Shown piece by piece: positions 1-64,000 of a stretch of 64,000 nucleotides of DNA; positions within the stretch are counted from its first letter, which is position 1, and every line of letters begins with the position of its first letter. The stretch spans positions 124,001 through 188,000 of the forward strand of contig NZ_CANMRQ010000004.1 in the NCBI RefSeq assembly GCF_947500325.1, read 5' to 3'. This DNA comes from an uncultured Lacinutrix sp. Its GTDB lineage: Bacteria > Bacteroidota > Bacteroidia > Flavobacteriales > Flavobacteriaceae. The notes below the pieces were generated by a model. That model saw nothing but the letters and a program-made list of their open reading frames with translations, was not told the DNA's origin and made no database searches. Made by a program: the position numbers and the translations under genes.

Positions 1-1
1 T

Positions 2-3000
2 GTAGAATTAAAAGAAATTTTAATAAAAGACTATAAGAATGATACACTTATAAGTGTTTTAGAATTAAATACTTCTATTCTCAATTTTAAAAACTTATAT
101 AACAGCAAACTAAATTTTGGAGATATTGATCTAGAAGACTTAATTTTTAATATCAAAACCTATAAAGGAGAAAGAGATACTAATTTAGATATTTTTGTTG
201 CGCGTTTCGATGAAGAAAACCCAAGTGAGACAAAAAGCAATTTCCTTTTATCTTCAAGCGATGTATCTATCTATAATGGTGTTTTTAGATTAATAGATGA
301 AAATAAAGAGACACCTCAAATTTTAGAATTCACCAATTTAGATATTAATGCTACTAATTTTCTAATTAATGGTAGTAATGTTAGTGCTAGAATAAATACT
401 TTAGGCTTTAATGATAGTAGAGGTTTAGAAATGGAAAACCTATCTACTAATTTTGGTTACACATTAACCAAAATGACCTTTGATGATTTAAATATAAAAA
501 CGAAAAACTCTTCTTTAAAAGGTAATTTAGTGTTTTCATACGATAGAGAAGACTTTTCAGATTTTGAAAATAAAGTACAAGTCAAGGCTAGTTTTAAAAA
601 CGCAAATGTTTCTCTAAATGAATTAAATACTTTTTATGATGAGTTTGGAGCCAATCAATATGCAAAATTTAATACAGATGTAAGTGGTACTTTAAACGAT
701 TTAAATCTTGAAAATTTAAGATTAACAACTAGTAATAACACTAAAGTTTATGGTGATATTAGTTTTAAAAACTTACTTAATAGTGAAGAAAACAATTTTG
801 CTATGCGAGGTGATTTTAAAAACTTAACATCTAACTATCGTGATTTAAAAAAATTACTACCAAATGTTTTAGGAGAAACAATACCATCCATTTTTGATAA
901 ACTTGGGAACTTTACAATTTATGGAAACACAGATATTACACCAACAAAAATTGATGCAGATTTAGATATAAACACACATCTAGGTTTTGCTAAATCAAAA
1001 TTAAGCCTTTCTAACATTGATGATATAGATTATGCTTCATACACAGGTAATATTATTTTCGATGAGTTTGATATTGGTTCTTTTTTAGAAGATCCAAATC
1101 TTGGAAAAATGTCATCTAATCTTGATGTTAATGGTTTAGGCTTTAAAAAGGAAGATTTAAGTGCCAATTTAAATGGGGAAGTATATTCTATAACTTATAA
1201 TGACTATAGTTATCAAGACATTGTTGTTGATGGAGAGTATAAACAAAATGTTTTTAATGGGAAATTAAAGGCGAACGATAAAAACTTAAAGTTAAACTTT
1301 AATGGTTTAGCAGATTTATCTCAAACTATTTATTCTTTTGATTTTGTGGCCGATGTTGAATATGCAAATTTAAAAGTACTTAACCTTTATACCAGAGATA
1401 AAAAATCTTTGTTTAAAGGGATTATAGATATGAAGATGAAAGGCACAACTATTGATGATGCTGCGGGAACTATTTCATTTAAAAAAACAAATTATAAAAA
1501 TGAAATTGATGACTATTATTTTGAAGATTTTGCTATAACATCATCTTTTAAAGGAAAAGAACATTATATAGATGTTAATTCACCAGATATAGTAAAAGGA
1601 AGACTTAGTGGTGAATTCGAATTTAAAGACATTGCAAGTTTGTTTGAAAATTCAATTAAAAGTATATATACTAACAAGGCACCTAATGTAATTGAAACAA
1701 ATCAATACATAGATTTTAATTTTAAAATATATAATAAAATAGTAGAGGTATTTTATCCAGATTTAAAACTTGGAAAAAATACATTTATAAAAGGTCGTGT
1801 TGAAACAGATGAAAAAGAGTTTAAACTTACTTTTAAATCTCCAAAAATTGAATTACTAGATTATTTTGCAAAAGATATAGAGCTTCAAGTCAATAATAAA
1901 AACCCGCTATTCAATACCTATGTAGAAATTGATAGTATTAAAACTAATTTTTATAGTGCCTCTAAATTTAACTTAATTAATGTAACATTAAATGATACGC
2001 TTTATATGCGTTCAGAATTTAAAGGCGGTAAGAATAATAGTGACGATTACAACTTAAGTTTTTATCACACTATAAATTCTGAAGACAATTCTGTTTTTGG
2101 TTTTAAAAAGAGCGAAGTTACTTTTAAAAATAATAAATGGCTTATTAATGAAAAAGGGGATAAGTATAATAAAATTGTTTTAGAAAATGGCTTTAAGGAT
2201 GTAGACATTCAACAAATTATTATGAGTCATCAAGGGGAACAAATTAACCTCGGTGGTAATATGAAAGGTTCAGATTTTAAAGATATAAAACTTGACTTTA
2301 AAGATGTTGACTTACAAAAAATAACACCAAGAGTAGACAGTTTATCATTAGCAGGTAATGTAAATGGAGCTCTAGAATTACTTCAACAAGATGGTAAATA
2401 TCTGCCCAGTTCAACAATTACAATTGATGACTTCACTGTAAACAGAACTAAATTTGGTTCTTTTGATGCAGTTATTGTAGGTAATGATAAATTAACTAAT
2501 TATAAAGTTGTAAGTACTATAAAAGATGATGTTACACAAAGTTTTCAAGCTATTGGAGATATAAATGTTTCAGATGATAATGCTTCAATTAATTTAGATT
2601 TATCTTTCAATAAATTTAATTTAAATATACTATCTCCATTATTAGAACCTGTTTTAAGTAACGTTCGAGGTGATGTTACTGGAAAAGCAAAAGTAATAGG
2701 CAAGTTAAATCAACCAAATTTTGAAGGAGAATTAACTATAGATAATGGAGGATTAAAAGTGCCGTATCTTAATGTTGATTTTGATTTTAAAGATAATGCT
2801 TCAGTTTCATTAAATAAACAACAGTTTAAATTCAATAGTATTAATATTACAGATGTAAAACATAAAACAAAAGGAGTTTTAGACGGAACAATTAATCATG
2901 TAAACTTCTCTAATTGGCGTTTAGATTTAGACATTAACACCGATAGATTACTGGTATTAGATACTAAGTTTAATGAAGATGCATTGTATTATGGCACAGG

Positions 3001-4249
3001 TTATATAAGTGGGACTGCACGTATTTTTGGACCAACTGAAGCCTTAAGAATAGATGCAGAAGCATCAACAGAAAAAGGAACAGAATTTTATATTCCTTTA
3101 AGTGATGTTGAATCATTTGGAGATAACTCATTTATTCATTTTTTAACACCAGATGAAAAATTAGCAAAAAAAGAAGGTAAAGAGGTTAATCTTAATACGA
3201 TATCTGGATTAGAAATGAGTTTCGATTTAGATGTAAATGAAAATGCACTTATCGAAATTGTAATGGACAGGAAATCGGGAAGTACAATTAAAGGTAGAGG
3301 ATCAGGTTATTTAAACTTCAATATCAATACAAATGATAAATTTAATATGTATGGCGATTTTGTTGTTTGGGAAGGTTATTACAATTTCCTTTATGGAGGT
3401 GTAGTAGAAAAAAAGTTTTTGGTTACGCCTTATGAAAGTGTACTACGTTGGGATGGAAATCCATTAAAAGCACAAATAGATATTGAAGCGGTTTATAAAA
3501 CAAGGACTAATCCTTCTCCGCTACTGGATGCAGGGATCTCACAAACTATTCCAGTTGAACTAGAAATTAAATTAACAGGAAACCTAGAAAAACCAGAACC
3601 AGAATTTGCTTTCGAATTTCCAAATATAAGTTCTACACTAAAATCAGAAATCAATTACAGACTAGATTCTAAAGAAGATAGGGATAATCAAGCTTTATAT
3701 TTATTAGCAACTGGTGGATTTAATAGAGAATTTAGAGAAATTAGCTTAACAGGTACTCTAACAGAGCGTTTAAATGGTTTAATTAATGGTTTTTTTACAG
3801 ATAGTGATAGTAAAATAAATATTGGATTGAATTATGAAGCTGGACAAAAACGTCTGGATTATGAGTCAGACGATAGATTAGGTGTTACACTACAAACAAA
3901 AATAACCGATCGCGTGCTTATTAACGGAAAAGTTGGTGTACCTGTTGGTGGTGCAACAGAGTCTGTAATTGCTGGTGATGTACAAATAGATTTCCTTTTA
4001 AATGAAGAAGGAACATTAACAGCTAAAGTATTTAATAGAGAAAATAGTATTAGAAACTTTGGTGACGAGATTGGTTATACTCAAGGCTTAGGTATAGCAT
4101 ACTCTGTAGATTTCGATACTTTTGGAGAATTACTAAGAAAAATCTTTGGTAAAAAAGAAGAAGAAAGTGCTGTTGAAGAAAAACCAAAAGAAGAAGAAAA
4201 AGATGATTCTCCTTTTTCAGACGATAATATTGGATTCAAAAAAGAGTAA
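2..4249 (+). CDS. tamB: TamB-family translocation/assembly protein (5' end outside window)
   Basis: The frame is open from base 2, so the gene starts before the window; an ATG at 431 lies inside it. About 1415 residues are visible. The protein is a long run of beta-rich repeats with many N/D residues, ending in the conserved TamB (DUF490) C-terminal domain (for example the segment around 3360-3500 with 'YNFLYGGVVEKKF' and 'LRWDGNPLKAQIDI'), followed by an acidic Lys/Glu tail. TamB-like proteins span the periplasm and are thought to assist outer-membrane protein assembly or lipid transport between membranes. It ends at a TAA 160 bp before pfkA. Family assignment is firm; the exact role in this organism is inferred. 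Confidence 0.9.
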   Translation, partial: VELKEILIKDYKNDTLISVLELNTSILNFKNLYNSKLNFGDIDLEDLIFNIKTYKGERDTNLDIFVARFDEENPSETKSNFLLSSSDVSIYNGVFRLIDENKETPQILEFTNLDINATNFLINGSNVSARINTLGFNDSRGLEMENLSTNFGYTLTKMTFDDLNIKTKNSSLKGNLVFSYDREDFSDFENKVQVKASFKNANVSLNELNTFYDEFGANQYAKFNTDVSGTLNDLNLENLRLTTSNNTKVYGDISFKNLLNSEENNFAMRGDFKNLTSNYRDLKKLLPNVLGETIPSIFDKLGNFTIYGNTDITPTKIDADLDINTHLGFAKSKLSLSNIDDIDYASYTGNIIFDEFDIGSFLEDPNLGKMSSNLDVNGLGFKKEDLSANLNGEVYSITYNDYSYQDIVVDGEYKQNVFNGKLKANDKNLKLNFNGLADLSQTIYSFDFVADVEYANLKVLNLYTRDKKSLFKGIIDMKMKGTTIDDAAGTISFKKTNYKNEIDDYYFEDFAITSSFKGKEHYIDVNSPDIVKGRLSGEFEFKDIASLFENSIKSIYTNKAPNVIETNQYIDFNFKIYNKIVEVFYPDLKLGKNTFIKGRVETDEKEFKLTFKSPKIELLDYFAKDIELQVNNKNPLFNTYVEIDSIKTNFYSASKFNLINVTLNDTLYMRSEFKGGKNNSDDYNLSFYHTINSEDNSVFGFKKSEVTFKNNKWLINEKGDKYNKIVLENGFKDVDIQQIIMSHQGEQINLGGNMKGSDFKDIKLDFKDVDLQKITPRVDSLSLAGNVNGALELLQQDGKYLPSSTITIDDFTVNRTKFGSFDAVIVGNDKLTNYKVVSTIKDDVTQSFQAIGDINVSDDNASINLDLSFNKFNLNILSPLLEPVLSNVRGDVTGKAKVIGKLNQPNFEGELTIDNGGLKVPYLNVDFDFKDNASVSLNKQQFKFNSINITDVKHKTKGVLDGTINHVNFSNWRLDLDINTDRLLVLDTKFNEDALYYGTGYISGTARIFGPTEALRIDAEASTEKGTEFYIPLSDVESFGDNSFIHFLTPDEKLAKKEGKEVNLNTISGLEMSFDLDVNENALIEIVMDRKSGSTIKGRGSGYLNFNINTNDKFNMYGDFVVWEGYYNFLYGGVVEKKFLVTPYESVLRWDGNPLKAQIDIEAVYKTRTNPSPLLDAGISQTIPVELEIKLTGNLEKPEPEFAFEFPNISSTLKSEINYRLDSKEDRDNQALYLLATGGFNREFREISLTGTLTERLNGLINGFFTDSDSKINIGLNYEAGQKRLDYESDDRLGVTLQTKITDRVLINGKVGVPVGGATESVIAGDVQIDFLLNEEGTLTAKVFNRENSIRNFGDEIGYTQGLGIAYSVDFDTFGELLRKIFGKKEEESAVEEKPKEEEKDDSPFSDDNIGFKKE

Positions 4250-4411
4250 AAAGTTGTCATTTTAACCTTATTTTTTCACTTCAAAAAAAATATTTTATTT
4301 TTTTTTACCAACTCAAACGTTTTAGTAAAGACAGCACTGTTAATTTTTGAAAAAACCCTAGGTTTATATGGTTTTACTTTCTTAGTTTTACTTTTCTAAT
4401 TAACAAATTAC

Positions 4412-5398
4412 ATGTCGAAAACAATAAAAAAAATAGGTGTAATGACATCAGGAGGAGACTCCCCAGGAATGAATGCAGCCATTCGTTCTGTAGCTAGAAC
4501 TTGTGCTTTTCATAAAATAGAATGTGTAGGAATTTATCGTGGTTATGAAGGTATGATAGAAGGTGATTTCAAGGATCTAACCGCTCGTAATGTTAAAGGC
4601 ATAATTAATAAAGGAGGTACTGTTTTAAAATCTGCAAGATCTAAAGAATTTAGAACTGCTGAAGGTCGTAAGAAAGCATATGAGACTTTAAAGGCAAAAG
4701 AAATAGATGCTTTAGTTGTTATTGGTGGAGATGGTACATTTACAGGAGCTTTAATTTTTAATCAAGAATATGGCTTTCCTGTTATGGGAATACCTGGTAC
4801 TATTGATAATGATATTTTTGGAACATCTCACACATTAGGTTATGATACTGCTTTAAACACAGTAGTAGATAGTATAGATAAAATACGTGATACAGCTAGT
4901 TCTCATAACAGGTTATTTTTTGTTGAAGTTATGGGGCGTGATGTAGGTCATATTGCACTTAATGTTGGTATTGGAGCTGGAGCTGAAGAAATACTTATTC
5001 CTGAAGAAGATTTAGGGTTAGACCGTTTGCTAGAGTCTTTAAGGCGAAGTAAAAAATCAGGAAAATCTTCAAGTATAGTTGTTGTTGCAGAAGGAGATAA
5101 GATTGGAAAAAACGTTTTCGAACTTAAAGATTATGTTGAAGAACATATGACTGAATATGAAGTTCGTGTTTCTGTTTTAGGTCACATGCAACGTGGCGGA
5201 TCACCTTCTTGTTTCGATCGTGTGTTAGCTAGTAGAATGGGAGTGAAAGCCGTAGAAAGCCTCTTAGAAGGAGAATCTAATTATATGGTAGGGTTATTAA
5301 GCGATAAAATAGCACTTACACCTTTAGAAAAAGCAGTTAAAGGGAAGTCTAAAATAAATAAAGAATTAATACGTGTGTCAGATATTATGACCACTTAA
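4412..5398 (+). CDS. pfkA: ATP-dependent 6-phosphofructokinase
   Basis: The product is 328 aa, the normal bacterial PfkA length. It converts fructose 6-phosphate and ATP to fructose 1,6-bisphosphate, the committed step of glycolysis. The N-terminal ATP-binding loop 'GGDSPGMNAAIR' lies near residues 14-25, the 'GGDGT' motif near 104-108, and the catalytic 'PGTIDND' near 128-134. A late 'GHMQRGGSPS' segment binds sugar phosphate in this family. The gene sits 16 bp before gapA, so the two are probably co-transcribed as a glycolytic pair. ATG start; no Shine-Dalgarno, as usual for Bacteroidota. Confidence 0.97.
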   Translation: MSKTIKKIGVMTSGGDSPGMNAAIRSVARTCAFHKIECVGIYRGYEGMIEGDFKDLTARNVKGIINKGGTVLKSARSKEFRTAEGRKKAYETLKAKEIDALVVIGGDGTFTGALIFNQEYGFPVMGIPGTIDNDIFGTSHTLGYDTALNTVVDSIDKIRDTASSHNRLFFVEVMGRDVGHIALNVGIGAGAEEILIPEEDLGLDRLLESLRRSKKSGKSSSIVVVAEGDKIGKNVFELKDYVEEHMTEYEVRVSVLGHMQRGGSPSCFDRVLASRMGVKAVESLLEGESNYMVGLLSDKIALTPLEKAVKGKSKINKELIRVSDIMTT

Positions 5399-5411
5399 TA
5401 TTGAAAATTGA

Positions 5412-6416
<1,005 letters not shown>

Positions 6417-6439
6417 GCTTAATATATAATACCACATTG

Positions 6440-6487
6440 AGCGCAGTCTAATTGTCTTTTTTAACTTTTTACTGCGCTTTTTTATTT
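6440..6487 (+). terminator. Rho-independent terminator after gapA
   Basis: The arms AGCGCAGT (6440-6447) and ACTGCGCT (6471-6478) pair perfectly across a T-rich loop and are followed directly by a T tract to about 6487. It lies 24 bp after the gapA stop and separates it from the kinase-like gene at 6512. Confidence 0.8.
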
Positions 6488-6511
6488 TAATAATTAAACT
6501 AACTTTAAAAC

Positions 6512-7372
6512 ATGATATTAATAGTTGATAGTGGTTCTACAAAATGCGATTGGATTGCAGTAGATAATAATGGGAAACAAGTGCTAGAAAAAATTAGAAC
6601 TAAAGGTTTAAATCCTGCTATACTTTCTGAAAAAAAATTAAAAAAAACCATTAAAAAAAGCAAAGAACTTAAAGAGAATAGAGAAAACGTTACAAATGTA
6701 TTTTTTTATGGTGCTGGATGTGGTACAGAGAAACCAAGATTAATGCTAAAGGTTGTATTGCAAGAGTTTTTTTCAAAAGCAAATGTTACAGTTAATGAAG
6801 ATACTATGGCTGCTGTATATTCTACTATTTCTACAAAAGACGAGGCTGCAGTCGTTTGTATTTTAGGGACTGGATCTAACTGTAGCTATTATGATGGCAA
6901 AATATTACATCAAGAAGTAGAGTCTTTAGGTTATAGTATAATGGATGATGCTTCTGGAAACTATTATGGTAAGCAATTATTACGTGATTATTATTTTAAC
7001 CACATGCCAGAAACTTTAAAAATAGCTTTTGCAGACAAATACAATGTTGAAGCAGATTACATAAAATATAATCTTTATAAACAACCTAATCCTAATGCTT
7101 TTTTAGCCAGTTTTGCAGAGTTCATGATTTTAAATAAGGATTCAGAATACATGGTTAATTTAATTAAAGAAGGTATTCGGGTGTTTGCAAAAAACATGAT
7201 TTTACAATTTAAAGAAGAACTAAAAACTGTACCTGTACATTTCGCAGGTTCTATTGCTTTTTTCTGCCAAGACGAAATTAAAGCAATTGGCGAGGAATTA
7301 AATTTTAAAGTTGGTAATTTTGAACGCAGACCAATTGAAGGATTAGTCTCTTTTCATATAGCAAATTTGTAA
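6512..7372 (+). CDS. N-acetylglucosamine kinase-like BadF/BadG ATPase-family protein
   Basis: The 286-aa product has the actin-fold kinase phosphate-1 motif 'VDSGSTKCDW' at the N-terminus and phosphate-2 'CILGTGSNCSYYDG' near residues 117-130, with 'AGSIAFF' near the C-terminus. This matches the BadF/BadG/BcrA/BcrD ATPase family that includes eukaryotic-type GlcNAc kinase, and proteins of this size in Bacteroidota are usually assigned to amino-sugar phosphorylation, probably cell-wall sugar recycling. Substrate is not shown by the sequence. It is a single gene after the gapA terminator. Confidence 0.8.
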   Translation: MILIVDSGSTKCDWIAVDNNGKQVLEKIRTKGLNPAILSEKKLKKTIKKSKELKENRENVTNVFFYGAGCGTEKPRLMLKVVLQEFFSKANVTVNEDTMAAVYSTISTKDEAAVVCILGTGSNCSYYDGKILHQEVESLGYSIMDDASGNYYGKQLLRDYYFNHMPETLKIAFADKYNVEADYIKYNLYKQPNPNAFLASFAEFMILNKDSEYMVNLIKEGIRVFAKNMILQFKEELKTVPVHFAGSIAFFCQDEIKAIGEELNFKVGNFERRPIEGLVSFHIANL

Positions 7373-7443
7373 GTAACTATATAGTGATAGAAGAGTTTAG
7401 AATATATTTATTTCTTTTAAGAAAAATATAAAATATCGCTTTT

Positions 7444-8184
7444 ATGAAAAGAATATTTGCTTTATTTTTTATTACAATCATTTTGTACAATTGTACATCT
7501 AATAAAGAAGTTCTATATAATTTTGAATCTGAAACATTAAAAATAGTACCAATAAGTAATACTATTTTTAAACATATTTCATACTTAAAAACTGATGATT
7601 TTGGTAATGTAGCATGTAATGGTATGATATATTTTAATAAAAATGAGGCTATTGTGTTTGATACGCCTACAGATGGTATTGCTTCATTAGAGCTTATAAA
7701 ATGGATACATAAAGTTCAAAAAAAGAAAATTAAAGCAGTTGTAGTAACGCATTTTCATAGTGATTGTTTGGGAGGATTAGAACAATTTCATAAGATAGAT
7801 ACAAAATCATATGCTAATAATAAGACTATTGATTTAGCTAAACAAAATAACATAAAAACCTTACCCAAAAATGGTTTTAATAATATGATAGAAATTAAAG
7901 TGGGTAAAGAAATTATTTTTGCAAAATTCTTTGGCGAAGGTCATACTATAGATAATGTTGTTGGGTATATTCCCAATGAAAAAACATTATTTGGAGGATG
8001 TTTAATTAAAACCATGAATGCAAGTAAAGGCTATCTAGGAGATGCTAATACTAATGAATGGTCTAAAACAGTAGAAGTAATAAAAAAAGAAATTCCAGAT
8101 TTAAATATTATAATCCCTGGACATGGTAAACATGGAGGAACCGAACTTTTAGATTATACAATTCGATTATTTAAAAAGCTTTAA
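7444..8184 (+). CDS. Subclass B1 metallo-beta-lactamase-like lipoprotein
   Basis: The 246-aa product starts with a signal sequence ending in the lipobox 'LYNC' (Cys17), so it is predicted to be membrane-anchored. All zinc ligands of subclass B1 are visible: H103, H105 and D107 in 'HFHSD', H167 in 'GEGHT', C186 in 'GGCLIK' and H227 in 'PGHGKHGG'. The 'GYLGDANTNEW' stretch after the cysteine is also typical of B1 enzymes. The family hydrolyses beta-lactams in the periplasm. Whether this member gives useful resistance cannot be read from sequence. Flanking genes are chromosomal and no mobile element is nearby, so it is probably an intrinsic gene. Confidence 0.85.
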   Translation: MKRIFALFFITIILYNCTSNKEVLYNFESETLKIVPISNTIFKHISYLKTDDFGNVACNGMIYFNKNEAIVFDTPTDGIASLELIKWIHKVQKKKIKAVVVTHFHSDCLGGLEQFHKIDTKSYANNKTIDLAKQNNIKTLPKNGFNNMIEIKVGKEIIFAKFFGEGHTIDNVVGYIPNEKTLFGGCLIKTMNASKGYLGDANTNEWSKTVEVIKKEIPDLNIIIPGHGKHGGTELLDYTIRLFKKL

Positions 8185-8275
8185 TAAGCTATTTAAATCA
8201 AACATAAATTTCCTTATATAATAATATTCTCCTAAATAAAATAAGAATTATCTTGCAAGCCTAAAATCAAACTAA

Positions 8276-9970
8276 ATGCCAACGCAGAAGCAAGTGAATT
8301 CCATTAATAATACAAAATATGACACAATAATTATAGGCTCTGGAGTTGGTGGCTTAGCCGCAGCAATTTGTTTGTCTAGAGCAGGTAAAAAAGTATTAGT
8401 CTTAGAACAACATGATGTTCCTGGTGGTTGGTGCCATAGTTTTTATCTTAATGGAGATCGGTTTACACCCGGAGTTCACTATGTGGGATTAGTTGGTGAT
8501 GGTTTATCTACAAGTGAATTATATGAAGGCTTAGGAATCGCGAATGACATGGCTTTCTATCGTCAAAACCCAGATGCTTTCGAGCACTGTTGGATTGGAG
8601 ATGAACGTTTTGATTATCCAGCAGATTTTAAAACATTTGAAAACCGTTTGATTGAACGTTTTCCTCAAGAAAAGAAAAACATAATCAAATATTTAAAACT
8701 AGTTACAAATGTTGGTAAACAATTGGGCTTACTACCAAAAGTGCGAGGTTTATGGCAACAAATCACAATTCCATTTCGTACAAAGCATATGGGGAAATAT
8801 GCCCCGTTTAGTTTAAAACGAGTTATTGGATGGCATATTAAAGATCCATTATTACAACGCATATTAAATATTCAATTTGGAGATCATGGCTTAGCACCTG
8901 CAAAAGCCAGCTTTGTTTTACATGCAGCTATTATGTACCACTATCATGTTGGTGGATTTTACCCAATGGGTGGTGGTGGCGCTATTGTAAAAGCGATGAC
9001 TAATGCTATAAAAACAAGAGACGGCGTTATTAAAACAAGTACGCCAGTTAAGCGCATTTTAATAGAAAATGGAAAGAAAAGAAAAAAAGCAATAGGAGTA
9101 GAGTTGGCCAATGGAGATCAAATATTTGCAAAACAGATTATATCTAATGCAGATCCTGGAATTACATATCAAAAATTAATTGGTGAAGACTATTTAAGCA
9201 ATAAACTGAAGAGAAAATTAGATAAAACCAAATACTCTTGTACATCGTTAATGCTATTTTTAACTGTTGATATGGATGTTAGAAAAGCGGGCTTAGACTC
9301 TGGAAATATATGGCGAATTCCTAATGAAGATATGGATTATTTGTATGATGACATGCAAAAGAAAAACATATTAGAAGGAGAAGAGTTTTCAGGTATGTTT
9401 ATTAGTTGCACAACACTTAAAGACCCTATTAGTTATAATGGAAAGCATCATACTTTAGAAGCTATTACATATATTAATTATGATGCTTTTGAAGATTTTA
9501 AAGATGAAAATATAGAACGTTCTGAAAAGTATTTACAATTTAAAGAAAAAATTATCGCTAAATTTCTTGTTACTTTAGAAAAAGTAATACCAGGTATATC
9601 TAATCATATAGTGCAAATGGAATTAGGGACACCTTTAACTAATGAATATTATATTAACTCAACTAGAGGTAGTGTTTATGGTACAGAGAAGAGCTTAAAG
9701 CATATAGGACCTTTTGCTTACAAATCTAAAAGTGAAATTGAGAATTTGTATATGTGTGGAGCAAGTATTGTTTCCCATGGCGTTGCAGGAGCTAGCTACT
9801 CTGGAGTACAAACAGCAGCAGCAATTTTAGGTTGCCGTCAAGATGACCTAATAAAACCTAATCCAGATCAAAAATTACGTGTTTTTGAAGCCGAAGATGA
9901 TAGTAATTACCCAGATTGGATGAGAAAAAAGATACAAATGAAACATTCAAAAGCTAAAGCAAGAATATAA
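8276..9970 (+). CDS. FAD-dependent CrtI / retinol-saturase-like oxidoreductase
   Basis: The 564-aa product begins with a dinucleotide-binding fold 'IIIGSGVGGLAAAICLSRAG' (about residues 19-38) followed by 'VLEQHDVPGGWCHSF', the arrangement seen in phytoene desaturases and all-trans-retinol 13,14-reductases. The C-terminal FAD segment 'MCGASIVSHGVAGASYSG' is present. The length and the 'GGxxYPMGGG' region fit the retinol-saturase-like branch more than CrtI proper. No other carotenoid gene is nearby, so the substrate (a carotenoid, retinoid or other polyene lipid) is unknown. Confidence 0.8.
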   Translation: MPTQKQVNSINNTKYDTIIIGSGVGGLAAAICLSRAGKKVLVLEQHDVPGGWCHSFYLNGDRFTPGVHYVGLVGDGLSTSELYEGLGIANDMAFYRQNPDAFEHCWIGDERFDYPADFKTFENRLIERFPQEKKNIIKYLKLVTNVGKQLGLLPKVRGLWQQITIPFRTKHMGKYAPFSLKRVIGWHIKDPLLQRILNIQFGDHGLAPAKASFVLHAAIMYHYHVGGFYPMGGGGAIVKAMTNAIKTRDGVIKTSTPVKRILIENGKKRKKAIGVELANGDQIFAKQIISNADPGITYQKLIGEDYLSNKLKRKLDKTKYSCTSLMLFLTVDMDVRKAGLDSGNIWRIPNEDMDYLYDDMQKKNILEGEEFSGMFISCTTLKDPISYNGKHHTLEAITYINYDAFEDFKDENIERSEKYLQFKEKIIAKFLVTLEKVIPGISNHIVQMELGTPLTNEYYINSTRGSVYGTEKSLKHIGPFAYKSKSEIENLYMCGASIVSHGVAGASYSGVQTAAAILGCRQDDLIKPNPDQKLRVFEAEDDSNYPDWMRKKIQMKHSKAKARI

Positions 9971-9981
9971 GTTGGTTTCGC

Positions 9982-10362
9982 TTATTTTATAGCAATCATA
10001 CTAATCTCAACATTAACAAACTTTGGCAGATTAGCGACTTCAACTGTCTCTCTTGCTGGTGCTGTATCATTATCAAAATACTGAGAATAAACAGCGTTTA
10101 TTTCAGCGAAATTATTCATGTCACTAATAAAAATTGAAGTCTTAACTACGTTTTCAAAAGTCATATCGGCAGCAGTTAAAACTGCTTTCATATTTTCCAT
10201 GACCTGTTTAGTTTCAGTAGCAATATCATCTAAAATTAATACTCCAGTTTCTGGATGTAGCGCTATTTGACCAGAGGTATATAATGTGTTACCACTTAAC
10301 ACGGCTTGATTGTATGGTCCAATTGGAGCAGGAGCTTTTGTAGTAGATATTATTTTTTTCAT
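9982..10362 (-). CDS. ridA: RidA-family reactive intermediate deaminase
   Basis: The 126-aa product matches the RidA/YjgF/UK114 family throughout: 'APAPIGPYNQAV' and 'GQIALHPETG' near the N-terminus and 'APARETVEVANLP' with the conserved arginine near the C-terminus. RidA hydrolyses reactive enamines and imines made by PLP enzymes, protecting other PLP enzymes. It is convergent with the oxidoreductase at 9970 (11 bp) and lies downstream of lptD on the same strand, 54 bp away. Confidence 0.93.
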   Translation of the reverse strand: MKKIISTTKAPAPIGPYNQAVLSGNTLYTSGQIALHPETGVLILDDIATETKQVMENMKAVLTAADMTFENVVKTSIFISDMNNFAEINAVYSQYFDNDTAPARETVEVANLPKFVNVEISMIAIK

Positions 10363-10416
10363 AATAACTTTTATTAGTTTTTAATTTCTGTATAAACAGA
10401 AACATATATTTATACA

Positions 10417-13191
10417 TTATAAACGCTGGTCTGGTTGACGACGTTTTTCATATTTTAAATCTTTAAGCAGATTCGACTTAATACCTATAAAGAAATTCCA
10501 TGAAGTACGTGTACTAAAAGGAATCCAACTAAAATTCATTCTCCAACTTAACAAATCGCGCTCAAAACGTAATTGAGTATAGGTAAACCCTTGATTTTTA
10601 AAGTCATAACCAGAAGAAGCACCAACTGTCCAACGCGGTGCAACTTCTAAATCTCCAGAAAACATTAGAGAATGTGAAGATATTTCATTTTGACGTGAAG
10701 AATTAGCATAATTTACAGCATAAGCTAATCGTAAACTCCAAGGTATTTTATAGTTATATAATTCACCTGGTTTTTCTTCTTCATCTTCTTCATCATTAAA
10801 ACGTTGGTCTGCAAAATCCTGAGAACGCCCAAATAAATCATCATTTCGGCCACCACTTTGTAATGTTTCATTTCTACTACTTTGACTCGTATTAGATCCT
10901 TTATCACTACCATCACTACTTAAACTATAACTTAAGGTTAGATTAGCACTTGTTAATCTAAATAAACTACCTCCATTATTGATATTAAATTTATCAACAC
11001 GCCTATTGTTATTATCTAAAGCATATGGATCAAGTGTTGCTCCGAAATTTACATTCATTTTATTTTTGAATAACTGAGTACCACCAGACATACGTACAGG
11101 GCTCCACTTTAAAGAGTCTCCGGCTACATTATATGATGTAGAAAAGTTTAAATTATTTAATAATATTATCTTTTTAGGTTCAACTTTTGTGCTGTCACGA
11201 TCACGTACTTTGGCTTCAAAATTATTAGATAAAGACAAACCTACAGCACTTGAAAACGTTTTATTAGGAGCGCCAAATAAGCTACCATCAAAACGTGAAA
11301 ATTCAACCTCTTCTATAGGATTTCCATTTATATCTGTCACTTCATAAGTATCATAATATTTATCAAAAGCAGGATTTATATTATAACTTATAGATGGCCT
11401 CATAACGTGTCGAATTTTTTGAATACGTTTGCCTTCATCATTTTTATCAAAATCGAATAAACCGTAAATAGTAGTACCAATACTAGACCCAAAACTATAG
11501 GTTCTAAATGAATCAAAGCCGTTTAAGTCCTCTGTAACTTCTTGATTAGTATCAGCGTCATAAAAGCGATTAATAGTGTTTAAAGTCCATGTTTCATCAT
11601 AATTAGCAGAAGCGCTAACACTAAAATATTTAAAAACTTTAAAGTTTGTTGTTAAAGGAATACTATGACGCATACCTATTCTAGCGGCATCAAACATTTC
11701 GCTTTTAAAGAATAAAGAGTCTGTTGTTTGAATTCTATTTTCACCGCGTACATTGTATTGTACATTTATGTTGTGTATTGCACCTTTCTTAGAACCAACT
11801 TTAGGAGCAAAAGGATATATTCTACTAACACTTGCTTGGAGTGTTGGTAAAGTCATGTTTATTGCTTCCGTTTGTGTATTTTGTGAATGAGTAGCGGTTA
11901 AGCTCATATTCACTTGAGGTTCGCCTTGAAAAGTTTTAGAGTATGAAATGGATGATGATAATGTATTATTTAAAAAACTAGCAGCATTTACTTGATTTAC
12001 AGATTGTTGGTAGTAGTTACTACTTCCTAAGTTAACAGAAGCAGAAAATCTAGAACTAGGATTCGATTTTGCATCCTGTTGATGAGACCATCTCAAATTA
12101 TAAATAGTATTTTTTGAATAGTCTGGAAAACCTCGTTCACTATTAATTAGATTTTCGTACCTAAATCCTATATTACCACTATATCTATAACGCGTTTTAT
12201 ATTTAGATTCAAAACGTAAACCATAACTACCATTAGTATAATAATCACCTAAAACTGCTAAGTCAACATAATCGCTAATTGCAAAATAATACCCTCCATT
12301 TTGTAAAAAGTATCCACGATCATTTTGTTCGCCAAAACTTGGAATAATTACTCCTGAAGTTTGTTTGTTAGACATTGGTAAAAAACCAAACGGAATACCT
12401 ATTGGAGTAGGAACATCATATATAAATAAGTTTGTTAAACCAGTAACAACTTTTTTACCTGGCACAAATTTAGCTTTACGCATTAAAAAGTAATATTCAG
12501 GGTCGTCTAAATTTTTAGATGTTGTATATTTTCCTCGTTTTAAAAAATAAACAGAATCATTTTCTTTTTTAGTGAGTTCTGCTTTAATAGTTCCTCCTTG
12601 TTGCTCTGTTATAGAATTCCAAATTAATGCTTTTTTAGTATTTGTATTAAAGCGAATAGAATCTGGTTCTACAATATTTTCACCTTGTTTAAAAACTGGG
12701 CGTTGAGAAAATTCTCCTGTCGAATCTTTAATTCTACCTGCATAAACTTCATTTTTACTATAATCAATTACAATAATTCCAGCTTTAATTTCCATATCTT
12801 GATATGTAATTTCAGCTTCATTGTATAAATACATTTTTTGTTCTTTCCTATTAAATATAGTATGATCTTTAGCTTTATAAGAAACTATAGCTTCTAATAA
12901 TCCTTTCTTTTTAGGCTTTATAGAATCATTAACGATAGAATCTTTAGATTTCTCATCAATAACGCTTTCGTTTAAGACCTTAGGCTTTAAAAGTGAGTCT
13001 ATTGAAACCTTAACTGGTTCTTCTTTTTTTTCTGCGGGAATGGTTACACTTTTATTAGGTGTATCCTGAGAGAAGCAAAAAGTGTTGATAAACACTGTAA
13101 AACTTAGGGCAAAAAGTATGTTTATTCTATTTGTATGCAATGCTTTTAAATGTATTTTTGCTAAAGTATGGCTCGGTTTTTGAATTGCCAA
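10417..13191 (-). CDS. lptD: LptD-like LPS-assembly outer membrane protein
   Basis: The product is up to 924 aa with an N-terminal signal sequence, a periplasmic OstA-like region ('YNEAEITYQDMEIKAG', about residues 125-140) and a long C-terminal beta-barrel, as in Bacteroidota LptD. It inserts LPS into the outer leaflet. The first codon of the longest frame is TTG (13189-13191), which also overlaps a -7-like TAATTTTG on the same strand (13189-13196); a TTG at 13138-13140 would begin closer to the signal peptide. No ATG is available, so the start is uncertain. It diverges from the amidase gene at 13263. Confidence 0.85.
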   Translation of the reverse strand: MAIQKPSHTLAKIHLKALHTNRINILFALSFTVFINTFCFSQDTPNKSVTIPAEKKEEPVKVSIDSLLKPKVLNESVIDEKSKDSIVNDSIKPKKKGLLEAIVSYKAKDHTIFNRKEQKMYLYNEAEITYQDMEIKAGIIVIDYSKNEVYAGRIKDSTGEFSQRPVFKQGENIVEPDSIRFNTNTKKALIWNSITEQQGGTIKAELTKKENDSVYFLKRGKYTTSKNLDDPEYYFLMRKAKFVPGKKVVTGLTNLFIYDVPTPIGIPFGFLPMSNKQTSGVIIPSFGEQNDRGYFLQNGGYYFAISDYVDLAVLGDYYTNGSYGLRFESKYKTRYRYSGNIGFRYENLINSERGFPDYSKNTIYNLRWSHQQDAKSNPSSRFSASVNLGSSNYYQQSVNQVNAASFLNNTLSSSISYSKTFQGEPQVNMSLTATHSQNTQTEAINMTLPTLQASVSRIYPFAPKVGSKKGAIHNINVQYNVRGENRIQTTDSLFFKSEMFDAARIGMRHSIPLTTNFKVFKYFSVSASANYDETWTLNTINRFYDADTNQEVTEDLNGFDSFRTYSFGSSIGTTIYGLFDFDKNDEGKRIQKIRHVMRPSISYNINPAFDKYYDTYEVTDINGNPIEEVEFSRFDGSLFGAPNKTFSSAVGLSLSNNFEAKVRDRDSTKVEPKKIILLNNLNFSTSYNVAGDSLKWSPVRMSGGTQLFKNKMNVNFGATLDPYALDNNNRRVDKFNINNGGSLFRLTSANLTLSYSLSSDGSDKGSNTSQSSRNETLQSGGRNDDLFGRSQDFADQRFNDEEDEEEKPGELYNYKIPWSLRLAYAVNYANSSRQNEISSHSLMFSGDLEVAPRWTVGASSGYDFKNQGFTYTQLRFERDLLSWRMNFSWIPFSTRTSWNFFIGIKSNLLKDLKYEKRRQPDQRL

Positions 13192-13262
13192 AATTACATA
13201 TATTTTTTATGATTAATTTATTATTCTGTAAAATTTAAAAAACCACACTAAACGCTTTAAAA

Positions 13263-14408
13263 ATGGGTTATAACAATATGCAAACGCTACTAAAATCAAT
13301 TTTCGTATCTATTATAATAGTATTAACAGTTACATTTTCTGCTACCGTTAATGCTCAAATGAATAATGAAAAATTTGTTGTAGTCTTAGATGCTGGCCAT
13401 GGTGGACGAGAACCAGGTAAAGTTGCAAAATCAGGACTTAAAGAAAAAGATATTACTTTAAAAATAGCTTTAGCCGTTGGAAAAGAACTTGAAAAGAATA
13501 AAGATATAAAGGTTGTCTATACTAGAAAAACAGATGTGTTTGTAGATTTATTTGTTAGAGGAAAAATAGCAAATGATGCTAATGCCGATTTATTTGTTTC
13601 TTTACATTGTAATGCTCATCATTCTCAAGCATCAGGTTCTGAAACTTATGTTTTGGGACTACATAGAAATAAAACTAATTTTGAAGTTGCAAAAAGGGAG
13701 AATTCTGTTATTTTTTCTGAAGAGAATCACGAAGAAAACTATAAAGGCTTTGATCCAAATTCACCTGAATCTTTTGTTGGGTTAACAATAATGCAAGAAG
13801 AATATCTAGACCAGAGTATTCTTTTAGCAAAAAACATACAAGATAATTTTACTAATAAGTTAAAACGTAAAAATAGAGGCGTAAAACAGGCAGGGTTTAT
13901 TGTGCTTCATCAAACTGTCATGCCTAGCGTATTAGTTGAATCGGGTTTTATAACAAATAAGTATGAAGGTAAATATTTAAACTCTAAAAAAGGACAAGCA
14001 GAAATAGCAACAGCTATTTCTAACGCAATTCTTAAATATAAAAAAATGATAGATGCAAGCTTTACTGAAGATACTTATATAATTGAAGAGGACACGATTG
14101 CAACTAATGATACACCTGTTGTTTTAGAAGAAAAAATAATAAAGAACACTGTCTTTAAGGTTCAAATTGCTGCTGGCTCTAAAAAAATAGAACCCAAACC
14201 ATATAATTTTAAAGGTTTAGAGGAAGTTTCTAGAGAAAAAGAAGATGATTTATATAAATATTATTACGGCTACACATCAGACATAAACAAAATAAAGAGT
14301 ATGCAATTAGATGCTAAAAATAAAGGATTTAAAAGTGCGTATATTGTAGCTTATAAAGATGGGAAACGCATAAGTTTAGAAAAAGCCTTAAATGATGGCG
14401 CTAAATAG
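13263..14408 (+). CDS. N-acetylmuramoyl-L-alanine amidase (Amidase_3)
   Basis: The 381-aa product has a signal peptide ending near 'ATVNAQ', then a zinc amidase domain: 'VVLDAGHGGREPGKV' with the first zinc histidine, 'LFVSLHCNAHHSQASGSETYVLG' and 'VLVESGFITN' with the catalytic glutamate. This is the Amidase_3 (AmiC/CwlC) fold, which cleaves the peptide stem from peptidoglycan. The C-terminal ~90 residues ('FKVQIAAGSKKIE...') resemble a divergent SPOR-like peptidoglycan-binding domain. It heads the plus-strand run containing the MCE gene 54 bp on. The ATG at 13263 is used; an in-frame ATG at 13278 (Met6) is a possible alternative. Confidence 0.9.
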   Translation: MGYNNMQTLLKSIFVSIIIVLTVTFSATVNAQMNNEKFVVVLDAGHGGREPGKVAKSGLKEKDITLKIALAVGKELEKNKDIKVVYTRKTDVFVDLFVRGKIANDANADLFVSLHCNAHHSQASGSETYVLGLHRNKTNFEVAKRENSVIFSEENHEENYKGFDPNSPESFVGLTIMQEEYLDQSILLAKNIQDNFTNKLKRKNRGVKQAGFIVLHQTVMPSVLVESGFITNKYEGKYLNSKKGQAEIATAISNAILKYKKMIDASFTEDTYIIEEDTIATNDTPVVLEEKIIKNTVFKVQIAAGSKKIEPKPYNFKGLEEVSREKEDDLYKYYYGYTSDINKIKSMQLDAKNKGFKSAYIVAYKDGKRISLEKALNDGAK

Positions 14409-14431
14409 CCTTATTCTTATAAAATTTATTA

Positions 14432-14439
14432 TATTTTTG
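14432..14439 (+). promoter_or_regulatory. Candidate Bacteroidota -7 element before the MCE gene
   Basis: TATTTTTG matches TAnnTTTG and ends 23 bp before the ATG at 14463. I see no convincing TTG -33 element at the usual spacing, so this is a weak call. If real, the MCE gene would have its own promoter as well as read-through from the amidase gene. Confidence 0.3.
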
Positions 14440-14462
14440 TTACCAACCAGAACAACCTATAC

Positions 14463-15401
14463 ATGTCAAGAGAAGTAAAAACAGCCATATTAGTTATTCT
14501 AGGAATAGCATTGTTCATTTTTGGATTTAATTACCTTAAAGGAGAAAACCTTTTAGAATCTGATAATACATTTTATACATCCTTTGAGTATAATGGACTA
14601 ACAACATCATCGCCTGTTACAATTAAAGGGAATAATATAGGTAGAATTTCAGATATACAATATGATTTTGAAACAGGAAAAACCAAAGTAGCCTTTCAAG
14701 TAGATGATAAATTAAAATTTCCTACAGATAGTAAAATTAGATTATATGAAATGGGATTAATGGGAGGGAATGCAATTGCTATAATTCCTGGTCAAAGTAA
14801 TAAAGTGGCTAAACCTGGTGATTTCATTGAAAGTGAAGTTGAAACTGGTTTAGTATCTAATCTATCGAAAAATTTTTCTGGATTAACTGATGATTTAGAT
14901 GTTACTTTAAAAGCAGCAGACTCTTTGTTGTTAAATTTAAATGCTATTGTTGAAGATGATTCAGAAAAAGGATTAAAAAGTGCAATAGGAGAACTTAATG
15001 CTACACTAAAATCATTTAAAGGATTATCTCAATCATTTAATAAAGTGATTGCAAACAATGAAGATGATTTAAAAACAGTATTAACAAACTTTAATAAAGT
15101 TAGTGAAGATCTAGCTGTTTTATCTAATGGATTAAAAGATGTAAAGATTGACGAAACTGTTAAAAGTTTAGATAAAACATTAGCAAATGTAGATGGCCTA
15201 ATTACAGATTTAAACAAAGGAGAAGGCACATTAGGTCTGTTATTAAAAGATGATAAATTATATAACAATTTAGAAGTTGCATCATACCAATTAAAAGAAT
15301 TATTACAGGACTTTAAACTAAATCCTAAACGTTATGTAAATGTTTCTGTATTTGGTAAAAAAGCAAAACCATACGTTGAACCAGAAGACGAAAGAGAATA
15401 A
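14463..15401 (+). CDS. mlaD: MCE/MlaD-family lipid transport protein
   Basis: The 312-aa product has one N-terminal transmembrane segment (about residues 7-24) followed by an MCE domain ('FYTSFEYNGLTTSSPVTIKGNNIGRI', about 41-66, and 'LYEMGLMGGNAIAIIPG' near 94-110) and a long helical C-terminus. MlaD-type proteins form periplasmic rings that carry phospholipids between membranes. The ATPase and permease partners are not in this window. It is 12 bp upstream of the Fe-S gene at 15413, so probably co-transcribed. Confidence 0.88.
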   Translation: MSREVKTAILVILGIALFIFGFNYLKGENLLESDNTFYTSFEYNGLTTSSPVTIKGNNIGRISDIQYDFETGKTKVAFQVDDKLKFPTDSKIRLYEMGLMGGNAIAIIPGQSNKVAKPGDFIESEVETGLVSNLSKNFSGLTDDLDVTLKAADSLLLNLNAIVEDDSEKGLKSAIGELNATLKSFKGLSQSFNKVIANNEDDLKTVLTNFNKVSEDLAVLSNGLKDVKIDETVKSLDKTLANVDGLITDLNKGEGTLGLLLKDDKLYNNLEVASYQLKELLQDFKLNPKRYVNVSVFGKKAKPYVEPEDERE

Positions 15402-15412
15402 ACTATCCATAA

Positions 15413-16726
15413 ATGAACTACTTACCAAATATCATTTTTGCTATTGCACTATTTTTAGGCATTGGCTATTTTGCAAAAAATGTAAAAAAACTTATTAGAA
15501 ATATAAAACTAGGACAGCCAAAAGACGTTAATGATAATAAATCGCAACGTTGGAAAAACATGGCTATGATTGCTTTAGGGCAAAGTAAAATGGTTAAACG
15601 ACCTGTTTCTGGCTTTTTCCACATTATAGTCTATGTAGGTTTTGTAATTATTAATATAGAAGTTTTAGAAATTATTATAGATGGCCTTTTTGGAACTCAC
15701 CGTATAGGATTAAAAGTATTACCTGAATCACTTTATGGTTTTTTAATTGGTAGTTTTGAAGTATTAGCAGCATTAGTATTTATAGCTGTAGTAATATTTT
15801 GGATAAGGAGAAATATTATTAAGATAAAACGTTTTATGAGCTCTGAAATGAAAGGATGGCCAAAAAACGATGGTAATTTTATTTTATACTTTGAAATGGT
15901 GTTGATGACACTTTTTTTAGTTATGAATGCTACAGATTCTTCGTTTCAAGACTTAGGTTCAGGAAATATAATTAGCCAATATATAGCTCCAATGTTTAGT
16001 AGTTTATCTGAAAGTACTTTACACCTTATTGAACGTGGAGCATGGTGGTTACATATTTTAGGTATTTTAGTATTCTTAAATTATTTATATTTCTCTAAAC
16101 ATTTACACATATTATTAGCATTTCCAAACACTTATTATGGTAAGTTAACACCTAAAGGTCAATTTGAAAACAACGATACTGTTACTAAGGAAGTTATGCT
16201 AATGATGGATCCTGACGCTGATCCATTTGCAGCACCAGCTGAAGGAGAAACTGAGGAAGCACCAGCTAAATTTGGTGCTAGTGATGTTCAAGATTTAAGT
16301 TGGGTGAATTTAATGAATGCATATACGTGTACAGAATGTGGTCGCTGTACTAGTCAATGCCCAGCAAATCTTACGGGTAAAAAATTATCTCCAAGAAAAA
16401 TAATGATGGATACCAGAGACCGTTTGGAAGAGGTTGGTAAGAATATTGATAAAAATAAAGGTGTTTTTGTAGATGATGGAAAACAATTGCTAAATGATTA
16501 TATTACAAAGGAAGAGTTATGGGCTTGTACCACTTGTAATGCATGTGTAGAAGCATGTCCTGTAAGTATAGATCCATTAAATATTATTATGCAAATGCGT
16601 AGCTATTTAGTAATGGAGGAATCGGCAGCTCCTATGGAACTTAATAATATGATGACAAATATAGAGAATAATGGAGCGCCATGGCCTTATAATCAAATGG
16701 ATAGATTGAATTGGAAAGATGAGTAG
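15413..16726 (+). CDS. Membrane-bound HdrC-like 4Fe-4S dicluster protein
   Basis: The 437-aa product has about five transmembrane segments in the first ~240 residues and a cytosolic C-terminus carrying two four-cysteine clusters: 'CTECGRCTSQCP' and 'CTTCNACVEACP', each followed by a helical segment. This is the layout of a NarI-like membrane anchor fused to an HdrC/GlpC-like ferredoxin domain. The natural partner is the CCG-domain protein at 17791, giving an HdrCB-like electron-transfer complex; its electron donor and acceptor are unknown. The stop overlaps the start of the next gene by 8 bp. Confidence 0.85.
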   Translation: MNYLPNIIFAIALFLGIGYFAKNVKKLIRNIKLGQPKDVNDNKSQRWKNMAMIALGQSKMVKRPVSGFFHIIVYVGFVIINIEVLEIIIDGLFGTHRIGLKVLPESLYGFLIGSFEVLAALVFIAVVIFWIRRNIIKIKRFMSSEMKGWPKNDGNFILYFEMVLMTLFLVMNATDSSFQDLGSGNIISQYIAPMFSSLSESTLHLIERGAWWLHILGILVFLNYLYFSKHLHILLAFPNTYYGKLTPKGQFENNDTVTKEVMLMMDPDADPFAAPAEGETEEAPAKFGASDVQDLSWVNLMNAYTCTECGRCTSQCPANLTGKKLSPRKIMMDTRDRLEEVGKNIDKNKGVFVDDGKQLLNDYITKEELWACTTCNACVEACPVSIDPLNIIMQMRSYLVMEESAAPMELNNMMTNIENNGAPWPYNQMDRLNWKDE

Positions 16727-17132
16727 AAAAATATTGAAACATAGTTATTTTTGCACTGTAATAATCCTATTTATTGCTCAAATATCTATTGCTCAATCAT
16801 ATAAAAAAGACTCTATTCAAATAAAAGCATATACAGAAATAACATATAACAATAATAAAGTAGAATCAATTAAATTAAAAAAAGTATTTTGTGATTATTG
16901 TTCTGAATTTCAATTAGAAAGCATTGGAGAAGAAGCACTATACAGAGCTAATGCTGAAAAATATTTACCTGAAAATAAATTAAAAAAAGGAAAAAAACGA
17001 TTAGCTATATATATAAGGATATCTAAAGTAGATTTTGCTGCTATAAAAAATCCAGAGTTAATAGAAGATCAAAAGCTAATAAAGAATAAAAAAACGGGGC
17101 AATTAAATCATTCTCATACTGATGACAAATAA
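16719..17132 (+). CDS. Small secreted hypothetical protein
   Basis: The 137-aa product begins with a hydrophobic signal ('VIILFIAQISIAQS') and is otherwise basic, with a 'CDYC' pair near residue 54. I recognise no family. It overlaps the upstream Fe-S gene by 8 bp and the downstream gene by 11 bp, so translation is probably coupled. Its place between the two Fe-S subunit genes is noteworthy. Confidence 0.7.
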   Translation: MSRKILKHSYFCTVIILFIAQISIAQSYKKDSIQIKAYTEITYNNNKVESIKLKKVFCDYCSEFQLESIGEEALYRANAEKYLPENKLKKGKKRLAIYIRISKVDFAAIKNPELIEDQKLIKNKKTGQLNHSHTDDK

Positions 17133-17784
17133 ATTAATAACAGTACAAGTTTCAAAAATTTTAACGTTATGCTTTTTAGTTTTTGGATTTATATCCAAAA
17201 GCTACTCACAAGACGTTAAAAATAAAGAGTTAGATAGTTTGGCTGTTAAAATGTTTAAGACTATTAATGATAAAGACTATAATTCTATTTTAGAAATGAC
17301 TCATCCAAAGGTTTTTGATATAGTACCAAAGGAAACAATGGCTACTGTTCTAAAATCAACATTTGAAGGCAATGAGGAGTTTTCAATTGATATGCCAAAA
17401 GAAATACCTCAATACAAAATATCCTCAGTTTATAAAGACATAGATAATAATTCAGATTATGCATTTTTATCATACGACTTAAAAATGACTATGTCTTTTA
17501 ATAATCAAGAATTTGATGAAGAGAGCAAGGAAATGATGAAAAACATGATGTTAATGAAAGGTATGGAGGCAGAGTTTATTTCTAATAATACTTTAAAAGT
17601 CCTTATGCTAAATAGGTTAACCATTTTAGTTAAAGATAAAGCAACAAATAATAAATGGGTTATGGTAAATTATGACCCTGATTCACCATTGTTTTTTAAA
17701 ATATTATCAGTTAATATTATAGAAAAAGCGAAGGAATACAATCAAGGTTTAATGATAGAGAGTAAAAAGGAGCAAAAAAACTAA
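17122..17784 (+). CDS. Secreted hypothetical protein
   Basis: The 220-aa product has a signal peptide ending near 'SKSYSQD' (about residue 30), then a soluble domain opening 'LDSLAVKMFKTINDKDYNSILEMTHPKVFDIVP', reminiscent of SnoaL/NTF2-like small folds, though I cannot confirm this. It is Met-rich around residues 137-155. It overlaps the upstream gene and ends 6 bp before the Fe-S gene at 17791. Confidence 0.7.
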   Translation: MTNKLITVQVSKILTLCFLVFGFISKSYSQDVKNKELDSLAVKMFKTINDKDYNSILEMTHPKVFDIVPKETMATVLKSTFEGNEEFSIDMPKEIPQYKISSVYKDIDNNSDYAFLSYDLKMTMSFNNQEFDEESKEMMKNMMLMKGMEAEFISNNTLKVLMLNRLTILVKDKATNNKWVMVNYDPDSPLFFKILSVNIIEKAKEYNQGLMIESKKEQKN

Positions 17785-17790
17785 AATAAA

Positions 17791-18582
17791 ATGAGTGAAC
17801 AACTTATAGTGCCTACAATGGCAGAATTTATGGCAGAAGGAAAAGAACCAGATATTTTATTTTGGGTAGGATCTGCAGGTAGTTATGATGATAGAGCAAA
17901 AAAAATAACAAAAGCTTTTGTTAAAATTCTAAATAAAGCTCAAGTAAACTTTGCAGTTTTAGGAAGTGAAGAAAGCTCTACAGGAGATGTAGCTAAAAGA
18001 GCAGGTAATGAGTTTCTTTTCCAAATGCAAGCTGTAACTAATATCGAAATATTAAATGCATATAATATAAAACGTATTGTAACTTGTGATCCACATTCTT
18101 TTAATTGTTTAAAAAATGAATATCCAGGTTTAGGTGGTAATTATGAGGTAATTCATCACACACAATTTATTAATCAATTAATTGATTCTGGAAAACTTAA
18201 AACCGGAAACACTAATTTTAATGGAAAGCGTATTACTTTTCATGACCCATGTTACTTAGGGAGAGCCAATAAAGTATACGATTCACCAAGAAATGTGTTA
18301 TCTAATTTAAATGCGAATTTAGTAGAAATGAAACGTAGTAGATCTACGGCTCTATGTTGTGGAGCTGGTGGAGCTCAAATGTTTAAAGAACCAGAACAAG
18401 GAGATTTAGATATTAACATTTTGCGAACACAAGATGCTTTAGAAACTAAACCAGATATCATTGCTACAGCTTGTCCATACTGCAATACTATGATGACTGA
18501 TGGTGTAAAAGGAAAAGAAAAAGAGAATGAAGTTGCTGTAATGGATATAGCAGAATTAATTGCAAGTGCTCAGGGATTATAA
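17791..18582 (+). CDS. HdrB-like CCG-domain Fe-S protein
   Basis: The 263-aa product carries two cysteine-rich CCG domains: 'HDPCYLGRANKVYDSPRNVL', 'ALCCGAGGAQMF' and 'TACPYCNTMMTDGVK', plus 'CDPHSFNCLKNEYPGLGG'. These resemble the domains of heterodisulfide reductase subunit B and LutA/GlpC proteins that bind a special 4Fe-4S cluster. It most likely pairs with the HdrC-like membrane protein at 15413. The next gene begins 2 bp after the stop. Confidence 0.85.
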   Translation: MSEQLIVPTMAEFMAEGKEPDILFWVGSAGSYDDRAKKITKAFVKILNKAQVNFAVLGSEESSTGDVAKRAGNEFLFQMQAVTNIEILNAYNIKRIVTCDPHSFNCLKNEYPGLGGNYEVIHHTQFINQLIDSGKLKTGNTNFNGKRITFHDPCYLGRANKVYDSPRNVLSNLNANLVEMKRSRSTALCCGAGGAQMFKEPEQGDLDINILRTQDALETKPDIIATACPYCNTMMTDGVKGKEKENEVAVMDIAELIASAQGL

Positions 18583-18584
18583 TT

Positions 18585-18788
18585 ATGGGGATAGGTAAAA
18601 AATTAAAAGTAAGAATTATATTTGGTGTAGTTTCTGGATTGTTTTTTGCAATAACAATGTGGTTATTAGATTCTTATTATGATGATGAAACTTTCAACAT
18701 TAATAAGTTTCTTTTTCATTTCATTTTTTTCGGCATATTTCAAGGTATAATTTCAGGTTTTTATATTAAAAAAGATAAACCAGAATAG
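18585..18788 (+). CDS. Small two-segment membrane protein
   Basis: The 67-aa product has two hydrophobic segments (about residues 10-27 and 42-61) and short charged ends. No family is recognised. It begins 2 bp after the CCG gene, so it belongs to the same transcription unit. Confidence 0.65.
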   Translation: MGIGKKLKVRIIFGVVSGLFFAITMWLLDSYYDDETFNINKFLFHFIFFGIFQGIISGFYIKKDKPE

Positions 18789-18834
18789 AACTTTAGTAAA
18801 TTATATACTGGAGCAGTAAACTTAAAAACAAAGT

Positions 18835-19350
18835 ATGTTTACTAATAATCAAATAGATATCAATTCAATTCCTAAATTAGAAGATATATCTTTAAATCCC
18901 ATTTCTAAAAAATATTTAAATATTTTGTATTTAAATATTTTGCTACTTTACTCATCCTTTATAGGAATCATAGTAATAATTAATGTTTTAGTAAAAAAAG
19001 ACTGGGCCAAAGATTATTTTTGGCATGCCCTTTTCTTTTTGTTAATTTCCTTTTTGTTTCAATGCGTTATTACTTATTTAGGATTTAATAAACGAGCTTA
19101 TGCATTAAGAACGCAAGATGTTATTCACACTAAGGGCTTATTAGTACATCAAAGAACCACAGTGCCTTTTATAAGAATTCAGCATTTAGAAACAAAACAA
19201 TCATTTGTCGCAAAAAAACTAAAATTAGCGTCCTTATATGTATATACCGCAGGTGAAGCTGGTGGAGATTTATCTATAAAAGGACTACCAATAGATGAAG
19301 CAAATAGAATCAACGAGTTTCTAAATAATAAAATTAATGAGCGACTTTAA
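18835..19350 (+). CDS. bPH2-domain membrane protein (YdbS-like)
   Basis: The 171-aa product has two transmembrane segments (about residues 30-55 and 64-83) and then a bacterial PH-like (bPH2, YdbS) domain: 'DVIHTKGLLVHQRTTVPFIRIQHLETKQSF'. It overlaps by 14 bp with the gene at 19337, its usual partner YdbT. Members are membrane-associated with unclear roles; in Bacillus the YdbST pair is linked to bacteriocin or envelope stress resistance. Confidence 0.85.
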   Translation: MFTNNQIDINSIPKLEDISLNPISKKYLNILYLNILLLYSSFIGIIVIINVLVKKDWAKDYFWHALFFLLISFLFQCVITYLGFNKRAYALRTQDVIHTKGLLVHQRTTVPFIRIQHLETKQSFVAKKLKLASLYVYTAGEAGGDLSIKGLPIDEANRINEFLNNKINERL

Positions 19351-20836
19351 TTTTATAGAACCATCTAGACAATCTACAAGAGGTATAGCTGTCTTATTTG
19401 GGGTTAATGCTTATAAGTTTATAAAAAAACTATTTATACTTATACTAACGTTTTCATATGCTATTATAAAAAAAGGAGAGGTTTTTGGTTTATCGTTAAC
19501 AAAGATGTTATTAATAGTATTTACTATTATAGTATTAATCGTTTTGCGCTCTATTCTACAGTATTTAAATTTTAAATTTCATATAGTTGGAGAAGATTTT
19601 ATGCTATCAAAAGGTATTCTTAATAAAGAAAAAATTACAGTATCAAAATCCAAAATTCAAAATATTTATATAAAACAGAATATTCTTCAACAAATTATTA
19701 ACGTTGTACAGTTAGATATAGAAACTGCTGGAGACGCAAACGCAGAAGTAAACATTACTGCATTAAGTAGAGCAAAAGCATTAGCTTTAAAAGAAGAATT
19801 ATTATCTCATATAAATCAGACAGAAAAAAACATTAATAAAAGCGCAATTGATGAAAACAATATCTATTACAAAGCGTCAGTAAAAAAACTTTTATTAGAA
19901 GGTTTTAGTCAAAATCATGGTAGAAGTTTCCTCTTAATTGCTGGTTTTTTTGGCGGTTTATATTCATCATACAATGATTTATTAGGGGAACTAAAAATAG
20001 GAGATAAGATAGATGATTTTATGATTGAAAATCAAGATTCCATTGGTTTTTTAATTCTACTATTTTTCGGCATTTTTATATTTACATTACTGTTTTCTGT
20101 AATTTTTTCATTAATTAACACATTCTTACTTAATTACAATTTACAGGTTATAGAACATAAAAAAACAATAGAAATACAAAAAGGGTTATTAAATAAAGTG
20201 GCAATACATTTATCCCCATCAAGGATTCAAAATATTGTAATTTCAAATAATAGGTTGAAACGTTATTTCGGATTAAATACATTAGTAATAAAACAAGCAA
20301 TGGTAGATAAAAGGTTATTAAAACATTTTTCTATTGTTGGTTTAGGAAAGGAACAAGTAACATATTTAACAAAAAAACTAATCAAGAAATTCAAGGTAAT
20401 TTCTAAAAAAGAGAAACCAGAAAAATATTATATTAGAATTCTTATATATAAATCTTTCTTATCTATTATTTTCTTTAACACTATTAGCTATTTTGTTTTA
20501 GAAAATTATTTTTTATTAATTAATATAATACTATTACCCGTAATATCAATTTTAATTCATTGGAGGTATAAAAAAGCATATTATAGTATAAATGACGAAA
20601 TTTTATTAGTTGGAAGTGGTTCTGTATCAACAATTACACAATTATTAGAAATACATAAAATTCAGGCAGTAGCTACCAAACAAAGTATATTTCAAAAAAT
20701 CAGAAAAATAACAACCGTTAAAGTGTTTACAGCCTCTAAAGAAACTACTATCTTATATATAAAAGAGGATAAAGCGAATACAATTATAAATTTCTTATTA
20801 TTTCAAATAGAGTCTGGACGTAAAGATTGGATGTAA
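19337..20836 (+). CDS. Multi-bPH2-domain membrane protein (YdbT-like)
   Basis: The 499-aa product has several transmembrane segments separating three bPH2-like domains, recognisable by 'GILNKEKITVSKSKIQNIYIKQ', 'GLLNKVAIHLSPSRIQNIVIS' and 'GSVSTITQLLEIHKIQAVATKQ'. This is the YdbT architecture. The start overlaps the YdbS-like gene, indicating translational coupling and a shared complex. Confidence 0.85.
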   Translation: MSDFNFIEPSRQSTRGIAVLFGVNAYKFIKKLFILILTFSYAIIKKGEVFGLSLTKMLLIVFTIIVLIVLRSILQYLNFKFHIVGEDFMLSKGILNKEKITVSKSKIQNIYIKQNILQQIINVVQLDIETAGDANAEVNITALSRAKALALKEELLSHINQTEKNINKSAIDENNIYYKASVKKLLLEGFSQNHGRSFLLIAGFFGGLYSSYNDLLGELKIGDKIDDFMIENQDSIGFLILLFFGIFIFTLLFSVIFSLINTFLLNYNLQVIEHKKTIEIQKGLLNKVAIHLSPSRIQNIVISNNRLKRYFGLNTLVIKQAMVDKRLLKHFSIVGLGKEQVTYLTKKLIKKFKVISKKEKPEKYYIRILIYKSFLSIIFFNTISYFVLENYFLLINIILLPVISILIHWRYKKAYYSINDEILLVGSGSVSTITQLLEIHKIQAVATKQSIFQKIRKITTVKVFTASKETTILYIKEDKANTIINFLLFQIESGRKDWM

Positions 20837-20841
20837 AACCG

Positions 20842-20849
20842 TATTTTTG
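20842..20849 (+). promoter_or_regulatory. Candidate -7 element before gene 20876
   Basis: TATTTTTG matches TAnnTTTG and lies 26 bp before the ATG at 20876. No TTG -33 box at normal spacing is seen, so confidence is low. Confidence 0.3.
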
Positions 20850-20875
20850 TAACTTATTTTATATATAGATAGATA

Positions 20876-21361
20876 ATGTTAGTAGATTTTAAAACACTTC
20901 CTGAAGAATCAAGAATATGGATATATCAAGCCAATCGTTCATTTTCAGAAACTGAATTAGAAGAGATAAAGGAAAAATTGAATACTTTTATTACAAATTG
21001 GACTGCTCATGGAAGTGATTTACAGTCAGGTTACGAGATTAGATACAAACGATTTATCATATTAGCAGTTAATCAAAACTCACAAGCAGCAACTGGTTGT
21101 AGTATTGATGCTTCTGTTCATTTTATTCAACAATTAGAGAAGGAATATAATGTAGATTTAATGGATAAGATGAATGTTTCTTATAAGCAAGGAGAATACG
21201 TAGCCTACAAAACACTGTCAGATTTTAGAACTATGGCTAAACAAAAAGCCGTTTCAAAAAATACAATTGTCTTTAATAATTTAGTTACAAATATTGCAGA
21301 GTTTAATGAAAATTGGGAAGTCCCAGCTAGCGATAGTTGGCATAATAGATTCCTTAATTAG
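20876..21361 (+). CDS. Conserved Bacteroidota cytosolic protein of unknown function
   Basis: The 161-aa product has no signal, no membrane segment and no Walker motifs. It opens with 'PEESRIWIYQANRSFSETEL' and contains 'GCSIDASVHFIQQLEKEYNVDLMDK'. Homologues in Bacteroidota are often labelled 'ABC transporter ATPase', but the sequence gives no ground for that name. Function unknown. It ends the plus-strand run. Confidence 0.7.
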   Translation: MLVDFKTLPEESRIWIYQANRSFSETELEEIKEKLNTFITNWTAHGSDLQSGYEIRYKRFIILAVNQNSQAATGCSIDASVHFIQQLEKEYNVDLMDKMNVSYKQGEYVAYKTLSDFRTMAKQKAVSKNTIVFNNLVTNIAEFNENWEVPASDSWHNRFLN

Positions 21362-21474
21362 AAACTCTAGACTTATATTGTTTTAGATTTTAAATAATTT
21401 ACAGATTTATTAAATTATAACTGTAATTATTACACATATTGAACTAATAATAATTTCTATATTTCAATAAAAAA

Positions 21475-21523
21475 AGCCACTTTTACAAATCATTTATTGT
21501 AACGTAAATTTATACAAGTGGCT
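21475..21523 (+). promoter_or_regulatory. Potential leader hairpin covering the serB start codon
   Basis: The arms AGCCACTT (21475-21482) and AAGTGGCT (21516-21523) are perfect inverted repeats; the right arm contains the GTG start codon of serB. Inside, TTACAA (21483-21488) pairs with TTGTAA (21497-21502) across an 8-base loop. The RNA could therefore hide the start codon. Upstream, TATATTTC (21458-21465) preceded by TTG (21439-21441) resembles a promoter that would put the hairpin at the mRNA 5' end. Confidence 0.4.
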
Positions 21524-22741
21524 ACAGACATTTTCTTACTCAATATTTCAGGACAGGATAAACCTGGTTTAACATCTGCACTTACAAATGTATTATCAGA
21601 ATATGAAGCTAAAGTGTTAGATATAGGTCAAGCTAATATTCATGACACTTTATCTTTAGGTATATTGTTTGAAATAAAATCTGGTAAAAAATCTGCTTCG
21701 GTATTAAAAGATTTACTTTTCAAATCTTATGAGTTAGGTATTAACGCAAAGTTTACGCCTATTACACTTGATGATTATGAAAATTGGGTTACGCTTCAAG
21801 GGAAAGACAGATATATTGTTACCATTTTAGGAGAAAAACTAACAGCAAAGCAAATTTCAGAAGTTACTAAAGTAATTTCTGAAAAAGATTTAAATATAGA
21901 TTCTATAAAGAGGCTAACAGGGCGCACATCGCTTATTAAGGAGGAAGAAGACCCAAAAGCTTCAATTCAATTATCTATTAGAGGTAAAATAAAAAGCAAA
22001 GTAGAATTTACAGAAAAATTCATGCAAATTTCTAGAGATTTAGATGTTGATATTGCTTTTCAAGAAGATAATATTTACAGAAGAAATAGAAGATTAGTCT
22101 GTTTTGATATGGATTCTACCTTAATTCAAACAGAGGTTATAGATGAATTAGCAGAATTAGCTGTTGTAGGTAAAGAGGTAAAAGCAATTACAGAGATGGC
22201 AATGCAGGGTGAAATTGATTTTAATGAAAGTTTTATAAGGAGAATGAAACTTTTAAAAGGATTAAGTGAAGAAGTTCTCCATGGTGTTGCAGTAAACCTA
22301 CCTATTACAAAAGGAGCAAGAAGACTAATTACTACTTTAAAAAAATATGGATTTAAAACTGCAATTCTATCTGGAGGCTTTACATACTTTGGTAATTATT
22401 TACAAAAAGAACTAGGTATAGACTATGTGTATGCTAACCAACTTGAAATTAAAAATGGTGCTTTAACAGGAGGTTATCTTGGGGAGATTGTAGATGGTAA
22501 TAAAAAAGCTGAATATCTTAAAGAAATTGCACAAAAAGAAGGTTTACATATTAGTCAAACCATAGCTGTTGGAGATGGAGCTAATGATTTAGCAATGCTA
22601 AATCTTGCGGGTTTAGGTATAGCTTTTCATGCAAAACCAAAAGTTAAAGATAATGCTCAAAGCTCTATTTCTAGTATTGGATTAGATGGCGTGTTGTATT
22701 TATTAGGCTATCATGACAAACATATAGATTTGTTAGAATAG
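21518..22741 (+). CDS. serB: Phosphoserine phosphatase with N-terminal ACT-like domains
   Basis: The 407-aa product starts at GTG; the first residues 'FLLNISGQDKPGLTSALTNVL' are an ACT-like domain, which supports this start. The HAD phosphatase domain follows the second ACT-like region: 'CFDMDSTLIQTEVIDELA' (nucleophile Asp), 'ILSGGFTYFG' and 'VGDGANDLAML'. SerB performs the last step of serine synthesis, dephosphorylating L-phosphoserine. The ACT part may sense serine. The start codon sits in a potential hairpin arm. Confidence 0.95.
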   Translation: MATDIFLLNISGQDKPGLTSALTNVLSEYEAKVLDIGQANIHDTLSLGILFEIKSGKKSASVLKDLLFKSYELGINAKFTPITLDDYENWVTLQGKDRYIVTILGEKLTAKQISEVTKVISEKDLNIDSIKRLTGRTSLIKEEEDPKASIQLSIRGKIKSKVEFTEKFMQISRDLDVDIAFQEDNIYRRNRRLVCFDMDSTLIQTEVIDELAELAVVGKEVKAITEMAMQGEIDFNESFIRRMKLLKGLSEEVLHGVAVNLPITKGARRLITTLKKYGFKTAILSGGFTYFGNYLQKELGIDYVYANQLEIKNGALTGGYLGEIVDGNKKAEYLKEIAQKEGLHISQTIAVGDGANDLAMLNLAGLGIAFHAKPKVKDNAQSSISSIGLDGVLYLLGYHDKHIDLLE

Positions 22742-22883
22742 TATTCCTTTAAATTGTTATTAAAAAGGTTAATTATTTCTTTATAAATCTATCCTAAAAC
22801 CTTTAATAAGAATTGGAAAAATAATAACTTGGCATAGTTTTTAGTTGTTATATAATTACGGCGACTATAATACCTTAAAATCT

Positions 22884-25844
22884 ATGCGTAAATTACTTTT
22901 TTTACTTACTTTTATATTAGTTTCAACTTCATTGCATGCTCAGGAAACTACAAATCCTCTATTAGCAAAAAACGTTGTATCACAAAAAAAATGGGTAGAT
23001 AGTATATATAATTCTTTGACTTTAAAAGATAAAATTGCACAGCTATACATGGTGCAAGTCTTTTCTAATCAAACAGCAAAAGAAAAAGAAAAAGTAACGC
23101 GCTTGATTAAAGAGCATCATATTGGTGGTATCATATACTCTAAAGGTGGGCCAGTTAGACAAGCAAAACTTAATAACGAATTACAATCAGCCTCTAAAAT
23201 ACCTTTGTTAATAGGTATGGATGCAGAATGGGGATTAAGTATGCGCTTAGACTCTACATATTCTTTTCCTTGGAATATGACTCTTGGAGCTATTAAAAAT
23301 GAACAACTCATTGAGCAAACAGGGAGGCAATTAGGTGAACATTGTAAGCGCTTAGGTGTTCATTTCAATTTTGCGCCAGTTGTTGATATAAATACAAATC
23401 CAAATAATCCTATTATTGGTAATCGCTCTTTTGGTGAAGATAGAGATAATGTTACCAATAAAGCTTCAGCTTTTATGAGAGGTATGCAAAGTGCAGGCGT
23501 TTTGGCAAATGCAAAACATTTTCCTGGTCATGGAGACACAGAAGACGACTCACACTTGACTTTACCAACTGTTTCATTTAATGAAAAAAGAATTGATTCT
23601 ATAGAATTATACCCATATAAGAAACTAATAAAAGAAGGTCTATCAAGTGTTATGGTAGCTCACTTAAATATTCCAAGTTTAGAACCTCGTCAAGATTATC
23701 CTTCTTCGCTTTCTAAAAATATTGTTACAACCATTCTAAAAGAACGTTTAGGTTTTAAAGGACTAATATTTACTGATGCATTAACAATGAAAGGTGCAGC
23801 AAATTTCAAATTTGAAGAGCTTGATGGTAGTACAAATAGTAGTAAAAACACTGTAGGTAATATTGATTTAGCAGCTTTTATGGCTGGAAACGATGTTATG
23901 CTAATGTCAGAAAATGTAGCAGAAGGTATCTCAAAACTTGAAAAAGCATATTATAAGAAATTAATTACTGAAGAACGATTAGCGCATTCTGTAAAAAAGG
24001 TTTTGCAAGCTAAATATAAAGTAGGTCTATCAAAATACAAGCCAATTAGCACTTATAACTTAGTTAATGATTTAAATCGTATGCGAGATGATACTTTGTA
24101 TGAAGAGCTTATGGAAGAAGCTATAACTATTGCTCATGATTCTACAAATTTATTACCATTACGTCATTTAGAAACAAAAAAAATAGCTTACGTAAAATTA
24201 GGAGACGATGATGGTAAACCATTTTATAACACATTAAAAAAGTATGCAGAAGTACATGAAATTAAAGCGAATACTTTAGATGATTTAATTAAAAAACTAC
24301 AAAATTACAATACAGTTATTGTTGGCTTTCACAAGTCGAATGCAAGTCCTTGGAAAAGCTACAAATTTAAAGACAAAGAATTGACATGGTTATATGAAAT
24401 AGCTAGAACAAACACTGTGATTTTAGACGTTTTTGCTAAACCATATACTTTATTAGATATTAAATCTATGACTAATATTGAAAGTGTAGTGGTAAGCTAT
24501 CAAAATAGTAAAATAGCTCAAGAAACATCTGCAGAGATTATTTTTGGTGCATTAGGAGCTAAAGGAAAATTACCTGTTTCTGCTGGCCCATTTTTTAATT
24601 TGGGTGTTGGAAAACAAACACATACTTTAGATCGTTTAGGTTATAGTTTCCCAGAACGTGTTGGGTTAAGCTCCTATAGATTAGAAAAAATAGACTCTAT
24701 AGCAAACCATGCAGTAAATGCAGGTATGACACCTGGAATACAGCTAATAGTTGCAAGAAAAGGAAAAGTAGTTTATAATAAAAACTTTGGAAAACATACT
24801 TATAATGGTAAAGAAAAAGTAAAAGAAGAAGATATATATGATGTAGCTTCTTTAACAAAAATTGTAGCTACACTTCCTTTATTAATGGAATTAGAGGAGC
24901 AAGGTATAGTATCATTAGATTCTAAATTATCTGAGTTAATTCCAGAATATAAAAAATCTAATAAAAAGAATGTAACTATTAAAAAAATGCTATCACATTA
25001 CGCACAATTAAAACCTTGGATTCCTTTTTATTATGCAACTTTAGATTCTGTAACAAAACAACCTTCATCAAAATACTATCGTAAATCGAAAACAGATAAG
25101 TTTAGCATTAAAGTAGCTAATAACTTATGGATGCGCAAAGACTATAAAGATTCTATACCAAAACTTATTGAAGAAACAGACTTGCTTTCACGATTGAGAT
25201 ATCGTTACAGTGATTTACCTTATTATATTTTAAAACAGTATATAGAAGACCATTATGGCAAACCATTAAATGAATTGGTGCAAGACCACTTTTATAAATC
25301 ATTGGGTGCAAATCATACTATTTACAATCCATATAAAACAATTAGTAATAGAAACATTGTTCCTACAGAGGAAGATGATTATTTCCGTTACCAAAAAATA
25401 CATGGTTACGTTCATGATATGGGAGCAGCAATGCAAGATGGTGTTGGAGGACATGCTGGTGTTTTTAGTAATGCCAATGATATTGCTAAAATTATGCAAA
25501 TGTATTTACAAAAGGGATATTATGGAGGCGTACAATATTTAAAACCCGAAACAGTAGATAAATTTAATACTTGTTATTATTGCCATAAAAAAGTACGAAG
25601 AGGTATTGGTTTCGATAAACCTCAATTAGGAGAATCTGGACCAACCTGTGGTTGTTTGTCTATGAAAAGTTTTGGACACTCAGGATTTACAGGCACCTAT
25701 ACTTGGGCAGATCCAGATGAAGAATTAGTTTATGTTTTTCTAGCTAATAGAACATATCCTACATCTAAAGGAAAAAACATGTTATTACGTGAAAATATTA
25801 GAACTAATATTCAAGAAGCAATTTACGAAGCAATTATAAGGTAA
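22884..25844 (+). CDS. GH3 beta-N-acetylhexosaminidase fused to a beta-lactamase-like (serine hydrolase) domain
   Basis: I use the ATG at 22884 because it opens a clean signal peptide ending 'STSLHAQ'; an upstream TTG at 22845 only adds 13 poor residues. The product is 986 aa. The N-terminal GH3 domain has 'KHFPGHGDTEDDSHLTLP', typical of NagZ-like enzymes with a His/Asp pair, and 'IFTDALTMKGA'. The C-terminal third is a penicillin-binding/class C fold: SxxK as 'SLTK', 'YSD', and 'GHSGFTGT'. This fusion is common in Bacteroidota and suggests periplasmic cell-wall turnover with two hydrolytic activities. bshA follows 74 bp downstream. Confidence 0.9.
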   Translation: MRKLLFLLTFILVSTSLHAQETTNPLLAKNVVSQKKWVDSIYNSLTLKDKIAQLYMVQVFSNQTAKEKEKVTRLIKEHHIGGIIYSKGGPVRQAKLNNELQSASKIPLLIGMDAEWGLSMRLDSTYSFPWNMTLGAIKNEQLIEQTGRQLGEHCKRLGVHFNFAPVVDINTNPNNPIIGNRSFGEDRDNVTNKASAFMRGMQSAGVLANAKHFPGHGDTEDDSHLTLPTVSFNEKRIDSIELYPYKKLIKEGLSSVMVAHLNIPSLEPRQDYPSSLSKNIVTTILKERLGFKGLIFTDALTMKGAANFKFEELDGSTNSSKNTVGNIDLAAFMAGNDVMLMSENVAEGISKLEKAYYKKLITEERLAHSVKKVLQAKYKVGLSKYKPISTYNLVNDLNRMRDDTLYEELMEEAITIAHDSTNLLPLRHLETKKIAYVKLGDDDGKPFYNTLKKYAEVHEIKANTLDDLIKKLQNYNTVIVGFHKSNASPWKSYKFKDKELTWLYEIARTNTVILDVFAKPYTLLDIKSMTNIESVVVSYQNSKIAQETSAEIIFGALGAKGKLPVSAGPFFNLGVGKQTHTLDRLGYSFPERVGLSSYRLEKIDSIANHAVNAGMTPGIQLIVARKGKVVYNKNFGKHTYNGKEKVKEEDIYDVASLTKIVATLPLLMELEEQGIVSLDSKLSELIPEYKKSNKKNVTIKKMLSHYAQLKPWIPFYYATLDSVTKQPSSKYYRKSKTDKFSIKVANNLWMRKDYKDSIPKLIEETDLLSRLRYRYSDLPYYILKQYIEDHYGKPLNELVQDHFYKSLGANHTIYNPYKTISNRNIVPTEEDDYFRYQKIHGYVHDMGAAMQDGVGGHAGVFSNANDIAKIMQMYLQKGYYGGVQYLKPETVDKFNTCYYCHKKVRRGIGFDKPQLGESGPTCGCLSMKSFGHSGFTGTYTWADPDEELVYVFLANRTYPTSKGKNMLLRENIRTNIQEAIYEAIIR

Positions 25845-25918
25845 TCAATCAAAAATAAAGTGTTATTTGAGTAAGTAGCTATTTGCTAATTCGACTTTAA
25901 ACACTTAAAACCAAAAGA

Positions 25919-27064
25919 ATGAGAATAGGCATAGTATGCTACCCAACATTTGGAGGTAGTGGAGTAGTGGCAACAGAGTTAGGATTAGAGTTATCTAAGC
26001 GCGGACACAATATTCACTTTATAACTTATAACCAACCTGTTAGATTAGAATTATTAGGTAATAATGTACACTACCATGAAGTAAACGTACCTGAGTATCC
26101 CTTATTTCACTATCAACCATACGAATTAGCTTTATCTAGTAAATTGGTAGATATGGTTAAACTGCATAAAATAGAATTGTTACATGTACACTATGCTATA
26201 CCGCATGCCTATGCTGCTTATATGGCACAAAAAATGTTAAGAGAAGAAGATATTTACGTTCCTATTGTTACAACTCTACATGGTACAGATATTACACTTG
26301 TAGGTAACCATCCTTTTTACAAACCAGCAGTAACGTTTAGTATAAATAAATCAGATGCTGTAACTGCAGTCTCTCAAAGTTTAAAAGAAGATACGCTACG
26401 TTTATTTGACATAAAAAAAGAAATTAATGTTATCACTAATTTTATTGACATAAAGAAGTTTAAACATGACTTCACCGATTGTCAACGTGATATGATGGCC
26501 ACTCAAGATGAAAAAATCATTACTCATATTAGTAACATGAGATCTGTAAAACGCATACCAGATGTAATTAAAACATTCTATAACGTTCAAAAAGAAATAC
26601 CAGCAAAGTTAATGATGGTTGGAGAAGGACCAGAGCGAGAACCTGCAGAACGATTATGTCGTGAGCTTGGTATTTCAGAAAAAGTAGTGTTTTTTGGGAA
26701 TAGTAATGAAATTGATCGTATACTTTGCTTTAGCGATTTGTTCTTACTACCAAGTGAGACAGAAAGCTTTGGGTTATCTGCATTAGAAGCTATGGCTTCT
26801 AACGTTCCTGTTATATCAAGTAATACTGGAGGTATACCAGAAGTTAATTTAGAAGGGTTTTCTGGCTATTTAAGTAATGTTGGTGATGTAGAATCTATGA
26901 GCAATAATGCTTTAGCTATATTAAGAAACGAAAGAAAACTTAATGAATTTAAATTAAATGCTAAAATACAAGCAAGCAAATTTGCTATTGAAAATATAGT
27001 ACCTAAGTACGAAGCATTATATGAAGAAACATTAAAAACGTGCTTGTTTTCAGAAAAATTATAA
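25919..27064 (+). CDS. bshA: N-acetyl-alpha-D-glucosaminyl L-malate synthase
   Basis: The 381-aa GT4-family product opens 'MRIGIVCYPTFGGSGVVATEL', the BshA signature, and has 'VTTLHGTDITLVG' and 'LPSETESFGLSALEAMASNVPVISS' with the donor-binding glutamates. BshA joins UDP-GlcNAc and L-malate, the first step of bacillithiol synthesis. Its presence implies that this organism uses bacillithiol as thiol buffer; bshB and bshC are not in the window. The pair with the GH3 gene is common in flavobacteria. Confidence 0.95.
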   Translation: MRIGIVCYPTFGGSGVVATELGLELSKRGHNIHFITYNQPVRLELLGNNVHYHEVNVPEYPLFHYQPYELALSSKLVDMVKLHKIELLHVHYAIPHAYAAYMAQKMLREEDIYVPIVTTLHGTDITLVGNHPFYKPAVTFSINKSDAVTAVSQSLKEDTLRLFDIKKEINVITNFIDIKKFKHDFTDCQRDMMATQDEKIITHISNMRSVKRIPDVIKTFYNVQKEIPAKLMMVGEGPEREPAERLCRELGISEKVVFFGNSNEIDRILCFSDLFLLPSETESFGLSALEAMASNVPVISSNTGGIPEVNLEGFSGYLSNVGDVESMSNNALAILRNERKLNEFKLNAKIQASKFAIENIVPKYEALYEETLKTCLFSEKL

Positions 27065-27144
27065 TCATGCCTACTGAATATTTTTTTTAAAAAGTATTTT
27101 TGATATAATATTTTTTAACTTTCTTTTCTAAATAATAAAATATC

Positions 27145-28548
27145 ATGAATAGAAAGTCTTTTTTAAAATTAACTGCCCGAGCTGGATTGTTTTTAGGTAT
27201 CACACCTTCTTTAATTAGTTGTAATACAGAAAATAAAGTTGATGCAAATGAATTGGATTCACTGCTAACATCAAGAAAAGCCTCTGGTACTGCTGTTAAT
27301 TTAAAATGTAAACCTATAAGTAAAGTAAGAGTTGGTATGATAGGTATGGGAAATCGCGGAAGTGTTCTCATTCAAATGTTTGAATATTTAATAAAAAACA
27401 ATCATGCAGAAATTATAGGACTTTCAGATTTAAGTGAAAAAAAACTTCAAAAAAACAATGACTACTTAAAAACTATTCAAAAAAATGATGCCAGCTTATA
27501 TTTTGGACATAAAGATGAATGGAAAAAATTAGCCAATCGAGATGATATAGACTTATTAATTATTGCCACTCCATGGGAATACCATACAGAAATGTCTATT
27601 TATGGCATGGAACACGGGAAACATGTTGCTTGTGAACAACCTATGGCTATGACATTAAAAGATTGCTGGAAACTTATTGAGGTAGCAGAACGTACAAAGA
27701 AACACTGTATGTATATGGAGAATTGCTGTTTTAATGGAGAAGAATTATGGGTGTTAAACATGATTAATCAAGGTGTTTTTGGAGATTTAAATCATGCTGA
27801 AGGTGCGTATATCCATGATTTAAGAAAACACATGATGGATGAAACTTATTATGAAGATCAATGGCGAATAAAACATCATCAAACTAAAAATGAAAATCTT
27901 TATACAGGTCATGGTTTAGGACCTGTGAGTTTTTATATGGATATTGGCAGAGGTGATAATTATGATCATTTGGTAAGTATGAGTTCAAGAGAACAAAGCT
28001 TAAGTGATGCAGCTAGAAAGGAAAATTTTTGGACAAATAAATTTACTTGTGGTGATATGAACACTACGCTTATAAAAACTAAAAATGGAAAGACTATTAT
28101 GTTGCAATTCGACACTCATACTGGTAGACCATATTCACGCTTAAATACAATAACAGGAACCAAAGCAGTGCATCAAGGCTATCCATCTCGCCTATATATA
28201 GGGCATGAAAATTTGCAATGGGGTCATAGTTGGTTAAATAAAGATGATTATAAAACTTATAGGGACAAATATGATCACCCGCTTTGGAAAAAGTTAAAAG
28301 AACAGATTGATGCAAATGCAGTAGGTCACGGAGGAATGGATTTTGTCATGATTTATAGGCTAATACGTTGTCTAAATCAAGGATTACCATTAGATATTAA
28401 TTTATACGATAGTGTGCTTTGGAGCGCAATAACACCTTTGTCAGGACTGTCTGTTGCTAATAATAGTAAGAGCATTAATATTCCCGATTTTACAGGAGGC
28501 ACCTGGCAAAAGCATCGAGAAAACGAATTATTAAGAGATATTATTTAA
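27145..28548 (+). CDS. Gfo/Idh/MocA-family GH109-like glycosidase (alpha-N-acetylgalactosaminidase type)
   Basis: The 467-aa product has an export signal ending in a lipobox-like 'LISC' (Cys26). The NAD-binding 'RVGMIGMGNRGSVL' starts about residue 61, followed by 'HGKHVACEQPMAM'. The 'GHGLGPVSFYMDIGRGD' and 'GHGGMDFVMIYRLIRCLNQGLPLD' segments are those of GH109 enzymes, which use NAD transiently to release alpha-linked GalNAc. It converges with the kinase-like gene on the other strand, overlapping by 18 bp at the 3' ends. Specificity for GalNAc is inferred from family and context. Confidence 0.85.
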   Translation: MNRKSFLKLTARAGLFLGITPSLISCNTENKVDANELDSLLTSRKASGTAVNLKCKPISKVRVGMIGMGNRGSVLIQMFEYLIKNNHAEIIGLSDLSEKKLQKNNDYLKTIQKNDASLYFGHKDEWKKLANRDDIDLLIIATPWEYHTEMSIYGMEHGKHVACEQPMAMTLKDCWKLIEVAERTKKHCMYMENCCFNGEELWVLNMINQGVFGDLNHAEGAYIHDLRKHMMDETYYEDQWRIKHHQTKNENLYTGHGLGPVSFYMDIGRGDNYDHLVSMSSREQSLSDAARKENFWTNKFTCGDMNTTLIKTKNGKTIMLQFDTHTGRPYSRLNTITGTKAVHQGYPSRLYIGHENLQWGHSWLNKDDYKTYRDKYDHPLWKKLKEQIDANAVGHGGMDFVMIYRLIRCLNQGLPLDINLYDSVLWSAITPLSGLSVANNSKSINIPDFTGGTWQKHRENELLRDII

Positions 28549-29628
28549 TTTAAAAGCTGTTTTAGTAATCTGTTTAATACTATCGTAGTTATTAATAACA
28601 CTTTTTAATAAATAAAATTGATTATTTGCGCGAACTAGATTATGGTTTTCATAATTGGTTTTATAGTATATATCGTTATTTAAATAATCTGTTAAAAAAC
28701 GTAATCCCATTATAAATACTATGGTTTTAACACCTAAAGGCAAATATTCTATTTCTTTATCTGTAAATAATTTTGAGGTATAAAATGCATACCCTTTACA
28801 AAACGCTTCGTAGTAATCTAATTGTATTTCTATAGATTCATATTCATTACTATCTTCTTCTTTATTTGTGCAAATAGAACGAATAGAGTCTCCAAAATCA
28901 AAATGAACTATTCCTGGCATTACAGTATCTAAATCTATCACTGCAAGTCCTTTTTGATCTTTATCAAATAAGACATTTGCTAATTTAGCATCATTATGAG
29001 TAATTCTAATAGGAAACGTATTTTTAGATTTTAATTCTGCAAGCCTACACATTTCTTTTTTATGTTCTAATACAAATTTAATAGCATTGTCTGCATTTAA
29101 TTTCCTGTCGTTAGACGCTAAACTTAAAGCTTTTTCAAATTGGTTAATTCTTATGGGAATATTGTGAAAATTTGGAAGCGTTTCTTTTATTTTATTCTTA
29201 ACTATATTCTTTGTAAGCATCATAAAGCTACCATATAATTTCCCAGCTTCAAAAACAACTTTAGCATTTGGAGCTTTATCATAAGTAATAGAATTTGCTA
29301 TATAATTTTGCATATTCCAATACTGTTCATTTTTATCTTTATAATAATAATATCCAGTATTAGTTTTGTAAAAACGAGTACATTTTACAGGTGTATTTAA
29401 AGCTTCAACTTGAGCTTCTATATATTGACTACTATATACTTTATTGTTTATTATATCAATAGTATTTTTAAATACAAAACCATTTAATTTTTGTAATACG
29501 TAATGTTGATTAGTATTTGTATTAACTAAATAAGTGTCATTTATATGTCCTGAATTTAAATTGTTTATTTCAAGAATAGTACCTTCAATATTGAATTGAT
29601 TAGCTATTACTATTATATTTTCTACCAT
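28531..29628 (-). CDS. N-acetylhexosamine 1-kinase-like phosphotransferase
   Basis: The 365-aa product has the aminoglycoside/choline-kinase fold: an N-terminal 'YLVNTNTNQHYVLQKLN', Brenner-type catalytic 'ITHNDAKLANVLFD' and metal-binding 'AVIDLDTVMPGIVHFDFGDS'. This resembles NahK, which makes GalNAc-1-phosphate or GlcNAc-1-phosphate. It overlaps the upstream nucleotidyltransferase gene by 7 bp, so the two are translationally coupled. Older databases call such proteins 'mucin desulfatase', which the kinase motifs do not support. Confidence 0.8.
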   Translation of the reverse strand: MVENIIVIANQFNIEGTILEINNLNSGHINDTYLVNTNTNQHYVLQKLNGFVFKNTIDIINNKVYSSQYIEAQVEALNTPVKCTRFYKTNTGYYYYKDKNEQYWNMQNYIANSITYDKAPNAKVVFEAGKLYGSFMMLTKNIVKNKIKETLPNFHNIPIRINQFEKALSLASNDRKLNADNAIKFVLEHKKEMCRLAELKSKNTFPIRITHNDAKLANVLFDKDQKGLAVIDLDTVMPGIVHFDFGDSIRSICTNKEEDSNEYESIEIQLDYYEAFCKGYAFYTSKLFTDKEIEYLPLGVKTIVFIMGLRFLTDYLNNDIYYKTNYENHNLVRANNQFYLLKSVINNYDSIKQITKTAFKLNNIS

Positions 29629-30506
29629 AATATTTCTGGATAAACATTCAAATTAATTAAACGCTTAATTTCTTTACTTATGTCTTCTGCATCAGCAAAA
29701 TAAGTAATTCCGTACCATTTAGAATTTGTTGGAAGCATTTTATATTGCATTAATTTTTTATTAATGCTATAATCAACAATAGAAGTAATGTAGAACTCAT
29801 TATTAATTATGTTTTCTTCTTTTTTCAAAAATTTTTCAAACTCAGATTCAGCTACTTTAAAAACTTCGGTTGTAAACCCCCAGAAATTCATTGAAACAAT
29901 GGTGTTTTTATTAATCCTTGTTTTTTTATTTTCTTCTTTATTGTAAAATATTACCCCATGTTCTTTTGCGATTTGAGTTCTTTCAATAATTTTTTTTAAC
30001 CAGCTATCACTATCTATATAACATTCCCCTCTTGAAACAGTGCCGTTTTTGGATAAAGTGTTTTCTAGTTGATACCCAATAAAATAATTACTATTATTAA
30101 TATTAGTATACAAATTGTTATACATAAGTTTGAAAGCTTTTTGGCCATAAAAATCATCTGCATTTATAAGCGCAAAATTACCTTTTACTATCTCTTTTAA
30201 TGATAATAAAGCGCTTCCTGTTCCAAAAGGTTTGTTTCTTAAAGGATATAGTCCCTTATCGTCCTGTATTACAAACTTTACCGTTATCTTTTTTGGTAAT
30301 TGATTTTTATAACGCTTTTTAAATACAGACAATGTCTCTTGCCGAACAATAAAGACGATAGTATTAAACCCAACACTCATGGCATCATATATTGAAAAAT
30401 CCATAATAGAATAATTGCTGGAATTTATAGTGTGTAGTTGTTTTAAACTTCCAAATCTAGTTCCTAAACCTGCAGCCATTATTGCTATTACTTTTGCTTC
30501 ATCCAT
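29622..30506 (-). CDS. Sugar-1-phosphate nucleotidyltransferase
   Basis: I start at the ATG at 30504-30506, giving 294 aa opening 'MDEAKVIAIMAAGLGTRFGSLKQL', the NTP-binding loop of sugar nucleotidyltransferases; the 41 residues upstream in the frame run through a terminator and look non-coding. 'LINADDFYGQKAF' is the metal-binding region. With the NahK-like kinase it could turn N-acetylhexosamine into a UDP-sugar. Confidence 0.82.
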   Translation of the reverse strand: MDEAKVIAIMAAGLGTRFGSLKQLHTINSSNYSIMDFSIYDAMSVGFNTIVFIVRQETLSVFKKRYKNQLPKKITVKFVIQDDKGLYPLRNKPFGTGSALLSLKEIVKGNFALINADDFYGQKAFKLMYNNLYTNINNSNYFIGYQLENTLSKNGTVSRGECYIDSDSWLKKIIERTQIAKEHGVIFYNKEENKKTRINKNTIVSMNFWGFTTEVFKVAESEFEKFLKKEENIINNEFYITSIVDYSINKKLMQYKMLPTNSKWYGITYFADAEDISKEIKRLINLNVYPEILW

Positions 30507-30523
30507 AATTTTGATTAATAAAT

Positions 30524-30555
30524 AAACAAAAAAAACAGTTCTAATGAACTGTTTT
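30524..30555 (-). terminator. Rho-independent terminator after the outer-membrane barrel gene
   Basis: The arms 30532-30541 and 30546-30555 (AAAACAGTTC / GAACTGTTTT) form a 10-bp stem with a 4-base loop. On the minus strand it is followed by a T-rich run to about 30524. It ends transcription of the gene at 30610-31107 and lies just before the start at 30506. Confidence 0.8.
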
Positions 30556-30609
30556 AACCTTATTTTTCTGTTTAAAATAAGCTTTAGGAATTTATTTCTA
30601 TCGTTTTTT

Positions 30610-31107
30610 TTAAAACTGATATCGAACACTTAATGCAACATCAAAGTCTAAATCGTATGTAGAGTCACCAAAAGAAACTTCTGGTCTTACATCTAATGAT
30701 ACCAATAATGGAATTTCAAAATTATACTCTACACCTATATCTCCTGTCGCTAAAATGAATGTTTCTGTATAATCTCTTCTAAAATCATCTCTAAAATAAC
30801 CATCATCATATCTAAACGAAGCAGCACCAGCACCAGCGCCAGCATACCAATTAAATCCACCATCAATATTCCATACCCATTGATATAAACCTACTAATTT
30901 TACACCATTAAAGTTTCTTCCAGAGCGAAGGCCCAAATCAAATTCTAATCTGTTATTATTTTTAATAGCTCTTTGATATGATACTTCGGCTCCAAATCCG
31001 TTACCATCACCTAATCTTAGACCAATAGCATTCTTAGATATTTCTTGAGCAGAAATAGTAAATAAAAACCCAAACGTAGCGATTAATAAAAAAACTGTTT
31101 TTTTCAT
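30610..31107 (-). CDS. Outer-membrane beta-barrel protein
   Basis: The 165-aa product has a signal peptide ending 'FTISAQ' (about residue 21) and alternating beta-strand pattern with a C-terminal 'VALSVRYQF' ending in Phe, the usual outer-membrane insertion signal. 'YAGAGAGAASFRYDDGYF' is in the middle. It is a small eight-stranded barrel type of unknown role; monocistronic, with its own terminator. Confidence 0.75.
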   Translation of the reverse strand: MKKTVFLLIATFGFLFTISAQEISKNAIGLRLGDGNGFGAEVSYQRAIKNNNRLEFDLGLRSGRNFNGVKLVGLYQWVWNIDGGFNWYAGAGAGAASFRYDDGYFRDDFRRDYTETFILATGDIGVEYNFEIPLLVSLDVRPEVSFGDSTYDLDFDVALSVRYQF

Positions 31108-31256
31108 ATAAAGTCATTTAATTTAAATATTAATTTAATATACGTACGATTTTAAAATAATGGATATGTTGGTAATATAATTATACTCAAAATCATATCG
31201 TATTGTATTATTCTGTTAATACTAAAACTAATAAAATAACTATTTATTTTAAATGC

Positions 31257-31289
31257 AAAAGGCCAGTAGTAAAATTACTACCGACCTTT
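31257..31289 (-). terminator. Terminator after the DUF937-OmpA gene
   Basis: The arms around 31259-31272 and 31275-31288 form a long stem. Read as minus-strand RNA the two non-Watson-Crick positions become G.U pairs, which supports function on that strand. A short T run follows. It lies 32 bp after the stop at 31321. Confidence 0.7.
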
Positions 31290-31320
31290 AAACTAACTAA
31301 ACAACCAATTCTATATAATA

Positions 31321-32838
31321 TTATTTTGCAATAGAAACATCAATTCTTCTGTTTTTTGCTCTACCTTCTGGTGTTGCATTATCAGCGATTGGTTCTATTG
31401 AGCCCATACCTTTTGTTTCTAATCTTGAAGCTTCGATTCCTTTTCCTACTAATTTTGCTTTAATAGAAAAAGCTCTATCTGCAGATAACTTATTATTCCC
31501 TTCTGCAGATCCTGTATTATCTGTATGTCCTCTTAAAAGTACTTTTACATCTGGATATGCTTTCATGATTGCTGCAACATTTTCAATCTGATTAATCGAT
31601 TTATCACTTAATGATGCAGAACCAGTATTAAAATATAGTCTATCAAAAGCATAAAACTTTCCTGTTTCAAGTTTACCTTCTTTTATATAATTTAAAAATT
31701 TATCTTCAAAACCACCTTCAGGGATATTTAATTTTGTTCCATTAGGTAAAGCCCATTCAAAAAAGCTACCAATTGCTTCTCCAAAAGCATTTACTATATT
31801 TCCAGAAGAATCAACTATACCACCAGCTACATTACTAATAGCATTACCAGTAGCATCAACTGCATTTCCTGCAGCGTCAACAGTTTTATCTATAACATTG
31901 CCAGCCGCATCTACTGCGTTCCCTGCTGCATCAACAGTAGAATTTGCAGCATCTTTTACTGTTCCTGTTGTTTGGCTAGCAGCATCTTTTACATTATCTA
32001 AAACACTTTTATCACTATCACATCCTTTTATTAAAAAGAAAGCAAATAATAGCGCTAATAATCCTATAGCCCATGGTAATATTCTTTTAATTAAAGAACC
32101 ACCTGCATTTACAGCTCCAGAAGCAACATCTGCAGCAGCTCCTGCTACTTTTCCTGCACCATCATAAGCTGCTTTTCCAGTATCACTTGCTAGCCCTGCT
32201 GCACTATCAACTACTTTGCTAGCACCATCATAAGCCGCTTTACCAGTATCACCAGCAAAACCTAATGCTCCACTAGCTAAATCTCCTAATTTATTTGAAA
32301 TTCCTGAAAAAGAACCTAGTCCTAATAAGGATGCCAAACCTGCAGGCGCAAATTTATCTAAGACACTACCTTGATTAGATAATAAGCCAACAAAAGAACC
32401 TAAATCTAATCCAGATGCTTTTTGTTTTCCTAAAACACCTCCAATAATAGAACCTGCAACACTTAATAAAGAAGAAGAAGAATTTTTTCCAATTCCAGAA
32501 ACAGAACTAACCATATCTATAACTCCGGCTGCCTTGTCACCTAAAACCATTTTTACTAAATCTAAACCTTTAGATAAGAAACCAACAGATTCATCACCTC
32601 CAGCACTTAAATTAGCTAAACTTGCTAATTCGCTTCCATCACCAAGCATATTGAATATAGATGAAGCACCTTCGTTTGATGAAGCTTTATCCATTATTCC
32701 GCCTAATAATGCAGGAGCAGCAGCCATTAAACCTTTTTGAACTGAACTTGAGTCATCTCCTCCAAGTAATCCAGAAACATTGTTTAATACACCATCTGTT
32801 AATTGATCTTTAAATAAATCTAGTAAATTAATTGCCAT
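31321..32838 (-). CDS. DUF937 domain - OmpA domain protein
   Basis: The 505-aa product begins with a DUF937-like Gly/Leu-rich helical domain ('GLLGGDDSSSVQKGLMAAAP'), has one transmembrane segment near residues 252-272 ending in a Cys, then a low-complexity stretch of Asp-Ala-Ala-Gly-Asn repeats (about 285-350) and a C-terminal OmpA peptidoglycan-binding domain ('LLRGHTDNTGSAEGNNKLS', 'GRAKNRRIDVSI'). Two earlier ~20-residue copies of 'DTGKAAYDGA.KV' are also visible. It probably links the envelope to peptidoglycan. Its topology is unusual because the membrane segment is internal. Confidence 0.82.
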   Translation of the reverse strand: MAINLLDLFKDQLTDGVLNNVSGLLGGDDSSSVQKGLMAAAPALLGGIMDKASSNEGASSIFNMLGDGSELASLANLSAGGDESVGFLSKGLDLVKMVLGDKAAGVIDMVSSVSGIGKNSSSSLLSVAGSIIGGVLGKQKASGLDLGSFVGLLSNQGSVLDKFAPAGLASLLGLGSFSGISNKLGDLASGALGFAGDTGKAAYDGASKVVDSAAGLASDTGKAAYDGAGKVAGAAADVASGAVNAGGSLIKRILPWAIGLLALLFAFFLIKGCDSDKSVLDNVKDAASQTTGTVKDAANSTVDAAGNAVDAAGNVIDKTVDAAGNAVDATGNAISNVAGGIVDSSGNIVNAFGEAIGSFFEWALPNGTKLNIPEGGFEDKFLNYIKEGKLETGKFYAFDRLYFNTGSASLSDKSINQIENVAAIMKAYPDVKVLLRGHTDNTGSAEGNNKLSADRAFSIKAKLVGKGIEASRLETKGMGSIEPIADNATPEGRAKNRRIDVSIAK

Positions 32839-33033
32839 TTTATATAATATAATTTGAGTTAATAAGTGACAAATGTATTTATTGTGTTAATTTTTAAGGT
32901 TTTATACAAATTTCTCAAATTAGATATTCTATGAAATGTATCTTTTTATCGATTAAATACAGTTTTTATTAACAAATAATAATGCCTATGTATGTCTAAA
33001 AATCGCAAAAAAACCCATGATGCAAGAAAAAAA

Positions 33034-33068
33034 CACAAAAAAACACCTAAAATGAGGTGTTTTTTTGT
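33034..33068 (-). terminator. Terminator after the DUF1338 gene
   Basis: ACACCT and AGGTGT flanked by long A and T runs form a hairpin with a T-rich tail on the minus strand, about 50 bp after the stop at 33116. The symmetrical A/T runs mean it could work on both strands, but only the minus strand has a gene upstream. Confidence 0.75.
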
Positions 33069-33115
33069 TTAATAATAAAGAATTTTAACAATGTAAAAAT
33101 TGTAAATATTATTAA

Positions 33116-33916
33116 TTACAATTTAACGTCTGTGCTTTCAAAAATCTTATCAGCAGAATTTGCTATAAAACCTTTAAATAATGTTCCTTCTTTTAGATAT
33201 CTGTATGCAAATTCATAATAGCATGATGGGATATTTTTGTTTCCTTCTTCGAACTCAATATCTATTTTGTCTGCAAGAATACTAGATTGTTCTAAATATA
33301 GTTCAGGATTACCTTTTATTTCGCCTCCAGAAGTATTCATTTTAAAATTATTTGCTTTTAAAAATGTATTAACTTCTTTAAGTGAGTTAAAAGAATTTAA
33401 AGCATTAACATTTATTGTAAAATGATTGGCACAAAACCCATTTACATATAACCAAGCTGCATATTCAGATTCTCCCAATAAGGACGTATATAATTCATAT
33501 GATGGTAAATTCCATAAACGGCCAGAAAATATAAGTGATTCTGGATTAATATTTTCAAAATTCACACTATTTAAAGTGTTTTTAATAATTGATTGTGTTT
33601 TTATAGAAAATTCACTAGTTATTAATTGACTTATAAATACTAGTGGCGCATCTTTATTAGTTTTATGCTCATAATGTTTGGCATATAATTTCTTTTTAGG
33701 AAAATGGTAATCGTTTTTATACTCATATCCATTATTAATAAAAGCAGTTGCTAAAACATCAATATTTACTCTAGGATCATCAAAAGTTCTAAATGCAACA
33801 TGGTCATTAGAAATAGTATCTCCTAGAGATTCAAATAAATGTTTAACTTTTTTTGCAGAAGGCGTACGTTCTACGTATTCATTCCATAATTTTTCAAATA
33901 AAGCATTGGTTGTCAT
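33116..33916 (-). CDS. DUF1338-family protein (2-oxoadipate dioxygenase/decarboxylase-like)
   Basis: The 266-aa product has the DUF1338 opening 'NDHVAFRTFDDPRVNID' with the metal-binding histidine and arginine, and 'NGFCANHFTINVNAL' with a second histidine. DUF1338 includes HglS/YdcJ, an Fe(II) enzyme that converts 2-oxoadipate to D-2-hydroxyglutarate in lysine breakdown. It diverges (160 bp) from an Lrp regulator and a YdiJ-like dehydrogenase, the next enzyme of the route in Pseudomonas. The function is a family and context inference. Confidence 0.8.
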   Translation of the reverse strand: MTTNALFEKLWNEYVERTPSAKKVKHLFESLGDTISNDHVAFRTFDDPRVNIDVLATAFINNGYEYKNDYHFPKKKLYAKHYEHKTNKDAPLVFISQLITSEFSIKTQSIIKNTLNSVNFENINPESLIFSGRLWNLPSYELYTSLLGESEYAAWLYVNGFCANHFTINVNALNSFNSLKEVNTFLKANNFKMNTSGGEIKGNPELYLEQSSILADKIDIEFEEGNKNIPSCYYEFAYRYLKEGTLFKGFIANSADKIFESTDVKL

Positions 33917-34075
33917 AATATTGATTTTAAATAAGACAAAATTAAATCAATTTAACCTTGTAATTAACATAAAACAATTACTTTTGTTTTAATTGAAGCG
34001 ATATTTTTAAAAACAAACTGATATTCGTTTTTAAAATAATTAATTTGATTTTTTCAATCAAAATTTCTATAAAAA

Positions 34076-34543
34076 ATGAGTCAACTTGATTATATAGACC
34101 AACAAATAATATCTGCATTAAAAGCAGACGCAAGAAAAGCCTATTCTAAAATAGCTGAAGATTTAAAAATTTCTAACTCTTTAGTGCATCAGCGCATAAA
34201 AAAAATGAAAGACGATGGTGTTATTGAGAAAGCTGACTTAGTTTTAAATGAGAAAAAAATAGGATATAGCACTAAATCCTATGTTGGTATTCGTTTAAAA
34301 GAAGCTCGTATGGCTGCAGAAGTAGTCTCTTTATTAGAAAATATAGCAGAAATAAAAGAATGTAATTATGTGTCTGGAAAATATGCCATTTTCGTTTTAA
34401 TTTATGCAAAAGACAATGATCATTTAAGACAAATTTTATATAATCAAGTACATGAAATTGATGGTGTTGCTGGTACAGATTCCTTTATCTGCTTTACAAC
34501 CAATTTTAATAGATCTATACCGGTAATTTCTAATGCAAAGTAA
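34076..34543 (+). CDS. Lrp/AsnC-family transcriptional regulator
   Basis: The 155-aa product has an N-terminal winged HTH ('LDYIDQQIISALKADARKAYSKIAEDLKISNSLVHQRIKKM') and a C-terminal RAM/AsnC ligand-binding domain. Such proteins sense amino acids, often lysine, leucine or branched-chain acids. Its stop codon overlaps the ATG of the dehydrogenase gene by one base, so it is co-expressed with that gene and probably controls it and the divergent DUF1338 gene. Confidence 0.92.
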   Translation: MSQLDYIDQQIISALKADARKAYSKIAEDLKISNSLVHQRIKKMKDDGVIEKADLVLNEKKIGYSTKSYVGIRLKEARMAAEVVSLLENIAEIKECNYVSGKYAIFVLIYAKDNDHLRQILYNQVHEIDGVAGTDSFICFTTNFNRSIPVISNAK

Positions 34544-37464
34544 TGGATATTAAAAAGCTCAAAGCATTACACCAAACCTTAGAGGGTACGTTACATTATA
34601 ACGAACTAATGAAAACCCTATATGCTACAGATGCTTCTGTATATAGAATGCTCCCAACAGCAGTGGCATATCCAAAAAATAAACAAGACTTAAAAGCACT
34701 TATTGTTTTTGCTAAAGAAAATAGAACCTCATTAATACCTAGAACAGCAGGAACATCGTTAGCTGGCCAATGTGTTGGCAAAGGTATTGTTGTAGATGTT
34801 TCAAAATATTTTACAAATATTATTGAGGTAAATGAATCTAAACAAACAGTTGTTGTACAACCTGGAGTAGTAAGAGATGAGCTTAATAATTACTTAAAAC
34901 CATTTGGTTTATTTTTTGGCCCAAACACATCTACTTCTAATAGATGTATGATTGGAGGTATGGTAGGCAATAACTCTTCAGGAACAACTTCAATACAATT
35001 TGGAGTTACTAGAGATAAAGTTATAGAATTACAAACTATTCTTAGTGATGGTAGTGAGGCAGTGTTTTCTGACCTAACTGCAGAAGCGCTTCAATACAAG
35101 AAGAAATTAAATACTTTAGAAGGACAGATATATAATTCTATTTTTAAAGAATTGTCTTCTGAAACTAATCAGAAAAACATTCGAGATCATTTTCCAAAAC
35201 AAGAAATACATAGAAGAAATACAGGTTATGCGGTTGATGAATTACTAAATACTAATATTTTTTCTGACACTCATAAAGACGCATTTAATATATCTAAATT
35301 ATTAACAGGTAGTGAAGGTACACTAGCTTTCACTACACAAATCACACTTAAGTTAGATAAGTTACCTCCAGAAGAAGGCGTAATGGTCGCAACTCATTTT
35401 GAAAGTATAGAAAACTGCTTAAAAGCTGTTGAACCCGCTATGAAGCACAATTTATTTACTTGTGAAATGATGGACAAAACTATTTTAGATTGCACTAAAA
35501 GAAATAAAACACAAGAAGACAACAGGGCATTTATTGTAGGTGATCCTGAAGCTATTTTAATGTGTGAAGTTAGAGCTGAAACATTAGAAAAAGCCAAAAC
35601 AAAAGCCAAAGCACTAATACAAACTATTGAGGATTCAGAATTAAGTTACGCTAATCCCATTCTTATAGGAAATGCTATAAACAAAGCTAACAACTTGCGA
35701 AGTGCAGGCTTAGGTTTACTTGGTAATATTATTGGAGATAAAAAAGCAGTTGCATGTATAGAAGACACAGCAGTTGCATTACCCGATTTGGCAAATTATA
35801 TTTCTGAGTTCACACAATTAATGAAAGACTATAACCAGAATGCTGTTTATTATGCACATGCTGGTGCTGGAGAGCTACATCTACGCCCAATATTAGATCT
35901 AAAACAAAAAGAAGACGTTGCTTTGTTTAGAAAAATTACAACAGATGTTGCAAAACTAGTTAAGAAATATGATGGTTCTTTTAGTGGAGAACATGGTGAT
36001 GGAATTGTACGTGCAGAGTTTATTCCATATATGATTGGTAATGATAATTACGAATTGTTAAAACGAATTAAATCTACTTTTGATCCAAATAACGTCTTTA
36101 ATCCAGGAAAAATTATAGATGCCTACCCAATGGATGAGAATCTTAGGTATTTACCAAACAGAGAAGAGCCAGAGATTAAAACATTTATGGATTTTTCTGC
36201 TTCTGAAGGGATTTTGAGAGAAGCAGAAAAATGCAATGGAGCAGGAGATTGTAGAAAGTTACCTGAATTTGGAGGCACAATGTGTCCTAGCTATCGGGCT
36301 ACTAGAAATGAAAAGGACACTACTAGAGCAAGAGCAAATACACTTCGAGAATTTTTAACACAATCTGAGAAGTCTAATAAATTTAACCACAAAGAATTAA
36401 AAGATGTTTTCGATTTATGCTTAAGTTGTAAGGCTTGTGCTACAGAATGTCCTAGTAGTGTTGATGTTGCAACCTTAAAAGCAGAGTTCCAATACCAATA
36501 TCAAAAAGAAAATGGAGTATCTATAAGAACAAAACTGTTTGCATACAATAATACTCTTAATAATTTAGGTAGTAATTTTCCTTGGTTAACTAATTTCATA
36601 TTTTCTAATCCATTAACATCAAAAATTATAAAGAAAAGCTTAGGCGTTGCTAAAGAAAGATCACTACCTTTAATCTCAAGAAAAAGTTTAAACAAAGAAC
36701 TCAAACTAATTAATAATCAAACAATTAAAAACAAACACATAAAGACTGTGTATTTGTTTAACGATGAGTTTACAAATCATTTAGACACTCAAATAGGAGT
36801 AGATACTATTCATCTATTAAGTGTGTTGAATTATGATGTAAAACTTATTAAAAATAGTGAATCTGGTCGTGCCTTTTTATCTAAAGGACTTCTTAGGCAA
36901 GCTAAAAAAGTGGCAAATAAAAACATTGCACTATATAAAGATATTGTTTCAGAAGACACACCACTTATTGGTATTGAACCATCAGCTATATTAACTTTTA
37001 AGGACGAGTACATCAAACTAGCTAATGATATTGTTTCTGCCAAAAAAATAGCAAAAAACACCTTTTTAATTGATGAATTCTTAAGTAATGAAATAGCTAT
37101 TGGTAATATTAAAGCGTCTCAATTTACTTCTAATATAAAAACAATTAAATTTCATGGACATTGCCATCAAAAAGCAATGAGCAATCAAATTCATAGTTTT
37201 AATATCTTAAACTTACCAAAAAACTATAAAGTTACTATTATTCCTAGTGGTTGTTGCGGAATGGCAGGTAGTTTTGGTTATGAAAAAGAGCACTACAAAA
37301 TAAGTATGAAAGTAGGAGAGCAGGCTTTATTTCCTGCAATTCGAAAAGCAACAAATGACACTATAATATCTGCTACAGGCACAAGTTGTAGACATCAAAT
37401 TAAAGACGGTACTAGTAGAGAAGCTTTACATCCAGTAAGTATTTTAAGGGATGCGTTATTGTGA
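34543..37464 (+). CDS. FAD / Fe-S dehydrogenase, YdiJ-like (D-2-hydroxyacid dehydrogenase)
   Basis: The 973-aa product joins a FAD-binding domain ('LIPRTAGTSLAGQCVGKG', about residues 64-82), a FAD-oxidase C-terminal domain ('YYAHAGAGELHLRP', 'FSGEHGDGIVRAEF'), two cysteine clusters ('CNGAGDCRKL...MCPSYRAT' and 'CLSCKACATECPSSVD') and a CCG-like tail ('HGHCHQKAM', 'GCCGMAGSFGYE'). This is the architecture of YdiJ, a D-2-hydroxyglutarate dehydrogenase. It would oxidise D-2-hydroxyglutarate to 2-oxoglutarate. D-lactate or glycolate are possible alternative substrates. It overlaps the convergent phosphoesterase gene by 9 bp. Confidence 0.85.
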   Translation: MDIKKLKALHQTLEGTLHYNELMKTLYATDASVYRMLPTAVAYPKNKQDLKALIVFAKENRTSLIPRTAGTSLAGQCVGKGIVVDVSKYFTNIIEVNESKQTVVVQPGVVRDELNNYLKPFGLFFGPNTSTSNRCMIGGMVGNNSSGTTSIQFGVTRDKVIELQTILSDGSEAVFSDLTAEALQYKKKLNTLEGQIYNSIFKELSSETNQKNIRDHFPKQEIHRRNTGYAVDELLNTNIFSDTHKDAFNISKLLTGSEGTLAFTTQITLKLDKLPPEEGVMVATHFESIENCLKAVEPAMKHNLFTCEMMDKTILDCTKRNKTQEDNRAFIVGDPEAILMCEVRAETLEKAKTKAKALIQTIEDSELSYANPILIGNAINKANNLRSAGLGLLGNIIGDKKAVACIEDTAVALPDLANYISEFTQLMKDYNQNAVYYAHAGAGELHLRPILDLKQKEDVALFRKITTDVAKLVKKYDGSFSGEHGDGIVRAEFIPYMIGNDNYELLKRIKSTFDPNNVFNPGKIIDAYPMDENLRYLPNREEPEIKTFMDFSASEGILREAEKCNGAGDCRKLPEFGGTMCPSYRATRNEKDTTRARANTLREFLTQSEKSNKFNHKELKDVFDLCLSCKACATECPSSVDVATLKAEFQYQYQKENGVSIRTKLFAYNNTLNNLGSNFPWLTNFIFSNPLTSKIIKKSLGVAKERSLPLISRKSLNKELKLINNQTIKNKHIKTVYLFNDEFTNHLDTQIGVDTIHLLSVLNYDVKLIKNSESGRAFLSKGLLRQAKKVANKNIALYKDIVSEDTPLIGIEPSAILTFKDEYIKLANDIVSAKKIAKNTFLIDEFLSNEIAIGNIKASQFTSNIKTIKFHGHCHQKAMSNQIHSFNILNLPKNYKVTIIPSGCCGMAGSFGYEKEHYKISMKVGEQALFPAIRKATNDTIISATGTSCRHQIKDGTSREALHPVSILRDALL

Positions 37465-38307
37465 TTCCCTAATATCGTTAGGGTCTATTATAGTTATTGC
37501 TGCTATTAAATCTTTAATTTCCATTGCTTTGATATCGCTATCTGCAAAAAATGGAGCACGTTTATCTTGACTGTAATTGTATATTTTCCAACGTTTAAAC
37601 TGGTATTCTAATGCTGTAAAATTCTCAATCCAATCACCAGAATTTAAATAGGTCGTTTGGCCATATTTATTTTTCTTGATTAATATTTTAGGTTGATGTA
37701 TATGTCCGCACACAACATAATCATAACCGTTTTCTATTGCTAATTCTACTGCTACATTTTCAAAATTACTTATATATTTAACAGCACTTTTAACGCTATT
37801 CTTAATTTTTTTAGATAAAGAATATTTCTCTCTACCAAGCATTACTAAAAACCAATTAAACAAACGGTTAATTAAAATTAAAAAATCATAACCATAACCA
37901 CCTAATTTGGCTATCCATTTTGCATTCTGTATAGAAGCATCAAAGACATCTCCATGAAAAAACCAAGCTTTTTTACCATCAAGATTTAACACTAGTTTAT
38001 TAACTATAGAAATATTACCTATTGTTGTATCGGTAAATTTTCGCAGCATTTCATCGTGATTACCAGTAATATAAATAACTTCAACGCCATTAGCAGCGAA
38101 GTTCATAATTTTCTTTATTACTCTCAAATGCGATTTTGGAAAATAACGCTTGTTAAATTGCCAAATATCGATGATATCTCCATTAAGAATTAAGGTCTTT
38201 GGATTTATGCTATCTAAATAGGTAAGCAACTGTTTTGCATGACATCCATAAGTTCCCAGATGAATATCTGAGATAACAACAACTTCGATTTTTCTTTTAA
38301 TTTTCAA
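37456..38307 (-). CDS. UDP-2,3-diacylglucosamine diphosphatase-like metallophosphoesterase
   Basis: The 283-aa product shows the calcineurin-like metal motifs 'SDIHLGTYG', 'LNGDIIDIW', 'ITGNHDE', 'FHGDVFDA' and 'CGHIHQPK'. Flavobacterial homologues are assigned to the LpxH step of lipid A synthesis (UDP-diacylglucosamine to lipid X). It is a more distant branch than E. coli LpxH, so the substrate is inferred. Confidence 0.82.
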   Translation of the reverse strand: MKIKRKIEVVVISDIHLGTYGCHAKQLLTYLDSINPKTLILNGDIIDIWQFNKRYFPKSHLRVIKKIMNFAANGVEVIYITGNHDEMLRKFTDTTIGNISIVNKLVLNLDGKKAWFFHGDVFDASIQNAKWIAKLGGYGYDFLILINRLFNWFLVMLGREKYSLSKKIKNSVKSAVKYISNFENVAVELAIENGYDYVVCGHIHQPKILIKKNKYGQTTYLNSGDWIENFTALEYQFKRWKIYNYSQDKRAPFFADSDIKAMEIKDLIAAITIIDPNDIRESQ

Positions 38308-38430
38308 AACCTGCTAAATTTTTAACAAATATTGAAATCTATTATTAATTGGATATTATCAAGTTATTATATTAATAATAGCATTATGTTATGTCAATGT
38401 AATGTATGTAGGTTTTATGTTAGTTTAATA

Positions 38431-39279
38431 TTATTCATTTACCATATAATCATTTAATGATTGACCATTTATTTCATAAACTTCTGTTGAAATTATTGAA
38501 GATATTAAAAATCCATTGTCTTCAAGAATAGATATTGTATCTGGGTTAATTTGATATTCAATAAGAGCAGAACTAATGTATAAACCCAAATCTTTTAAAA
38601 AATAACTAGTAATTACCATAGTGTCTTGCGGTGCTAAAACTTCAATATCACCACTTCCATCAGGATGTGGAGTTTTAATACTAAGGTTCATTGTTATTTC
38701 AGAAATAAGGACATTATTTAGTAACTCTCCATTTATGGTGGTTGATTCTAAAACATCGGTTACTTTACTTGTAATAGTATAATCAATTGTAAAGTTTGCA
38801 GTAAAATTGTTTTGTGTTAATGTGCTAGATACCACAGATAACTCGCTATTTATATCTGCATTTAAATCATATAGAGCAAAATCATTTAAAGGAATTTCTA
38901 GGCCTAAAAACATATTTTGCATATGTCTTGGAGGATCTATCTTTCCATTTAAATGTAAAGTAGATTCAGTTTTTTTTAAATCTCCACTAGTAAGTAACTT
39001 ATTCACTACACCATGAAGTATCGTTTCATTGGAATTTACATTAATTATTGAAGCTTCTGAATTAGAAATAAATATCGATTCTAATGGGTGAATTATAATA
39101 TAATTAGAAGGTATCGTTCCGCTGTTTGAAGGCGAGTATCTCCAATAGTTATCAAGTTCTGACGGAAAGTAATCTCCAGTTATTTGGGGAGTTATTGTTT
39201 GGTCAGGATCATTACTAGAACATGAACTTATAATGGAAATAATAAATAAAACAAATAATGTGTTTTTAAAAATAGTCAT
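38431..39279 (-). CDS. Lipoprotein of unknown function (paralogue of the next gene)
   Basis: The 282-aa product has a lipobox in 'IISSCSSND' and a repeated beta-rich body starting 'GDYFPSELDNYWRYSPS'. It aligns along its length with the 283-aa protein at 39397-40248 (shared 'YFPS..ND/NYW', '[16 protein letters not shown]', 'NGVLQLP/NGKIDPP', '[32 protein letters not shown]'). Surface or periplasmic lipoprotein, no known family. Confidence 0.75.
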   Translation of the reverse strand: MTIFKNTLFVLFIISIISSCSSNDPDQTITPQITGDYFPSELDNYWRYSPSNSGTIPSNYIIIHPLESIFISNSEASIINVNSNETILHGVVNKLLTSGDLKKTESTLHLNGKIDPPRHMQNMFLGLEIPLNDFALYDLNADINSELSVVSSTLTQNNFTANFTIDYTITSKVTDVLESTTINGELLNNVLISEITMNLSIKTPHPDGSGDIEVLAPQDTMVITSYFLKDLGLYISSALIEYQINPDTISILEDNGFLISSIISTEVYEINGQSLNDYMVNE

Positions 39280-39396
39280 ATAATTTTAGTTTGTACTAAA
39301 TAGATGCTAAATTCAAAAAAAGGTTGCGTTTAAGTTTGAAAAAATATAATTTGTCATGTTATATAAAACAAATAACATATTTATAGATTGTCTTTT

Positions 39397-40248
39397 TTAC
39401 TCTGTAACCATGTGATTTGTAAGTACTTGACTATTAGAAGACGAACTGGATTCTGGAATATCTATAGTAACTCCAGCTGCTTCTAAAGCTGTAATAGCAG
39501 CAGCACTTATTTCGTACATTGTATTCGTTTGAGAATTAACTAAACCAATATCTTTTGCAAAATAATTATTAGACACTAATACATCTTGAGCATCAAGAAT
39601 ACTAACATCTACACTAATTGGTCCAACAGGGATTGATGTAGATACACTAAGATTTAATTTTAATTGTGTAGATGTTACATCATTATAATTTTGTCCATTA
39701 AGATTTAATGTTTCAGAAAAACCCTGAGCAATTGTAGACAAAGTGTAATTTATAGTAATTGGAAATCCATTAAAATCTTGCTGTAAAGTATTGGCGACTG
39801 TAGATAACACATCTCCAGTATTTGCATTTACATTATACAAAATCACATTATCTAAATTAATTTCAAAATCGGTAATATCACTAATACCTTGAGGCAACTG
39901 CAAAACTCCATTTAATACCAAAGTAGCATCTGTTCTTGTTAACTCTCCACTAGTTAGCAAACCATTCATAGCTCCATTCGCAATCATGTTATCGTTTACA
40001 CCCAAAGTAAAATTAGAAGCCGTTTGTGTTGCTACATATAAGCTATCATTGGCTACTATAGTCTCACCAGTTGCATCATCAATATTTTCCACTGTATATT
40101 TCCAATAATCATTTACTGTAGATGGAAAATAATTACCAGTAACGTTTGTTCCTGGAGCGTTTTCATCTTGAATTATAGACTCATCTGAACATGATACTAT
40201 AGCAATGACACAAAATATTGACGCAAAAGTGTTTTTTATAAATTTCAT
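39397..40248 (-). CDS. Lipoprotein of unknown function (paralogue of the previous gene)
   Basis: The 283-aa product has a lipobox in 'AIVSCSDES' and the body '[18 protein letters not shown]'. It is a tandem duplicate of the gene at 38431-39279, separated by 117 bp, with clear divergence. Both end in 'L(N/T)(D/N)(Y/H)MV(N/T)E'. The pair may be independently transcribed; no function can be assigned. Confidence 0.75.
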
Positions 40249-40359
40249 GGGTATTCTTTTTTTTGTAAATGTAAAAGATTTGAAAGAAAATCTAATAAAG
40301 TATTACACAATTTTTGTTTCTATTATATTACATTTACATTAGCAATTAAAATAGATTTT

Positions 40360-41418
40360 ATGGCTGGAAATTCTTTCGGAAAATTATTTAATCTCACAAC
40401 ATTCGGGGAATCACATGGTATGGCAATTGGAGGCGTAATAGATGGTTGTCCACCAAATATAGCATTAGATTTTGAAGCAATTCAAAATGAAATGAATAGG
40501 CGCAAACCTGGTCAGTCTTCAATAGTAACACAACGTAAAGAACCAGACGAAGTTAAATTTTTATCTGGAATTTTTGAAGGTAAGACTACTGGAACTCCTA
40601 TTGGTTTTGTTATTGAGAATGCAAATCAGAAATCTAAAGATTATTCTCATATAAAAGATTCTTATCGTCCAAGTCATGCCGATTATGTTTATGATAAAAA
40701 ATATGGGCATCGAGATTATCGTGGTGGCGGAAGAAGTTCTGCACGAGAAACCGCTAGTAGAGTAGTAGCAGGAGCTATTGCTAAACAAGTATTAGCCACT
40801 ATTAAAATAAATGCTTTCACCTCTTCGGTAGGTGATATATTTATAGATAAACCGTATCAAGATTTAGATTTTTCAAAAATTGAATCTAATGCTATACGTT
40901 GTCCAGATACTGCAACAGCAGAAAAAATGATCACCCGCGTTAAAGAAATACGTAAAGCAGGAGATACCATTGGCGGTACTATAACTTGTGTTATTCAAAA
41001 TGTCCCTATTGGACTTGGCGAACCTGTTTTTGATAAATTACACGCCGATTTAGGCAAAGCCATGCTATCCATTAACGCCGTGAAAGGTTTTGAATACGGT
41101 AGTGGCTTTTGTGGTGCTAAAATGATAGGAAGTGAACATAATGATTTATACAATGAAGATGGCACTACTAAAACTAACTTATCTGGAGGAATTCAAGGCG
41201 GTATAAGTAATGGCATGGATATCTATTTTAGAGTGGCATTTAAACCTGTCGCAACAATTATGCAATCTCAGGACACTATAGATAAAGATGGAAATATAGT
41301 TGAAATGCAAGGCAAAGGGCGTCACGACCCTTGTGTTGTCCCTAGAGCTGTACCTATTGTAGAAGCAATGGCTGCTTTGGTTTTAGCAGATTTTTATCTT
41401 TTGAATAAAACATACTAA
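40360..41418 (+). CDS. aroC: Chorismate synthase
   Basis: The 352-aa product contains the family signatures '[17 protein letters not shown]', '[22 protein letters not shown]' and '[22 protein letters not shown]'. AroC converts EPSP to chorismate with reduced FMN, the last shared step for aromatic amino acids. It starts 112 bp after the divergent lipoprotein and is followed 17 bp later by a symporter gene. Confidence 0.97.
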
Positions 41419-41435
41419 CAAACAACAAGTTTTCA

Positions 41436-42761
41436 ATGAAAAAACTAGCATTACACTGGAAAATAATAATAGGAATGGTATTAGGTATCATCTTTGGCTT
41501 CATAATGAATACAGTAGATGGTGGAAAAGGTTTTGTTATCGATTGGATAGCGCCTTTTGGTAAAATCTTTATAAACCTTTTAAAGCTAATTGCAGTACCA
41601 TTAATATTAGCTTCTTTAATTAAAGGAATCTCAGATTTAAAAGATATTTCTAAAATTAAAACCATGGGGTTACGAACTATTATTATCTATGTTGGTACTA
41701 CTTTGGTTGCTATAATTATAGGATTGACTATTGTAAATTTTGTTGGACCTGGAAAAGGAATGCCACAAGAAACCATTGAAAAAATAAAACTTAAATACGA
41801 GAATGATGCTGGTGTGGTTGACAAATTAGCTAAAGCTTCTGCTCAACAAGATGCCGGTCCATTACAAGCACTAGTGGATATATTTCCTAGTAACATATTT
41901 ACGTCTTTAGGAGAAGCAAAAATGTTACAAGTTATTTTCTTTGCCTTATTTGTTGGTATTTGTCTATTATTAATTCCCGAAAAGAAAGCAAAACCTTTAG
42001 TTGACTTCTTCGACTCACTTAATGAAGTAGTCATGAAAATGGTTGATTTAATTATGTTATTTGCACCATACGCAGTATTTGCATTAATGGCAAACGTTAT
42101 TATTGCTTTTGATGACACAACCATTCTTGTTAAATTATTAAAATATGCAGGTTGTGTCGTTTCTGGTTTAGCTTTAATGATTGGTTTCTATCTATTTTTA
42201 ATAAAAGTATACACAAAAAAATCACCACAATGGTTTTTAAATAAAATTTCTCCTGCGCAATTACTGGCATTTTCAACCAGCTCAAGTGCTGCTACTTTAC
42301 CAGTAACCATGGAACGTGTTGAAGAGCATTTAGGTGTAGATAAAGAAGTTTCTGGTTTTGTTTTACCAGTAGGAGCTACAGTAAATATGGATGGCACAAG
42401 TTTATATCAAGGTATCGCTGCTGTATTTATTATGCAAGTAATCTGGCCAGAAGGCTTAACATTCACTAATCAGTTAGTAATTATAGCCACGGCGTTATTG
42501 GCATCTATAGGAAGTGCTGCAGTACCAAGTGCAGGTATGGTAATGTTAGTTATCGTATTAGAATCTATAGGTTTCCCAGCTGAGTTATTGCCAATTGGAT
42601 TAGCATTAATTTTTGCCGTAGACAGACCTTTAGACATGTGTAGAACAGTTGTAAATGTTACTGGAGATGCTACTGTATCGATGATGGTGGCAAAATCATT
42701 AAACAAACTGCATGAACCAAAACCTAAAGAATGGGACGATCATTATGAAGCAGTAAAATAA
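41436..42761 (+). CDS. Dicarboxylate/amino acid:cation symporter (DAACS family)
   Basis: The 441-aa product has eight or more membrane segments, the hairpin 'STSSSAATLPVTM' (serine-rich HP1) and 'VNMDGTSLYQGIAAVFI' with 'GSAAVPSAGMVML' (HP2), all hallmarks of the GltP/DctA family that takes up glutamate, aspartate or C4-dicarboxylates with Na+ or H+. It follows aroC by 17 bp and precedes the ATP-grasp gene by 61 bp. Confidence 0.93.
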   Translation: MKKLALHWKIIIGMVLGIIFGFIMNTVDGGKGFVIDWIAPFGKIFINLLKLIAVPLILASLIKGISDLKDISKIKTMGLRTIIIYVGTTLVAIIIGLTIVNFVGPGKGMPQETIEKIKLKYENDAGVVDKLAKASAQQDAGPLQALVDIFPSNIFTSLGEAKMLQVIFFALFVGICLLLIPEKKAKPLVDFFDSLNEVVMKMVDLIMLFAPYAVFALMANVIIAFDDTTILVKLLKYAGCVVSGLALMIGFYLFLIKVYTKKSPQWFLNKISPAQLLAFSTSSSAATLPVTMERVEEHLGVDKEVSGFVLPVGATVNMDGTSLYQGIAAVFIMQVIWPEGLTFTNQLVIIATALLASIGSAAVPSAGMVMLVIVLESIGFPAELLPIGLALIFAVDRPLDMCRTVVNVTGDATVSMMVAKSLNKLHEPKPKEWDDHYEAVK

Positions 42762-42822
42762 TTTAGATATTATATTTTTTCTTATTAACTTTATTTACTA
42801 ACAAACCATAAAATTAAACCGC

Positions 42823-43860
42823 ATGAATGTATGCTTTTTAATGTATCCTTGGGAAGAAATAGATCCTGAAAACGATACAAGTTTAGCCTTGATAAAAGAA
42901 TGTGTTAAGCGAGGTCATGGTGTCGCTATATGTACGCCAGCAAATTTAACTATTAGAAATAGTGTAACAAATGCTTTTTGCACCGTTATTGGTCGTATGG
43001 AAAAGGTGCCAACAACCTTAAAAGCGTTTTATAAAAAAGCGACTCTACGAGAAGAAATGTTGCCTTTGGCTGGTTTCGACACTATTTTCTTTAGAGCAAA
43101 TCCTCCGTTAGACCCTATTATGCTTAACTTTTTGGATTCTGTAAAAGATGATGTCTTTATTGTAAACTCTTTACAAGGTATGCGAGAAGCAAACAATAAG
43201 TTATATACAGCTGCTTTTGGAGATGCACATAGTAATATTATTCCTAATACACATGTGTCAAAAAACAAAAAATATTTAGTACAGCAAATCAAAGAATCCA
43301 CTGCAGATAAAATGATATTAAAGCCATTAAATGGTTTTGGAGGCTCTGGAGTTATATTAATAGAAAAATCAGCAATGAGTAATATTAATTCATTGTTAGA
43401 CTTCTATATAAGTGGAAAAGACGGTACGTCAAACTATGTAATTTTACAAGATTATATAGATGGAGCAGAGCATGGAGATGTTCGTATTTTATTGCTTAAT
43501 GGAGAAATTGTAGGAGCTATGAAACGTGTTCCTGGAAGTGATGATCACCGTTCTAATGTATCTGCCGGAGGCAGCATACAGAAACACACATTAACAAAAA
43601 CAGAAAAAGCTTTATGTAAACAAATAGGACCAAAATTAGTTAAAGATGGGTTGTATTTTGTTGGTTTGGATGTTATTGGAGGCAAACTAGTAGAAGTTAA
43701 TGTTATGTCTCCTGGAGGTATTACATATATCAATAAAGTATATAAAAACAAACGAAAAGTAGAAGAAAAAGTGATTGACTTTTTAGAAAGCAAAGTACTT
43801 GATAATGTACAGGCTTTCAATCGTCGTTCAAGACTTCGCAAAACTGTCGAAGAGGCATAG
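42823..43860 (+). CDS. Glutathione-synthetase-like ATP-grasp ligase
   Basis: The 345-aa product follows bacterial GshB along its length: 'YPWEEIDPENDTSLALIKECVKRGH', 'FRANPPLDP', 'ILKPLNGFGGSGV', 'GDVRILLLNGEIVGAMKRVPG', 'NVSAGGSIQ' and 'VGLDVIGGKLVEVNVMSPGG'. The organism appears to make bacillithiol (bshA at 25919), and no gshA is in the window, so its product is probably not glutathione. It starts a four-gene operon with the sulfurtransferase, NFGase-like and DUF1704 genes. It probably joins an amino acid to a carboxylate; the substrate is unknown. Confidence 0.88.
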   Translation: MNVCFLMYPWEEIDPENDTSLALIKECVKRGHGVAICTPANLTIRNSVTNAFCTVIGRMEKVPTTLKAFYKKATLREEMLPLAGFDTIFFRANPPLDPIMLNFLDSVKDDVFIVNSLQGMREANNKLYTAAFGDAHSNIIPNTHVSKNKKYLVQQIKESTADKMILKPLNGFGGSGVILIEKSAMSNINSLLDFYISGKDGTSNYVILQDYIDGAEHGDVRILLLNGEIVGAMKRVPGSDDHRSNVSAGGSIQKHTLTKTEKALCKQIGPKLVKDGLYFVGLDVIGGKLVEVNVMSPGGITYINKVYKNKRKVEEKVIDFLESKVLDNVQAFNRRSRLRKTVEEA

Positions 43861-43884
43861 AACAGAATTATTCACTAAGTAATT

Positions 43885-45030
43885 ATGGCTAATGTATCAA
43901 TCACAGAAAATAGTGTTTCGGCAGAATGGTTACATGATCATTTAACTGCTGAAAACTTAATTATTTTCGATGCTAGTATTCCAAAGGTTGTTGGTAATGC
44001 TTCTGAATTATCTAGCAAACAAATACCAAACGCTCGTTTTTTTGATATTAAAAAGCAATTTAGTGATACGCAAGCACCTTTTCCCAATACAATTCCTTCA
44101 GCTCAAGCATTTGAAACAGCATCGAGGAGTTTAGGTGTAAATCAAAATTCTGCAATAGTAATTTATGATGATCTAGGCTTGTATTCTAGCCCAAGAGCAT
44201 GGTGGTTATTTAAAACATTTGGTTTCAATAATGTAGCTGTTCTAAATGGCGGTATGCCGGCATGGTTATTAAAAAAATATAGAACAGAATCTAAGACTGT
44301 AAAACATGTAAATGGCAAAGGTGATTTTAAAGCTGTCTACAACCCTAATAATGTCGTTTATTTTAAATCTTTAGAAACAATATCAAAAGATGCTAATTAT
44401 AAAATTATTGATGCGCGTTCTAGCGATCGATTTAATTGTGTTGTTGCCGAACCTAGAAAAGGATTACGAAGTGGTATAATTCCAAATTCTGTAAACTTAC
44501 CATATAATCAAGTTTTAGACGGCAATATACTTAAGTCTAAAAACCAATTAGAATCTATTTTTAAAGAGCTAGCAGAAGACAAGCAACACTTAGTATTCAC
44601 ATGCGGTTCAGGAATTACAGCTTCAATTTTATCACTAGCGGCAACTATAGCTAATTATAGTAATAGCGTTTACGATGGCTCATGGACAGAGTATGGTTCA
44701 CTAACTACAAAGCAATGGAGTAAAGAAGAATTAGTTGCATACATATTATTATATATAGCAAATTCAGATTTGCATGAAACTAATGACGAAAAAGATTTTA
44801 TTATGTCTAAAGTAGACAGAATAACATTTGCAAACATTCATGCAGAGTTTGATAATGACAATGATTATCAATGTCTACAAAAAATGATTAAAGGCGTTGA
44901 AGCTAACAATTATTCTAAAGATGATTTTAACGCATTATTTACTGATATTAAATTAATGCTATATGCAGATGGAGAAGCTGTAGATATGGAAGAAGCCACC
45001 TTTATGTATTTACGTAAAATTTTAAAATAA
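43885..45030 (+). CDS. Rhodanese/3-mercaptopyruvate sulfurtransferase with C-terminal TerB-like domain
   Basis: The 381-aa product has two rhodanese-like modules. The catalytic loop is 'CGSGITAS' at C240, as in mercaptopyruvate sulfurtransferases. The inter-domain 'IIDARSSDRFNCVVAEPRKGLRSGIIPNS' is also typical. Residues ~283-381 form an added all-helical domain ('YADGEAVDMEEATFMYL') resembling TerB-type acidic repeats, which are not part of standard sulfurtransferases. The gene is 24 bp downstream of the ATP-grasp gene and 11 bp upstream of the NFGase-like gene. Confidence 0.82.
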   Translation: MANVSITENSVSAEWLHDHLTAENLIIFDASIPKVVGNASELSSKQIPNARFFDIKKQFSDTQAPFPNTIPSAQAFETASRSLGVNQNSAIVIYDDLGLYSSPRAWWLFKTFGFNNVAVLNGGMPAWLLKKYRTESKTVKHVNGKGDFKAVYNPNNVVYFKSLETISKDANYKIIDARSSDRFNCVVAEPRKGLRSGIIPNSVNLPYNQVLDGNILKSKNQLESIFKELAEDKQHLVFTCGSGITASILSLAATIANYSNSVYDGSWTEYGSLTTKQWSKEELVAYILLYIANSDLHETNDEKDFIMSKVDRITFANIHAEFDNDNDYQCLQKMIKGVEANNYSKDDFNALFTDIKLMLYADGEAVDMEEATFMYLRKILK

Positions 45031-45041
45031 TTTTTTCAGAA

Positions 45042-45869
45042 ATGGAAAGACTAACCATTCAAGACATAATAAAGAAAATAGAAGCAGAAGAAACTTTTAA
45101 TGCGGTCTCAAGCGATTATTCATTTACATTAAAAATAAGTCAATACACGCACTATGTTTGTGGTGCTATACATGATGGACATCAGTTTAGAAAAGAGTTA
45201 TGGGATAATTGCTTGCATACGGAATACGAGCGTTGGTATGAAGAAGATCCTGAAACTAAAAACATGATAGCTTCACATCCAATTGTAATTGCTGGAATGG
45301 ATTCTCGTTTTGAATATGATTTAAACCGAGCTCCAGAAGTTGCTATTTATGATGATGCTTGGGGTAAGCAACTATGGAAAACCCCTTTATCTATAGAAGA
45401 AAAAAATAAATCTTTAGCAAAACATGATGCTTTTTATAAAGTTGTACAAGCCTTAATTAACAAAATAGAATCTAAATTTGGTGTTTGTATTGTTTACGAC
45501 ATGCATAGTTATAATTGGAAACGTTGGAATAGAGAAGTACCAACCTGGAATTTAGGTACTGCAAATGTAGACAACAATCGTTTTATCAATGCTATAAAAT
45601 CTTGGAGTAGTAGTTTAAGTGAATTACAATTGCCAAATGGTATAAAATCTACCTCAAAAATTAACGATACATTTCAAGGTAATGGTTATTTTTTGAAATT
45701 TATTTCGAAAAACTTTAATAATACCTTAGTTTTGGCAACCGAAATCGCAAAAGTATACTGTGATGAGTATAACTATATAATGTTTCCAGAAGTAGTAGCT
45801 GCAGTAGAGTTACAACTTAGACAAAAATTAGTTAATCATGCTAATGCTTTTTACGAAAATCATAAATAA
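45042..45869 (+). CDS. N-formylglutamate amidohydrolase-family protein
   Basis: The 275-aa product has the motifs of the N-formylglutamate amidohydrolase fold: 'AIHDGHQFRKELWDNC', 'MDSRFEYDLNRAPE' and 'VYDMHSYN' with metal-binding residues. In HutG-type histidine catabolism it releases formate from N-formylglutamate. Here there is no hut gene, and the neighbours are an ATP-grasp ligase and a metallopeptidase, so a different N-acyl amino acid substrate seems likely. It overlaps the next gene by one base. Confidence 0.82.
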   Translation: MERLTIQDIIKKIEAEETFNAVSSDYSFTLKISQYTHYVCGAIHDGHQFRKELWDNCLHTEYERWYEEDPETKNMIASHPIVIAGMDSRFEYDLNRAPEVAIYDDAWGKQLWKTPLSIEEKNKSLAKHDAFYKVVQALINKIESKFGVCIVYDMHSYNWKRWNREVPTWNLGTANVDNNRFINAIKSWSSSLSELQLPNGIKSTSKINDTFQGNGYFLKFISKNFNNTLVLATEIAKVYCDEYNYIMFPEVVAAVELQLRQKLVNHANAFYENHK

Positions 45870-47032
45870 TGACATTGCCTGTAAATATAGCTAAATCCTA
45901 TTCAGATTTAATAAATATAGATTCCAATTTACATCACTTAGTTCAAAAAATTGAATTACTTAATTATATCAATCCTTTAAATATAGAAAGTGAGAAGAAG
46001 CTATTTTTTTCTTCGAAATATAATTATGAACCCAAATTTAAATATCCCAAAATAAGGTTTAATGGCTATGAACTTCATAGAAAGTTTTTCTCACAAAAAA
46101 TAAAGAACATAAAGGATGACCATATAAAAAGTCTTTACAAAGATATTATATATGAGTATTCTGGATTAATAGAATGTATTGAAACTATAGGTTTAGGTAA
46201 AAAATTCTACTACAACAGTTTAAAGAATTTTGGCACACCAACTGAGCGAGATATAGAAAACGCAAAATTTATTTTGCGTTTTGATGATAACGATTTTAAA
46301 GAAGATTTACTACCATTATATAATGCAGATGATGCTATAGATTATTTCAAAGAATTTTCTAAACGCTATGATTTTGAGTTTAACATAAAAAAGTCATCTA
46401 ATATTGCTGCAGCTGCCATGGTTCAAAACAATACGAAAACATTATTATTGCGTAAAAACCATAAGTATAGCAAAAACCAATTAAAAGTATTAGCAAACCA
46501 TGAGATTGGAGTGCATGTAGTTACTACGTTTAATGCTTTAAATCAACCATTGCATGTGTTTTCAAATGGTTTCCCTAATAATGTAGAGACACAAGAAGGC
46601 TTAGCTGTATATTCAGAATACAAATCTGGCTGCCTAACTATTACTCGTTTAAAAGAATTAGCATATCGTGTTATTGCAGCAGATTCTCTGGCTAAAGGTT
46701 ATAATTTCTCAGACACATTTAACTTACTACATAATCAATACAAGTTAAATAGAGACAAAGCATTTTCAATTACTTTACGTGTACATCGTGGTGGTGGTTT
46801 TACAAAAGACTTCTTGTACTTAACAGGTCTAAAAAAAGTATATGACTTTGCCAAAAACGGAAATAATCTAGATGTATTACTTACAGGGAAAGTAACTTTA
46901 GAATACAAAGATACAATCGAAAAAATGCAATCACTTGGCTTAGCTACAACCTCGAAATATTATACAGATTCTTTTAAAAACACTGCTGCATCAGATAAAA
47001 ATTTCGAATTTATATTAAATAGCTTAAAATAG
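45869..47032 (+). CDS. DUF1704 'QEGLA' family zinc metallopeptidase
   Basis: The 387-aa product has an HExxxH motif 'HEIGVH' (H211, E212, H216) and the family 'ETQEGLA' motif (E243) that probably supplies a third metal ligand. It is the DUF1704/TIGR02421 family, whose eukaryotic member MATCAP removes C-terminal tyrosine from tubulin. The start overlaps the preceding stop (ATGA-type TAATG). It is the last gene of the operon. A role as a C-terminal peptidase acting on the product of the ATP-grasp enzyme is inference. Confidence 0.85.
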   Translation: MTLPVNIAKSYSDLINIDSNLHHLVQKIELLNYINPLNIESEKKLFFSSKYNYEPKFKYPKIRFNGYELHRKFFSQKIKNIKDDHIKSLYKDIIYEYSGLIECIETIGLGKKFYYNSLKNFGTPTERDIENAKFILRFDDNDFKEDLLPLYNADDAIDYFKEFSKRYDFEFNIKKSSNIAAAAMVQNNTKTLLLRKNHKYSKNQLKVLANHEIGVHVVTTFNALNQPLHVFSNGFPNNVETQEGLAVYSEYKSGCLTITRLKELAYRVIAADSLAKGYNFSDTFNLLHNQYKLNRDKAFSITLRVHRGGGFTKDFLYLTGLKKVYDFAKNGNNLDVLLTGKVTLEYKDTIEKMQSLGLATTSKYYTDSFKNTAASDKNFEFILNSLK

Positions 47033-47431
47033 ATATTATAAAAAAGCCTCAAAGCTACCTGTAATCCATTCACTAACCATTAACTGAAGCTTTTAAAGCG
47101 TGACTAAAAACTTTAAAAGAACTTATTCATTCCTAGCTAACAGAAGCTAGGGTAAGCTAATTCCAAATAGGCTTTGAGACTTTAGGTGATTCTCAAATCA
47201 TACTTAAATGTATAAACTATAGGAAACATTTTAAAGTTTAGTTGAGTGAAACAGTCGTTTCAATGAGTGAAACAGTCTTTTTAATTAGGGAACAAGAAAA
47301 ACAATGTATTTCGTCGATTTTTTTTACTTTAAACAGTAGTAAATCAAATACTTTGGTCGTTTACCGATTTTTTTGCATCTCATAAAACATCCCATTTATA
47401 TTAGCAGTGTAAATGTAACTAATGCCCCGAA
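47033..47431. other. 400-bp intergenic region with inverted repeats and a direct repeat
   Basis: No open frame of substance. CTCAAAGC (47048-47055) pairs with GCTTTGAG (47171-47178), with a hairpin CCTAGCT/AGCTAGG (47132-47138 / 47145-47151) inside, suggesting a folded RNA of about 130 bases. Further on, TGAGTGAAACAGTC occurs twice (47243-47256 and 47264-47277), 21 bp apart. See findings. Confidence 0.55.
47243..47277 (+). repeat. Direct repeat TGAGTGAAACAGTC x2, 21-bp period
   Basis: Two identical 14-bp copies at 47243-47256 and 47264-47277. The 21-bp period is two helical turns, so a protein pair could bind the same face. It lies about 155 bp upstream of the small secreted protein gene at 47432. 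Confidence 0.6.
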
Positions 47432-47689
47432 ATGATGAAATTACTAACTACGCTACTTATGTTCGTGTTCTTTTCTTACGCTTCTGCTCAAGAAAATCAA
47501 ACAACTACAAAAAAAGTCAATACTGTTAATACTATAAAAAGTAATACCATTACTATTGATTCTAAAAAAGCTATTGTTATTAGTGTTAAAGGAATTAAAA
47601 CAATGGATGAAATAGATATTGAAAATTATAATAAAGCATCGTTATTAAACCTAATCGCTACAATCAAGCAAAAACCTAAAATGTGCTAA
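47432..47689 (+). CDS. Small secreted protein of unknown function
   Basis: The 85-aa product has a clear signal peptide ending 'SYASAQEN' (about residue 20). The rest is short, Thr- and Lys-rich and ends 'QKPKMC'. No family recognised. It starts with two Met codons (47432 and 47435). Downstream is a good terminator, and upstream are the 21-bp-spaced repeats, so it seems separately controlled. Confidence 0.65.
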   Translation: MMKLLTTLLMFVFFSYASAQENQTTTKKVNTVNTIKSNTITIDSKKAIVISVKGIKTMDEIDIENYNKASLLNLIATIKQKPKMC

Positions 47690-47730
47690 TAACATTCAAA
47701 ATCCGCTAATCTAAATAGAATGTGTTAGTT

Positions 47731-47760
47731 AAAGTCTGAATTTATATTCAGACTTTTTTA
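47731..47760 (+). terminator. Rho-independent terminator
   Basis: AAAGTCTGAAT (47731-47741) and ATTCAGACTTT (47746-47756) form an 11-bp stem with a 4-base loop, followed by a T run. It ends the small gene at 47432; the A/T symmetry could also serve the minus-strand gene ending at 47771. Confidence 0.85.
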
Positions 47761-47770
47761 TTGCTAATTA

Positions 47771-48196
47771 TTATATATTACCTAAAAACTTAGCTTTTAA
47801 ATCTGGTGTTGGCAACCAGCATGATTCTTCTTTACCATACCATTTATATCTGTTTTTCGCTATATAATCGTACACCAAATTTCTAATAACATTTGGAATG
47901 ATAAAAAAGACAGACATTAAATTCCTTGGAAACCCTAATCCTTTTGCAATATGTAATGCAGCAGAAGATTTAGATTTCACGCCATTATCTTCTGAATAGA
48001 GCAGAATTGAATCTGTTTTAGTAGTATCAATATTGTAATGATTAATTATTTGTTGCCCTACATCACTTTGTAATGCGGCAAACATAAATACGTTTTTCTT
48101 ATCATGTTCAATAACATATTGCACTGAGGCGTTACAGAGGTTGCATACACCATCAAATAAGATTAGTTTTTTATGTTTTGGAAGGTTCTTAATCAC
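47771..48196 (-). CDS. DCC-family thiol-disulfide oxidoreductase (DUF393)
   Basis: The 141-aa product has the family N-terminus 'LILFDGVCNLCNASVQYVIEHD' with the CxxC redox pair, and ends with 'KNRYKWYGKEESCWLP'. DUF393/DCC proteins have a thioredoxin-like fold and are thought to act in thiol redox chemistry; the substrate is unknown. It lies 22 bp downstream of the TPR-HTH regulator gene and could be co-transcribed with it. Confidence 0.9.
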   Translation of the reverse strand: MIKNLPKHKKLILFDGVCNLCNASVQYVIEHDKKNVFMFAALQSDVGQQIINHYNIDTTKTDSILLYSEDNGVKSKSSAALHIAKGLGFPRNLMSVFFIIPNVIRNLVYDYIAKNRYKWYGKEESCWLPTPDLKAKFLGNI

Positions 48197-48218
48197 AATA
48201 CAAAGATATTACACCAGA

Positions 48219-49967
48219 CTATAAAGTGTTTAAAAATTCTGTTAAATCGGCTTCTTTTTCTAATTGTAATTTTTTCTTTAATCTATATTTTGATTTCAAC
48301 ACACTATCTGGCAAAACATTAAGCATAGAGGCAATTTCTTTTGTTGATAAGTTCATTCTTAAGAATGATGCTAATCGTATTTCTTTTTCAGAAACATCGG
48401 TCGCAATAGCTTTTATCTTATTATCAAAATTATTATGAACTTCAGAGAAATACGTTTTAAACACCTGCCAATCTTTGTCCTCTGCATTTTCCTTTTTAAG
48501 CAACATTATAAGTCGTTTAAATTCAATTTTAAATAAGTCTGGAGACTGTTTGATTTTTTCTAAGTTACTTTTTAGTTCTTGTATAAATGTGCTTTTTTGA
48601 ACTAAATGTAAAGTCTGTGAAGCTAATTCTTTCTTTTTAAATGCGATCTCTTGTTTATAAATCTCTTCTTGTTTTTCACGCGCTATTTTATTTTTCTTAA
48701 TACGCTGTTTAAAAGCAAAATAGAGTAGTGTCGCAATTGATAAAAATGAAAACATACCAATGCCGTATAGTGTTTTCGTTAAACTATCACTTTTAGATTT
48801 TTCGTTTAATGTTTTAATTTCTTCTTTTTGTAAAGCTAAAGCGGCTTCTTTTTTTGCTGTTTGGTATTGAATTTCTAGCTGATTTATTTTTTCTATATTA
48901 TTTTGCTTATTTATAGAATCATATAGTTTAAAATGAAGATCTCTATATTCGAAAGCTTTTTTGTAATTCTTTAATAACTCGTATGATTCAGATAAATTAT
49001 AGTAATTTTGAGCAACTCTTGGCAATCTTGAAGAGTTTTGATTTATTGTTAAAGATGCATTTAAATACTGTATGGCTTCCTTCGGTTTATTTTCCAAATT
49101 ACAAAGCTCTGCTAAATTATTAGTAGATAAGGCTTTTAGTTTGGGATAATTATATTTTTCACTAAGCTTTAAAGATTTATTATAATTATATTTTGAAGAA
49201 TCTATATTGTTTAGTGACTGATAAATAGCACCTGTATTATTATATATCATTGCTAGAGTTATATAATCTTCATATTTAAACGCGTAAGTTTTAGCTTCTT
49301 TAAAATACTTTAACGACTCTTGATGTGTAGCATTTACACCTAAATTAACAAGTGTTATCATTAGAGCTTTGTATTTTTTATTATCTCTATATGCTTTTTC
49401 GGTCTTCTTTAAATAAAAATTAGATTTATTAATATTATCTATATTCCCATATATTTTACCCAATTTTTCATACTCTCTAACGAGTTCTATTTCTTTTTTA
49501 CCTAACGCTTCTTTTTCATTTATAGACTGCATTATTACATCTATAGCATCTTCATATTTACCTAATTTACGTTTTACATCACTCAAAGCTAATAAGGTTC
49601 TGTATTTGTATCTTGTATCTTTAATTATTTCAAAGTGACTTATTGCTTTTTCGTACTCTTTTTCAGCTGTTATATAATCACTTATACTATTATAATACAT
49701 GCCTTTATGTTTTAAAACTAAACCTTTGTATTTAGTAGAATCTTTATAGCGTTTTGCTACAGCATTCAAACTATCTAAATAGCGTTTTGCTTTCTCTTTA
49801 TCATAATAATTATACTGATAACAAAGTCCTCTGTAAACGTGTATTTTTTGTTTTAAAGAAATGTCTTGCGTGAGTAATTTTTTTAAACTGTCAACCTTTT
49901 GTTTGTTCTGAGAACTTAGAGAAAAAGGAATCATAAAAAACAACAATACATATTTTTTTATAGACAT
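48219..49967 (-). CDS. Membrane TPR protein with C-terminal HTH (sensor-regulator type)
   Basis: The 582-aa product has a signal peptide, about eight TPR-like repeats to residue ~370, a coiled segment, one transmembrane helix near residues 397-418, a second coiled coil, and a C-terminal HTH of the LuxR/GerE kind ('SEKEIRLASFLRMNLSTKEIASMLNVLPDSVLKSKYRLKKKL'). This one-piece periplasmic-sensor/cytosolic-DNA-binding layout is widespread in Bacteroidota. It diverges from the two lipoprotein genes at 50368 and 51340, whose shared upstream region holds TGTCCAT repeats. Confidence 0.85.
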   Translation of the reverse strand: MSIKKYVLLFFMIPFSLSSQNKQKVDSLKKLLTQDISLKQKIHVYRGLCYQYNYYDKEKAKRYLDSLNAVAKRYKDSTKYKGLVLKHKGMYYNSISDYITAEKEYEKAISHFEIIKDTRYKYRTLLALSDVKRKLGKYEDAIDVIMQSINEKEALGKKEIELVREYEKLGKIYGNIDNINKSNFYLKKTEKAYRDNKKYKALMITLVNLGVNATHQESLKYFKEAKTYAFKYEDYITLAMIYNNTGAIYQSLNNIDSSKYNYNKSLKLSEKYNYPKLKALSTNNLAELCNLENKPKEAIQYLNASLTINQNSSRLPRVAQNYYNLSESYELLKNYKKAFEYRDLHFKLYDSINKQNNIEKINQLEIQYQTAKKEAALALQKEEIKTLNEKSKSDSLTKTLYGIGMFSFLSIATLLYFAFKQRIKKNKIAREKQEEIYKQEIAFKKKELASQTLHLVQKSTFIQELKSNLEKIKQSPDLFKIEFKRLIMLLKKENAEDKDWQVFKTYFSEVHNNFDNKIKAIATDVSEKEIRLASFLRMNLSTKEIASMLNVLPDSVLKSKYRLKKKLQLEKEADLTEFLNTL

Positions 49968-50367
49968 CTTAATAGCGTTATTAATTCATTATAAAGTTAA
50001 TTAATTATTATACTTGAATTACACAACGTCTATAGATAGCATTTATGAAAAAAGTGCTTGTCCATTGTTTGTCTATGAGTAAGCATTTTATAAAAACTAT
50101 GCTAAACGTTGTCTTTACTGGTGTTTGTTAAATTTTAAAAATTAATATTAAAGGCTAAATCCTGTCTGTTTTGATAGTTATTAGACTTCCGTGTCCATAC
50201 TTTGTCCATGCCAAAAATTAGCTTTCACTTGGAAATGTGTATAATTTTGACCCATCGACAAATCGATATAACCAGTTTTGTGGTGTCTTAATACTGGTAT
50301 GGCTGCAGACTAGCCAGTTTAAGTCACTACAACATTAAAAACAATAATCCACAAAACGCAATTAATT
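49968..50367. other. Divergent intergenic region with TGTCCAT repeats and hairpins
   Basis: 400 bp with no gene. It holds two copies of a paired motif, TGTCCAT-N4-TGTC(C/T)AT, at 50059-50076 and 50192-50209, and two inverted repeats near the lipoprotein gene: ACCAGT/ACTGGT (50271-50276 / 50293-50298) and TGGCT/AGCCA (50300-50304 / 50312-50316). These look like operator and leader elements for the divergent genes. Confidence 0.5.
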
Positions 50368-51312
50368 ATGAAAATTTCAAAACTTTTTATCGTAACCCTT
50401 TTAGTATTAATATTTACTTCATGTAGTAAAGACGATATTGATATGCAGCAAGAAAACATTAACAACAATATTGTTGTAACAATAGATGAATACCCAGTTA
50501 GCGGAACACTTATCACCTCATTAACTACGCAATTAACTGGAACACTTACTTACACTTTAGCATCTGAGTCTGAATCTGGAGCGTTTACCTTAAACACAAA
50601 CACAGGAGAGCTAGCTGTTGGTGATTGGGAAGAATACGATTATGAACAGAATCCAATACTATTAGCGACTGTTAATGTTAGCAATGGTTCACAAATTGAA
50701 ACTAAAAATATTAAAGTCAATATTAATAATATTGATGATATATGGGCTTTTCTTAATACCTCTAGAACAGCTTATCAAAATGCAGCACCTAATACTTGGG
50801 TTAAAATAACACAAAGTGAATACGAGAATTTGGAAGATTATTTAAGTAATGTAAATCAAATAGGCACTGTTAATGGCCAAGCTTCTGCAAATGCCACTGT
50901 GAGTTATGATTCTTCGCTATATACATATGCAAATAACAATGGTATTACAGTTCCAGCTGGAAGTTATGTTTTTGCTTTTTCGTATAGAGTAGGAGAAAAT
51001 GCCGTAACCAATAGTAAGGTAAAAATATCATCCACTAGTGTTTCTGAAGGTTATGAAGATTTAGGGGGTAATTTACCGTCTCATAATAGCGGCTACAATT
51101 ACTTTGTTATTAAAGGAAATAATGTACCTGTTAGTACAGAATCTTATTTAGCAATATCTGCTAAATATATAGCTTACAGAACAGGTGTTTCTAATTACAC
51201 ATTTAAATATAGTGATCAGGGTACAGATGCAGATTTAAATACTTTACCATATAATTGGAATGGTATCGCTTATTATCATGGATTAAGTACTACTTTAAAA
51301 CAATGGAATTAA
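50368..51312 (+). CDS. Cadherin-like-domain lipoprotein A
   Basis: The 314-aa product has a lipobox in 'IFTSCSKDDID', followed by a cadherin-like/Ig-like domain ('TIDEYPVSGTLITSL', 'NTNTGELAVGDWEEYDYEQNP', 'INNIDDIWAFLN') and a C-terminal domain of about 170 residues ending 'LSTTLKQWN'. It is a tandem paralogue of the gene at 51340. Function unknown; possibly an exported surface protein controlled by the divergent TPR-HTH protein. Confidence 0.78.
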   Translation: MKISKLFIVTLLVLIFTSCSKDDIDMQQENINNNIVVTIDEYPVSGTLITSLTTQLTGTLTYTLASESESGAFTLNTNTGELAVGDWEEYDYEQNPILLATVNVSNGSQIETKNIKVNINNIDDIWAFLNTSRTAYQNAAPNTWVKITQSEYENLEDYLSNVNQIGTVNGQASANATVSYDSSLYTYANNNGITVPAGSYVFAFSYRVGENAVTNSKVKISSTSVSEGYEDLGGNLPSHNSGYNYFVIKGNNVPVSTESYLAISAKYIAYRTGVSNYTFKYSDQGTDADLNTLPYNWNGIAYYHGLSTTLKQWN

Positions 51313-51339
51313 AAATTTAAAAATCAATACTTTAAAATT

Positions 51340-52269
51340 ATGAAAAATACATATATATTAATTTCGTTTTTTATTTTTTCTTTAATAAGCTGCAGTAAAG
51401 ATGATGCTCCACAACCTCAACTACAAAACAATGATATTACAGTTTCTGTAGATGAATATCCATCTAGCGGAACATTAATTTCTAATTTAACCACAAGCTT
51501 AACTGGTGATGTTACTTTTTCTATTGCATCACAAACAGACCAAGATGCAATTATTCTTAATGGTGCTAGTATATTTGTGGGAGATTGGCTGGCTTATGAC
51601 TATGAAGCAAGTGAGACTATAAATGGTATCATAGTAGCAACAAACGGAACTGAATCTGAGACTATAGATGTAACAATTAATATAAATAATATAGATGATA
51701 TCTGGGCATTTTTAAATGGAGACTCAAAAACGGCTTATGATAATGCGAATGATGGCGAATGGGTTAAAGTTACACAAAGCGAATATAACAATGTTGCTAA
51801 CTATCTAACTGATGTTAATAGAGCTGGACAAAATGAGAGTATTTTTAATAGTAATGTTGAAATATCTATTGGAGGTGCAGATTTTACTGTATCCATAAAT
51901 AATGCACCAACATTATCTTCTGGAGAATATTTATATGCTTTTAAGTATTATTGTGCACAAAACGGGACTACCAATAGCAATGTAAAACTATCTGAAACGT
52001 CTTATCAAGATAATTTTTCAGTTATAGGGAGCAACTTACCAATGCATGATAGCGGTTACAATTACTTTGTGCTTAAAGGAAATAACACGCCTACAACTAA
52101 TACAGCTTACCTTGGTGTTTACGAAAGCAACACCATTGGTTATAGAAGTATACCAGGCGAAACTTACTTTTATAGATCTGGTGACGTTACTAACATTACA
52201 AATAACGGTTTAGCTAATAGACGTTACTTGTATCAATGCTTAAGTACTACTTTAAAACAATGGGATTAA
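51340..52269 (+). CDS. Cadherin-like-domain lipoprotein B
   Basis: The 309-aa product has a lipobox in 'LISCSKDDAP' and the same order of motifs as lipoprotein A ('VDEYPSSGTLISNLTTSLTGD', 'VGDWLAYDYEA', 'NINNIDDIWAFLNG', 'LPMHDSGYNYFVLKGNN', 'LSTTLKQWD'). The genes are 27 bp apart, so they are probably one transcription unit. The two differ more in the middle of the C-terminal domain than in the cadherin-like part. Confidence 0.78.
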   Translation: MKNTYILISFFIFSLISCSKDDAPQPQLQNNDITVSVDEYPSSGTLISNLTTSLTGDVTFSIASQTDQDAIILNGASIFVGDWLAYDYEASETINGIIVATNGTESETIDVTININNIDDIWAFLNGDSKTAYDNANDGEWVKVTQSEYNNVANYLTDVNRAGQNESIFNSNVEISIGGADFTVSINNAPTLSSGEYLYAFKYYCAQNGTTNSNVKLSETSYQDNFSVIGSNLPMHDSGYNYFVLKGNNTPTTNTAYLGVYESNTIGYRSIPGETYFYRSGDVTNITNNGLANRRYLYQCLSTTLKQWD

Positions 52270-52294
52270 CTATTTGTTTTTTAGGTATTTAAAT

Positions 52295-52322
52295 AAAAGC
52301 CGGCTTTGTGCCGGTTTTTTTG
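52295..52322 (+). terminator. Rho-independent terminator after the lipoprotein pair
   Basis: A GC-rich stem CCGGC (52300-52304) / GCCGG (52310-52314), extended by A-T pairs, is followed by a run of seven Ts. It lies 26 bp after the stop at 52269. Confidence 0.85.
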
Positions 52323-52449
52323 TTTATCACATTATTAGATAGATGAAAACCTTTTGTAATATGTTTAAAATAAAAAAATAATGATTAACGTACGTTTAAA
52401 TAAAGTTTCATTTTGTCACCTTTCAAGTAGAAGCAAGAATCTAATTTAA

Positions 52450-54621
52450 TTAGTTTTTAACAGCCTCAACTAACTCTAATAAATCTACATTAACATTGGT
52501 AGTAAATATCCCATAATTAACTATAGCTTTTCCTTTTTCTAAAGTATCTATACTACCAATAGCACGACCATCATGCATACGTACACGATCACCAACTTTA
52601 AGAATTGGCTTTGGTTTTACAGGTTTTAATTTTTCTTTAGCTTTTGCCGCTTTCTTTTTCTTGCGTATAACTTCAACCTTCTTTTCGGCTTCCTGCTTAA
52701 CTTGTTTTTCTTTAACTTTTTCAGCCTTAGCTTGTTTAGCAGATACTTTTTTGCGTTTAGAGTTCTCAATTTGCACTAAACGAAAAAGCTCTGCCATTAA
52801 TTCTCGTTTCTTTTTATCTCTAAAAAACTTCTCCGAAATATCATTTACTTTTTGTCCTAAGTAAATTAAACGTTGATTACTATCGTATAACTCCTGATAG
52901 CTTTCTAGCTTCTTTTGAATCTTAGTATTTATTTCTTCAAGCTTATCGGCTTCGCTTTGCTTTTTCTTTTCGTTTTGTTTTAACGATTCACCTGTTTTCT
53001 CAAGCTTAGCACGTTCTTTCTGTAGTTTAGCTATCGTAGCATCAAATCGCACTTTAGAACGCTCTATCTTCTTCTTAGCACGATTAATCAAACTATAAGG
53101 AATGCCATTTTTCTGCGCAACTTCAAAAGTAAAACTACTACCAGCTTGGCCTAAAGCCAGTTTATACATAGGCTCTAGCGTACGCTCATCGAACATCATG
53201 TTAGCATTAATCATTTCATCCTTTTCATTCGCTAACATTTTAAGGTTAGCATAATGCGTAGTAATAATACCATAAGCTTTCCTACCATAAAACTCCTCTA
53301 AAAAAGTTTCTGCTAAAGCACCACCAAGTTCAGGATCAGATCCTGTACCAAATTCATCTATTAAAAAGAGCGTGTTTTTATTACACTTCTTTAAAAAATA
53401 ATTCATTTGTTTTAGTCTATAACTATAGGTGCTTAAATGATTTTCAATAGATTGATTATCACCAATATCACTTAGTATACGATCGAAAACACTTACTTTA
53501 CTACGCTCATGAACTGGTATTAGCATACCACTTTGTAGCATGACTTGTAATAAGCCAACCGTTTTTAATGTAATACTTTTCCCGCCTGCATTAGGACCAG
53601 AAATAACAATAATACGGCTGTCTTTATTTAATTCTATAGTTTGCGGGAACGTTTTTTCTTTCTTCTCTAAGTTATTTAAATAGAGTAGTGGATGATAAGC
53701 ATCACGTAAGTACACGTTTTTTTCATCTGTTATTTCCGGCAAAATACCATTCATAGATTTGGCGTACTTTGCTTTTGCAGCAATCACATCCATTTCTGTT
53801 AAAAAAGATTGATATCGCTCTATTAGAGGATAAAAATCACGTAAAAAGTTTGTTACTTCTTTTAGAATTCTAACCACTTCTTCACCTTCTTCATATTCTA
53901 GATTATTAAGTTCTCTAGTATGTTGCAAGGTTGTTTCTGGCTCTATATAAACAATACTTCCCGTCTTGCTACCACCCATTATAGCACCTTTTACTTTACG
54001 GCGATACATGGCTTTAACAGCGAGTACTCGTTTGTTTTCTACTACAGACTCTCTAATATCATCTAAATAATCCAGATTATGATACTGGTTGAGAGCAGAA
54101 GTAAAACTAGAGTTAATCTTCCCTTTTAATCTATTCATACTCTGTCTAATCTCATGGAGTAGCGCAGAGGCATTATCTTTTACATCACCAAAACGATCAA
54201 CCACACTATCTATTTTCTCTATAATAGCTGTAGTTATTTCTATAGAGGACGCGTATTGTTTTAAGCCAGGATAATACTCTTCAAACTTGTTTAAAAATTT
54301 AAGAATCTCATTAGTGGTTAAAGATACCGATACCAGTTTTTTTAAACTGTGAGTTTCTAAATAAGTGTTTTCTATACGTAGTAATTGTAATTCTTTAGTA
54401 ATAGGATCAAAACCGTGGCTAGGAATACGGTTATCATTATAAAAAGAAGACACATATTCATTAGTTAACTTTAAAGCACTAAGCAATTCCTCTTTGGTTT
54501 TAAAAGGCGTAATATCAAGGCTTTTTTGGTTTCCTAAATGCGTAATACAATGTTCACTTACTTGCTGTAAAACGGTTTCAAACTCTAAATCTTGTAATGT
54601 TTTTTGATGGATGTTAATCAT
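52450..54621 (-). CDS. mutS2: MutS2-type DNA mismatch/recombination ATPase without Smr domain
   Basis: I use the ATG at 54619-54621 (723 aa) rather than a GTG four codons earlier. The middle carries the ATPase: Walker A 'SGPNAGGKSITLKTVG', Walker B 'TLFLIDEFGTGSDPELGGALAE' and 'THYANLK'. A long basic coiled coil follows. The C-terminus ends with a small beta domain ('KVGDRVRMHDGRAIGSID') and lacks the C-terminal Smr nuclease domain found in MutS2 of many Firmicutes. MutS2 acts on recombination intermediates or stalled ribosomes in other bacteria. Confidence 0.9.
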   Translation of the reverse strand: MINIHQKTLQDLEFETVLQQVSEHCITHLGNQKSLDITPFKTKEELLSALKLTNEYVSSFYNDNRIPSHGFDPITKELQLLRIENTYLETHSLKKLVSVSLTTNEILKFLNKFEEYYPGLKQYASSIEITTAIIEKIDSVVDRFGDVKDNASALLHEIRQSMNRLKGKINSSFTSALNQYHNLDYLDDIRESVVENKRVLAVKAMYRRKVKGAIMGGSKTGSIVYIEPETTLQHTRELNNLEYEEGEEVVRILKEVTNFLRDFYPLIERYQSFLTEMDVIAAKAKYAKSMNGILPEITDEKNVYLRDAYHPLLYLNNLEKKEKTFPQTIELNKDSRIIVISGPNAGGKSITLKTVGLLQVMLQSGMLIPVHERSKVSVFDRILSDIGDNQSIENHLSTYSYRLKQMNYFLKKCNKNTLFLIDEFGTGSDPELGGALAETFLEEFYGRKAYGIITTHYANLKMLANEKDEMINANMMFDERTLEPMYKLALGQAGSSFTFEVAQKNGIPYSLINRAKKKIERSKVRFDATIAKLQKERAKLEKTGESLKQNEKKKQSEADKLEEINTKIQKKLESYQELYDSNQRLIYLGQKVNDISEKFFRDKKKRELMAELFRLVQIENSKRKKVSAKQAKAEKVKEKQVKQEAEKKVEVIRKKKKAAKAKEKLKPVKPKPILKVGDRVRMHDGRAIGSIDTLEKGKAIVNYGIFTTNVNVDLLELVEAVKN

Positions 54622-54815
54622 AATATTTCTCACTTAAGCGAGAATCTTTTTCTTATTCTTTTTTCTAAGCAAAAACAAAGCTACGGAATAAGATTGAAAA
54701 TTAGAATTTTATTAGAGTCTTCACATAATAACCCACTCAAATTTATGAAAGATAATTTTGTGTTAATGCTAAGCATAAATAAAAGAATCGTTTTATTTTT
54801 GGTAAAAACCATTGT

Positions 54816-55616
54816 ATGATACCAGAACATATACTTAATAGAAAAGGAGCGCGAAGCTTAAAAGATATTAACCCTGAAGTGATAAGTTATCTTAATAAAG
54901 GTTTAATTGAAACCAGGAATTTAATGGAATGGTTAGCAACAGACCAACTAACTCTTTTAAAATTAGTATTAAAACAACTAGATAAAGCAGATTGGTATAC
55001 AGATTTTGAAATAGCAGTTAATGCTCAAAAAAAACCAACAGCCAATAGTACTACTAAGGTTATTGGTGAAACTTTAGGAATATTAACTACAAATACTGAA
55101 ACATACACAGTATTAAAAACACATACTTCAGATATGGTGAGATGCTGGTCTTGTTGGGCAGAAAGCACACATCACGACACTACCATAGATTTATTAAAAA
55201 CCATGAAGCCTTATGCTGCCGATAGTCATTTTGGTGTTCGTGAAGTTGTTATTTTCTCAAGTAAAGAGCGAATGATTGAGGATTTAGATACATCTATTTC
55301 TATTTTAAGTGAATGGACCAGAGATACAGACGAAAACATACGCCGTTATGCCGTAGAAGCCTTACGACCAGTAGGTGTATGGACTAAAAAAATAGCAGCC
55401 TTTCAAGATAATCCAGAAAAAGGATTACCACTAATAGCACCTTTAAAGAATGACACTTCAAAATATGTTAGAGATTCTGTAGGGAATTGGCTTAACGATG
55501 CTAGTAAATCGCAACCAGAATGGGTACAAAACGTTTGTAATACATGGGAAAAAGAATCTACTACAAAAGAAACTGCTTATATTATTAAAAAAGGCTTACG
55601 TACTATTAATAAATAA
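54816..55616 (+). CDS. HEAT-repeat DNA alkylation repair-like protein (AlkD/AlkC type)
   Basis: The 266-aa product is all helical with repeats such as 'DTDENIRRYAVEALRPVGVW' and 'DTSKYVRDSVGNWLNDASKSQPEWV', the pattern of the AlkD/AlkC superfamily of HEAT-like alkylpurine DNA glycosylases. The N-terminus 'HILNRKGARSLKDINPEVISYLNKG' fits the AlkC-like branch. Catalytic residues are not certain by eye. The gene lies 22 bp upstream of the gene at 55639. Confidence 0.7.
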   Translation: MIPEHILNRKGARSLKDINPEVISYLNKGLIETRNLMEWLATDQLTLLKLVLKQLDKADWYTDFEIAVNAQKKPTANSTTKVIGETLGILTTNTETYTVLKTHTSDMVRCWSCWAESTHHDTTIDLLKTMKPYAADSHFGVREVVIFSSKERMIEDLDTSISILSEWTRDTDENIRRYAVEALRPVGVWTKKIAAFQDNPEKGLPLIAPLKNDTSKYVRDSVGNWLNDASKSQPEWVQNVCNTWEKESTTKETAYIIKKGLRTINK

Positions 55617-55638
55617 TTCTTTTATTAAAACACTAAAT

Positions 55639-56349
55639 ATGCTACGAAAGAAAAAAGACCTCATGATTTTTAATTTTTTGGATTTAAATAAAGAATCACA
55701 ACGCGTACGTATACCAATAACAGAAAAAAGGTTTAAAAAAATTAGCAAAAAGAATAAAGGTCGAGATTTTGATAACATGAACTATTATTTAGAGTTTATG
55801 CTCATTCGAGATTATCTTTTTCTTGTGTTTATACTAAACCCATATATGGAAACGGTGAAAATATTTTTTAGAAAAATTCAATTAAGCCAATTAGATTTTG
55901 AAGACACTCATAAAAATGACATTATTAAAGCTGCCGATGTCTATTATCATGTGTATTATTGGAATAGTATTTTTATAGCCTCAGAACCTTCAACTACTTT
56001 TTACTCCAATGGTATTATAAAAGACCGTTTAGAATTACACTTAGAATTTGATACCGAATTATTAGAATCCGTATTAGAACAGCTATTAGAAGCTTTAGGT
56101 ATTGATTACGAAGCATTCCAAGAGGAAGAAGACTTAAGTACTTTTGAAATTGAAGCAGATAGCTTAGTCACATCGTTTCTTTTAGAATGTTGGCAAGACG
56201 TAAAACAAGAGACGCAATCTAAAGTGTTTGGAATGTTGTTTGAAGGTACTGGAATAGGAGGTATGTATGATTTAGATAACGCTAAAGATATTGAAGCTAC
56301 AGATAGTAGTATTGAAGCCTATGTTAAATCTAAAGGGATTATTGTTTAA
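55639..56349 (+). CDS. Hypothetical protein with a decayed second copy downstream
   Basis: I start at the ATG at 55639 (236 aa); the longer frame from 55498 lies inside the previous gene. No family is recognised. The protein has an acidic C-terminal half and ends 'YDLDNAKDIEATDSSIEAYV' then 'KSKGIIV'. A 27-codon stretch at 56391-56471 repeats this end in recognisable form, showing a former duplication. It follows the alkylation-repair gene by 22 bp. Confidence 0.7.
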   Translation: MLRKKKDLMIFNFLDLNKESQRVRIPITEKRFKKISKKNKGRDFDNMNYYLEFMLIRDYLFLVFILNPYMETVKIFFRKIQLSQLDFEDTHKNDIIKAADVYYHVYYWNSIFIASEPSTTFYSNGIIKDRLELHLEFDTELLESVLEQLLEALGIDYEAFQEEEDLSTFEIEADSLVTSFLLECWQDVKQETQSKVFGMLFEGTGIGGMYDLDNAKDIEATDSSIEAYVKSKGIIV

Positions 56350-56360
56350 TATTATTGAAA

Positions 56361-56381
56361 GCACTCGTTACAAACGAGCGC
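56361..56381. repeat. Imperfect palindrome next to the pseudogene tail
   Basis: GCACTCGTT (56361-56369) and AACGAGCGC (56373-56381) are inverted with one mismatch that becomes a G.U pair in RNA. The stem lies exactly between the intact stop codon (56349) and the start of the duplicated tail (56391). It might mark a recombination or small-element boundary. Confidence 0.45.
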
Positions 56382-56390
56382 TAGCTTGGG

Positions 56391-56471
56391 GATTTAGATA
56401 ATGGTGAGGAGATTGAAGATTCAGTAGATTTGATTAAAGTGTTTGCTAAATCTAAAGGCGTTGTTATTTAA
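56391..56471 (+). pseudogene. Remnant 3' end of a paralogue of gene 55639
   Basis: The frame at 56391-56471 reads 'DLDNGEEIEDSVDLIKVFAK' then 'SKGVVI' and stops at TAA (56469-56471), matching the intact gene's end 'DLDNAKDIEATDSSIEAYVK' 'SKGIIV'. No upstream part of the gene is present and there is no start, so this is what is left of a tandem copy. Confidence 0.65.
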
Positions 56472-56482
56472 AATTTAATACT

Positions 56483-56635
56483 CTATGCTTTAGTACAATA
56501 TTTACATTTTTTGCGGTCTGCCGTTCCTGTTTTTATATATATAGACTCAATATTATTGCCCTCTTTGCAAAGTGAACTGTCATGATAGACTTTTGCTGAA
56601 GGATGCGTACTATGGAATGGTAATATTGAGGCCAT
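56483..56635 (-). CDS. Small cysteine-motif protein (50 aa)
   Basis: The frame from ATG (56633-56635) to TAG (56483) codes for 50 residues beginning 'MASILPFHSTHPSAKVYHDS' and containing 'C-K-E-G-N-N-I-E' then 'C-K-Y-C'. The pattern C..GNNI...(~13)...C..C recalls a family of tiny zinc-ribbon-like proteins with 'GNNIE...GTGGRPLC..C' that I know from many bacterial genomes. The frame extends further upstream without a start. Its 3' end is 12 bp from the pseudogene tail. Function unknown. Confidence 0.6.
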   Translation of the reverse strand: MASILPFHSTHPSAKVYHDSSLCKEGNNIESIYIKTGTADRKKCKYCTKA

Positions 56636-57099
56636 ATCATAAAGATTAAATAGTTGGAAATACAGGAGTTGGATCCAAATTTACTGATATTTATTGGTGT
56701 TTTACGATTTATTGATATTATTTATTACAAATAATAAAAATCTCATTTTCTTTAAAGGTAAATTATTTTTTTTGCATGATTGATTAAACGCTATAAACTA
56801 TATATTAAGTAGCAAAACTTGTATCAATTATAGTCATTGTAATTAGTAGAAATTGGAAGCAAGCACTAGTTGCTCTTAATAATTAACGTACCTTTGCTCA
56901 AGGATTACTAATCTTTTAGTATCAATCATTCACTATCAATTTTGTTGATGACCTTTTTAGGCAAAATCATCACATTAGCGGACTTCATACTTATAGTTGA
57001 ATTATCAGGAAATTAGTCCAACATCAGAGTGTTAATATATAGCACGCTAGATGCTTAAACGCATGTTTAGTTTTTTTGGTGTCATTAATATATTTTTAT
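56636..57099. other. Intergenic region before the headgroup-type cluster
   Basis: No gene is seen. A -7-like TACCTTTG (56889-56896) with TTG 16 bp upstream (56870-56872) could be a promoter for the cluster at 57100, leaving a leader of about 200 bases. Two near-copies of TTTA(C/T)TGATATT occur at about 56680 and 56710. Small hairpins such as TCAA-TTTTG-TTGA near 56936-56948 are weak. Confidence 0.4.
56889..56896 (+). promoter_or_regulatory. Candidate promoter for the nucleotidyltransferase-aminotransferase cluster
   Basis: TACCTTTG matches TAnnTTTG exactly; a TTG sits 16 bp upstream, slightly short of the usual 17-23. It precedes the ATG at 57100 by about 200 bp. Confidence 0.4.
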
Positions 57100-57897
57100 A
57101 TGAATAATGATTCAGTTAATGATTGTGGTCAAAAACGAATAACCACAGCATTACTTCTTGCGGCTGGTACTGGAAGTCGTCTTTTCCCACTAACAGAAAG
57201 TTCCCCAAAGTGCCTTACGTTAGTAAGTGACAAATCGATTCTAAATAGACTTTTAAAAAATTTAAAAAACCAAGGGTTTAAACGACTTGTAATTGTAACT
57301 GGTCATTTAAAAGAATGTATCATGGATAATCTTGGCAAAAAATCAGGAGACATTTCTATAGAGTATATTCATAGCCCTTTATATAAGACTACCAATAATA
57401 TTTATTCGCTGTGGATGGCTCGTCATATCATAAATGAACCATTTGTACTTTTTGAAAGCGATTTAGTATTAAACACGACTTTATTAGATAATATGGTTTA
57501 TCCAGATAGAATGGCTGTTGCTCTTATGCAACCATGGCTTAATGGAACAACAGTTTCTATTGATAAGGCAAATAAGGTTACAGCGTTTCAAAAGGGAACT
57601 ACAGAAGACTACTCAGGTACAAGATATAAAACAGTAAATATTTACAGCTTTTCACTTATATCTTGGAAATCCATTATTATAAGACTGAATAAATATATTT
57701 CAGAAGGCAATGTAAATTGCTATTATGAGAACATTTTGGCAGAAATGACTCACAACAAAAGTTTAGTTTTAGAATCCGTTTCATTTGATCATCAACCATG
57801 GTATGAAATAGATAACCTTAAAGATTTAGCGAAAGCCGAATTGTTATTCCCTAAAGAATTGATTGAAATAGAGGCGCTAGAAAACACTTTAACATAG
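57100..57897 (+). CDS. CTP:phospho-alcohol cytidylyltransferase-like nucleotidyltransferase
   Basis: I use the ATG at 57100 (265 aa), not a TTG at 57076. The nucleotidyltransferase loop 'ALLLAAGTGSRLFPLTESSPKCL' begins about residue 17, and 'FVLFESDLVLN' is the metal site. It resembles LicC/PntC-type cytidylyltransferases that activate phosphocholine or 2-aminoethylphosphonate more than sugar-1-phosphate enzymes ('SPLYKTTNNIYSLWMARHI' is typical). The next genes encode a PLP enzyme and a CDP-alcohol phosphatidyltransferase, in line with making a CDP-activated headgroup. Confidence 0.78.
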   Translation: MNNDSVNDCGQKRITTALLLAAGTGSRLFPLTESSPKCLTLVSDKSILNRLLKNLKNQGFKRLVIVTGHLKECIMDNLGKKSGDISIEYIHSPLYKTTNNIYSLWMARHIINEPFVLFESDLVLNTTLLDNMVYPDRMAVALMQPWLNGTTVSIDKANKVTAFQKGTTEDYSGTRYKTVNIYSFSLISWKSIIIRLNKYISEGNVNCYYENILAEMTHNKSLVLESVSFDHQPWYEIDNLKDLAKAELLFPKELIEIEALENTLT

Positions 57898-57948
57898 TTT
57901 AATCTAAGCGAACAGAACAGGAATAATTTAATTAAACATGAAATTGTA

Positions 57949-59055
57949 ATGCTAAGTAAATATAAAACTCAAGAAGAAAAATACGAATACATATCAAAAC
58001 AGCATGGTGGTTACTATAGACATCATTTTACAGACCATGCTTACCTGTACAACTTATACTTTCCACCTAAGGCAGTATTTAATCATTTAAAAGCTAATAT
58101 CAACAATTTGGTTTTAAATTACCCAATGGCACAAAATGCATTAGCAGAGCTTGTAGGTGCGATTATTAACCAACCTTTAGAAAGAATTGTAGTAGGTAAC
58201 GGAGGTGCAGAAATTATAAAAATACTATCTGGAAGTTTAGCAAAAAAATTAATTGTACCTGTACCATCTTTTAATGAATATGTAAATGCAGCACCAGAAG
58301 GTCACGTTGTAGAGTTTCCTCTTGATTTTCCTTCATTTGAATTAGATGTTGATAAATTTGCAGACGAAGCCATAAAAGTTGGTGCAGATATGGCTGTTGT
58401 GGTCACACCAAATAATCCTACATCACTATTAGTTCCTAAAATAGATTTAATTCGATTAGCAAAAAAGCTAAAACCAAGTAAATGCATGCTTATTATCGAT
58501 GAATCTTTTCTTGATTTTGCCGATAACAATGAACAAATAAGTTTGGAGAAAGATATTGCTAAATATCCAAATATGGCCATACTTAAGAGTATGAGTAAAG
58601 CTTACGGGATTTGTGGTCTTAGAATTGGTTATCTACTAACAGCTAATACAAATTTAGCATCGTCTGTTCGTAATGGTGTTCATATTTGGAATATTAATGG
58701 TTTTGCTGAAGAGTTTCTTAGAATACTACCTCAATACAAGCAAGAATTCGAAGATAGTTGTAAAGTCGTTAAGACAGATAGAGATATTTTCTATGAAAAC
58801 TTATGCACTATAGATGGCATGACTGTATTTAAACCAGATGCAAACTATATTTATTGTCGTTTGCCTGATATAGCTTTAAGCGGACCAGAAGTAACAAAAC
58901 GCCTTTTTATTAAATACAACATTTACATTAAACATAATGTAGGAAAAACCCAGCCAGATGCAGATAGATATATTAGAATTGCGAGCCGTACTAAAGATGA
59001 AAACGCCACACTTATAGATGCGTTAAAGGATGTAATGTACTTTAAAAGTAAATAA
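57949..59055 (+). CDS. PLP-dependent class I/II aminotransferase (HisC/CobD-like)
   Basis: The 368-aa product has the fold-type I signatures 'TPNNPTS' (153-159), Asp184 in 'IIDESFLDF', catalytic Lys217 in 'SMSKAYGICGLRIGY' and a C-terminal 'RYIRIASRT' arginine. The family includes histidinol-phosphate aminotransferase and the related L-threonine-O-phosphate decarboxylase CobD. No his or cob genes are nearby. Since neighbours activate and transfer a phospho-alcohol, a transaminase or decarboxylase acting on a phosphorylated amino acid or phosphonate is a reasonable guess. It starts 51 bp after the nucleotidyltransferase. Confidence 0.8.
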   Translation: MLSKYKTQEEKYEYISKQHGGYYRHHFTDHAYLYNLYFPPKAVFNHLKANINNLVLNYPMAQNALAELVGAIINQPLERIVVGNGGAEIIKILSGSLAKKLIVPVPSFNEYVNAAPEGHVVEFPLDFPSFELDVDKFADEAIKVGADMAVVVTPNNPTSLLVPKIDLIRLAKKLKPSKCMLIIDESFLDFADNNEQISLEKDIAKYPNMAILKSMSKAYGICGLRIGYLLTANTNLASSVRNGVHIWNINGFAEEFLRILPQYKQEFEDSCKVVKTDRDIFYENLCTIDGMTVFKPDANYIYCRLPDIALSGPEVTKRLFIKYNIYIKHNVGKTQPDADRYIRIASRTKDENATLIDALKDVMYFKSK

Positions 59056-59057
59056 CG

Positions 59058-59696
59058 ATGAATAAAAATAAACAAGCAAGCATGTTAAGTTTTGTAAAAG
59101 ACTTACCCAATATCTGTTCTTTAATAGGATTGTTTTGTACAGTATTAGCCATTTATTTTGCTATAGGAGGACAGTTTTTAGCATCAATTATTGCTATATT
59201 ATGGTCGGTATTATTCGATTGGTATGATGGCATTATAGCTCGCAAAATAAAAGGTAGAACTAAAGAACAAGGCGTTTTTGGGGTACAGTTTGATTCTATT
59301 ATAGATATTGTAAGCTTTGGTGTTTACCCAGCAATATTACTTTTAAGTTATGGAAATTATGAAATATGGTTTATACCTGGTGCATTTGTAATTATTGCAA
59401 TTTGTGCAATACGTTTAAGCTATTTTAATATTTATGGCCTTATAGATAGTAAAACTTATAGAGGTCTTTCAGTTGATAATAATGCTCTAATTTTGGCATT
59501 TGTTTTTTTATTTGAAGGTTTTATAGACCATACTGTTTTTTCAATACTAATGTATGTAGTATTGCTAATTTTAGCCACTTTAAATCTGTCATCAATTCCA
59601 ATACCTAAATTTTCAGGAAAATGGGTCTATGCTTTAATTATATATGTATTGGTATTAACATTAATTTTTGGAAGGGATATATATAACCAAATATAG
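59058..59696 (+). CDS. CDP-alcohol phosphatidyltransferase
   Basis: The 212-aa membrane protein has the CDP-OH-P motif as D54-x2-D57-G58-x2-A61-R62-x12-G75-x3-D79-x3-D83; the spacer before G75 is longer than the usual eight. Several transmembrane helices surround it. The enzyme transfers a phospho-alcohol from a CDP donor to an acceptor or uses CDP-diacylglycerol. It begins 2 bp after the aminotransferase stop, so the two are coupled. Confidence 0.88.
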   Translation: MNKNKQASMLSFVKDLPNICSLIGLFCTVLAIYFAIGGQFLASIIAILWSVLFDWYDGIIARKIKGRTKEQGVFGVQFDSIIDIVSFGVYPAILLLSYGNYEIWFIPGAFVIIAICAIRLSYFNIYGLIDSKTYRGLSVDNNALILAFVFLFEGFIDHTVFSILMYVVLLILATLNLSSIPIPKFSGKWVYALIIYVLVLTLIFGRDIYNQI

Positions 59697-59722
59697 TAAA
59701 CTAAAGAAAGTGTCGAATTAAT

Positions 59723-59753
59723 ATTAAGTTTTTAACATGAAACTTAATGTTAA
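59723..59753 (+). promoter_or_regulatory. Two overlapping alternative hairpins after the cluster
   Basis: ATTAAGTTT (59723-59731) pairs with AAACTTAAT (59740-59748), while TTAACAT (59732-59738) pairs with ATGTTAA (59747-59753). The two stems interlock and exclude each other. No strong T run follows, so a simple terminator is doubtful. Confidence 0.35.
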
Positions 59754-59858
59754 TTATGGAACGCAGGTTATAAAAAGAAGTAGATAAAGTTAAAAAAAAG
59801 TAATAAATGGAATTGAAAAGAATAGATCTTAAAGACATAATTGTATCATTTTTATAAG

Positions 59859-60020
59859 TTACAATTTAAATGACGATACTTGGTACTTTTTAATATTGTG
59901 GTTATGCATATCTAAATAGTGATATTTTTCAGTTTCATTTTTAATAGTATAGGTAATAACATTTCTAATTTTGTTGTTGATTTTTGGTACTTCTTTTAGA
60001 AAAATAGTTAATGTTTTCAT
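59859..60020 (-). CDS. Possible small protein (53 aa)
   Basis: The frame from ATG (60018-60020) to TAA (59859) codes for 53 residues opening 'MKTLTIFLKEVPKINNKIRN', with basic and aromatic residues and no signal. An A-rich leader precedes the ATG, as is common for genes here. I recognise no family. It could be a chance frame. Confidence 0.4.
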   Translation of the reverse strand: MKTLTIFLKEVPKINNKIRNVITYTIKNETEKYHYLDMHNHNIKKYQVSSFKL

Positions 60021-60614
60021 TTTTATTGTTTTTTAAGTTTAGCAAAAGTTACTAGTTCTAACTGCAATTATCTAAAGGTGATCTTTTTAATTGGAATAAG
60101 CATCATTATTAACAATCAATTTAAACCAGCAAAGGTTAGAAGGACATCTCATGTTTAAAAGTATCGCGTTATTATTACAACACTAATGTCCATTCTCAAC
60201 AAGACAATAACAAATAATGGCTATATGGTAAGTGTAATATAAGCTCATGTTAACATGGTTTCGAAAACGAGGTTCTTATCATATAAGTGTTTAATTTGGT
60301 ATGACTAAATATAAGTTGAACATTAGCATTTTAAATTACTATTCAATTGATTTGTTGCACCCCAATCTGTTATGAATCAAGTTAGAACTTTCCTATTCAT
60401 TTTCTAATAAAAAAGAATAACTACATATTATCCCAATTATAAGACGTTTCTTTACAAAAGTTTTCCAAAATTATTATTTAATAAGGATTTTTCTATTCCA
60501 CCTTATTTCCTCTATTTTTTTGTTTTACTAGCGGATACTTTTTGTAACGAAGAACTCCTTATAGAGAATGAAATTTCATTACTATTTGGATGATTCAATA
60601 AAACTTTAGTTTGA
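60021..60614. other. Intergenic region before the sigma factor gene
   Basis: About 590 bp without a supported gene. The perfect palindrome CATGTTAACATG is at 60245-60256. The DNA just before 60615 is T-rich and carries no clear promoter for the sigma gene. Confidence 0.4.
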
Positions 60615-61478
60615 ATGAGACCACTCCAAATAATTAAGCAAGTTACAAATAGAGATGATTCATCATTAGATAAATATTTGAGTGATATTAACAAAATAAA
60701 TTTAATATCATTAGAACGGGAGGTTGAATTAGCTATACTCATAAAAGAGGGCAATCAACTTGCTTTGAATGAACTAACAAATGCCAATCTTAGATTTGTT
60801 GTATCTGTGGCTAAGCAACATCAAAACAAAGGCTTGTCACTCCCAGATTTAATTAATGAAGGAAATTTAGGATTATTAAAAGCGGCAAAACGTTTTGATG
60901 AAACTCGTGGATTCAAATTTATTTCTTATGCCGTATGGTGGATTAGACAAAGCATAGTACAATCTTTATCTGAAAATTCAAGAACAGTAAGGCTGCCTCT
61001 TAATAAGATAGGTGTTATAAATAAAATAAAGAAGGCAATAGCTTTTTTTGAACAAAAGAATAACCGAAAGCCTAGTGTTTATGAGATTTCCGAGATAATA
61101 GAGGTGCCTGTTTTAGAAGTTAAACTTTGTATTAAGAGTTCAGGATATAGTGTTTCTATGGATGCACCATTATCGCAAGAAACAGAACTTAATATGCATA
61201 ACGTTATTGTTACCGATATGTATCCACAGCCGGATAATGTTTTATTGTTAGATTCACTCCGTACAGATTTAGAAGCTGTATTGAATTCTCTTTCAGAAAG
61301 AGAGGGAGAAATAATTAAACTTCATTATGGTATAGGCTTAGAATTTTCAATGACTTTATTGGAAATAGCTCAATTATTTGGAATAACGCGAGAACGGGTA
61401 AGGCAAATAAAAGAGTCTGCGATTTTAAGAATAAAAAACTCAAACAAATCTCACCTTTTAATAAAGTATTTGGGGTGA
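60615..61478 (+). CDS. RpoD/SigA-like sigma factor, likely an accessory copy
   Basis: The 287-aa product has the full set of group 1/2 regions in the compact Bacteroidota form: '1.2' and '2' with 'NANLRFVVSVAKQHQNKGLSLPDLINEGNLGL', 'RFDETRGFKFISYAVWWIRQSIVQSL', and region 4 'MTLLEIAQLFGITRERVRQIKESAILRIK'. It has the same length as the housekeeping Bacteroidota RpoD but changed residues in region 3 and the linker (for example 'IIEVPVLEVKLCIKSSGYS'). I infer it is a second copy, because the neighbourhood is accessory. The HTH regulator follows 24 bp later. Confidence 0.85.
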   Translation: MRPLQIIKQVTNRDDSSLDKYLSDINKINLISLEREVELAILIKEGNQLALNELTNANLRFVVSVAKQHQNKGLSLPDLINEGNLGLLKAAKRFDETRGFKFISYAVWWIRQSIVQSLSENSRTVRLPLNKIGVINKIKKAIAFFEQKNNRKPSVYEISEIIEVPVLEVKLCIKSSGYSVSMDAPLSQETELNMHNVIVTDMYPQPDNVLLLDSLRTDLEAVLNSLSEREGEIIKLHYGIGLEFSMTLLEIAQLFGITRERVRQIKESAILRIKNSNKSHLLIKYLG

Positions 61479-61502
61479 AAAACGATTAATTCCTAAAAAT
61501 TA

Positions 61503-62063
61503 ATGAAGCTTTATATTAAATATATGGTAAGCTTAAGATGCAAGCTTTTCGTTAAAAATGAGCTAGAAAAACTGGGTTTACACTATATAAGTGTTGAGCT
61601 TGGAATGATTGAAATAAAAGAAGATATTTCCGAATCTCAAAAACAAGAATTCAAATCAAATTTAGCGATATCAGGGTTAGAATTAATGGATGATAATAGA
61701 AGTATTCTTATAGATAAAATAAAAAACGTGATTATAGAAATGATTCATTATTCTGATGAAGTCCCAAAAGTTAATTATTCAGATTACATAGCACAAAAAT
61801 TGAATTATGATTACACGTATTTATCAAATTTGTTTTCAGAAGTAAAAGGAATTACTATTCAGCATTTTATTATTAAACACAAAATAGAAAGGGCAAAAGA
61901 ATTGATTCTTTACAACGAACTTAATCTCACTGAAATTGCCTATAAATTAAATTACAGTAGTGTTGCTCATTTGTCTAATCAATTCAAAAAAGTTACTGGA
62001 CATACACCTTCTTTTTATAAAAAAATCGGACAAAAAAGAAAGCTGAATCTAGAGAATCTGTAA
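61503..62063 (+). CDS. AraC-family transcriptional regulator
   Basis: The 186-aa product has a C-terminal AraC double HTH ('YIAQKLNYDYTYLSNLFSEVKG' and 'LNLTEIAYKLNYSSVAHLSNQFKKVTGHTPSFYKK'). The first 80 residues are not the usual AraC cupin but a short alpha/beta segment containing 'ISVELGMIEIKEDIS'. It follows the sigma factor by 24 bp, so they are probably co-transcribed, and it precedes the CsbD-like gene. Confidence 0.88.
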   Translation: MKLYIKYMVSLRCKLFVKNELEKLGLHYISVELGMIEIKEDISESQKQEFKSNLAISGLELMDDNRSILIDKIKNVIIEMIHYSDEVPKVNYSDYIAQKLNYDYTYLSNLFSEVKGITIQHFIIKHKIERAKELILYNELNLTEIAYKLNYSSVAHLSNQFKKVTGHTPSFYKKIGQKRKLNLENL

Positions 62064-62163
62064 CATGTGTAATCATATATGTCAGTTGTGTAACACAATT
62101 TAAGGTATTAGTAGTCATCTTTATGATAGTAGTACAATTAAGCACTGCTTTAAATACATAATT

Positions 62164-62409
62164 ATGGAAACCCAGAACAAAGAAGGCGAGAAAAAGACAA
62201 GTGAGCTATTTAAATTTAGTGGCGATTGGGACAAACAATCTAAAGCATTGAAGGTAAAATATCCAAAATTAACTTCAGAAGATGTGAAATTTGAAAGTGG
62301 TAAAGAATTAGATTTAATTAAAAGATTAGAGAACAAGTTAGATAAAGACAGAAATGAAGTTGTAGGTATCTTGAAATCAAATTATAAAAGCATTGCAAAT
62401 ACAATCTAG
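62164..62409 (+). CDS. CsbD-like stress protein
   Basis: The 81-aa product carries the CsbD-like pattern 'FSGDWDKQSKALKVKYPKLT' followed by 'VKFESGKELDLIKRLENKLD'. CsbD-like proteins are small, soluble and strongly induced in general stress. The upstream region has AGTTGTGTAAC (62094-62104), which recurs before the candidate RNA at 62495. Confidence 0.75.
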   Translation: METQNKEGEKKTSELFKFSGDWDKQSKALKVKYPKLTSEDVKFESGKELDLIKRLENKLDKDRNEVVGILKSNYKSIANTI

Positions 62410-62493
62410 AATATTAAGTTAAGTCTATGAATTAAGAACTGTTATTTTTTATTGGCTTTATTTTAAATCAGTGATTTATGTAACTATAGCTAC

Positions 62494-62505
62494 AAGTTGT
62501 ATAAC
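62494..62505 (+). repeat. Repeated upstream element AGTTGTRTAAC
   Basis: AGTTGTGTAAC at 62094-62104 and AGTTGTATAAC at 62495-62505 differ in one base. Each precedes a likely transcription unit (the CsbD-like gene, and the possible RNA at 62540). They may be shared operators for the stress regulators encoded just upstream. Confidence 0.4.
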
Positions 62506-62525
62506 TTAATAAACAATTTCATCGT

Positions 62526-62533
62526 TAACTTTG
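62526..62533 (+). promoter_or_regulatory. -7 element before a possible small RNA
   Basis: TAACTTTG matches TAnnTTTG exactly. The nearest TTG upstream (62497-62499) is 26 bp away, which is longer than usual. Confidence 0.4.
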
Positions 62534-62539
62534 TAAAGC

Positions 62540-62620
62540 TATTAATCAGTTAGAGAAGTCCAGATAAATTAAATTATCTGGGATTAGAAAAGCAGATTTA
62601 AAAGTCTGCTTTCTTGTTTT
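62540..62620 (+). ncRNA. Possible short RNA or leader ending in a terminator
   Basis: Starting just after the -7 element, the sequence folds into CCAGATAA/TTATCTGG (62560-62567 / 62574-62581), then a terminator-like AAAGCAGA/TCTGCTTT (62589-62596 / 62605-62612) with a T-rich tail to about 62620. The next frame begins about 90 bp later. This could be a free small RNA or an attenuated leader for the small genes downstream. Confidence 0.45.
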
Positions 62621-62708
62621 GGTAAAAAATATGATATATATAACTGTGTTTTTCAACTATATAAATAGACTATAAATCCTTACTAATTAACCTTCAAAAA
62701 TTATAATC

Positions 62709-62849
62709 ATGTCAAAAGAAAAAGCTGCAAAGCTAAAAACAGTAAAACAGAACCAACTAGGAGAGCGAAAGAAAAGAAAAAGGCTAAAGCAGAAAAGAGA
62801 CGAATCAAAAAAGATGAGTAAATACAATTTGTATTATGAAGAATTATGA
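62709..62849 (+). pseudogene. Small basic protein gene, probably frameshifted
   Basis: ATG at 62709 opens a very Lys/Arg-rich frame ('MSKEKAAKLKTVKQNQLGER', 46 codons, ending inside the cupin gene). If one base is added in the A run near 62748-62751 the frame instead reads 'TVKTEPTRRAKEKKKAKAEK' and stops at TAA 62819-62821, which looks like the short alkaline proteins found in flavobacteria. A deletion, a sequencing error or real frameshifting are all possible. Confidence 0.45.
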
Positions 62850-63186
62850 ATTTGAAAACCTTAAGGCATTCAACATTAGCGATAAACTAAAATATGTTTC
62901 CAATGCCATAATTGTTAAACACATTTTAAATGAAAAAACAGGCAATATAATGGCTTTAGCGTTGGACTATGGCAAAGTGTATAAGCCCAAACTAACACCT
63001 TTTTCAACTTTTGTAAATGTCATTGAAGGAAAAGCAGAAATTGTGGTAGACGACATATCCACTTATTTACAAAAGAATGATTCAATGATTATTCCTGGTC
63101 ATGTTTTATATACAATAGAAGCAAATGAAAGATTTAAGATGTTTTCAATAATTTTAAAAAGTGGCTATGATGATTTAGAACCATAG
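62836..63186 (+). CDS. Cupin-domain protein
   Basis: The 116-aa product has a small cupin barrel: 'NVIEGKAEIVVDDISTYLQKNDSMIIPGHVLYTIEA'. Metal-binding histidines of the first cupin motif are not obvious ('TPFSTFVNVIEGKAEIVV' lacks the HxH), so it may be non-metal-binding. It belongs to the stress-type group after the sigma gene. The gene at 63203 follows after 16 bp. Confidence 0.75.
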   Translation: MKNYEFENLKAFNISDKLKYVSNAIIVKHILNEKTGNIMALALDYGKVYKPKLTPFSTFVNVIEGKAEIVVDDISTYLQKNDSMIIPGHVLYTIEANERFKMFSIILKSGYDDLEP

Positions 63187-63202
63187 AATAAAATCAATAA
63201 TT

Positions 63203-63379
63203 ATGAGTAATTTATTTAAATCAGGTGATATAGTGTGTGCAAAAGTTAATCCTACAAAATCTCTAAAAGTTAGAATTTTTGCGAGAAAAGTCTATTATTG
63301 TGATGTATATAATCATCCAGAAGAAAAAGAAGAAGTTTATTTTGAAAGAGAAATTGAATTTTATAAAAATGAAAACTAG
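63203..63379 (+). CDS. Small conserved flavobacterial protein (58 aa)
   Basis: The frame ATG 63203 to TAG 63379 codes for 58 residues: 'MSNLFKSGDIVCAKVNPTKS' ... 'YYCDVYNHPEEKEEVYFERE'. I recall short flavobacterial proteins of the form 'GDIV.AKVNP...V.R....YYC.....P..KE.VYFERE', so this is probably a real conserved gene. It is 16 bp after the cupin gene. No function known. Confidence 0.65.
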   Translation: MSNLFKSGDIVCAKVNPTKSLKVRIFARKVYYCDVYNHPEEKEEVYFEREIEFYKNEN

Positions 63380-63952
63380 ATATAGTTCAATTTAGGAAAG
63401 TTCTTTTGGTAATGTTTCATTGATAAAAAATCGTTTCAATAACCAGTCAAGCTGGCTACAAGTGTTTTTCATAAGATGTTAAGCTAAGTTATATTTTTAA
63501 AACTGATAATCAACTAATTAAATTTGCTGTAAGCTAAAGTTCTCAACAAGATATTAACATATGTTAATTCTTATTTTTTATTCTAAATACCGTTTACAAA
63601 ATATAAAAAGAGTGCTATGTGTTTTCTATATCTATTTATGTTTATTTGTCTTAGGTATGGTTATATATACGCTCATGCATAAATATCATGCTTCCATGAC
63701 ATCTTTACTAAATTAAGCTTATTATTCTCTCAACTTTGATTAATCTAATACAATGCTGTATTACAACTAGGGAATTCTACCTGATTATAGAAAACAGGTG
63801 TTTTACCCTAGTAAAGACTAGAGCATAATTAGACTTTTACAACATAATAAGAAACAAACTATTTGCTTAAGTAGCTACTATCTGGTTTTTGTTATGTGAG
63901 AGTGGCATCCGAAAAACTATAATAGAGTAGGAACGTATTTAAATAAATTACC
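63380..63952. other. Intergenic region with palindromes
   Basis: No gene is supported. The region holds a 16-bp perfect palindrome ATTAACATATGTTAAT (63553-63568) and a nested inverted repeat: ACTAGGG (63766-63772) with CCCTAGT (63806-63812), and inside it ACCTG (63779-63783) with CAGGT (63795-63799). Confidence 0.5.
63766..63812 (+). promoter_or_regulatory. Nested inverted repeat ACTAGGG...ACCTG...CAGGT...CCCTAGT
   Basis: Outer arms of 7 bp (63766-63772 / 63806-63812) and inner arms of 5 bp (63779-63783 / 63795-63799) give a stem with internal loops. It lies 140 bp upstream of the gene at 63953 and could be an operator or leader structure. Confidence 0.4.
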
Positions 63953-64000
63953 ATGAGTGCAATTACAACAATTACATTACCCACTCCAATTGATTGGAGT
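63953..64000 (+). CDS. Start of a gene cut by the window end
   Basis: ATG at 63953 opens a frame reading 'MSAITTITLPTPIDWS' to the last base. Sixteen codons are too few to assign a family. The A-rich stretch before the ATG fits other genes here. Confidence 0.45.
   Translation, partial: MSAITTITLPTPIDWS

Follow-up and report, generated by a model that had tools for sequence, protein, structure and literature searches.

The window, that is the whole 64,000-nucleotide stretch of DNA that was analysed, contains four tightly spaced open reading frames on the + strand, spanning positions 42823-47032. They are separated by gaps of 24 and 11 bases and then by a one-base overlap, which reproduces the packed four-gene operon described in the first-pass annotation. 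The genes and their motifs are given below, where the relatives are the 80 nearest MATCAP loci kept from a scan of genome contigs.

42823..43860, + strand: GshB-like ATP-grasp ligase of the PRK12458 family, type A, 345 residues (profiles, 11-sequence alignment)
43885..45030, + strand: two-domain rhodanese with a weak TerB-like C-terminus (~44737-45030), 381 residues; accessory (profiles)
44602..44622, + strand: rhodanese loop CGSGITA (Cys240); CG[ST]G[ILV]TA in 23/23 orthologues
45042..45869, + strand: N-formylglutamate-amidohydrolase-like metallohydrolase (FGase), 275 residues (Pfam, AlphaFold2 model)
45171..45182, + strand: FGase motif HDGH, likely metal site (alignment of 27 sequences)
45498..45515, + strand: FGase motif DMHSYN (alignment)
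45869..47032, + strand: MATCAP/DUF1704 metallopeptidase, short form, 387 residues (Pfam, AlphaFold2 model)
46499..46516, + strand: MATCAP zinc-site motif HEIGVH (HExxxH), residues 211-216; HExxxH in 80/80 relatives
46592..46606, + strand: MATCAP QEGLA motif, residues 242-246, containing Glu243, presumably the third metal ligand; xQEG[LI]A in 77/80 relatives

The family assignments made at first pass stand for the ATP-grasp, rhodanese, FGase and MATCAP regions, each of which matches its Pfam profile, but not for the TerB part, which stays below the PF05099 cut-off. The ligase matches the GSH-S_ATP (182.6 bits) and GSH-S_N (82.7 bits) profiles, passes the NF009110/PRK12458 model (455.5 bits, cut-off 408) and fails the rimK_fam model (90.7, cut-off 143.4). 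The two glutathione synthetase equivalog models disagree, as TIGR01380 is failed (231.2 versus a cut-off of 299.05) and NF003573 (PRK05246) is passed (277.8 versus 272). The ligase is 31% identical to E. coli GshB, and an alignment of 11 sequences shows that the GshB residues R210, R225, D273, E281 and N283 (alignment numbering), which we take to be the catalytic residues, are conserved in the ligases. In this alignment the ligase types A and B share 29-32% identity, and type A is at least as close to GshB. The ligase tree, with support values of 64/70 for type A and 92/99 for type B, places type B with E. coli GshB and not with type A; this grouping is weak (83/41) and the outgroup is faulty, the intended RimK outgroup being an AstE/AspA-like neighbour ORF instead. 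From this weak grouping it is possible that types A and B are not one family; the ligase tree was set aside, and of the trees built only that of MATCAP is relied on. Both types flank one FGase and one MATCAP gene in two genomes (L024 and L025).

To our knowledge, the bacterial proteins related to animal MATCAP have not been assigned a function. The window MATCAP passes PF08014 (328.6 bits, cut-off 27) and lies below the TIGR02421 (QEGLA) cut-off (310 versus 338.65), with nearly the whole model being covered. The HExxxH metal site noted at first pass is present, and this motif, the Glu and the R, K-D and Y..G pattern are aligned with human MATCAP. The AlphaFold2 model (pLDDT 89.8) has its best fold matches with human MATCAP (PDB entries 7z5g and 7z6s), at 16-19% identity in the fold alignments, and the matches with M32 carboxypeptidases are weaker (E 2.5e-3 and above). 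Glu243 is presumed to be the third metal ligand because human TMCP1 has a comparable EEG motif, as described in excerpts of the 2023 MATCAP/TMCP family paper (PMC10499314). According to the same excerpts, what the animal and Tetrahymena enzymes trim is polyglutamate or the tail of tubulin (PMC10499314); the terms 'prokaryot', 'DUF1704' and 'QEGLA' do not occur in the main text of that paper. The window MATCAP thus has PF08014, HExxxH and a third Glu in common with the MATCAP/TMCP tubulin carboxypeptidases (KIAA0895L and KIAA0895), and differs from them in being encoded beside a ligase.

The FGase passes PF05013 (47.9 bits, cut-off 28.9) and fails the HutG model TIGR02017 (16.7 bits versus 278.75). 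Its AlphaFold2 model (pLDDT 92.1) is closest to the solved structures 2q7s (E 7.5e-13, TM 0.71) and 2odf, and in the fold ranking the solved N-formylglutamate amidohydrolases are followed by M14 carboxypeptidases. The family and fold are therefore those of HutG (2q7s, 2odf), whereas the low identity (15% with 2q7s), the failed HutG model and the linkage to MATCAP set the FGase apart. In the alignment of 27 sequences, H44 and G46 of the HDGH motif are invariant and D45 and H47 almost invariant; from what is known of the FGase family, this motif is presumably the metal site.

The FGase and MATCAP occur as one chain in one genome of the phylum (G045), in Photobacterium DA100 and GJ3 and in Vibrio HDW18, and in the last of these there is no ligase adjacent to the hydrolase fusion. 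In addition, a long form of MATCAP exists whose N-terminus is, as judged from profile comparisons, a decayed FGase domain. The HHalign probability of this N-terminus with 16 cassette FGases is 95.0 (95.3 when query and template are exchanged) and with eight type A FGases 97.1, when compared with at most 1.9 in 40 column shuffles, 0.1 for the reversed profile and at most 0.2 for four unrelated families. Eight type B FGases alone give 35.9, and the MATCAP profile gives 27.3, through a 46-residue overlap of the cut with MATCAP. The sequence H.G[HG] is found in 16/16 diverse cassette FGases and in 0/12 decayed domains, and the three FGase motifs are likewise found in none of the 12 long-MATCAP N-terminal domains. 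The fusions and the decayed domain suggest that FGase and MATCAP work as a unit. An apparent ligase-MATCAP fusion in G231 (a 956-residue open frame; 914-residue ORF) was rejected, as the two are read in different frames, MATCAP being encoded by ORF 7975-10050.

The first-pass annotation would have lost its basis if homologues of these genes were rarely neighbours elsewhere, but the genes for the ligase, FGase and MATCAP prove to be frequent neighbours. MATCAP is found in 16/296 genomes of the phylum and a PRK12458 ligase scoring at least 396 bits in 15/296, the next best genome reaching 214.8 bits. In 15/15 genomes with such a strong ligase it adjoins MATCAP on the same strand, the nearest copy lying within 2.2 kb, over 14 genera and six families; judged by the count of 15/15, the linkage is not due to chance. 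FGase is adjacent to both in 13 of the 15, and was not found beside them in G053 or in G273, where the contig starts 2.5 kb upstream. Among the 80 relatives, the ligase is present in 75 loci (same strand in 75/75) and FGase in 76. The order FGase-long MATCAP-ligase is observed in five of the nine plasmid-collection records examined, from S. meliloti (twice), Mesorhizobium, Shinella and Aminobacter; pSymB of S. meliloti 2011 is among the rhizobial plasmids that carry the trio. Intact MATCAP without ligase or FGase occurs in 4/80 loci, and in the genomes of these four a strong ligase is absent (best 59.8 bits); in G186 and Pseudoalteromonas the orphan MATCAP genes have neither gene adjacent. Carriage by viruses was rejected, as in one single-protein scan 41 viral contig stretches matched a pattern and none encoded a relative.

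The rhodanese, which had been proposed as a core partner at first pass, does not have this distribution. It is present in only 23/80 relatives (28/80 when separate TerB-like ORFs are included, five of these loci having a TerB-like ORF without a detected rhodanese) and gave no hit in the nine plasmid-collection loci searched. The protein matches the Rhodanese profile in two stretches (84.8 bits) and fails the 3-mercaptopyruvate sulfurtransferase model PRK11493 (215.2 versus 250), and its CGSGITA loop is what we consider a feature of 3-mercaptopyruvate sulfurtransferase-like proteins. The last 97 residues have no Pfam match at E<=1, and three orthologous stretches, with TerB (PF05099) scores of 15.2, 16.9 and 20.3 bits, do not reach the cut-off of 24.4. 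The core consists of three genes, the PRK12458 ligase, FGase and MATCAP, here referred to as the cassette, and the rhodanese and TerB-like parts are an add-on local to this lineage.

Taken together, the three enzymes may form a module acting on one substrate of roughly glutathione size, most likely an N-acyl amino acid or a small peptide, a reading to which we assign a probability of roughly 0.5. It is built on the conserved neighbourhood, the fusions of FGase with MATCAP, the decayed domain, the intact catalytic motifs and the search in which no gamma-glutamylcysteine ligase family was found; the fold matches, the two genomes with both ligase types and the low-salt induction in Photobacterium described below also speak for it. 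The GshB-like ligase would activate a carboxylate with ATP and join an amino acid to it. Of the two hydrolases, which would attack a shared substrate as a single unit, MATCAP would take off the residue at the C-terminus and the FGase-like enzyme would hydrolyse an N-acyl or similar amide; in this lineage the sulfurtransferase with its TerB-like tail would have been added. That ligase and hydrolases form a module with a shared substrate is, taken alone, likely; given the module, a small-molecule substrate is somewhat favoured, and a compound of this kind appears more likely than the tail of a protein. That MATCAP also occurs on its own speaks against the cycle of addition and removal proposed at first pass being obligatory.

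The substrate might instead be a protein C-terminus, to which the ligase adds a residue and from which MATCAP removes it, as in RimK/RimB or tubulin tyrosination. This is considered unlikely, although the MATCAP relatives treated in the excerpts of PMC10499314 act on a protein tail, the zinc-site pattern of the window MATCAP follows that of the human enzyme, and RimK with the protease RimB is, in the available text of PMC11957791, a proven pair on ribosomal protein S6, for which a fused RimBK exists. The rimABK system of Pseudomonas likewise has an ATP-grasp amino-acid ligase encoded with, and sometimes fused to, an antagonistic hydrolase (partial texts of PMC11957791 and PMC12239564). RimB is, however, a retropepsin-like aspartic protease with S6 and poly-glutamate as known targets in these texts, whereas the cassette hydrolases belong to two metallohydrolase families (PF08014 and PF05013) and the ligase is GshB-like, has GSH-S_N and fails the RimK model; moreover, MATCAP lacks a ligase partner in 4/80 loci. 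FtsZ, sought as the target, shows no cassette-linked C-terminal change, the ending FLHDNVD being found in 11/15 genomes with the cassette and in 11/15 without, and it was rejected as a tail substrate. A rather improbable extension is that the cassette is a bacterial counterpart, possibly an ancestor, of the tubulin tyrosination cycle, in which the ligase would write and MATCAP erase a protein C-terminal residue at low osmolarity, helped by an FGase subunit; this subunit would be active in one form and a decayed scaffold in the other.

The glutathione question raised by the ligase can be addressed from the genome, which is 99.99% complete. As noted at first pass, bshA lies in the window (~25919-27034, 565.9 bits), and bshA and bshC are both present in the organism; neither GCS2 nor Glu_cys_ligase has a genome match at E<=0.001, so that the gshA gene that would have spoken for a plain GshB was sought and not found. 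With no gamma-glutamylcysteine ligase family found and the bacillithiol genes present, glutathione is an unlikely product, as the first-pass annotation had supposed. An ordinary glutathione synthetase with unrelated neighbours is consequently very improbable: the passed NF003573 model and the labels glutathione synthase/synthetase in the records favour it, but TIGR01380 is failed, the PRK12458 score is far higher, and the strong ligase stands beside MATCAP in 15/15 genomes, in which it differs from bacterial GshB. It is also doubtful, to a lesser degree, that the operon is a glutathione-like thiol pathway, with a thiol peptide produced by the ligase and recycled by the hydrolases, and with the rhodanese putting sulfur on it or taking it off. 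The GshB-like ligase, the sulfurtransferase loop conserved in all 23 orthologues and the same gene row in this lineage agree with such a pathway; the restricted occurrence of the rhodanese, the five loci with a TerB-like ORF but no detected rhodanese and the thiol genes described above do not. Hardly probable at all is a wider operon including the upstream Na+/dicarboxylate symporter (41436-42761), with an imported dicarboxylate or amino acid as substrate. The symporter is present in 66/80 loci, with a gap to the ligase of down to 11-20 bases in several of them, but it is also present in 27/30 aroC loci (best 30 of 59 matches), of which five show the ligase, with about 100 bases visible past the symporter, and in several loci from Aquimarina the stretch covered contains the cassette but lacks a symporter. 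The symporter was rejected as a cassette partner, as the aroC-symporter synteny persists without the cassette.

Overall, of the claims made at first pass, the conserved neighbourhood and the improbability of plain glutathione synthesis are retained, and the rhodanese as core partner is not. We know of no experiment on the ligase-FGase-MATCAP neighbourhood. The peptide-ligase survey of Iyer et al. 2009 (Mol Biosyst 5:1636) reportedly describes ATP-grasp ligases encoded with peptidases, and it may already list this neighbourhood. No description of the module was found among the literature matches listed, and DUF1704 together with ATP-grasp gave no literature match. Among the matches listed, DUF1704 alone leads to a malaria genome paper and QEGLA to PMC10308900.

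In the matching text of the latter paper, RNA-seq of Photobacterium damselae shows A0J47_RS17020 ('GshB') 38.4-fold and RS17025 (QEGLA) 27.5-fold up in 1% versus 3% NaCl, and the first gene is discussed as a glutathione synthetase induced at low salt (PMC10308900). Judging by two further genomes of Photobacterium, RS17020 is probably a PRK12458-type ligase. Neither tag occurs in the main text of the P. damselae transcriptome papers PMC7396505 and PMC6312309. Rhizobial plasmid records also label the ligase glutathione synthase/synthetase, and the GshB annotations of the Photobacterium and rhizobial-plasmid ligases are likely to be misleading.

From the decayed FGase domain one would expect FGase and MATCAP to associate in a physical complex. 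With a partner ligase and a partner amidohydrolase, the orphan bacterial MATCAP family becomes a three-enzyme module that can be tested.

The four genes lie closely packed, with spacers of 24 and 11 bases followed by a one-base overlap; the coordinates of the open reading frames bear out this layout, which had been proposed in the first-pass annotation:

42823-43860, + strand, GshB-like ATP-grasp ligase (NCBIfam NF009110/PRK12458, 455.5 bits, cut-off 408)
43885-45030, + strand, two-domain rhodanese (family profile match) with a weak TerB part
45042-45869, + strand, FGase-type hydrolase (PF05013)
45869-47032, + strand, MATCAP/DUF1704 peptidase (PF08014)

The families assigned there also hold for the GshB-like ATP-grasp, rhodanese, FGase-type and DUF1704 proteins, and the TerB assignment is weak, with no match in the window stretch and 15.2-20.3 bits in three orthologous stretches (cut-off 24.4). 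The window FGase (N-formylglutamate-amidohydrolase-like) does not pass the HutG model (16.7 bits versus a cut-off of 278.75). At window 40360-42761, aroC is followed by a Na+/dicarboxylate symporter gene, a pair conserved in the family also where the cassette is absent (symporter in 27 of 30 aroC loci examined).

E. coli GshB and the ligase share 31% identity, and the catalytic E. coli residues R210, R225, D273, E281 and N283 are conserved in the ligase. The window MATCAP retains HExxxH and the QEGLA Glu, and an R, K-D and Y..G pattern in it can be aligned to the human protein; its AlphaFold2 model (pLDDT 89.8) is nearest to human MATCAP (7z5g, TM 0.58, E 5.7e-9; 7z6s), M32 carboxypeptidases matching from E 2.5e-3. 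The nearest folds of the FGase model (pLDDT 92.1) are 2q7s (TM 0.71) and 2odf, with M14 carboxypeptidases next and weaker. The gamma-glutamylcysteine ligase families GCS2 and Glu_cys_ligase were sought as a check for gshA, and neither is matched in the window's genome. The previously noted bacillithiol gene bshA (glycosyltransferase) is indeed present at window 25919-27034 (565.9 bits), and bshC is on another contig, C7.

Among 296 Bacteroidota genomes, NF009110 is matched at any strength in 115 and strongly (at least 396 bits; next genome 214.8) in only 15, with 17 copies; the curated cut-off is passed by 14 of these 15, the exception being G002 (396.5). In the proposed check for co-occurrence across Bacteroidota, the strong ligase and MATCAP are on the same strand in all 15 genomes (nearest copy at most 2.2 kb; 14 genera, six families), and FGase adjoins both in 13; it is not found beside them in genome G053 or in G273, where the contig begins 2.5 kb before them. 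MATCAP occurs in 16 of the 296 genomes, the sixteenth (G186) having a divergent orphan MATCAP and no strong ligase. This orphan class, of about 425 aa and without FGase or ligase neighbours, is seen at L019:7931-9205 (G186) and L153:7707-8987 (Pseudoalteromonas).

When genome contigs are scanned with MATCAP, at least 592 stretches match, at least 579 of them encoding a relative. The best 80 of these at least 579 relatives, presumably mostly from Flavobacteriaceae genera, are all short-form MATCAPs (ORFs of 1155-1260 bases), with HExxxH in 80, R..GGG.TKD in 79 and QEGLA in 77. In these best 80 loci the ligase is found in 75 and FGase in 76 (split across two ORFs in L067). The ligase is missing from L045, at a contig edge, and from L083, L093, L104 and L112, where MATCAP is intact and stands alone and the genome has no strong ligase elsewhere (best 59.8 bits). 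Thus the strong ligase never occurs without MATCAP in the 296-genome sample, yet MATCAP occurs without the ligase. The rhodanese, earlier cast as the sulfur-handling partner, is present in only 23 of the same 80 loci, a separate TerB-like ORF in 14 and either in 28; these genes are an accessory of the window's lineage. In L046, L047, L049, L050 and L051 a TerB-like ORF is present and no rhodanese is detected.

Two layouts are observed: type A (ligase, optional rhodanese and TerB-like genes, FGase, short MATCAP) and type B (FGase, long MATCAP of about 610-690 aa, ligase). Of the 15 strong-ligase genomes, eight have a type A ligase and nine a type B ligase; the two with both (L024, L025) have a single row of ligase A, FGase A, long MATCAP and ligase B. 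The neighbourhood is also found on plasmids, rhizobial ones included. Nine plasmid records were examined, out of 127 and 119 matching records in two scans (mostly S. meliloti). Five of them carry type B (two S. meliloti pSymB, Mesorhizobium, Shinella, Aminobacter), and in two (Photobacterium DA100, GJ3) ligase A precedes an FGase-MATCAP fusion; Vibrio HDW18 has a fusion with no adjacent ligase, and Pseudoalteromonas an orphan MATCAP. A DUF413 gene precedes the ligase in DA100 (L154:5793-6197), and a gene annotated maoP/DUF413 precedes the fusion in HDW18 (L156:5530-5889).

FGase and MATCAP are joined in a single chain in G045, Photobacterium and Vibrio. In scans of three long proteins, the extra N-terminus of long MATCAP matches nothing in Pfam above cut-off; with HHalign it matches the profile of 16 cassette FGases over most of the domain length (probability 95.0, 204 columns; 95.3 and 147 columns when query and template are swapped), reaching 97.1 against the eight type A and 35.9 against the eight type B FGases. 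Controls give at most 1.9 (40 column shuffles), 0.1 (reversed) and at most 0.2 (aroC, symporter, ligase and rhodanese profiles); the MATCAP profile gives 27.3, through 46 residues of MATCAP proper that the domain cut also takes in. The motifs H.G[HG], SR[FY][EQ].D.NR and D.H[SCT]YN are present in 16/16 FGases and 0/12 of these N-terminal domains. Given this profile match and the lost motifs, long MATCAP carries a decayed FGase domain; in most type B loci an intact FGase is encoded separately as well. We infer that FGase and MATCAP function as one unit. In a MATCAP tree of 22 rows, long forms make one clade (100/99) and short forms another (100/100), with the fusions between them and not in one clade.

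In a Photobacterium damselae study (PMC10308900), several genes are up in 1% versus 3% NaCl: A0J47_RS17020, "glutathione synthase GshB", which is treated there as a glutathione synthetase (38.4-fold), the QEGLA protein RS17025 (27.5-fold), the hypothetical protein RS17005 (18.6-fold) and RimK (52-fold). RS17020 is probably the type A ligase, since this is the gene directly 5' of the fusion in the two other Photobacterium genomes examined.

The component families are each already known, and a description of the module was not found in the literature searched. These searches show no earlier account of the fusions, the decayed FGase domain, the pair of cassette types or the low-salt link. Iyer et al. 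2009, reportedly a survey of ATP-grasp neighbourhoods, could already list this module.

The closest proven ligase/hydrolase pair of the same working type is RimK/RimB (PMC11957791). A second ligase-deacylase pair is present in the window's own genome, where a RimK-family ligase (PF18030, PF08443) abuts an AstE/AspA-type deacylase (PF24827, 110 bits) on contig C2 (L003:445-2292).

Of the add-and-remove cycle put forward initially, the joint conservation of ligase and hydrolases stands; a closed cycle is not required, because MATCAP persists without the ligase. On the best reading, the ligase and the two-part hydrolase of FGase and MATCAP would act on one common substrate, and the order may equally be hydrolysis first and ligation second. 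As substrate, a small peptide or an N-acyl amino acid would be favoured over a protein tail, since FGase relatives act on N-acyl amino acids and the ligase resembles GshB and has the GSH-S_N domain; against this, characterised MATCAP relatives act on protein tails (PMC10499314).
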